Part shown: piece after piece, positions 1 through 64,000 of the stretch
Layout of the letters: each line of letters opens with the position of its first letter
Numbering within the stretch: the first letter of the stretch is position 1
NCBI RefSeq assembly: GCF_000003815.2
Contig: NC_049982.1
Span: 17,366,063-17,430,062 of the forward strand
Source of the DNA: Branchiostoma floridae
Lineage: Eukaryota; Chordata; Leptocardii; Amphioxiformes; Branchiostomatidae
Direction of reading: 5' to 3'
Length of the DNA stretch: 64,000 nt
The notes under the pieces: generated by a model
The model's database searches: none
What the model was told of the DNA's origin: nothing
Seen by the model: only the letters and a program-made list of their open reading frames with translations
Made by a program: the position numbers and the translations under genes

Positions 1-338
1 ATGTTGTAAACTACCCAAGAACCAGTTCGCAGGTCATGACCCGAGAGCTGCGCCCTGATTGGTCAACTCCTCAACATCCGGGGGATTTAAATTTTCTAAG
101 TAGCTTCAACCGCCAGATTTGCAGTCTGCAGGACTACCTAGCTCAGTATCCTCGTCTCATAACCGTGTCTTCAGCTTTATTTTGCCAAAGGCACACTGAA
201 TGTGATTCAAAACCTTTTCTTCTAGGTCTTTGCAGAAAAGTTCGAGCTAGCAAGCGTCTTACTTGGCAGTTAAGGTGATTCCGACCTCGCTGAGAGTCTT
301 TTCGGCCACAGTGCAGGTTTTTGAAAAGACGGTGGAAA
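1..338 (+). promoter_or_regulatory. Presumed promoter and 5' UTR of the kinesin-5 gene
   Basis: The 338 bases before the kinesin start codon hold no convincing coding exon. An inverted CCAAT box (ATTGG) lies near positions 58-62, a common element of cell-cycle promoters, followed by an AT-rich stretch near 85-98. The transcription start cannot be placed from sequence alone. A purine-rich segment leads into the ATG at 339 (context aaaATGg, close to Kozak). Confidence 0.4.
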
Positions 339-3300
339 ATGGCGAGTAGTAGACAGAAGTCGGCCAGTGGAGGCAGCAGCAATGGCGCACCCCGAGAATC
401 TAATATCCAAGTCATGGTTCGAGTCAGGTACGGACAAAACACTGCTTAATTAATTTTGTCATTTATATGGCAGCCTCATTCCGCCTGAGAATTCCACCTT
501 ACCTGAAATTATGGTTCTCCGACTCCTGTCAAAAACTGTAACGAATATATGTTCAAACATAACGTTAAAAACTTAAACGTTCAACTGTTGTTGTTTTTTT
601 ACAAGATGACTGGAATAACTGGAATGCCATCTTTTTCCATGTATGTTATGTCTAAGTTATTTACCACAGCTATTTATTGATGCCAGCTGTATTTTCAATT
701 CTCTTCTGTTGTACTTTTTGTAGGGTAACATGTAGCATGCAGCTGAGTAAAAGTATTCAGAATATATCTTCTGAAACATATCATAGATTGATTTTCTGGT
801 ATCTATCGGTGTGATTTTACAGACCATTGAACCAGAGTGAGAAGTCGAAAGGATCGCACAGCATCATAGACGTCAAAAACCACAGGGAAGTGTCTGTGGC
901 CACAAAGGAACCAGGATTTGGCGGTCACAGCACCAAAAAGTTCTCATTTGACAGGGTTTGTATACTTGTAGTTATGTACAGGGTATTCCTTTAATACTTT
1001 TGCACATTTAATATAATCAGAACATGTTGCCACCAAGATGCTTGCCATCTAATCGGACAGTTTGTTGTAAAGTTGATGTACTACATTGATTTTTCATTAG
1101 ATTTAGACTAGAGTAGAGTACAAGTCATTGATTTATAGGTAAGACCACAGCAAGTAAATCTTAATTCTTATGGGTGACACCACACGCTCTTTAATTTTCA
1201 CCTGATTTTGGAAGAAGAAGAAAAAAAGAATTTTTTCCCTTTGAATATGACTAAAATATACCAAAATGGAAAATACATTGTACTTATAGTTGTACTTGTG
1301 TCAAAGTGACAAGTTAGTTAGAAACATGTAGCCATAACTACTAGTACTACTGTAGAAGTAAAACTAGTTTGATAGAAAAAGTGTCAGAAATGGACTACTA
1401 GTATGTTGTGTAGTGGACTATTATGTAGTACTTAATTTAGAATGACAAATGTAAATTGGGCCTACATAGGCAAAAGTTAATCAAAGTGAGTGACTGCATA
1501 TCCCCCTGTGGCCATTAACAACCAAATTGGAGATAGTCAGAATTCTGATATAACTAGCAATCCTGCAAGGAAGTAGGATGATGATTGATGAACATAAGAA
1601 TTTGTGCTTGTGTATCACATGTACAACTGTTGACTTTTACAGGCCTTCAACCCCAACTCCAAACAGGTAGATGTTTACAAAGAAGTTGTCATGCCCCTAC
1701 TGGATGAAGTCCTTGAGGGCTATAACTGTACGGTTTTTGCGTAAGTCTTCGTTTTCACCATTCACAAGTTCTTTTTAGATACAGTCGAAGCCGCTTAATT
1801 GCACACCCAATTTGCCGGCGAATCCCGTGCAATTATCCGGCGTGTGCGATAATGCGGAGTTACCAAGTTGGACCGCACCGCCACGGGATTTTGGGATTCC
1901 GTGCTATTGACCGAAGTGTGCGTTTATCCGACGTGCAATTAACTGGCTTCCACTGTATATGGTCTATAGGTATACACAACCCTTGAACCTTAAAACTGAA
2001 CATTTTGTAGATTGTACTGTAATATCGGAGGAAGATATAGATGTCAAAAGATAAAATTTTTGGATCCAATGTGTGGAGATGTCTTTGGTGGATTTCTCTC
2101 TTGATTTTTGCCATGCCTGCAATTTAAGTACAGCAAGCATAAACACTACTGAATGAATTTACAGTTTGTGTCTGAGGTTTTCTCATACCCCTGTCACATT
2201 ATCCACGATCTTCGGGCGTATCAATGGAAGATAAGCAATATTTAAGATTGACAAAGGGTTACGCATATTTTTCACATGAAAACTGTCCCTGTCACATATT
2301 ATAAGCCATACTTTGTACCTTGTGGCTTGTACAATTGTTGTGTAATAAAGTTATTATGATAAGNNNNNNNNNNNNNNNNNNNNNNNNNNNNNNNNNNNNN
2401 NNNNNNNNNNNNNNNNNNNNNNNNNNNNNNNNNNNNNNNNNNNNNNNNNNNNNNNNNNNNNNNNNNNNNNNNNNNNNNNNNNNNNNNNNNNNNNNNNNNN
2501 NNNNNNNNNNNNNNNNNNNNNNNNNNNNNNNNNNNNNNNNNNNNNNNNNNNNNNNNNNNNNNNNNNNNNNNNNNNNNNNNNNNNNNNNNNNNNNNNNNNN
2601 NNNNNNNNNNNNNNNNNNNNNNNNNNNNNNNNNNNNNNNNNNNNNNNNNNNNNNNNNNNNNNNNNNNNNNNNNNNNNNNNNNNNNNNNNNNNNNNNNNNN
2701 NNNNNNNNNNNNNNNNNNNNNNNNNNNNNNNNNNNNNNNNNNNNNNNNNNNNNNNNNNNNNNNNNNNNNNNNNNNNNNNNNNNNNNNNNNNNNNNNNNNN
2801 NNNNNNNNNNNNNNNNNNNNNNNNNNNNNNNNNNNNNNNNNNNNNNNNNNNNNNNNNNNNNNNNNNNNNNNNNNNNNNNNNNNNNNNNNNNNNNNNNNNN
2901 NNNNNNNNNNNNNNNNNNNNNNNNNNNNNNNNNNNNNNNNNNNNNNNNNNNNNNNNNNNNNNNNNNNNNNNNNNNNNNNNNNNNNNNNNNNNNNNNNNNN
3001 NNNNNNNNNNNNNNNNNNNNNNNNNNNNNNNNNNNNNNNNNNNNNNNNNNNNNNNNNNNNNNNNNNNNNNNNNNNNNNNNNNNNNNNNNNNNNNNNNNNN
3101 NNNNNNNNNNNNNNNNNNNNNNNNNNNNNNNNNNNNNNNNNNNNNNNNNNNNNNNNNNNNNNNNNNNNNNNNNNNNNNNNNNNNNNNNNNNNNNNNNNNN
3201 NNNNNNNNNNNNNNNNNNNNNNNNNNNNNNNNNNNNNNNNNNNNNNNNNNNNNNNNNNNNNNNNNNNNNNNNNNNNNNNNNNNNNNNTTCATGGGAGATT

Positions 3301-6300
3301 GCCAAGCCGCCAGGTATTCAATATTTTTTTTTTTTAAAGTTATGGGTTGAGACCAATTCATTTTTTCATTTTCTTCTGTAGATTGAAACCTGTTCAAAGA
3401 GACGGATGCAGAACTGGCCAAGAGAAGTTCTCAGCTTGAGGTAACCCAGAGGACACTCCAAAGGACCTCCAAGTCCCTACAACGCACCAAAGAGGTCAGT
3501 ATAGTAGATTCAAGCCATATCTTGCCTAAACTATGGCCAAGATAATCATGCTACTTAATATCAATTTAATTGGATTACTTTGCTGTAGAGTTTTTTCATA
3601 CTGGTACAGTTATCTGTCCATGATATAAAAACAATTTGATGCAAACAGAACAACACCCCCTGTCAGTCTGTGTAATATATATTGTGTGCCAGCACATTAT
3701 TAACACAGACATTTGGTAGACAATCATCACATTGCTTTATAACGTTTCTCCAGAACCTTGCCAAGACAAAACAAGACAGGGACGAGAAGGACTACTTGGT
3801 CCAGCAGCATGTGACCACCGAAGGAAAGCTGTATGGCCAGGCTTCTCAGGTAAGGACAGGTATCAGTATCTTCAGATGCTGTATGATTTTTACATCTGAA
3901 TTTCTTTAAAACACTTGTTGCCCCCTTTGCCATACACGTGTAGAATGATTCTTGATAGAACAGGTAGAATAAAGCTAATTGCATAATATAGCAATACAGT
4001 CTAAACACGCCCTTACAGAAAACCCAACAGCTACCTTTGATTTTTTGTACAGTTGCTTGACACTGCAGACAGCAGTCTTGGTGATGTGGAAGGTTTGCAC
4101 CAGAAGCTGGACAGAAAGAAAGATGTGGAGACCCACAATAAGTATTGCCAAGACCAATTCCAGGAGCGGTTCCAGGCCAGCCTAACGGAGATGCAGCATC
4201 GTGTGGAGGAGAACGCCAATGCTCAGTGGAATACATGCACCAGTCTTGTGTCAGATCTAGGTTAGGAAAGTTGCCAGTACAGTTAGTTTTTCTGCATTAT
4301 TGACAGTAGAAATGTTGAATGTTACGAGCCACGTGTTCTTTCATAACGGTGGTTGTGGGACAGGAAAAATGAAAGGTTCCTTGAACTGAAATTGCTGAAG
4401 TCCAACGTTTAGATGCTTTATCTGTTATTCAACTTATTGTTTATACCTCGTACTTATAGGAGAGTGCCTGACCAATCAGACACATGATGTGAACACTCTA
4501 AACAGCCAAGTAACCCAGATGGTGGAGATACTGAAGCAGGGACTGGTGGACGTTACTGCAACACAACAAAAGGAGAGGGAGAGCTGGAAGAACTGGGCAG
4601 AAAACACTAAAGCTGCTGTCTCCAACTACAAGGTTAGATGATAGTCAAATTTTACAGACCAGGGAAGGACTGAAGGACTATTGTGTCTATGCACATGTAA
4701 CAAATTACCAATGCTATACTGTTGTGACACTGTGAGTTGATACTCAGAAGCTACATTATTCTGGTGTACAGGAGCAGGAGGTGTCTGCCATCCAGTCCCT
4801 GCTGAGTGGCTCTCTGCTGCCAGGCATCCTGGATCTGCTAAAGGGTGTGGAGACAAGTCTTCACAGAACTCAGGAGAACCTAGCCAGACACGTAAGGCAA
4901 TGTTACGTGTCATCATTCCTGTCTGTTTGGATGACCAAAAATTGTACGTCCCCACAAATTGTATCATCACCACTGTAGACACTTTTAGCTTCATATAGCT
5001 TCATTTAGTTACGTATCTCATTTTTCTATAACTTTCAATGTTTCCATATCAAGGCAACAAGTGTTACATTGTAACATTTACAAACACTGGTCTGTAATAT
5101 GTATTGATTAGCTTTAATTTGTGTGGTAAGCTCTGCTCTCCATCTTGTTTTGCAGGTTGAAGCCCAAAAGGTGGCCATCAGATCCTCAGCAGACTCTCTA
5201 CAGAGTGACCTCAGAGCTATGGAGAGAAATATCAAAGAGCAGTTGGAACTGATGGACAGTCAACTGATGGGGTCTATACAGAGCATTGAAAACATAGAGA
5301 GTCAGCAGAGAGAAGTGCAGGTGATTAGTGTGGAGACACCAAAACTTATTGTTAGAACTATGTAAAATGTGAACATGTATGTGTTTGTGTCCTTATTGTA
5401 ATTGGACTATTGTCTTTTTTACTGATAAAGGTAGTTGTGGAACATATAGCTTTTATTACTTAGGATTTTTGCCAATTTTCTTGTTTTCAACTGGATGGAG
5501 GAGGGTTTTTTGCAATGACAAACTGGATGTAGAATGTTTTTCTGCAATGCCAATCTGTTGTTTTTCCAGGTCATGCAAGAGGATTTTGAGGTTCAGCTTC
5601 AGAAGATGTTGGCTTCCCAGCAGGCATTGTTGGCTTCCCACCAGGCAAGCATGAAGCGGCACCAGGAGAGCTTGGTTGGACGGACAGAGCAGGTACTTCG
5701 GCCACAGAATCTTATTCTGTTCATTAGCTGATTAAATCATATATCAGAAAGACTAAATTCTATCAAGGCCTATTTGTGCAGCCATAAATTACATGTATAC
5801 ACCTATGGAGACAACTTGAACTTGTATGAAACACTAGTCTCTCACTTGAACTCAGTTGTTAGATATAATGCTTTGGATGAATCAGTCAACTTCTTTGTGA
5901 TTGATTCTCTTTCCTTGTAGATGAAGACAGACCTGACGTCCATAAAACAGATACCAGACACATTGTCCACAACAGTCCACAGGTAAGATACCACTTAAAC
6001 GTACCTGGTCAGCAAGTGGAGATCTNNNNNNNNNNNNNNNNNNNNNNNNNNNNNNNNNNNNNNNNNNNNNNNNNNNNNNNNNNNNNNNNNNNNNNNNNNN
6101 NNNNNNNNNNNNNNNNNNNNNNNNNNNNNNNNNNNNNNNNNNNNNNNNNNNNNNNNNNNNNNNNNNNNNNNNNNNNNNNNNNNNNNNNNNNNNNNNNNNN
6201 NNNNNNNNNNNNNNNNNNNNNNNNNNNTCTTTGTGACTGGAAACAAGAATGTACAGGGCCAAGGAGGCTGTAAATAAAACTTAAACATTTGTAAAACAAT

Positions 6301-9254
6301 TTTCTGATGTCATATCACGATAAAATGTTTTTAATGCACTTTTGTATGACAGTTCTACCAACCAGACAGCTGAGCGACTGCAGCAGCACATGTCGGGCAT
6401 TACTAGTGAAGCCACAAACTTCCTTCAAGAACAAACAACCAATTTTGAGCAGGTGAATAAATAGCTCCTACTACTCTGATGTATTGATTTTCTACAAATT
6501 TGATGTGATGAGCATTTGGAAAGTCTACAAGATTTGTAGACAGATCAAGAAAGACATGAAGTGTATTTTGTTGTAAGTGTTGTACTTGTGTCCCCTCAGG
6601 ATGTGCAGCTGGGGGCCCGGTGTGAGGAGAAGCTGATTGCTGTCCAGGACCAGATGACTGTGTTTGTACAGGAACGACAAAAGGTTTGTCATTACAGGAA
6701 GTTCATGTAGCGTAATATTTCAATCCTTAGCTCTGTACAGGTCTGGCTATGTTTCGTTTTTGAATTTGAGTGAACTCTTGTGTATTCAAATAGATCTATT
6801 CTAGGGTCCAGTAGCATAGCTTCAATCTTGTACAAATAATCATGTTTATTTGTACATTTGGAACATTCTGGTAAACATGCACAAATAAGGTAGCATTGGA
6901 AAACTTGGGCTATGACAAGTTTGTCCTGCCCTTTGAAATTAGAACATTTTCTCTTGAAACTAAGAAAACAACACCTTGACCAATGCATTTCTGCATTGCA
7001 AAGATGTCTTAAAAATGTCATGTAATACTGTGCTGCAGGGCTCTAGCCAGCGTCCATTTTTCCGTCAATTTACGAAAATTTGCTGCATGTGACAGAAATT
7101 TTTTTAAACCAATCCGTCAACCTTGACGGACAAAAATTCTTGATGGAAGCTACAGGTGGCTTGGGGACGCTGTCCACGGCTGTAAAAGCCACGCACTGTT
7201 TGTCTTGCTATTGTTATGATTGTTGACAGTATGTGTCTGCGCCCTTTCGCATTCGATAATCTCATTGAAAACCCATTTTTCAAGGTCTCAGTTCCGTCTT
7301 TCTAACTTAATTTTCGCAGTTTTCGCGAATGTGAATTGGCTGACGGAAAAAAATTCGAGCTGGCTAGAGCCCTGCTGTGGTGACTTTAACATTCATGATT
7401 GTACACGAATTTCTGCATTGTAAAGTTTGATGTCTTAGGCATTTCATGTAATACTGTGCTGACTTTCTTAAACATGCTGAAATATCTTTTGTACACAGTC
7501 GGTGGAAGAACACAACAGATTCCTTCTAAATAGAGTAGATGCACAGATCCAGGTGGTGGAGAAAACACAGGAGAGGCATGGACAAGTTGTTGAGGTATGC
7601 TATACTTAAGAGATATTCTCAAACATAGGTTACTTAGGTCAGGAGAATACTGATAACTTGGTAACTACATTTCAGTTGACCTGCATTTGCATTTGTCCAA
7701 TTACCAGCCAAATTTTTAAGGTTACTGAGATATACATTTTTTTGCAAACTTGTTTGAAACACTGACCAGGAAGGCATATGTTCTTATTGTAGGAATATAA
7801 TCTGAAGCATTGTTCTTGTAATACCTTATTGTCATGGTACATGTAACCTTTGTATCCTCTGACAGGAAATCATTGAGAAGCAGCAGTCCAGCAAGGAGGC
7901 TCTTTTAACCACAATCAGCACTCAACTGACACAGACCACAGCCCATGTGGAGACCATGAAGGGGGTGATCATGGGCCACTCTGATGTGATTGTGGCATCA
8001 TCCAATCAGACGAGAAAGGAGCTGCAACAGCGTGGTGAAGAAGTGACTGACTTTTTATCCAAGGACATCAAGGTGGACATGCCTACAGGTGAGAATCTAC
8101 AGCTCAAACTTTTTTAACTACAGAAGTGCTAGAAAAAGTTAAGCAAAATGGACCAACACATTATCAAAAATACCTGTGACAGTGTAGAGCAATAACTTTA
8201 ATTAATTAACAGGGCTGGTTTATACCAGTTAAACCTGAGTACATTGAGGTAAATGTTTCTAACAAGTTTTTAAATGTAGTACATAGAAAAAGGCTCTTAG
8301 TCTGCCACAATATTTTTGTTTTCTAAACCTTTAGGCACCACTCCACAAAGGAAGGAGTGGACATATCCCAAGGTTCTGTCCCAAACTGATCCACACGATG
8401 AGCTTCTTCAGAAGTTTCGCCTTGAGGAGACAGCCAAGCTGATGGAGATTGGAGAAAATGAACCTCTTCCTGAGGATTCTGATTGTGAACTTGATGTAAG
8501 TATCATCTTCACTCTTATTATTTGATAATGCTACCAAGACTTCTTTCTATCACTTGTACATTTTCTATACAATATTTTTCCAATTTGTTTATCATTTTAC
8601 ATTTCACATGTCTTAGATTAGCTGCCTGTAGGTGCCAAGGTGGTACTGGTGAATAATGCATGCGTTAAGATGCAATCAACTCAATTTCCTGTACTGTATT
8701 TNNNNNNNNNNNNNNNNNNNNNNNNNNNNNNNNNNNNNNNNNNNNNNNNNNNNNNNNNNNNNNNNNNNNNNNNNNNNNNNNNNNNNNNNNNNNNNNNNNN
8801 NNNNNNNNNNNNNNNNNNNNNNNNNNNNCCAGAATCTACAGAAACTGTGGTACCTGACCATGCTGCCATGCCATTCTTTAAGGTATCGTATACATGTACA
8901 TACAGATCTTGTCTAATTACAAAGGCCTGATTTTCAAACAGTCCATGGCTAAAGGAGTGCCTGGGCGCAATCCACTATGCTTCTCATCACCTGAGACTGG
9001 ATATATCCTAATAATGGTCTGGACTTTGCATACATTATGCTGTGTTTGATTTGACACAATAATCTGACTATTGTTAAGATATGTAATGTAACATAAATTC
9101 ACCTTGACTTGATATTTCCCCTCAGAGAGGAAAAGAAAACGTAAAAGGGCACAAGAAGGACAAGCGGAAGGCCAAACATGTGACAGTCAGTGAATCCGGG
9201 ACACCAGGGAAGTCTCGCATTCCTCTTCGACAGAACAACTCTGACCGTCAGTAA
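339..9254 (+). CDS. KIF11: Kinesin-5 motor (Eg5/KIF11), bipolar spindle kinesin; most of motor domain in an N gap
   Basis: Plus-end-directed homotetrameric motor that slides antiparallel spindle microtubules. Exons read: 339-427, 823-955, 1643-1740, then a gap, 3382(or 3400)-3494, 3754-3849, 4053-4260, 4460-4632, 4772-4891, 5156-5320, 5570-5692, 5921-5982, 6353-6452, 6600-6683, 7499-7594, 7866-8088, 8335-8495, 8829(5' end in gap)-8882, 9126-9254; all testable junction phases agree. Exons 1-3 give the motor N-terminus ([12 protein letters not shown], then [22 protein letters not shown], which precedes the P-loop). The rod has the family signature LHQKLDRKK (exon 4053). The tail has the BimC box across the 8088/8335 junction ([17 protein letters not shown]); its TPQR threonine is the CDK1 site in human KIF11. 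The last exon holds a KEN box (GKEN) and a KSRIPLR end like the human KSRLPLR. The exon at 3382 reads TGA in the coiled-coil frame four codons in, unless the acceptor at 3398-3399 is used. Identity is secure; the model is incomplete. Confidence 0.95.
1782..1955. mobile_element. Tigger/pogo-like MITE, 174 bp
   Basis: Ends are imperfect terminal inverted repeats of about 23 bp (left starts CAGTCGAAGCC, right ends GGCTTCCACTG), flanked by TA dinucleotides at 1780-1781 and 1956-1957, the target duplication of Tc1-mariner/pogo elements. There is no coding capacity. It sits in kinesin intron 3. Family assignment rests on the CAGT start and TA duplication. Confidence 0.7.
2364..3287. other. Assembly gap (924 N)
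   Basis: Run of N in the kinesin-5 gene. It swallows the P-loop, switch I/II and neck-linker exons and part of the stalk. About 300 or more missing residues plus their introns are unlikely to fit in 924 bp, so the true size is probably larger. Confidence 0.99.
6026..6227. other. Assembly gap (202 N)
   Basis: Run of N inside a kinesin-5 intron. The flanking exons (ending 5982, starting 6353) join in phase (AG+T), so probably no coding sequence is lost. Confidence 0.99.
7036..7374. mobile_element. hAT-like MITE, 339 bp, with 8-bp target duplication
   Basis: A 16-bp terminal inverted repeat CAGGGCTCTAGCCAGC is exact at both ends, followed by further weaker pairing (ttccgtc). Flanking 8-mers CTGTGCTG (7028-7035) and CTGTGGTG (7375-7382) match at 7 of 8, the target-site length of hAT elements. 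Two small ORF-like stretches inside are not convincing. About 50 bp of left flank is repeated in direct orientation at 7407-7461, so the insertion sits in one copy of a local tandem duplication. Lies in a kinesin intron. Confidence 0.8.
8702..8828. other. Assembly gap (127 N)
   Basis: Run of N covering the start of the penultimate kinesin-5 exon. The first visible residues ([11 protein letters not shown]) begin directly at the gap edge, so the acceptor site and some codons are hidden. Confidence 0.99.
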
Positions 9255-9371
9255 AGAGCTTTCCTCTGTCTTATGTCCTCATGTAAATCTGTCAGACAGT
9301 TATTACTTTTATGTGTATGGAAATTATCTTATCTGTTAGATCATGCTTGCAATTGCTGTTATGCTTTGTAA

Positions 9372-9377
9372 AATAAA
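9372..9377 (+). terminator. Poly(A) signal of the kinesin-5 gene
   Basis: Canonical AATAAA 118 bp downstream of the stop codon, followed by a GT-rich stretch (tattgtgcaaatgctgtgtgg) typical of a cleavage-stimulating downstream element. Confidence 0.6.
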
Positions 9378-11330
9378 TATTGTGCAAATGCTGTGTGGAT
9401 TCCTATTGATTAACAGACATTTGGAAGTATGTGAATATGCAGGAATATGTACTTGTTGTAGCTTCACATTGAGTTGATTTGGTAGTGTTCAGTTAACTAC
9501 CTTTTCAGTTTTCTTCATAATTACATGGGTGATACTGATACTGATTTTTCAGGAGCTGGTAGACAAATTGCTTGCATTTATCCTAAGAATATTACTTGCA
9601 GCCCACATGTAGAGTAAAACGTGTGTTGTACCTTTTATAACAATGAGTATTGTGCAATGGTAGGAGATTGCCATTGTACCAATAATACTAGTTTTATTGG
9701 GAAATATGTAAAACATTCAGTATAACCTGGTTTATGTATTTTTTTCTGGGGTTTTGCCATTTTCAATGTCTATCATTCAGTTACTGAAATTGTGACATTG
9801 ATTTTTAACGTCATAGACATTAAAGTGAAACAAATACTTCCAGGTTACTTTTTAATGAGTAGGAGGACTTAAAAATCACATGCTTTTTCAAATAACATGT
9901 TTACATCATATAACAATAGGTTATTTCATATGTATATTATACCATTCTAATTGTAGTTGTTAAGTCTCTTAATAAAAGCTGTTTACTTATCAACTGGAGT
10001 ATGGACTTAATTGATTTTTTACTTATGAACAAGTTACTAGTAACAAAAGTTAGGAACACAGAAACAGAGCAGTCCCCACCAGGGTATGTGGATCATGGGG
10101 AAAGTAGACTTGTGAGTCAGCCCATGCTAACTTATAAGGGTAGATTTAGAATTCCCCTCCAGAGACCATGCAGCCCCCTAACCCTCAAGTAGCAATACTC
10201 CCCTGGCAAATTATTCTCCCTATCATAGCCAGCCTAGTAGAGATTTGAATTTGGAAATGTGGCAGATTTTATGAAATGAACTGTCAACTACCTGCTTTAC
10301 CAGATATGAGTATTATTGGAAATTTTATGCTGTTTTGCAAGTATGAGAATGTAGCACAAAATGAAAAGGCAGTTTTAAAAAAGTGATCCCAATCAAGGTG
10401 TTCTGTATTTTTAATTCATGTTTGCCGTAAGTCTAATCCATGACAAATGTTGATGATGGATGTTATTCAAGAGCTCTGATGAAAAGGGATAGTGGTTGGC
10501 TGGTTGCATTTCATTTGATAGTACCACAAGTCTCCCCTTTACTATAAATGCATTTACATTTTCAGGGTTTGATTTTAATGTTTTTGCTGCGACCTTTTCA
10601 TTGAGAACTCAAAAATGACGCAAAACATTTTGTTGTCTTCTGGCCATCTAGTTGTTTGTCTAAGCCTACATGTATTTGCTACAATACTTTGAACAGTAAT
10701 ATAATGTGTCGGAGGCAACTGTTCCATTTGTAGCACCCTTGCCGATGTGATAGGTTTCCATAGAGAGGTGTGTAGAGATTAGGAGCAATGTTTTAAAGTA
10801 AATGTATGCCAAATGAACATTTCCACAGAAATTTTTGCAATTAACAATACAGTTAGCTGGTTAATAGGATCTGGAACAGTCAGACCTATAAATGCTGTCA
10901 TAATGTGGTTTATTTGAAATTTACTTGGTAACCTCTGGGTTCAACCATCCAGGATTACATGCAATGTTATGTTCATCATAGGTGCAAACACCCGACACAA
11001 GATGTTGATGCCATAATAGATATATTGCAAAAATTTGCAAGGAATACATATTGCAAGCTCTAGATTTTGTTGCTGTTACAGTTACTGCTAAGCATTTAGT
11101 ACTTCCCATATCCTCCAAAACTCAGCAAATATTACAACAAACAGTAAACCAAACTTGCTTTAAACTGAATGCAGAATGCCCATTTATCTGTCTTGTGCCT
11201 TTCTTGTAAATATTTTGACAGAATTTAATAGCTAAAAGTTGCAACTTTTTGCTCCAAAATCTTTAACATAAAGCTAGCTTAGAAATACAGAAACTATACT
11301 AGTATATACTATGTCTGCCTAGTCAATCTG

Positions 11331-11430
11331 NNNNNNNNNNNNNNNNNNNNNNNNNNNNNNNNNNNNNNNNNNNNNNNNNNNNNNNNNNNNNNNNNNNNNN
11401 NNNNNNNNNNNNNNNNNNNNNNNNNNNNNN
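11331..11430. other. Assembly gap (100 N)
   Basis: Run of exactly 100 N, the usual placeholder for a gap of unknown length. It lies 55 bp beyond the stop codon of the minus-strand gene, probably in its 3' UTR or intergenic DNA. Confidence 0.99.
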
Positions 11431-11484
11431 GTCAAAAGGCTTGGCCCACTGCTGTCTGCAACTTCTTTCCCAGGGTGAAACTTG

Positions 11485-13379
11485 TCATGCCAAACGACTC
11501 TTCTTCAACATGCTAATTGGGGCAACCTGGTAATGAAATATGGAATTTCAAAACAGAATGGCTTACAGCTTCCGGACATTGGTAAATCTAACATCCAACG
11601 TGATGTATTTAAAACTCTTCACCACAAGGTTAAATCCAACATATGAAGCATTGAGCATCAGGTCAGATGACCTTATATAAAACAGTTATGAAATGCTGGT
11701 ATGGCCTTGGCCTTGAGACTAGAGCTTTTCATCCTCTAATACCAGATCATATCTGCTTTATACAGAAGATTGTATTTAGTCATTGTCATCATTACAGAGT
11801 TTATTACATTAAAAAAATGAATTTGAATTGCATTTCTGGCTAATCAGGTATAGTAAAAGTTTTTAAAGGATTTACCTTGCTGTTTATGCTAATCTTTGCT
11901 GCTGTACTGACTGTGACAGGAATAGAGGCAGATTGGACGAAGCGGGCCACCTGCTTTCCTGTAGACAAACCATGAAATGTTGCATGATTCTCTGGTATGA
12001 AACCAATGATTTTTTAATAATTCTCTCAGAAATACATTGTACATGTGAGAAAGTGACAAAGGATACCATGGCCTCATGCAAATTAAAGATGTAGTATAAT
12101 AAGACTCAATTGTTTTCATCACCTAGTAGTTTCTGCCTCCTTTCTTTGATCTTCTTGATTTCATTACAAGTCTTGAATATGGTCCTCAGCAAGTTGGACT
12201 TGATTTTCTGCTGTTTCAAGAACAATGCATTTAAATCAGAAGCAAAGCAAAACTCTTAAATAGGAACAGGTCATCATTGGCATGCAAACTTAGTAACTTA
12301 AACTCAGTGACCTCAAACAATCATTGGAACATTTTGAGTCAATATTTGAGAGCAACATAACTGTGATTCCCTTTGCAGCTACATGTATTAATGTTACATT
12401 TAGCATGTACAGGGTACATGGTAAAAGTTTTCAAACAGTAAATGTGGGAAATGCTTACCTCTCTTTCCTTTTTGCCCTTGCGCTTTCGCTCCCCTCTTCC
12501 GGGAGAACGAGGGAACTCAAACACCTTTGATGGTGAAGGTTGATTCCCACTGGGCTGTACATTTTGAGGTTGTGAATTCCCGAATATAGACCATGGGACA
12601 ATGCTTGTATCCACAGACCCCTGTTCAGTTGTGATGTCTGCAGTCTGTAAGATGTCTTCTATTGTCCTGTCTTCATCACTGGGAATATTACAGAGGCGAG
12701 GATCAATACTGTTTCAACGTTTGCGATTTTGCATATAGATTATATGATTTAACATAACATTGATGACATTTTGCTACTGGCTGTCGTTAAATAGTTTAAC
12801 AAAAAGACTTGAATCTTGATGAAAGATTTGAGGTTGGCACTCATTGAGGTAGCCATTAATGTCAAACTTTATGTGAGAAGTGAATAAGAAAATATTAGTT
12901 TAATATTTTTGCCATCCAAATCAGATCAAGCACAGGAGAGAATTTTTCCCCCTTTGCTTTCTAGATAGTAATCAGTTTAGGAATTAGATAATGTGCAGGT
13001 CAGGCAAAACAGGTAAACGCCTGTCTGCCTGCTCATCTGTCGAACCGACAGGAGAACTATAAAGATAATGACATTCAAACCTTTCAGCAATCGAAGGTAG
13101 AGCTCCAGTCGACGGCTGATTTTTCGTCCTAAGTCCTCTGGCCTTTTTGTGCTTAGCGCTGACCCTACTTGTCACATCATTTGGAATGTCTGTATTTGAC
13201 TTTCTCGATGCAGCATCATTAGGCAGTTTCACAACGGGAAGTTCCGGACTCGATGCACAAGATGCTCCTCTTGTGGTAGTTGGGTTTCTACGGTTGCTGG
13301 GGGCTGATGGTACCTTGAACTTGAACTTCGGCTGAAACCTCGGAGCATACTTGACGTTTGAGTTCTTCATCTTTGACAA
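11485..13379 (-). CDS. Unidentified basic 278-aa protein, 5 exons
   Basis: Exons on the minus strand: 13379-13081, 12708-12459, 12252-12123, 11991-11876, 11526-11485; they total 837 nt with every junction in phase and end in TGA. I do not recognise the family. Residues 1-100 are rich in Pro, Ser, Lys and Arg (YAPRFQPKFKFKVP near the start). Residues 101-183 hold an acidic segment (PSDEDRTIEDIL) followed by a strongly basic block (GRGERKRKGKKERE) that looks like a nuclear localisation signal. Residues 184-225 form a lysine-rich helix with heptad character (FLKQQKIKSNLLRTIFK, then NEIKKIKERRQKLL). The C-terminus is APISMLKKSRLA. A small nuclear or chromosome-associated protein fits, but that is inference. 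Its start lies 279 bp from the divergent polyamine oxidase gene, with an E2F-like site between them. Confidence 0.75.
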
Positions 13380-13658
13380 AGAGCCTTTGAATAAGTGAAC
13401 GACATCAACGTCAAATTATGTTATATAAACGTTACTTGAATAAATCAAGAATTTCAAACAATTCAGGTTAGCGAAAAGAAAATGCTATCTAACGTTAATA
13501 AACATCATGAACATATCAAGTACCAACCGTCCTACGTTGCGTTGCTATATACGAGTCTCCGTCAGACGCAGACGATATTTTCACGCGTCAAGTTTGGCGC
13601 CATTTTCTGCAGACGACAAGTTCGGACTGACCTTTGACCTTACTCTACTCTAACCATC
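13380..13658. promoter_or_regulatory. Bidirectional promoter region with E2F-like site
   Basis: The 279 bp between the divergent start codons of the unidentified minus-strand gene and the first polyamine oxidase. It contains TTTGGCGC at 13593-13600, matching the E2F consensus, followed by a CCATTTT motif. No TATA box is placed sensibly. The shared promoter is inferred from geometry. Confidence 0.55.
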
Positions 13659-17451
<3,793 letters not shown>

Positions 17452-20400
17452 CTGGCCTGACTAGAGAATATAACAGGATGTGCAAATCTATGTAATCAGT
17501 TCTATGAATTACCCAACGCATGTACATCTTTTGGCAAAGTAAGCCCAAATCAATAGCAGTAATCTCCTTTGACTCGATTGAAGGAGGTTGGCAAGTTTGA
17601 TCAATAACTTGAACGGGATAGTTGGCAAATATGCAGAATCACAAAAGTTGAATGCAGTTTTTCCGCCCCCCCCCCCCCCCCCAAATCTTGTAGCAACGTT
17701 AACATCATTCCGTAATTATCTTCTGAAACATTATTCATTAAACAGTGCAGTGGCCATCATCCTGAATTTGAAGCATTGGTGCTTGCAGTGCTCCATCAAA
17801 AATGCTAGATTGATGATGAAAAATCAGTACACTCAGTGGGATGTAGGAAGCACTTTCAAGCTAGAGAGGACGACATTTAGTCGTGAGCAAATACAGCATA
17901 TTTCAGCCATCTCCCTCTCTATGCAACAGTAGTTTCAAAATCATTCCTGTGCAAAAATGTAACATTTTGAAAAAATTTCTCTCCAAAAGTGAACTATTAT
18001 GAATTTATTGTCAGCCTTTCTAGTATTTGCTTGACATCTGAAGTCATAAATATGACTATGAGGAGCCAGGATAAGGTATGGATTTTATCTAGGTAAGGCA
18101 TCAACTATGATAATGTTATGATAATAGCCATTTTGCTGGGATGATTGTTGATTTCTGGTGTTAATGTTGAAAACCCTGATGTTAAGAATTAAATCATGTA
18201 AGCAAGGAAGGTATTTTAGCTCATCAAGAACCTCCTTGGGCTCATATAACCTCCTTGATGTAAGCTGAACTGTTTACTGTCTAACATTTATAATGTATCT
18301 ATAAAATGAACAACTGGGAGAGAAATACATGTAAAAATGTATAAATAGTCTTTGCTTATTTGTATTCAATGTATTTTAACATTATACGTCTGTTCGATTA
18401 GAATTACATCAGAATGTCCCTGGGTTTATATCTTAGTAAGGAAATTATCATTCAAAAAAGTGAGATGGAATTAAACTTTTATGACAATACCTTTGTTAGT
18501 GTTGTCCTCCTGCAATATTTAACTTATAAGTAATGCACCTAAGGCCACAGCAAGTAAATTTTGTGGATGACATCCTCTCCAGACTGCATCGTTACCGACC
18601 CGCTCTAATTCAACGTTAATCGTTATCGGTATATTCTTCGTGAAGCGTTATTGGTCGTTTTAATTAACGTTATCGTTATTTGTTATCCCGAATCACCGTT
18701 AAGCGTTACCAAGAAATTCTTCGTAACCCGTTATACACATGAAGTCTAATACCAGATAGAACCCCTGAGAATGCAGGAAATGGCGTCTCAAAGGGTCCAT
18801 ATTTCAAAATTTCTCCGAGCCTCCCGGCCTTCGGCTCTGAACAGGGTAAAATATGTTGCGGAAGCGTTGCCCTCAAAAACTTTATCACTCATACAGATTT
18901 CAGTGTCAAGCTTAGTTTCGGGCAAAAAGTACTTTTAGAATGCAGAAAATGAGGTTTCTCCCTTGCGACGGCTTGCGCCTTTGGCGCTTACGACGACATT
19001 GACAAAATATAAACGTTAGGGGCGTGGGCTTTCCGGCACACAAAAAAAAAAAAACCTTTTCTCTGTAAGAAAATGTTATATCTGATTTAGCTTCGTCTTA
19101 CAGCAAAATCTGTCCTTCAAAAGGCGTTTCAGACGGTCCAGATTTTAAAGTTTCCCCGGACTTATATTGCAACGTCTCGTGCCTTCCGAGCTCGAATCGA
19201 AATGGTAAAATATGTCGGGGGCTCTGGGGGTGGAGGCCAAAGCTATAACCATGTGTAATTAGATGAAAATGTCAACATCAACCTAGCTTAGTCGGTCGGC
19301 AAAATTTGTCGAAAAATGCAGGAAATAGCATTTAAAAGGGTCTTGGTTTTAAAATTTTCCCGGGGGAGCATACCCCCGGACCCCCCTAGGATGCGTCGCG
19401 CTTTCGGCGCTCCATGTGCTGAAACAATAGTTCAATCCCTCCATAAGAAATTTGCTGCCGGCGTCTCTGTGGCGGGCCGGGAACTCTAGATCTGCCTCCG
19501 TCAATTTACAGATGTCATGGACATTGTTCTGTCACACCTTTTGCTTCTCACATGTAAAAATGTATAAATAGTCTTTGCTTATTTGTATTCAATGTATTTT
19601 AACATTATACGTCTGTTCGATTAGAATTACATCAGAATGTCCCTGGGTTTATATCTTAGTAAGGAAATTATCATTTACCGGGCCTCCTGAATTCACCGTT
19701 AAGCGTTACCAAGACCCCCCCCCCCCCCATGCAGACCCTCTTATAAGTAATGCACCTAAGGCCACAGCAAGTAAATTTTGTGGATGACATCCTCTCCAGA
19801 CTGCAAAAATAGTGCGATAGGGCAAAAAAAAACAAGATGGCTTACATTTTAAAGAATAGACACCATAAAATTGTGATGACTATTGTAAAAAGAATTAAAG
19901 GGACAAAACATGGTATCAGAGCCAACAAAGCATTCATTCATGTATTTAAGACATGTACTGGTGTGGTAAAAGTGACACTAGTGACAGTAGACTGGCATCA
20001 CCAACAAAGTTGGTAACCACTCTCATAGCTTCCATATAGGTGTCACTTTTACAACTATCCGATAAGTTTAATTTCTACGACTACAGTCCTGGGTACCTCG
20101 CAAGTGTCTCTTCTACAAGTATAATTATTAGGCCATGTCAGTCAACACAACATATTTGCTCATTTTGGTACTTTATCATCATGTTGACTATCCCTGCAGA
20201 AGAACTTGTTTTTTTCTGTTTTTTTCTGAAATCAGGCGAAATGATGTCATCCATAAAAATTACTTGCTGTGGCCTAAATTCAAGAAATAAACTCAGGAGA
20301 TTACTTCCTCTTTTGAGTTTGATGGCCACATATATTACGTTTGCATATAATATTCCATTGTGTTGTGTTTATCCAATTACCATATTTTCAATGACTTAAT

Positions 20401-20646
20401 TGACCTACCCTAGGCATTTTAAAAGGAGGCAGACAATGTGTTGAACCAAGGATGGTTGAACTTGATCTTTCTTTCCCTCTTCAGTAAATGGTTTCTTCCA
20501 TAGGGCAGAGGTCAAAGGGTCGAGGTAAATAGGTCGACTGGTTTTGAGAGGAGCAAAGTACGGACGCCAAAGTACCGTTATATCCCGGGTACTAAACCTG
20601 ATATGAATCAATTCTAGTCTCAACCTTATATGTCCGCGAGTGAACA
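17452..20646. other. Intergenic DNA between oxidase copies 1 and 2
   Basis: No coding exon is seen. It contains a run of C near 17666-17682, the duplicated/interposed repeat structure at 18327-19805 (listed separately), and from about 20520 the promoter-proximal sequence of oxidase copy 2, parts of which (ggagcaaagtac; atgtccgcgagtgaac) recur before copy 3 at 26395-26440. Confidence 0.6.
18327..19805. repeat. Duplicated flanks around a GC-rich repeat-derived insert
   Basis: A 126-bp segment at 18327-18452 recurs at 19550-19675, and a 66-bp segment at 18523-18588 recurs at 19740-19805, in the same order and orientation. The spacer is 70 bp of unique DNA in the left copy but 64 bp in the right copy, containing poly-C and a fragment (CACCGTTAAGCGTTACCAAG) also present at 18694-18713. 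Between the copies, 18589-19549 is GC-rich, repeat-like and has three or more degenerate sub-repeats (phrases such as ccttcggctc, gcgctttcggcgctcc, aaaattttcccgggg). No ORF of note. Either a transposon-mediated duplication or two haplotypes laid end to end. Confidence 0.8.
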
Positions 20647-24850
<4,204 letters not shown>

Positions 24851-26423
24851 AATGTGACGGTCTTGGAAATGCTGAAGAGATGTGTACCTATGATATACTT
24901 CTCAATATTTTGTCTAGGAATTGATTTTTTATCTCATGATAATTGTGATTTTAGGGAATCAGATATCATTTCTATCCCTTGAAATAGATAGGTTACTACA
25001 CAGCTTTATTTCTTTATCTGTTTGTGAGGTTGATTATTACCAGTAAGGGCTAGAAGGACATTTTCAAGGCTAGCAAATCACAAACTGACGTCCTCACTCT
25101 CTGGAAATATATCATATATTGTAAGACAATAGAGGGACTCACCTAAAGCTACATTCCACTGTGAACAGTGATTTTTCTCTATATTGAATTCTAGACTTTG
25201 ATGTTATAGTGAGGGGTAGAATTACAAGTGTTAGTTAAAAGAAATCAGGGAAATTAATTGTATACTGTATACGGCTTGCTTCTTCAAAGTGAAAAATCAC
25301 ATCAAATGTGATTCAGATCTGTGCATCTTGGTATATCTGTGACTACAATTGCAGTTAGGTTCTGGATTTGTTTTTCAAAGTCAATACAGGAACTGAATTG
25401 TATCATGATAATGTCTATGTTTCCAATATGAATGTGAGGAGGAACATATATTGTGCAATTGATGATCTTTTCAATATTTGTACTCAAGTCATTGTTCAAA
25501 ACCTGTGAACAAACTTGCTTTCTTACATGGTGAAGTAATTAAAAACTAACCGATTCTACCTCGCACCTTATCATGACTTGAATATAATAAATTGCAAAGG
25601 CTGTCTGGGAGAATTACAACAGATCTTGATTGTTTGCAATAAAGGAATGAGTGGATTTTCATGAAAGTTTAACCACTAGCTTCTGTGACTGTGTATGTGT
25701 GTGTGGGGGGGGGGTGTAAGTGAGAGTTGTCGATGTAGGTTAGACATCCAGGTAATAAGATACGCCAAAAAGTAGTTATTCAAGCAACTGGATATGGTTT
25801 TGGAAACGGTCAGACGTTCCAAAACCATATCCAGTTGCTTGAGTAACTACTTTTTGGCGTATGTGAGAGTTGTTTTTAAAGCTTGTCAAACAAAAACTGA
25901 ACACCCCAGTCAATCTCATTTTAGGGATCTGGCTAATTATTGACAAAAAACATAAACATAATGCTAACATACTTCGCAAATATTCCAACGTAACTCATGG
26001 CCTACATAATGCACAAGAAAAGTTTATTGTGCACCATGACTTAGTCCCTGTTGCTTTATACACCGTTCAACGCCCACACCATGTCTCAACTGCCGTGAAC
26101 CCACGTTAGTTGACCAACGTTAATATGCACAAAGTGTTGACCGAAGGGAGAAAATTGCAAATACGATGTATTGTGTTGGTTCAACTGTAATGTCCTAAAC
26201 GACTAGATTTGATAGCACGATGTGCCCATGATTGCTTGAGTCACACAAAATAATTCTGTTCATTACCCTGTTGATAGATTTTTTTATGATCAATTTTTGA
26301 GAACCAACTTGTTTCCCATCTCTCTTCAGTAAATTAATCTGTTCCATGTGAGTCTAAGGGCCATGGGTACAAAGGTTATGAGATCGACTCGTCGAGGAGC
26401 AAAGTACAAAATTGTAGTGTTAC
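24851..26423. other. 3' flank of oxidase copy 2 and intergenic DNA
   Basis: The first 80 bp match the 3' flank of copy 3 closely. The rest is AT-rich with no exons, apart from the foldback element at 25731-25862. From about 26330 it becomes the promoter-proximal region of copy 3. Confidence 0.6.
25731..25862. mobile_element. Foldback (hairpin) element, full copy
   Basis: Arms of 45 bp at 25761-25805 and 25817-25861 are inverted repeats with one mismatch around an 11-bp loop (acggtcagacg). A 30-bp lead-in (cgatgtaggttagacatcc...) precedes the left arm. The 11-mer GTGAGAGTTGT occurs immediately on both sides (25720-25730 and 25863-25873), read as a target-site duplication. A shortened copy lies at 57166-57264. 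Confidence 0.8.
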
Positions 26424-26439
26424 ATGTCCGCGAGTGAAC

Positions 26440-30317
<3,878 letters not shown>

Positions 30318-31538
30318 AATGTGACGGTCTTGGAAATGTTAAAGAGAGATGTGTAACTATGATATACTTCTCAATATTTTGTCGAGGAAAACCACACACT
30401 GACTGACACTGACTGATTATTTATCATGTTTTAATTGTTATTTTAGGGGACCACATATCATTATTTCTGTCCTTTGAGATGTTACTATAACGTTTTATTT
30501 CTTTATCTATTTCTCGTATAATGATCCTTGATAGAGATTAGATATTCAGAGCTAGAAGCACCATTTGCAAGGCAAGCGAATCAAACAAGACATCACGAAA
30601 TGACGTTCTCACTTTCTGGCAAATATACAATATCCATATCATATTGTAAGACAATAGAGGTACTCAACTAAATTTAAAGCTACATGACACTGTGAACAGT
30701 AATTTTGTCTCTATATTGAATTCAATTCTTCAAGTGCTTGACACAAGAAGGCTTTGGTCACAAAAAGATGATATGTCAGAAAGTGGTCATGATCTTACTT
30801 CTTATAATCTGCTTTGCAGACTTCACGAACTTACTTGAAAATTTGGTATTACATTTTGCAAGCAGAAGAAGTATTTGATTACAGCTGTCAGCTATAGTCT
30901 TCACATCGCCTTCTAGGATGCTCTCTCAAGCATCTCTATGCTGATTAGGCCGCTTAGTCAGTATGCTCTACATAAGACGTTATTCACATTTCTTTGCATT
31001 TATAGTTAAACTAAGTATAACAAATGTCAAGAGACTCATTGGCATCAGCAGATTTTAATACATATCCAAATGCAAATACGTGTATAGGCAAATACATGCA
31101 ATACTGCTGAAAGATACTGAAACCCACAATTGGTCACTCCTGATTGAACAATCAATATATCACAAGTTTACTCACGTTAACCATTGTTACCTAGAGAGTA
31201 AAATTTCAAGATTTATTTTGTATTTCTATTTCCTAATTTGTAGTTGACTGTACAAATTAGTGATTTCCCTTGCATCAATAAAAATTCTACATATGGTAAT
31301 GATAAAATGATAATACAGGTAGTTTATAAGTTTATAAGCTTCAATGTGTGTCCCTTGTGCTTTGACTGAGCACCCACTTTCAATAATTTTTGACTATTTT
31401 TACCCAAAATGTCTAGGTCCTACACCAAAGTGTACATGTGTACTAAAATCTGAGAGTAGGGTCAATGTAAAGAGTTTTTGACAAAAATACTATTTGATCA
31501 TTGCAGGACTTTGGGGATTTGTAACATGTTCCTTATTC
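30318..31538. other. Intergenic DNA with possible oxidase 3' end
   Basis: Between convergent oxidase copy 3 and the macro-Deltex gene. It is AT-rich without exons. The segment 31110-31300 ends with ATCAATAAAAAT and is paralogous to the relic in oxidase intron 3, so it may be a distal poly(A) site of copy 3. Confidence 0.5.
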
Positions 31539-38813
<7,275 letters not shown>

Positions 38814-39149
38814 CTTGGCCAAGTTCTGGATAACACGTTCCCTCCTTTATAATCGTTTAAGAAATCAATACCTATTGAGTAACTTTTTTATGGATGACAA
38901 CTTCATGTCTCCCTCACGCTTGGGTGGGATCTGCCCCTTACTTGATTTATTCACTAAACATGAATGGAAGTAAGCAAATATCGATCATTTCAAAGTCGTA
39001 TCCATGTTTTGATTCCGTGCTGCTGTGCTGTAGGATAAACCATAGACCACCCCACCCCACCCTACTCAATTTGCAGCTGAATTCGAACAGAATTCCCCAT
39101 TCCATTTATGCATGTTGACGCTATTTACCTTTGCCAGAATGGCTAAGGT

Positions 39150-40340
39150 TATGTTTTGAGCGTGTTTGTGTGTCTGTGTGTGTGTGTGTCTGTCAACAGC
39201 ATAACTCGAGAAGCCTTGGATGGATCCTGATGATATTTGGTAGGTGGGTAGGGGTCGGAAAAACAAAGGTCAAGTTCGATAATGGGCCCCCTAGCGGCTT
39301 GCTAAGGTACTGCAGCTGAAACTCAATTTTTGATATCTCGTGTTCTGGACATGCTGTGGTCATGATTTTTAAGTGGTAGATAGCCCTCGAGACAAAGAGT
39401 AAGTGCTGTGAGTTTGGGCCCCCTAGCGGCTTTTTTGGAACTGCAGGCGCCGGTTTCCATTCAAACTTTGGAGGAGAATAACTCGAGATAGTGTTGATGG
39501 ATCGTCATGATTTTTGGTATGTAGATAGAATGAGTGATGACTTACATAATGGAATACTAATTATGCAAATCAACAGCTAATTTGCATAATTGATGAGGAA
39601 AATTTATAAATCCACTGCATTCCATGATAGGACTTTCAAACTTGTCACATATGTAGCTGGGAAGGAGAGAAATGTCGATAGATATCAATTATGCAAATGA
39701 TGACCTCATGAGAAAATATGAACATGTTGACGCGGATCATCATGTTTTTTTGGTATGTAGGTAGCGTAAGTGAAGACCTACATAATGAGATACCAATTAT
39801 GCAAATCAACAGCTAATGTGCATAATTAAAATGAGGATATTTTATAAATTCACTACAATCCATGATAGGACTTTAAAACTTGTCACATTTGAAGCTGAGA
39901 AAGAGAGAAATGTCAATACATATTTATCATGCAAATGATGATCTCATTTGCATAATTAATGAGAAAATATGAACGTGTTGACTGATCGTCATGATTTTTG
40001 GCATGTAGATAGCCTAAGTGAAGACTTATATAATGTGATACTTATTATGCAAATTAACAGCTAATTTGCATAATTGATTAGGAAAAGTTCATAAATCCAC
40101 TGCATTCCATTATAGTACTTTCATCAAAGTTGTCACATATGTAACTGAGAAAGAGGAAAGAGAGTAACTCAGTAAGAGTGTATTTAAAGACTTTGAAAGA
40201 GAATAAGTCAAGAATGGATCAAAGGATCATCATGATTTTGGTATGCTGATAGCTTAAGTAATGCTTGATACAATTTGATATCAGTTAATTGTAACTTGGG
40301 ATCTAATTTGCATAATCAATGCCCAAATCTTATAAACCAA
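39150..40340. repeat. Tandem octamer-rich repeat, copy 3 (largest)
   Basis: Begins with two related blocks carrying 'gggccccctagcggctt' (39282 and 39417 region) and 'aactcgaga', then at least three units of about 236-248 bp whose ATTATGCAAAT motifs start near 39561, 39797 and 40045. Each unit pairs this motif with a nearby ATTTGCATAAT to form a dyad, plus a conserved 'ccactgcattccat.atagga' and 'tcgtcatgatttttgg' segment. Confidence 0.8.
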
Positions 40341-41464
40341 CTCCAAACATATAATTATAAAGAAAATGAAATGAGTAACGCATTTGTCTACAGACATCAT
40401 TCTACATAACAAACCTGGTTTATTTGGCAAAGGTATGTGTTCGTGGAACTCTAGTTTCCAATGGATTAGGGAAGGGAACTCCCTTTTCCAACTTTCCTTC
40501 AAGTTAAGTAGCACTCAATAGTGTTTTCACTGACCATAGTTTGCACTTCCTCAATCACATGGGTCTTTATAGTAGTGATACGAAGGGGGAGGGGGGAAAT
40601 AAACTGTCAAACACCAGTTATTAATGAATATGAATGCCAGTTTCACACAGAACAAGCATACGGTTTGATGCAGTTTCGTATACAATGTCAATGAGGACAA
40701 TATGACGCTACACAAACAATTCTACACAAAAAGTCATGTCCTTCCTTAAAAGACATTTTCTCATCGCAAGAACGCTTCCATGTAGTTTTCCCTTGCTTCG
40801 TAGTACGTCAACGTTAACGTTAACGTTATTAAGACACACTACAACTCACCTGCACAGGTGGTACCTGCCTTTCACTGTCGAAGTGTCAGACGTTATTCTG
40901 GACAGAGGCTCACGACGTGGTAACTGCTTGTGTGAACCTGTGTAGTCGCTGTTTCGGGTCATAAAGGTAGAAGTGTGCCGAAAGTGAAACTTAACGTGAT
41001 TCTCCTACTAGTATGTTACCTTGCTGGTTTTGTCGAGTGGAACGACTTATCACACTTGAACTTTCGGATCGTGGGAATAGTCGATTTGCTTTCAGTGCCA
41101 TTAGATAATGAAATCAAGATATAATCGATCAATTGATTCATTACGATTGTCCTAAGTACCTTAAGGTAAGACTGATACCCTCTCTTGTCCCCAAGACTGC
41201 CACAACAAGCACACAAAGGCTTGAGGAATGAACCCGGAAGTAAGGTGGTGACAAGGCAACAGGGCGGCCAGGTGAAAGGGGAAGTTCCGTGACGTCACAT
41301 CGTGTTTATGATCTGGCAGTCGACGAGTCGGGCCAGCCATTAATATTAACAACGTTGTGTTCTAGTATGTCTGGATCTCCGGGAACTATAGCACCATTGC
41401 TGACGTTTTCTCCTTCAGCAGAGCTTTAAAGATCTGTTCCCGAAACTGGCCTTAATTTGGAAAA

Positions 41465-41830
41465 TTAGAGTTCGGCGACCTCATACCTTCATGAAATATT
41501 TAGAGCTTTTGTAAATTTTATGCAAATCACCTAGTATACACATTTACATGATTTATGCATGGTGATGTTCATCCTTGACTAACATACACACATCACAAGT
41601 GTAAAATCATTAAGCGGTTTTACATTTATTGAATATACTATGCAAATTAGTTCCTCATTTGCGTATTTGGTATCTGCATATGTTCCACCAATCATAATTT
41701 ACATGTGTTACATTGTCCAGTTATTGAAAACAATGGAATTATGCCATTTCCACATTAATTATACAAATTAAGTCCTCATTTGCATAACATGTATATCATT
41801 ATGAACATCTTTGCCTAGGCTACCCGCAGG
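41465..41830. repeat. Dispersed octamer-rich repeat, copy 4
   Basis: Same head as copy 1 (gttcggcgacctcatacctt versus gttcagagacctcatacctc), followed by the phrase 'atgcatggtgatgttca' and several ATGCAAAT/ATTTGCAT motifs. Confidence 0.65.
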
Positions 41831-43808
41831 CCTAAAATGATGTCAATCCGTCATTCCTTTCTGCAGTTATCCTCTTTGGAATGTCTTGACAAAAATGCCC
41901 TACAGTTCCAAAAATAAACGTTAGGAGACTGAAACTTACTCCACTTTTGCATGACGCTGATAGCTATCTACCTCTAAAATGTCAAGACCATATCATGTCC
42001 GGGACAAGAGTTACATTGAAAAACTGCTATGATAGATTATTCTCATTAATTATGCAAATATGTTGTGATCAAGCGCTCGTTATTTGTTTTAGAACAGAAA
42101 GACATAGAATCCGGGAATCCGAGAAGCCGGGTCCCGTTGCAACCATGAAACTGCGGGAGTTTGTTTCGGTTTTTTAAGATGATTGCTAAAAAATTATTTG
42201 TTAGTAAACATTGAACAAAGAAAGAACTGCTTTTAAAACATATTTAAATGTTCGCTCCTGTCAGCCACCCCGTTATCCCTGGTCATATTTACTTCCTCGT
42301 TCCAAATGTCCCAAGTCCACGCTAGTCAAGTGCACTTCTGACATTATAAATTTCACATTTTCTTTTAAGTCTCAAACTGAATGAACGCATACTGATATTC
42401 TGTACATAAATAAAGTTTCAACTAATTTTGTAATACTTGTTGTTTATTGAAGTTTTAATAATGTAACTGTGTAGTTTTGTGAACACAAGCGTAATCTAGA
42501 CAACCGAGGTTGCTCTGTATGTACTTTATGCGTCTGCTGAATAAACCAATCAGTATCATCGTTACAGGTCACACGTCAAACAATAGCACACGTAAACAAG
42601 TAATCGTGCTATTTCAAACGGTATGTGAAACTGTACAGGAACAGGTTAAAGCACTCCATAAAATGTGATTAGCCTGTAAAAAATGACACTCCAGTCGTAA
42701 AACTACCAATAATGATAAAGTTGATAGATGTAGCGTGACCAACAGTCAAGAATGGAAGAAAGAAATGTTCAGGACTCGTGACTTAAATGAATAAAGCTGC
42801 TCTTTATTATCAGTCCAGCTGAGGTTTGGGAAGGTTGTTGTCTGGGAAACTAAGAAAGTGGTAAATACGAGTGGACAGCAGTACATCATGTCAGTCCAGC
42901 TGAAATATATCGGGATAAACCTAAATACCGGTATATTGGATACAGCAATCCCCAACTCTGATAGCGCCTATGGTGACATTACAATACAACATGGAGCCAT
43001 GTTGTTCTACAGTAGATAAAGCTCACCTACATAAACTACGCAGCAGCTAATCTACGGTGTTTTCATTAGACAATGTTTGGTTATAGGCTAGTCCATTTCA
43101 GCTTGATTTGGAGAGGATATTCTATGGAAAAAGGTTTTCAAAACCAGGGTAGGAGATGTGTTGAGAGTGGTGAAATGAGGGGGCTAATCGAGAACGTCTG
43201 GAACTGGAATAGCATATACCATTGATACCAGTCAAATAGTAAAGAACAAATGAAATGGCATCTGGCTGAGAAAAACACCATGAGAGGAGGCAGATAAACA
43301 TTTTCAACAGTGACACCGCTCGTCTTTCCCAATCGCTTCGTCCAGTCCAGTGTGTTAACGATATGTTATATGCGAATAGATCATACATGCGACACACAAT
43401 TAGTACATTTTGTCGACGTAGGAGGCAGTAGAACTTGATGAATGCCCATAGCTCTGGCCTATCGTTTGGGGTGTGCCTGGTTTCTTTCTTTTTTTATAAT
43501 AGGAAACAGATCAGAATCAATACCCATACGGAAGTCATCCCCAGTCAAATTTGTTTTTCCAAATCTAATATCTAAGCAGGTGGAAAGTTGCTACGTGTCT
43601 CTTCTACACAATACTGTAGTTAGAAACAAGAGACGATTTTCGCTAATCTGCATAGAGATTACATTTAGGCCATTGTCCTCTCTTCAACTGTCGTCTCAAA
43701 CATACTGACGGGTAAAACAGAAAAGCCTTCTCAATAATGGTACTTGCTTTGATAAGAAATTACAAAATTGAAGCCACGATGTGCCCCACGATGACAAGAA
43801 GGTTGGCC

Positions 43809-46800
43809 TCAGCAGAAACGGGAAGAAACAGCTGCGATCAGCTGGTACATCGCCAGGTGACGCTTTAGATGGTGTGAACAGCTAAAAGACACCTGGGAAA
43901 GGAGGCACACCAAAAGGGCGGTTAACGTTATAGTGTTCCACTGTGGAAAACTGACGTCGAAATAAATACATGATTTCCTTTCTTCTTTTTCATACACGTT
44001 AGCTTATTGCACATTGTAGTTCATACATGTCCTATTGGTGACGTTAGATGACAAGGAAATCATTAGAAACACTTGGACCATGCCAATCGAATACATGTAT
44101 ATGCAGGCCGGGCTACCCTGGTCCATTAATTACCCATGAGTCATAGAAATAAGCGCATGTTCCATCCCAACACGTACCTTTTCCCACAGTAGTAATCACA
44201 GCACTTGTAGCTCCCTTCCTCCTCCGGGTGCTGCTCATCGCAGTCGGTGTCGCTACTGCAGCTGTGGACGCAGCCGAAGGCCGTCCAGGCGTACCAGTCG
44301 GACAAGGTGGAATGGGCGGACTGGGCGGGGCAGGACCCGTCATTCTCCCCGTCCCCGCCGTCCCGCTTCAGCACTGTGGATAAAGATGGGTACATTAGCC
44401 ACACCTTAATTTATTACAAGGTATATTCAATTCAAAGGAAATGTCAGTTACTCAAAATTTCATCATCACATCAAAACGTTCGATTTTCGTGGCTTCCTTA
44501 CTGTATCATGTTATTGAGTTCATCATCGGGTTAGCCGGGCCCGGACTTTTCAAAACTTCCAACTTTTCGTACATCGTAATGTTTCTGCTAGTAATGTATG
44601 CTTTTGGTTGCCATTTTGTTGTTACTTATGTCTTTATTTTGTATTCATGTTAAGCGGTGGCAACAACACATATACTTTGCTCATTATTTCAACAAGCTTT
44701 TATGCCATGGTGAATACGTAACAATACACGCCATGCACAAATAGCTATGGTCAAAGTGATGTATACTTGTGTAAAAACTCCCTGCATAGGACAGTATGTT
44801 GATGAAAATATCCTACAATATATGCATAATTCTATGATGACTAAAATACTTCACATCCAATGAAAAGCTTGTGAGAACATGATTGACTACGTTTGAAACG
44901 AATTCTACATAATGGATTCAGCAAGACGTTAGCTACTATCGTATAATTGACAAGTTAAGCAAATTCAGATCAATCAATGCAGGCACATTTGTTTTGTCAT
45001 CATTACAAGAGTGGAAATCGGAATATGGAACAATAAATTGAACAAATGTACTTCTTAAAAACCATGTAATAAGCACAAGGTAATTCTGAGCCTTTCCTTT
45101 CCAATTTCGTTAGCATTTTGCCAATTCAAGGCATCACGCCAGACAAAGCACATGTGTCCTCTGGGACTTCATTACCCCTAGCCCGGCTACTGGGAGTTCG
45201 GCTTCCGCAAATCCCCCGGCTTGCAGCGTGGTTAGTAATAAAACTAACGAATCGTAGGTAATATGTGCACATCTAAATGCCTCCTCTTTTTTACAATGTG
45301 ACAAGAAGGCACCCAATCAGCAAATCCTACTGACTTCTGTCGGAATGGAAATGGGAAGCTTGTCATCAGGGGCACTTGCTCAATTTGCCCCCCCCCCCCC
45401 TCCATGCCAAAAAACTCAGACTTTGGGCTAAAATGATGATAAATGTTTTGACCCCCACCACGGTTGTTAGTTGAGGAATTCCGTTTAAGATTGCATGCTA
45501 TTGTAGTACGGTTTGCCACTGTAATTGCATTATTGAGAGAGGGTAACTGAGAGAGGACGTCAAGAAAATCCAGCACCATGCCAAGTAGCAGCATGACGCT
45601 GCTTTGTCTTGGTTAAAGGGAGTTATATTGGGTCCAGATCTCTAATGGAGTGATTTTAAAACACGTCATGAGAGAACGGGACTGGAGCCAATTTCCAATA
45701 CCTGGAGGCAAGTCGAATTATACGGTAAAAAAATGATGGAACAAGACGTCATTACTCGGAACGTGGTTGCTGCCACTTCTGAGAATGCAGGGAAAACTTC
45801 AAATGAATCACGGTGAATCCACCTGAGGATAGGACAAGGTGAAGGCCGGTGAATCAACCTCATAATGATTCTGACAAGGAAGGAAGGTAAAATCTGACAG
45901 GATCACAACGAAGTGGCTTGTCTATCACAATCCTAAGCCCTCTCTTTGTGCTGAGCCCACGGTGGAACTCACAACGTGGAGATCCTACGCCTCATCCGCA
46001 CAGCAACCAGAACCTGCTGCGTCTGTTGTTAAGATCCTCCCAAGCGTGGCTTTAAAGTGAACATGCCAAACATACACATTTCTGACTATACATCTACGGG
46101 GGAGGAGGGGATTCGCGGAGGGCACATGCCATGTTTAAGCAATGGCGTGCTGTAGCAGGCAGAATTGATAATACATACATACAGCAACTTTCAACGGACA
46201 ACGACTCGTACGCGTGGTGGTCACTGCCTTATCAAGCATGCGTATAAGATATCTTCGTGGAATTGCCAGTTGCGTTTTCATTTCGGCTGCATCGTCGAAG
46301 CTTCGTCGAGTTTTAGATTTTAGCCAGTTGTGAAAGCAGATCTTGAGTTACTTTGTAAGGGAAGTCCCATTTCAACACCTGAGCAAGAATTTTGTCCAGT
46401 ATCAAANNNNNNNNNNNNNNNNNNNNNNNNNNNNNNNNNNNNNNNNNNNNNNNNNNNNNNNNNNNNNNNNNNNNNNNNNNNNNNNNNNNNNNNNNNNNNN
46501 NNNNNNTGTATTACTCACTCACAAAGTTTCGGTCTCTGTCAGACACCATCATCATGGTAGATCATCATCATCATTTTGTCAAAGGTTCGTTAAGTATTTT
46601 TATATATTTGATTGCTAGATGTCTGCTTTGCCACACTTTTAACTGTACCAGAATACAAGCATAACTACAGGTGCCTTTAACCTGATTAGCCATATCGTTG
46701 CAATATATAACCAGTTGTGATATGTGCCCCCCAGGCCGCACGGGGCCGTGTGAGAACCTGTCCCCGACGCACACACAGCGTATGTTGTGTCTGAAGAAGT

Positions 46801-47838
46801 ACCTGCCGTGCTCCACGTCTGCAGACTGCCCAGAGGGACTAGCCTGCGGCTGCTCGGCAGTGTGTGGGTCAGTCTGTCGGGAGACTGGAGCGGCCTTCCC
46901 AGGTGAGTTAGCCAATTACATAGCAAACAACTAACAAACAAACAAACAATATATAAAAATACTTAACGAACCTTTGACAAAATGATGATGATGATCTACC
47001 ATGATGATGGTGTCTGACAGAGACCGAAACTTTGTGAGTGAGTAATACTTTAGGTGTGTTTCAAGAACCTTACTTTACAAAAAATTTACCAACATGGTGA
47101 AATCATGTGCGGAAGGTTTGACAAAATTGCTTCGCACAAACATCTGGAGCAACAGAGACCTTGCCAAAGTTGCCAGTTTCCAAAAAGGCGTAAAGAAATA
47201 GCTTTACCGATTGCCCACAACATGCATCGGACTTTCAGCCACTGGTGAGTTGAAACCGCCAAGAAAAGCTTGACTATGACAGATGGAACAGCTACTCGTA
47301 CCTTGTGTACTGAAATTCTTTCCATGAAAACTTCACAAAGCATTATGATGGGAAGCCTTTCTAAATTACATAATATAAGGATAGTTAAAGAGTATAACAG
47401 TGTAATAAAAAGTCTAGACTTTGTCCGTGGCGATGAGTTTAATAAGACAGCGACACAGCAATAATCTGGCAAAAAAGGTAAGCTAAGTCTTCAAGCTTCT
47501 TTTTGAGACCAGTGGCGCTCATGAAAGTAAAAGGAAAGCGCTCGGAAAGTCGAAGGAACTGAAATAGTAAAAAGAATCTGCCTAAAGTAGTAGAAGGAAA
47601 GCACCCTAGACAGGAAAAGGAAAGTACTTGGAAGAGTAGAAGGAAGTAGCCTTGTAGAGTGAAAGGAAAGTGCCCTAAACAGTAAAAGGAAAGTACTTGG
47701 AGGAGTAGGAAGTACCCTTGTAGAGTGAAAGGAAAGTGCCCAGAATCTTAGAAGGAAAAATGTGTCACCTGCCGAAACGGCAAACATCGCACATCCTACG
47801 GCGGTAGTCAACGCCAACATCTGAGCAACACTCTGCAT
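43809..47838 (-). CDS. Secreted protein with two WAP (four-disulfide core) domains; exon 2 lies inverted in this assembly
   Basis: Minus-strand exons 47838-47769, 44373-44178 and 43881-43809, plus exon 46735-46902 which is on the plus strand. Joined in transcript order, the four total 507 nt (168 aa) and the phases 1, 1 and 2 all match. Exon 1: signal peptide, start MQSVAQM, hydrophobic core LALTTAVGCAMFAV, likely cleavage after VSA. Exon 2: WAP domain 1 with eight Cys (one C-G-C in place of the usual CC). Exon 3 with exon 4: WAP domain 2 (DGSCPAQ, then GCVHSCSSDTDCDE, then YKCCDYYCGK), its eighth Cys being the first residues of exon 4, giving CGKSC, and a short basic tail ending SSRFC before TGA. 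WAP proteins are small secreted proteins, often protease inhibitors or antimicrobial; activity is not predictable here. As drawn, the gene cannot be spliced because exon 2 is reversed. Confidence 0.75.
46407..46506. other. Assembly gap (100 N)
   Basis: Placeholder-length gap directly next to the left arm of the 100-bp inverted repeat, so the arm may continue into it. Confidence 0.99.
46509..46608 (+). repeat. Left arm of 100-bp perfect inverted repeat
   Basis: Starts tattactcactcacaaag and ends tatatatt; contains a (TCA)n tract. Its exact reverse complement is at 46948-47047. It begins two bases after an N gap. Confidence 0.95.
46735..46902 (+). CDS. WAP-domain exon in reversed orientation (exon 2 of the WAP gene)
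   Basis: Flanked by a good acceptor (gtgccccccag) and donor (cccag|gtgagt) on the plus strand; phase 1 at both ends. The frame reads RTGPCENL, then LKKYLPCSTSADCPEGLACG, then SAVCGSVCRETG: eight cysteines with WAP spacing. No partner exons are visible on the plus strand on either side, while the minus-strand signal-peptide exon ends VSAG in phase 1 and the minus-strand exon at 44373 starts in phase 1. Confidence 0.85.
46948..47047 (-). repeat. Right arm of 100-bp perfect inverted repeat
   Basis: Exact reverse complement of 46509-46608. The 339 bp between the arms (46609-46947) carries the reversed WAP exon. Confidence 0.95.
47525..47762. repeat. Purine-rich minisatellite
   Basis: Tandem phrases such as 'aaaggaaagtgccc' and 'aggaaagtacttgga.gagtag' in a higher-order unit of about 65-70 bp, clearest at 47615-47745. 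It begins a few bases inside intron 1 of the WAP gene, next to the donor at 47768. Confidence 0.8.
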
Positions 47839-48420
47839 GCTGAGGCTGTGCGGGTGGAGAAGTCTGAGCCACAGATAGAGGCTCCGGCAGAAGTGAGGGT
47901 GAGTGGAAAGGAGCAGCAGCATTCATAGCCAGAGCTGACACGGACGACGCCACGTGCACGGGTCCCAAAGGACATCCTACGGAACCCGCCAACCAATCAT
48001 TGTTCGTCTGGAACAATTATTATCATGACGCACGGAGTTCTGTTTGATGTCTGCGTCGTACGTGAACAGATGTACGTTGATTCGGAGAACGGACTTTTTC
48101 TTACTTCTCAGTAGGGGAAAAAGCGAAAGTTGTTGACCCGTTGTACCGAAGCAGTGTTGCATTCTGTTATGACGCACGCTTCTGTTTGATGTTTCACTTT
48201 AAGTGAACCGGGGCTTTCCTAATCCGAGCATGCACTTTTTTTTTATAATATGAAGCAAAATTGAAACTTTGGAATTGTCGGACTGAACCATTATGTTATT
48301 CTGACGCACGACTAAATGAACTCATGGCTGGTGGTCAGGAGGCACCTAGCTCGCCTGGAGTTTATGCAGATACTAGTCAGGTGTCTGACGCACGTATGCG
48401 TTTGCTTTCAACATTCACTA

Positions 48421-49472
48421 AAGCCCCGGTCACAAAGCGCGTACGATTTCTTGCGATGGTATATTCCGCATATCGTATGATGAGCGCAGTAAATCGCAGC
48501 AAAATCGTAAGCAAAATCAGCCATCGCAACGCATCGGATGATGTTCACAATTTTTCCAGCGTCGTACGATTTTTCACTTGTGTCTCTTTTGAATAGCCGC
48601 CTGGCCGCTTTTGTGCTTCTTTAACGAACAAAATGTGGACTTAGCTGTTGAATACCTTCCTATAATATCTTTAACTGTAAAAATAAATTAAAAGAGACCA
48701 TGACAACAAGAATATTACAAGAAAAGTCAAATCAAGCGTGAGTACTGGTATGATTATCTCGGCCTGCTTGCCGGCTCTACGTGTCAGGCTCTTTCGAAGA
48801 TCGTATCATGATATGCTATCAACAAAAAGATGCAATCATACAAAAATCATATCATAAGCATTATATCATATATATTTCCGACTCATAGAGCCTGCCTTTA
48901 TGTTCGAGTTGTCCCCATGGTTATTACGATTATGGTAAACTGACCCAAGACCGACGAGAGCTTAGATTTGATCTAATTATAAACTCATGTGCATGAAGCG
49001 ATCAAACAATTGTCTGCATCACCTGTGCGGGACGCGCTGTTCTCTGGTTGCGACTGTGGCAGTTGCGACTGATATATTTTCCCTTTTCGTCAATATCGAC
49101 AATATCAGGGAAAACTGAAACGATCACAACATGCTAACAATTCATAAATCTATAACCTCATCAGTAGACAAAAATTGCCGTAATGAAGTCTGCTATGGGG
49201 GCAAATAAAATCTTACGACGATAGCGAAATTTTGAACATGTTCAAAATCCATTTCAGCTCTATTTTTCGTCATACGACGCTCCCCGATTTACTGCGATTG
49301 ACACAGGAACGCTCTTATGACCTCATCGTACGATGCACTACGCGCTTTGTGACCACGGCTTTATATATTTAAACCATTGCTTCCGATTTTCCCCCGACTT
49401 ACGACGCACTGCGCTCATACTGCGCATCGGAAGGAATCGCAAGGAATCGTACGCGCTTTGTGACCGGGGCTT
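48421..49472. mobile_element. Non-autonomous TIR DNA element, about 1.05 kb
   Basis: Terminal inverted repeats of about 27 bp: left starts AAGCCCCGGTCACAAAGCGC and continues gtacgatt; right is its reverse complement at 49445-49472. Flanks resemble each other in inverted orientation (ttcact / agtgaa), so the repeat may extend outward by 7 bp. A sub-terminal degenerate copy of the end lies at 49322-49364 (gtacgatgcactacgcgctttgtgacc). No transposase ORF. A TTAA occurs at the right edge (49470-49474 region) but not exactly at the left, so a piggyBac-type target is only possible. Confidence 0.75.
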
Positions 49473-52259
49473 AAGTGAACATGGTGACTGAGACAAAGTT
49501 TTTTCTTATTTGTAAAAAAATGACATCAGAGTGTAGTGCAAACCATCCCATACATATTTATGAGCCTAGACGCCGTTTGGAAATCCAGATGCTGGGAAAT
49601 GGCGAACTTTTATAAAACGTTTTATTCATGCGTCGACGCCGACGGGCTAGGTACAGGTCACTGATATTGTGACGTAACAGCCATACGCAGAAAAGCAGAG
49701 ACAGCAAGATTATTTCATATCCAAATTGTATCCAAGCGCGAGCTTTTCGTAACCCAAACGGCAGGTAGGCCACTAAAACCACGTTAAAGAAAAATACGCG
49801 ACTACGCGACTCCCATCACCTGAGGCTGCTGGCCTGAATATCGCCGGGAACAGGCCGCCTGTCGAGCCATACGCTGTACTTGTACTGTACTGGTACCGAC
49901 AACTACGAAGCTGGTGCGTGCGTACAGATATTTGTCATATTTAACAATGTACATGTATAAAAGTTATTATAATGTATAATACATTGAAACGTGATGGGCG
50001 TAAGTAGCGTGAATACTTCGTAAATCGACAAGTTCAACGCAACCATCACAGTCCATATCTCCTACAATGGTAGCAGATAACACCAATAACAGCTTATCCC
50101 AACTGGTTAGTAATAATTGGTGAGACTAGGAGTAGGGGTCTCTGAAAACCTGTTATAGCACATTTAAACCACACATGCCGCGATAGTGCAGCCAGTCTCA
50201 CATTGATCCTCACACTGCTTAAATGTCCGCAGCATTTTGCTTAAACTTAATCCTTTATTATGACTGCAGTGGAATTAAATGGTGCTTGAAGTGTTTAAGG
50301 GCTCTATTGCCTTCCTGTGACGCAATGCAATTAATTACAACAAACCGAAGCAACGTCCATTGACGTACAAACTCGGATGCAGGGATACCAAAGCTTCCAG
50401 TAACAAGCCGTAGCAGCCGTTTTCTTCCGACTAATGCCACCCACCTTGTGGTTTACCTCATTGTCGAGCTTTAGAGCAGGCTTGTTTGCATACAGGAGTT
50501 TGTACCCCACTGCAACTAGTTCAAACTCTTGCTCAAGCCATGGGAAATCTCAGAACCCACTCTGGAAAGTCATCGTTCATACGCATGGCACTAGTTATAA
50601 CTGTCAAGGGATTCTTGGAAAGTCCTCCCATGTCTGTGCACGTAGTAATAATCTCCCAGTGTACTTAGCATGATACTTTGAACGGTAGATAGGATTATGG
50701 TAATAAGCCTTGTCTTGGCAATGCCCACACTCTTGATGGATAGCTATAGGCTGGCGGAACATTTATGTAGTAAGTTATTCTCCAGACGGGCTTTCGACGT
50801 GCGGTACGTTTAGTTGTGCATACGGACGCCAGGTTGGTAACATGGGTTAACGTTAAATCTCAACGGGAACATTAACTTGTTATTAACGTACTGGCTTTCG
50901 TTTTGTGATGAGGTTCTCTAAACTTTCTCTTTAACTTTTCTAAGTTAAGTTTTGCAATTTACTTTAGAGTTTCAACATACGTGTAAGTTGTAACATAACC
51001 CATGTGTCTCGACGCCGTTGAATTTGACCACTGCGCACATCATAATTCATCAACTAAGTACTTTCTACAGGAAGTGGAGACTGGTTCAAATTATACCTGC
51101 TATGCCAGTGTACGGATAGTAAACATTTGAAAGGCTTTCTGAAAGACTGCAATTTAGCGTTGTAAAGCGGGCCCCCACGCCTAACGGCTTGTAGAGGCTC
51201 TACTGGTTCCAGGTACTGACTTTCACATCTCACAAGTGAACCTGCTGATGGGACGGTATTGTCTGGGCTTCCGCGTCACACGTACAGCGGTGTCGGTGGT
51301 CAAGGTTCCGTCACAGAAAATGTAAGCAGCATCACACAATGGCACGATTCGTGCGCGAACAATTTGAATAAGCAACCTTCGAATCTTTGATTATGTCTTC
51401 ATTCGGACCCAAATCCATGGCTTCACATCAGGACCAATTCACTCCCACGCCAAATTCCTGCCCTTCCCTCCTGAAGTCTCGCAAATTCAGTTCGGTTCTG
51501 ACTGCTCCTGAAGGCATTACCCTGGTCACAATATCCCTTAGCGCAGTTCAGCGAAGACACGCCTGGACGTACCCTTTGTAAATGTGTAAGTCTGAAACGT
51601 TGAAAAATTGAAACGTGCCAAAAATTATGAAGTTTGTAGGAATAACCTCTTGATCTTTCTACATCCAGTCAAAAGTTCTGCATGTTACAAAGCACAGATG
51701 TAGTCCATCAGACAACGGTGATGATTTGCACAATGTTTATCTTTACATTTTGCTGCGTAACTCAGTCCTGCATGGACAGCCTCTGAGAAGTATGATGTGA
51801 CTTACTCTCATGTGCATCTACAACCTTTGGTGTTGTAAACAAGCACATACCTGCCGTCGGCGGGTTTCTGTGATGTAGTGCACTGTTCAGATCTAATCTC
51901 CAAGAACGTCATGAACGAAGAATGCTCAACGACCATGCCTCACCTTTCACCGCTTTATACACAACGGGTCGGTGCCTGGCAACTTTGGAGCACTAGTCAG
52001 TCATATCCGTACTCATTCCGTGAGGTATGAATACATGTGAACAAGGACAACCAGTTACTTAGTACAGAATATGGCCGCTTTGCAAGATTGATATACTTTG
52101 TGTGGAGAAGTGGGAGCACAAGAGATAACTGACATGGCTTCAACACGTAAAACTGTACAGAAACCGTAACCATAGCTACAAATTTGCTGAGGAGTTTGCG
52201 AAAGTTAGGATGTACATATCTCATATCTAAATAAACCGCGTTGTGTCCATTGTAGCAAG

Positions 52260-52454
52260 TACTGTAAATGCATTTAAGTTCGCGAGGATTTAATTTCGCG
52301 GTAGCGGGTAAAAGGACTTTTTGCGGTGGTTTTAATTTTGCGGTGCACCATAGACTGCAGTCTAATACCATAATAAAAAAATGTTCGCGGTGGTTTTAAG
52401 TTCTCGGTGGTCCCGCAAAAATTAATCACCGCAAACATTTCTGCATTTACAGTA
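52260..52454. mobile_element. MITE with TACTGTAAATGCA termini, 195 bp
   Basis: Starts TACTGTAAATGCA and ends TGCATTTACAGTA (13-bp perfect inverted ends). The inside carries several related phrases in opposed orientation such as 'gttcgcgg', 'gcggtggttttaa' and 'accgcaaacattt'. This sequence style is common among invertebrate MITEs. Confidence 0.8.
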
Positions 52455-53664
52455 TTATGTATATCTAATTGACAATCATAACCTTTGCTCCAATCCATTA
52501 TGATGTCGTGATTCCTTCTTAGGAACAGACCTAATCTTCACATGATTTTAGAAGCAGAATACAGAAAGCATTATCCTGAAGCTGCAGGTGTGTGTTGACG
52601 TCAAACAAGTCTACTGGTGACAATCTGTTGTAGCTTTAGCTCTGTTACCAAAAGGGATACGATTATCATGATTATTCTACTCATAGGACTAGTGATCTGC
52701 AGTGGTAAAGAAAGGAAACATCAAGTTTATCCCTCAACCTACATCATACATCTATTTGGATACATATGTAGACATGCTGCAGGTTGAATTATTCGGTTGC
52801 TTGTCAATTCTTTCTGATGTTGTTAAGGGAAGTTGCACATCCAAATCTTTGCTCAATGCATTTATCTTTGCTTTATTTAATTCCAAATTAAGAGCAGGCA
52901 AAACTTTTCTGTTATCATTAAAAGTCTGTATGAAAACGTCTGCATCAAAAAGTTTCAAACCTTTCTTGAATTTCAACAGTCAAATGACAAAGACTGACCT
53001 TGACAAGCAGGCCATAGAGAAACCAAACTGAGACAGACATGGTTATACAGCTTCTCAGTCATTATTATGCAAGCTGTCTGGTATTCTCCCACTTATGGAA
53101 TAAGTGATGTGTCTGTTTGCGTCAGAGATTGCTGACTTGAATAGGCATGAGCCCTTTCCTTGGTCTGGTGGGATGTAGAGTTCCCAGGGGAGAATATTAC
53201 AGAAGTGCCTTGAAAGGATCAAAGACCAATTTCACCACGTGGGGCAACATGCCCATCCTTAAGTATAGCAGAAGGGAACAAGCATTTCAATTTACAGCAG
53301 GGCCGTTTGAATGGTTAATCAGTATTCCCTGAACTTACTCTTACAGACAGTAGCAGACTTCCGCTCAGTCCAAATGGGGTTTTCCAGTGACCTTACCTCA
53401 TACAAACCTTTTCTGTCTGTTTGGGCGACTTTCAGCTCTAAACCCATCTATAGCGAGTGGAACTTCCTAGAACTCTGACTTCTCAGTCTAAAAGGCACAA
53501 CCTCTACAGGAAACACCAAGTAAAGATAATTCACTAGCTTTAATATAACACTGGGCAACTTGCAAAGTAACTCAAAACTTTCTTCAGCACTACTTATGTG
53601 TTTTTTTCAATGCAAGTCTGTTTCTTGTTCAACATGTCAATGACAGTTTTCTGCTTGTACAGAG

Positions 53665-56600
53665 TTACTGGTTGGTCTTCACTTCTTCTGCTCCCACACC
53701 GAGCTCTTCCTTGAGGATAGCATCTATCTCACTCCTGTCAAAAGAATAGAAACATGTCACTGCATGGATGTTCAATACAGCTGTATTCCTTTTGTTGTTT
53801 CTTTTTAACATAATACCAAACAGTTGGAAACAAAGTTATTGGTATGGTACACTACCATTTCTTGACTAAAAGAAAGGAAATGAAGGCTTTCAGTGATTCT
53901 TAAACTTAAATGGCTGTTGCAGCCTTGTAACACTCATTCCTCCCACAGTACCTGATGTTTAACCACAGCCAACTGATGAGGATAACAGAATCTGAGAAAT
54001 TCACTAAGTAAATAATTTTCCATTTTTGCAACCTATAGCAACTCACTATAGCAACCTATTAAGCAGTCTTATATATGTTTTTCCATGCAATAACTACAAC
54101 TCATGAATCCATAATAAATATCAAATTTGCCACTTCAATAAATGTTACATCAGACTCACTGTTTTATTTCAGTCATGGCAGATTTCAGGTTCTCAGCATA
54201 TTCCACGATCTTGGGAAGTCCACAGTGAACAGCGACGCTCAAACCAGCCTGAGATTGTTAAAAATAGGGAGGGCACAAATGTATCTTCTTCATGGTCTGG
54301 TGCTCCAAGGTTAAGATAATAAAAGACACAAAAAGCAAAAGCTGTAGTGCTGAAACTTACATTTCATGATCAAAACCACTAGCCTGTACCATAACCAAAT
54401 TTAGAAACACACATTGAGATGTCAAGTTGCGATTTTTACTGAAAGCTTTAGAACTGAGCTGGCAATTCAGGACACCAAATGCAAGGTGTGTTATAAGACT
54501 AGTTGTCTTCCCTTGTTAAACTTACTATGAGTCAATTCACATTTTGATGATAAATAAATGAATAATGCATATGAGTCATTTCTGTACCTTTGCTTTGGCT
54601 TTGTCCTTAGCTTCAACACAGACAGCCAGGTACTCCTCCATAGCCTCAGCCCTGCAGAGTAAAGGGATCTATGTGTCATTTGTGGGCTAACATGTAGATG
54701 TGACATGTAGATGTGACATGTAGATGTGACATGTAGATGTGACATGTAGAGGTGACATGTAGATGTAACATGTAGAGGTGACGTGTAGATGTGACGTGTA
54801 GATGTGACATGTAGATGTGACATGTAGATGTGACATGTAGATGTGACATGTAGATGTGACATGTAGATGTGACATGTACCCCCGGTAGATGTGACATGTA
54901 CTAGTAGATGTGACATGTAGATGTGACATGTAGATGTGACATGTAGATGTGACATGTAGATGTGACATGTAGAGGTGACCTGTAGATGTGACATGTAGAG
55001 ACATGTAGATGTGACATGTAGATGTGACATGTAGAGGCGACATGTAGAGGCGACATGTAGAGGCGACATGTAGATGTGACATGTAGATGTGACATGTAGA
55101 TGTGACATGTAGAGTGACATGTAGATGTGACATGTAGATGGGACATGTAGATGGGATATGTAGACGTGACATGTAGATGTGACATGTAGATGTGACATGT
55201 ACCCCCGGTAGATGTGACATGTACTAGTAGATGTGACATGTAGATGTGACATGTAGATGTGACATGTAGATGTGACATGTAGATGTGACATGTAGAAGTG
55301 ACCTGTAGATGTGACATGTAGAGACATGTAGATGTGACATGTAGATGTGACATGTAGAGGCGACATGTAGAGGCGACATGTAGAGGCGACATGTAGAGGC
55401 GACATGTAGATGTGACATGTAGATGTGACATGTAGATGTGACATGTAGAGTGACATGTAGATGTGACATGTAGATGGGACATGTAGATGGGATATGTAGA
55501 CGTGACATGTAGATGTGACATGTAGAGGTGATATGTAGACGTGAAATGTAGATGTGACATGTAGATGTGACATGTAGATGTGAAATGTAGATGTGACATG
55601 TAGATGTGACGTGTAGATGTGACATGTAGACTGTAAGCAATGCAGAATCAGAACTATTCCTTCTGGAAAATTTTGTTAGTCCATGCATGTCAATAAGATA
55701 AAGTAAGTTAACAACTGACCTTGGAGTTTTGGTATACTCCTTGAACAATGGAAGCATCTCACTGTTTGGGTAAGAGAACATTATGAGGGTTTACTTCAAA
55801 ATCTTAACAAACATCTACAACATAAAGTATGGAAGAGGTGTTGTGTTTTTACAGGAAAACTTAGATATGGATATAGATTTTTAGACAAGGGCAAATCATA
55901 AAAATCGATTGATAACATTTTGAGTCACCCATTTGACCAACCAACTAACAGTTTGGTAAGACAATGAATGCTAATATACACATTATGCATGCCAAAGGCC
56001 TTGGCTTATAGGAGATACATGAAATATCCCAACATGCACCTGGCCTTCTTGAGTTGCCCAGCTCTGAGAAACAGGACCAAGAGATTGCTCAGAGACTCGG
56101 AGCTCCAGCTGTAAAAGATGATTCAAAGAATGTCTCAGTAATATCACAAGAAACATGCGTCAACAGATTGTTCAGAACTATTGATACAAGTCAACTGACA
56201 TGTTTCCAGCAACAACACCACAAACATTACCAGCCTTGATTATACATGTTATTTTAGCAAGTTACCAGAGTATGCCAAAATTTCTATTTTTCAAAGTCTT
56301 AAAAACATTTTCTATTTAGAGATGACTAGTGTACTATTCCTAGTATTATTTCCGAAAACCTTCCAAGAACTGATGATCCTTACATCACGATAGTCCCCTG
56401 AAATGGTGGGCTACTTGTGACACCTGCTTTCTTTTTAAACAAGAGGCAGTTTTAGACTAAAAGGTTGAAGCCATGGGACCTAAGCCATGTCTGGCACTGG
56501 TTACAAACTCCAAAATCCATGTCTGGCATTGGTAATCTCCATACAGATGTTGGATCTGGTTTATAGTTTTTTTTAGGTATGTTTGGAGGATTTTTGTCCA

Positions 56601-59600
56601 TTAGCACAAAAATATTATGACAGGCACATACCTTAGAGTTGCTCTGCGAGCTGGGGCTGTTGCCTTGTAGTAAAACTCAATGTTGTCCTTGATGTTTTGT
56701 ACAACTGGCATGAACAGCAGTTGGATCTGAACATGGGCACAAAGATGGGATTCAGGGTATGGTAAAAATTTAGAGCTTGGAAGGCCATCAGGTAGGGTTT
56801 TCAGAATTACATGTACATGAAGAGTGGGAGCAGTACTAGATACCCAATCAGGGATGACTATCAAAAGGAAAAGGTGAAGGGTAAAGGACTGCTCTCCTGA
56901 ATATCATTAGTACTTGTTATTACTAGCAATGCACAGTGTTACTGTACTTAGATACTTAGACCAAGAAGTTTACAACATCAATAGCTGCATACTCGTGTCC
57001 CAACATGATATTACTACTAGTATTAGGCAGGCAAACCCAAAGTCAAAAAGTTTACATTTGGCCACTGCAACTACAAATGCAAATGTTCTTCTGAAACTAT
57101 ACATCAATACTTAATACAATAAAATGTGTGTACTATCCACTATGCAGGAGTGCATTAGTATTGAAACGTCGATGTAGGTTAGACATCCAGGTAATAAGAT
57201 ACGCCAAAAGTAGTTACTCAAGCAACTGGATATGATTTTGGAAACGGTCAGACTACTTTTTGGCGTGCATTAGTATTGAATAATTCTATCAAAGATTTAA
57301 AACATCAAGCCAACATTTCTGCAGTTTTACTATCATGAAATTTGTGTTCACCTACCTCAGGGGACTGTTTCTCCCTGGCCATGAACTCAAGAACAGCCTC
57401 CACTAACTCCTGCTTGTTAAAGTGCTGCAGGGACCGAATATCTGAGCAACAAGGAGGCAAAATGGACTGAATACAAATGTACTTGTAGTGCATTGTACAT
57501 GTAGCCTTAAGATTTCAAAGCAAAGTTTATAACTGTGTCTGAAAACACACTATGGAAACCATCATGACTTATCCCAGGCTAACAGTAATGTTGAGTCATT
57601 CACTCACTCCCTCGCTTGGTCACTCAGTCACTCACTCACTAACTCAGTCACTCACTCAGTCAATCACTCAGTCACTCGCTTGGTCACTCAGTCACTCACT
57701 CACTAACTCACTCCCTCACTCACTCAATCACACCTTACCTTCCCACAAGTCTGTGACCTTGTGATGCATGTTGCTGACCTCCAGTGACTTCAGGATGTTT
57801 AAGATTGAAGGCACATTTGGATAATACACCTGCAACAGTTAACACTGCAGATTAGGGGGAGTCTATGTGGTATGATTTCATGCTACATGTATGTACTTAA
57901 AGAAGGAAACTTTCATGAAAACCATAATTTAGACCTTACTTTGGAATATAAATTGGTAAAGTTTTGCTGTCAGTTCAGCTAGCTTCATGTTTAATAACCC
58001 AACCATTATGAAGGTCCTCAGGTTTCAGTTGAATTATTCATTGTGTGGGCCTTTATGCCTTACTCACATACTCAGAGAGTATTGTGTATGTGATGTCAAT
58101 TATAATGGACTTGACAAATAGCCAATGCTGTAGCCTGCACTCAGCCAGCGCACACCAAGCCAATAAAGCGGTAGATATAGTGTGTGTTACCCACCGAGGG
58201 CACCAGGTTCCTGTACCACTTCCACATCTCCTCTCCTCCCTCCATCTGACAGATGAGATTCAGAAACTTTCCACTGAAACAGAAATGCCTCATTACAATA
58301 TGATCAACATCATTCATCTTAATCTCAGAGTGGCTGAATATTCTGTTCACAATCATTTACACATTCACATCAACACCTTCTTTAGATCAAGCTTAAGTTG
58401 CTGTAAATGACAATACAGTGCTAACAATTGGTCTATATAACAAAAAATCTTTCTTAAAAAATGACACTGCTTTCCAACTATGGTGAGTAAAGTTGCCTGT
58501 CCTTTAAAAAAGGAAACATCACAGATTGAGCACATAAACCTGCTGAGTAGAAACAGCGAATGCAGGTACTTTATTGTTTGTGGACCATACTTACTAGTAC
58601 ACAGACTGTATGTATGCATCTCCCAGGAGCCTCCAGTTTTCCCCTGTCTCCTGTAACTTGTGCAGCCGATAGGCAAGCTCAACATCATTCATGCGGAGGC
58701 ACTGAGGAAGGGAAAGTTCAGAATAAATTACTGTTCTTTCAGTTTTCACAAAGTACACAAAGTAACACAACAGAAAAGGGCAAGATTATCTATCTGTGAG
58801 CTTTACTGGAAATAATGATTAACTGGTGTTAAGGGCATAAGGGACAGAAGTCATTTCTTAAAATCATCTGTTTTGACTTAACAATTCACCACTATTGCAA
58901 TATCCAATGTCAGCAACAAACAAGTTGCTTTTCGAATGTTTCTTGACTTACCATGTTCATGGCATCCACAAAGAAACGACCTGGAAAAAAAGAGAGAGAA
59001 TTAGACTGTAGAAATGGCCAGACCCTTCAATTTACAATGAAGAAAATGCATCCCTGCTCAACTGTCATGGCTTCCCACAATATCAGGCACATATTCATAG
59101 TCCTTCTCTGCAGACTTGGTGAAGCCTTTGACATTTCTTTGTGTCATATTTCCATACAGAAGTGTCATGACGGTGCGAGAGGCTACAAGAAACATGTGAC
59201 TAACACAAATGAAGCCCAGGGGCTAGCCAATATGTCTTCCTTCTGTCATTCTTGGAGAAACAGCCAATACAAATGTTTCCCTCTCTCTTTCTTCCCTCCT
59301 TCATTGTTTGGAGCTTATGATGTTCATCTTAGTTGTTAAATCTGTCATCTTAAGCTTATGAAAACACATTTTCATATATTTTTAAGAATAAATTTCAGAT
59401 TTTTGGAATGGAAAGGGTAAAATTTTTGTAGGCCCCTAATAGCAAATTTCCATCCAAAGACTGAGGGATGGGTCCTGGAGACAGCCATGCTTGCCAGCCT
59501 GCTGTCGATCTGCATCAGCTATGAGTGACAAAGGTTATAATGTCCATACTGTCATCCTGGTCTTGTATTGTAAACTCCTTTCCTTCCACCTCATCCATTA

Positions 59601-62600
59601 TCTGGTACAGCATTTGACTTGGCGGTGAATCTGTAAAAAAAAGGAGGACTTTCAGTTTCACACAGATATTAACAAGGAAACTGTAACATAATGCAATTAT
59701 TCTTAATCATTTTGCTTCTTTTGGTAGCGTAGGAAGGATACAAAAATCAACACTGGCCTTTCTACTTTGTCGCCTGTCTGGTTGCCTCATATTTCTAACT
59801 TACCTTTTTACAGATGTTAGCACATGAATATACACTTATACACTTATACTAGATACGTACATAAATGCAGCAACAAAAATAATTAAAACATTAAGTAAGC
59901 AATTTTCTCATATTTTGCCATTTCATCATCATCAACATCATCATTATGCACACTACCTTTTAATATCTACCTTAAGTACATGTATGTGGTTACAGAACAG
60001 TGTGTGAATGAATACTTACTGGATGGATTGAAGATGGACATTATGTGATTATAAGTGGCCAGCGATGGTTCTGTAAACATTTAAGATAAACTGTTAGTTA
60101 GACATCTTATATGTTGTGTACATCATGTTGTATACATTTGTGTATAAACCATTTACCTTTACCACTTGAGCATCTATCAGGAAAGAACATAAAAAAGTTT
60201 CAAATTAGCATGGCATAATCAGAAGGTTGACTATTATGAGAATGATCTACATTGTGTGCAGAAGCAACATATTCAACACTAAACACTTAACATTAAAGGG
60301 ATGGTCAGTTTCTAGCTGCAAGATTGCTTACAAATTGGCCAGGATGTTCTTTAAGAAAGTTCCATACCTATCCCCAGGTGAGCCATCTCCCTGAGAACAT
60401 CTAAACATGACTTCCTACCAGTCATGCCACAGAAGCGGATAGACCTCAGCGTGGCGTTGAAGGTCTGCAGAGTGGGCCTGATCTTCTCCAGTCTCATCTG
60501 ATTCAGCAGTTGCTGAAACAGGCAGGCAGAATGTGTGGGGAAAATCACATGGTGAAGAAAAACAAATCTGACCTGCTTTAAGAGATTCTTGAAGTAAAAG
60601 AAAATCAATGACCAAAACGAATGGACTATGAACGCTGAGCTTTTGCTCTACTATGTTTTGTAACCTGCATGTGTATTGATATTTGTTGATAGATTTATTA
60701 GGACTCAATGTAATAAATTTCATATATCTGTTATATTTCATCTGACCCTTACCTCCCTCACGACCTCAATGAAAAGTGGCCTGCAGGCTGATTTGAGCTT
60801 CTCATTGATAAATAAAGGATCAAACAAACAGTGGATGGAGCATATGTTCAGTAACTGTTGCCTGTTTGTTGGCATGTTCTATAGATGATATATCAAACAT
60901 AATATGTTAGAATACCTGAACAAGGTCCCATCTCTCCTCATACCGGTCTCTGACCTCCTTGACTGATTTGATAAGAGCATTGTAGGTGGATGCATCAGCT
61001 ACAACAACAGTGGAACAACATTCAGATCACACTGTAAACTGTAAATTTCATCACATCAGCCTATCTCAAACTGAATCATACAGCTTATAAATTGCCAGAT
61101 GATTTGTATCGATATTGGTATCATTAGTAGTATTTATTTGTTATGATTAGTATCATTGTTTACATCAGTTTCATTACTATTGTTATTTATTCATTTCATT
61201 TATTGTTTATTGATTTTATGTTTGCATGTAAATGTTTCATGTGATGCAGGGCTCCACTGCAAAGCGGTGCAATAGCACTGAGTTGGACAACCCTGGGTAA
61301 AGATGACATAAATAAATAAATAATAAAATAAATAGATGGCAGGAGAGAGCACTTTTGTAACCACAAACTGAATAAGGATCAAGATTAGTTTGAGCACTTG
61401 TGTACAAGGATAAAGAGCTTAAGTAATATTTTCCTCATGTTCATATTTTGGTGGCTCTGTCCTTGGTGCTGAATTTTCTTTCTGATGGAAACCCATTCGT
61501 GCGGTCATAGATTCTGACCTTAGAAGTGAGACTTTACTTGTCATAAGGATTTCCTTCCACTAAACACCCCCTTTCTATCAGTAGTGTGACATGATAACAG
61601 TTGTAGGAAACATATGACTATGGCTCTGTCCTTGGTACTAATGTCTTTATTCATGCCAGAACATCTTTGCATTACCAATGCCTTTGTACTAGGACATACT
61701 GGTACTGTCAATAGTGTTGTCCCTGGTTCTGACTGTCTGCTTTCATTTCTTTTTTGCTGTGACAAAACTACTTACTCTGGATATCATAAAATTATTGATC
61801 ATCCTGACATTTAAAGCACTTGTGACCATATACCGACAAGCTGAAGCGGTTAGAGAGACAACAACAACATCCTGACAATAATTTTGCAACTTCCTTCAGA
61901 AGATATACATTTCTTCAGGCAGGTTGTGGGTCTGCACATACCTCGTAATCCTTTCTGCTGCATGTCATTATATGTTCTAAAGGCCTGGTCCGCTGCCTCG
62001 TACTGAAGGAAACAGGGATACAACATGATGAGTACATCTGTCATGATTGGCAGGTCTCCATGATTTTTTTTTTCAACCTTTATTTAACCTTGATACATCA
62101 TTTGGCCTGAGCCATTTTTCAAGATTTCAAGGGTGGAGGAGGTCAGAGGTCTAAATACCTTCTAAATACAATGCAGTACACAAAAGATACAGTTCAACAT
62201 TCCATAAATACTTTCGTATTCAACACAATATCAGTCCATCTCATAGTCCATAGTTACATAATTTCTAGTCGAGTCAAGTTCTTAAACGACGATAAAGAGG
62301 GCGCCTGCCTCAAGTTCTGCCTCAGACTATTCCACAGAACTGTGCCTGAATGATGTTGCAGATTACCAGTTGTCACAGCTTGTTTATCATCCCTACAAAT
62401 TACAATATGATCCCTGTGATATCTAACTGTACATGTATTTTGAAATGAATCTGGTGCAGTTAAAAGTCCCAAACTTGATTCTACAAAATAACAACGCATC
62501 AAAATGAATTGTTTTATTGCAGAGGTGCTAGTTTGGTACAACAAATGACTTGTTGTTGAATGGCAAAAATCTGAGTCGGCACAGCAAGTTTCTTAGTGTC

Positions 62601-63632
62601 ATAAAACTTAAAAGAAGCAGTCCTATTGTAGTTTTTTTCACAAATCATTTCAAACAGAATATATGACAGGTATTGTCTGAACTTAGAGAAAAGCCATACC
62701 AAAACCATGTTGTAAATCTTAAGTCAGAGGGCAGCAGAAGTACGTCAAAACCAACCTTGACTAGACCCTTGATGAGGCTGCAATAGTTGCGAGCGCTTGG
62801 TTCAGCAAGGGAGTTGAACAGTCTGTCTGCATCATCTCCATCCCTACAGTCATGAGAAACACAATTTTATATCCATATGTCATGAGGAGGCAGAGATGGA
62901 AGTCTTACAGAGGTAAATCTTTGGTGATGGCTGTTTGATCTCAGACACTGTAAACATCATAAAATGTTATGGAGTTTCTACAATATGTGCAGTTGTCTCA
63001 CCTCCAGCGATGTACAGCAGGCTCATTTGCCCTCCTCATTCTCCCCTTCACATTACCCTTACGTCTGGGGGGCTCTTCACTGTCCTGGGAGTCAGGTCAA
63101 ATAAGTGATATAAATATGATATGTACAATATCGTAAAAAGAATATATTTTGTGACAAAAGTGCACAGATTTTGTGTTTCCAAACTTTTAACTGTAGCAAT
63201 ATGGTAAGTCAAAAGAAAGACTAGCAACAAAGTGTACTGTAAATACATTGACTATTGAGGTCGGTACGTAATATTGGCCATATGAGGGAAACGCTCACGG
63301 CATTCAATTTTAGAGAGAGGTTTTTTTCTAGCTGGCTTCAGAGTAATCAAATTATTGTGATGATGAAATTTTAGCAGTTAAATACTGACTGCTGAAGTCG
63401 TTAAAATTAAGAATCAGGTCTTCTTCTGAGGTCTTGGAACAGTCCTATCCATACTTAATATGTAAACATATTGTAAAGAAATCCCGTGCCACGGCTCTGA
63501 AACAATTGTTAAGTGTCCAGACCTCCTGCTCCTCTGGACTGAGTAAGTTGGCCTCCTGTACTGGATCCTTACTGCCATGGAAACACAGCAGGTCCAACAG
63601 GTCATCTGTCATGTCCTGGGAGACTGTCCCAC
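53665..63632 (-). CDS. PTCD3: PTCD3, pentatricopeptide-repeat protein of the mitochondrial small ribosomal subunit (mS39), 5' part beyond window
   Basis: Mitochondrial translation factor built into the small ribosomal subunit. Eighteen minus-strand exons, all in phase: 63632-63523, 63084-63002, 62843-62756, 62002-61942, 60998-60916, 60512-60368, 60070-60020, 59630-59550, 58980-58952, 58701-58595, 58273-58195, 57829-57739, 57441-57356, 56726-56632, 55761-55720, 54651-54588, 54248-54160, 53734-53665 (stop TAA at 53665); 1454 nt, about 484 codons. Order and motifs follow vertebrate PTCD3: DDLLDLLCFHG, ADRLFNSL, NYCSLIKGLVK, STYNALIKSVKEVRDRYEER, RPTLQTFNATLRS, VLREMAHLGI, EPSLATYNHIMSIF, ELAYRLHKLQETGENWRLLG, KFLNLICQMEG, FMARE. 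The human protein is 689 aa, so roughly the first 200 residues, including the targeting peptide, lie past 64000. The C-terminus KEELGVGAEEVKTNQ is not strongly conserved. Confidence 0.95.
54690..55630. repeat. 13-bp satellite with higher-order structure
   Basis: About 70 copies of a 13-bp unit (gacatgtagatgt) in a PTCD3 intron. Variant blocks (gaggc; a gtaccccc interruption at 54876 and 55199) recur about 323 bp apart, showing a higher-order duplication. Because 13 is not a multiple of 3 and no frame of the unit contains a stop on the minus strand, it yields a meaningless open frame of 360 codons. Confidence 0.95.
57166..57264. mobile_element. Foldback element, internally deleted copy
   Basis: Shares the lead-in and left arm with 25731-25862 (gtcgatgtaggttagacatc..., tacgccaaaagtagtta...), but most of the right arm is missing so that 'cggtcaga' joins directly to 'ctactttttggcgt'. 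The 16-mer GTGCATTAGTATTGAA flanks it on both sides (57150-57165 and 57265-57280), a long target duplication. In a PTCD3 intron. Confidence 0.8.
57598..57732. repeat. (CACT)n-type simple repeat
   Basis: Imperfect tandem 'cactcact/cagtcact' array ending about 7 bp before the 5' splice site of the PTCD3 exon 57829-57739 (reading on the minus strand it lies at the very start of the intron). Confidence 0.9.
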
Positions 63633-64000
63633 CTGGGCATGGATAGATTAGGCAAAACTTTGGCTTAGAATAACACTGGAGTGATCATGGTTTACTGTGT
63701 CCTACACAACAGAAAGCAACCCATTTCAGTAGTGTACTAGACTAGCAATTAATAAAAGGATGGAATCCAAGTGCTTGTTAGGCAATACCACTTTGATCAT
63801 CTGTTTCTTGATATTTGGGGCAAAAAGAATTTGAGGTGAAATAAAAAATTAATTAATTCAACATGCATAATAATGAGGAAGCTATACTAAAAGCTGACAT
63901 AAAATGGCTGTAAGTGTAAGTTTACAAAAGTAAGTTAGAAAGAAAGTAAAACAAAATCAAGATAGATTGTTTGGATATAAATCAATGACATACAAATGCA

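Follow-up and report, generated by a model that had tools for sequence, protein, structure and literature searches.

A backward WAP-domain exon between perfect inverted arms at an assembly gap in Branchiostoma floridae, a possible contig-end artefact

In Branchiostoma floridae, a minus-strand gene for a small two-WAP protein carries its second exon backward, enclosed between two perfect inverted arms that reach to within one base of a contig edge (Table 1). We read this structure, at 46508-47048 of the window (the whole 64,000-nucleotide stretch that was analysed, G000:C4:17366063-17430062), as an artefact of the contig end, either a foldback or a misjoin, and give this reading a probability of roughly 0.5. 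The event would then have occurred in cloning or assembly and not in the animal, where exon 2 would lie on the minus strand like the rest of the gene.

Table 1. Features of the locus, in positions of the window
Feature	Position	Strand	Length and remarks
Exon 4	43809..43881	-	73 nt; last WAP cysteine, C-terminus, stop TGA
Exon 3	44178..44373	-	196 nt; bulk of second WAP domain
Assembly gap	46407..46506		100 N; immediately precedes contig with inverted segment
Left inverted arm	46508..46608	+	101 nt; one base from contig edge
Segment between arms	46609..46947		339 nt; contains exon 2; single copy found in assembly
Exon 2	46735..46902	+	168 nt; first WAP domain, phase 1-1; strand opposite to exons 1, 3 and 4
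Right inverted arm	46948..47048	-	101 nt; reverse complement identical to left arm
Dispersed-repeat remnant	46995..47106	-	outer 54 nt of right arm and about 58 nt beyond its boundary
Exon 1	47769..47838	-	70 nt; start codon, hydrophobic N-terminus (by eye); ends in phase 1

Exons, splice sites and phases of the gene were re-derived, and they confirm that a WAP exon lies backward in a two-WAP gene, as the first-pass annotation had claimed. All four exons have splice sites (exon 1 donor GTGACA; exon 2 acceptor CCCCCCAG and donor GTGAGT), and once exon 2 is flipped they join in phase into one frame of 168 aa with no internal stop, in agreement with the translation first proposed. The 16 WAP cysteines described earlier were found again, eight per domain, in a count by eye on that translation. 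The gene had also been said to be cut by the inverted exon, which is correct as to the inversion but too strong as to its effect, because exon 2 is phase-symmetric and skipping it keeps the frame; exons 1, 3 and 4 together give an open one-WAP frame of 112 aa. With phase 1 on both sides of exon 2 and a frame that stays open without it, inversion would remove one WAP domain and leave the frame unbroken, and at most it would turn a two-WAP product into a one-WAP product, provided that splicing then joins exon 1 to exon 3. Within intron 1 there is also a degenerate array of 23-bp periodicity (47565-47758).

The joined protein scores 26.8 bits against the Pfam WAP family (PF00095), above its curated cut-off of 20.8 bits, and exons 3 and 4 together reach 21.1 bits, also above it, while exon 2 alone falls below at 17.8 bits (E 0.004). 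The WAP four-disulfide core is thus recognised both by the family score and by the eight cysteines in each domain, with exon 4 supplying the final cysteine of domain 2. Exon 2 most likely belongs to this minus-strand gene. As assembled, it lies on the plus strand with its own acceptor and donor, as expected if it were part of a separate plus-strand gene and not of this one, and exons of phase 1-1 fit many genes, so that the in-frame join is weak to moderate evidence of membership. However, the flanking minus-strand exons fit in phase and make a regular two-WAP protein with exon 2, and no plus-strand partner was recognised among the open frames listed, which leaves a separate gene improbable.

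In a search of the assembly the protein matches the four local exons, of which only exon 2 lies on the plus strand, and there are four further, weak matches at distant places (E 0.07 to 0.93). At one distant locus (L052) a WAP-like stretch is matched by both exon 2 and exon 3, and exon searches of the four distant loci gave no comparable exon pair, hence no paralogue showing the ancestral exon order. Tandem copies of the gene were sought in 264 kb and in the repeat loci described below, and nothing was found there beyond one 21-residue match (56627-56689, E 0.018), which runs directly into a stop. The search of solved structures gave no relative; its 11 sequences up to E 10 were all amylases (best E 0.1) and are taken as meaningless. 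In a survey of the amphioxus and Branchiostoma literature on WAP, assembly, MITE and inversion, which was not exhaustive, no paper on the locus was found. Elsewhere in the window, at about 14893-30352, there are repeated stretches 5-7 kb apart that resemble tandem gene copies, and in one of them the motif ELGANWIHG, noticed by eye, is reminiscent of flavin amine oxidases. A tandem array with a 46-bp unit occupies 36906-37631, and a 13-bp minisatellite at 54494-55675 leaves a minus-strand open frame of 394 codons from stop to stop.

The two arms are 100% complementary and lie 339 nt apart. They had been described as exact 100-bp inverted repeats; the perfection holds, but the length does not, one base having been missed on each side. 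As a single strand the arms are predicted to form a very stable hairpin (z -22). The inner 47 nt of the arm (query 46548-46640) match the assembly at the two arms only, and within 311 kb of sequence the inner part has one further match, of 16 nt. Since these 47 nt are confined to a single locus and the outer boundary falls in the middle of a dispersed repeat, the arm pair is most simply seen as a local inverted duplication and not as two insertions. The fact that the inner half occurs nowhere else in the assembly also makes the arms look like the product of the event and not its cause. With no difference between the arms in 101 nt, and with the frame, cysteines and splice sites of exon 2 preserved, the structure bears no sign of age.

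These properties bear directly on the earlier proposal that the exon was inverted by recombination between the repeats, possibly as a polymorphic on/off switch. Such a switch would have exon 2 flipping reversibly and recurrently between identical arms and segregating, toggling the gene between two-WAP and one-WAP products with the frame intact, and the perfectly inverted arms and the frame that is open without exon 2 would suit it. Recombination between pre-existing repeats is nevertheless unsupported, since repeats that exist independently of the inversion were not found, the inner half of the arm being present at the two arms only. The arms are product-like and unlike pre-existing repeats, the structure abuts a contig end, a single orientation is present in the one assembly searched, and a gene whose frame is open without exon 2 would hardly be turned off by the flip. 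We therefore regard the switch as highly improbable.

The outer 54 nt of the arm are an old dispersed repeat, found in at least 44 other places at 82-95% identity. This count is a lower bound, as 40 of 93 candidates were scored; the 91 match rows comprise 3 for the locus itself and 88 for the 44 places, each on both strands. None of the matches listed across the assembly extends past arm nt 54. All of the 20 repeat places that were fetched match the arm (23 matches), one of them (L010) as far as arm nt 73 at 78% identity. Homology to the repeat continues outside the right arm, where a match to 47049-47110 adjoins the arm match at 7 of the 20 loci (L013, L014, L016, L018, L023, L024 and L027), the longest, from L027, reaching 47106. 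Because it crosses the boundary of the right arm to about 47106, the limit of 101 nt is probably set by the gap and not by the end of the repeat. The dispersed outer-arm matches, which include five close inverted pairs among the matching places, had first suggested the insertion of a MITE-like transposon. The arms do not coincide with the ends of such an element, as homology covers their outer 54 nt (once up to nt 73) and goes on past 47048, and two opposite insertions of one transposon around exon 2 were rejected because the inner 47 nt are single-locus and homology crosses the arm boundary.

Two further observations concern the repeat family as such. Its consensus resembles a hammerhead ribozyme core, and this candidate was rejected because Rfam, with E values up to 1 allowed, gave no hammerhead in the 14 loci searched, namely L001, which is the locus described here, and 13 of the fetched 20 repeat places. 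One palindromic copy of the repeat (L011, 592-707, both strands) matches Rfam mir-2041 with 56.9 and 53.7 bits (E 3.7e-9 and 2.5e-8), where the gathering score is 70, so that the mir-2041 family may have its origin in the dispersed repeat or may have been annotated on it. L011 and L012 (G000:C7 341277-342526 and 256125-257374) lie 85 kb apart and align over 907 bases with 90% identity and over 280 with 99% identity, the stretch common to both including the palindromic repeat.

The position of the structure relative to the gap bears on its origin. The gap is one of five N runs in the window (924, 202, 127, 100 and 100), and the contig that follows it starts at 46507, so that the left arm begins at its second base. 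Position 46507 is T where a continued inverted copy would have A, which points either to an error in the terminal base of the contig or to a genuine end of the copy at this point. In the first case the gap truncates the left copy and 101 nt is a lower bound. A small sample of 264 kb, consisting of the window with 10 kb of flank on either side and of 18 further stretches of 10 kb (14 from the same contig and 4 from C1), contains 22 perfect inverted pairs of at least 25 nt within 3 kb, several of them pieces of one longer pair, and 4 pairs of at least 50 nt (59, 75, 81 and 101 nt). A perfect 101-nt inverted pair is not due to chance, but long pairs of this kind are not rare in the genome. The 15 N runs of the sample, 3 of which are cut by a stretch end, provide 27 contig edges, and by eye only that at 46507 has a perfect inverted pair of at least 25 nt ending within 5 nt. 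Elsewhere in the sample, a 75-nt perfect inverted pair (L030-L031, G000:C4 about 1015651-1016838) brackets a 961-N gap from 34 and 43 nt away. The window also has a perfect 126-nt direct repeat (18327-18452 and 19550-19675), with copies 1.2 kb apart and no adjoining gap.

Misassembly beside the gap had been named in the first-pass annotation as one of two explanations, and it is the one we favour, short of proof, as the edge is one base away and the repeat crosses the arm boundary. A clone or read that is chimeric or folded back on itself, or a join that was resolved wrongly, would place an inverted copy of the intron (the arm) at the edge, and the same artefact would turn the segment between the arms, so that exon 2 would appear on the plus strand. 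Such an origin accounts for the site at the gap, for the perfect identity of the arms and for exon 2 being intact, and the 542 nt from 46507 to 47048 fit within one Sanger read. Several points count against a contig-end artefact. Ordinarily, a join requires more than one read, and a pure foldback predicts A at 46507 and so needs an error in the last base to account for the T. The stable hairpin of the arms could itself have caused a gap beside a real structure, and the second sampled gap that lies inside a perfect inverted pair also speaks against an artefact, as does the very high rate of inversion reported in lancelets (PMC12500494).

The main rival is a real one-off variant of the sequenced haplotype, which we consider a serious possibility, though a less likely one. 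Here a small inversion of the exon 2 segment would have come about through staggered breaks or a template switch, with some 100 nt or more of the intron duplicated in inverted orientation, and the haplotype would be one-WAP if splicing joins exon 1 to exon 3. The inverted piece does have an inverted duplication at both ends, in 101-nt perfect arms with a locus-specific inner half, and inverted duplications at breakpoints are described as a sign of staggered breaks in Drosophila (PMC5080602). The open frame without exon 2 and the T at 46507, which fits an arm genuinely ending there, are likewise as expected. Many inversions are reported in amphioxus, where translocations and inversions are put at about 30 times the human-chimpanzee rate; the heterozygous inversions described there in a B. 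floridae family are large (PMC12500494). On the other hand, the contig must then have ended one base past the breakpoint by chance or through the hairpin, exon 2 is without decay, and searches of the assembly gave no second haplotype for comparison. According to its description, the assembly was made from about tenfold Sanger reads with ARACHNE, the two divergent haplotypes being assembled separately and combined by HaploMerger2 before scaffolding with HiRise (PMC7269912). In the single merged assembly that was searched (513,431,437 bases, 431 contigs), 45400-46406, 46509-47047 and 47100-47800 each have one full-length place in a search that skips simple repeats, and exon 2 is present in one orientation only.

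The consequences differ with the reading adopted. If the structure is a contig-end artefact, it is a warning that Sanger assemblies with merged haplotypes can display exons next to gaps backward, and the gene model at this locus would need correcting. A real one-off variant would show how the phase symmetry of a domain exon allows a rearrangement of this kind to be tolerated. If the flip is reversible, an animal gene would owe its number of domains to DNA inversion, a very unusual situation.

Foldback and chimeric-read artefacts at contig ends are known from shotgun assemblies, and the lancelet locus resembles them in having a perfect inverted copy that stops a single base short of the contig edge, but differs in that the last contig base is mismatched. 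As in the Drosophila inversions attributed to staggered breaks (PMC5080602), the segment is flanked by inverted copies of one sequence, whereas the lancelet structure measures only 541 bp and lies at a contig edge. Inverted repeats also flank the inverted piece in human polymorphic inversions mediated by such repeats, for which both orientations are described as genotyped (PMC3961182); here there is one orientation and the arms are product-like. As for the protein itself, which has no relative among solved structures, it shares with Es-DWD1 and other double WAP domain proteins the presence of two WAP domains in one small protein (PMC3742519).
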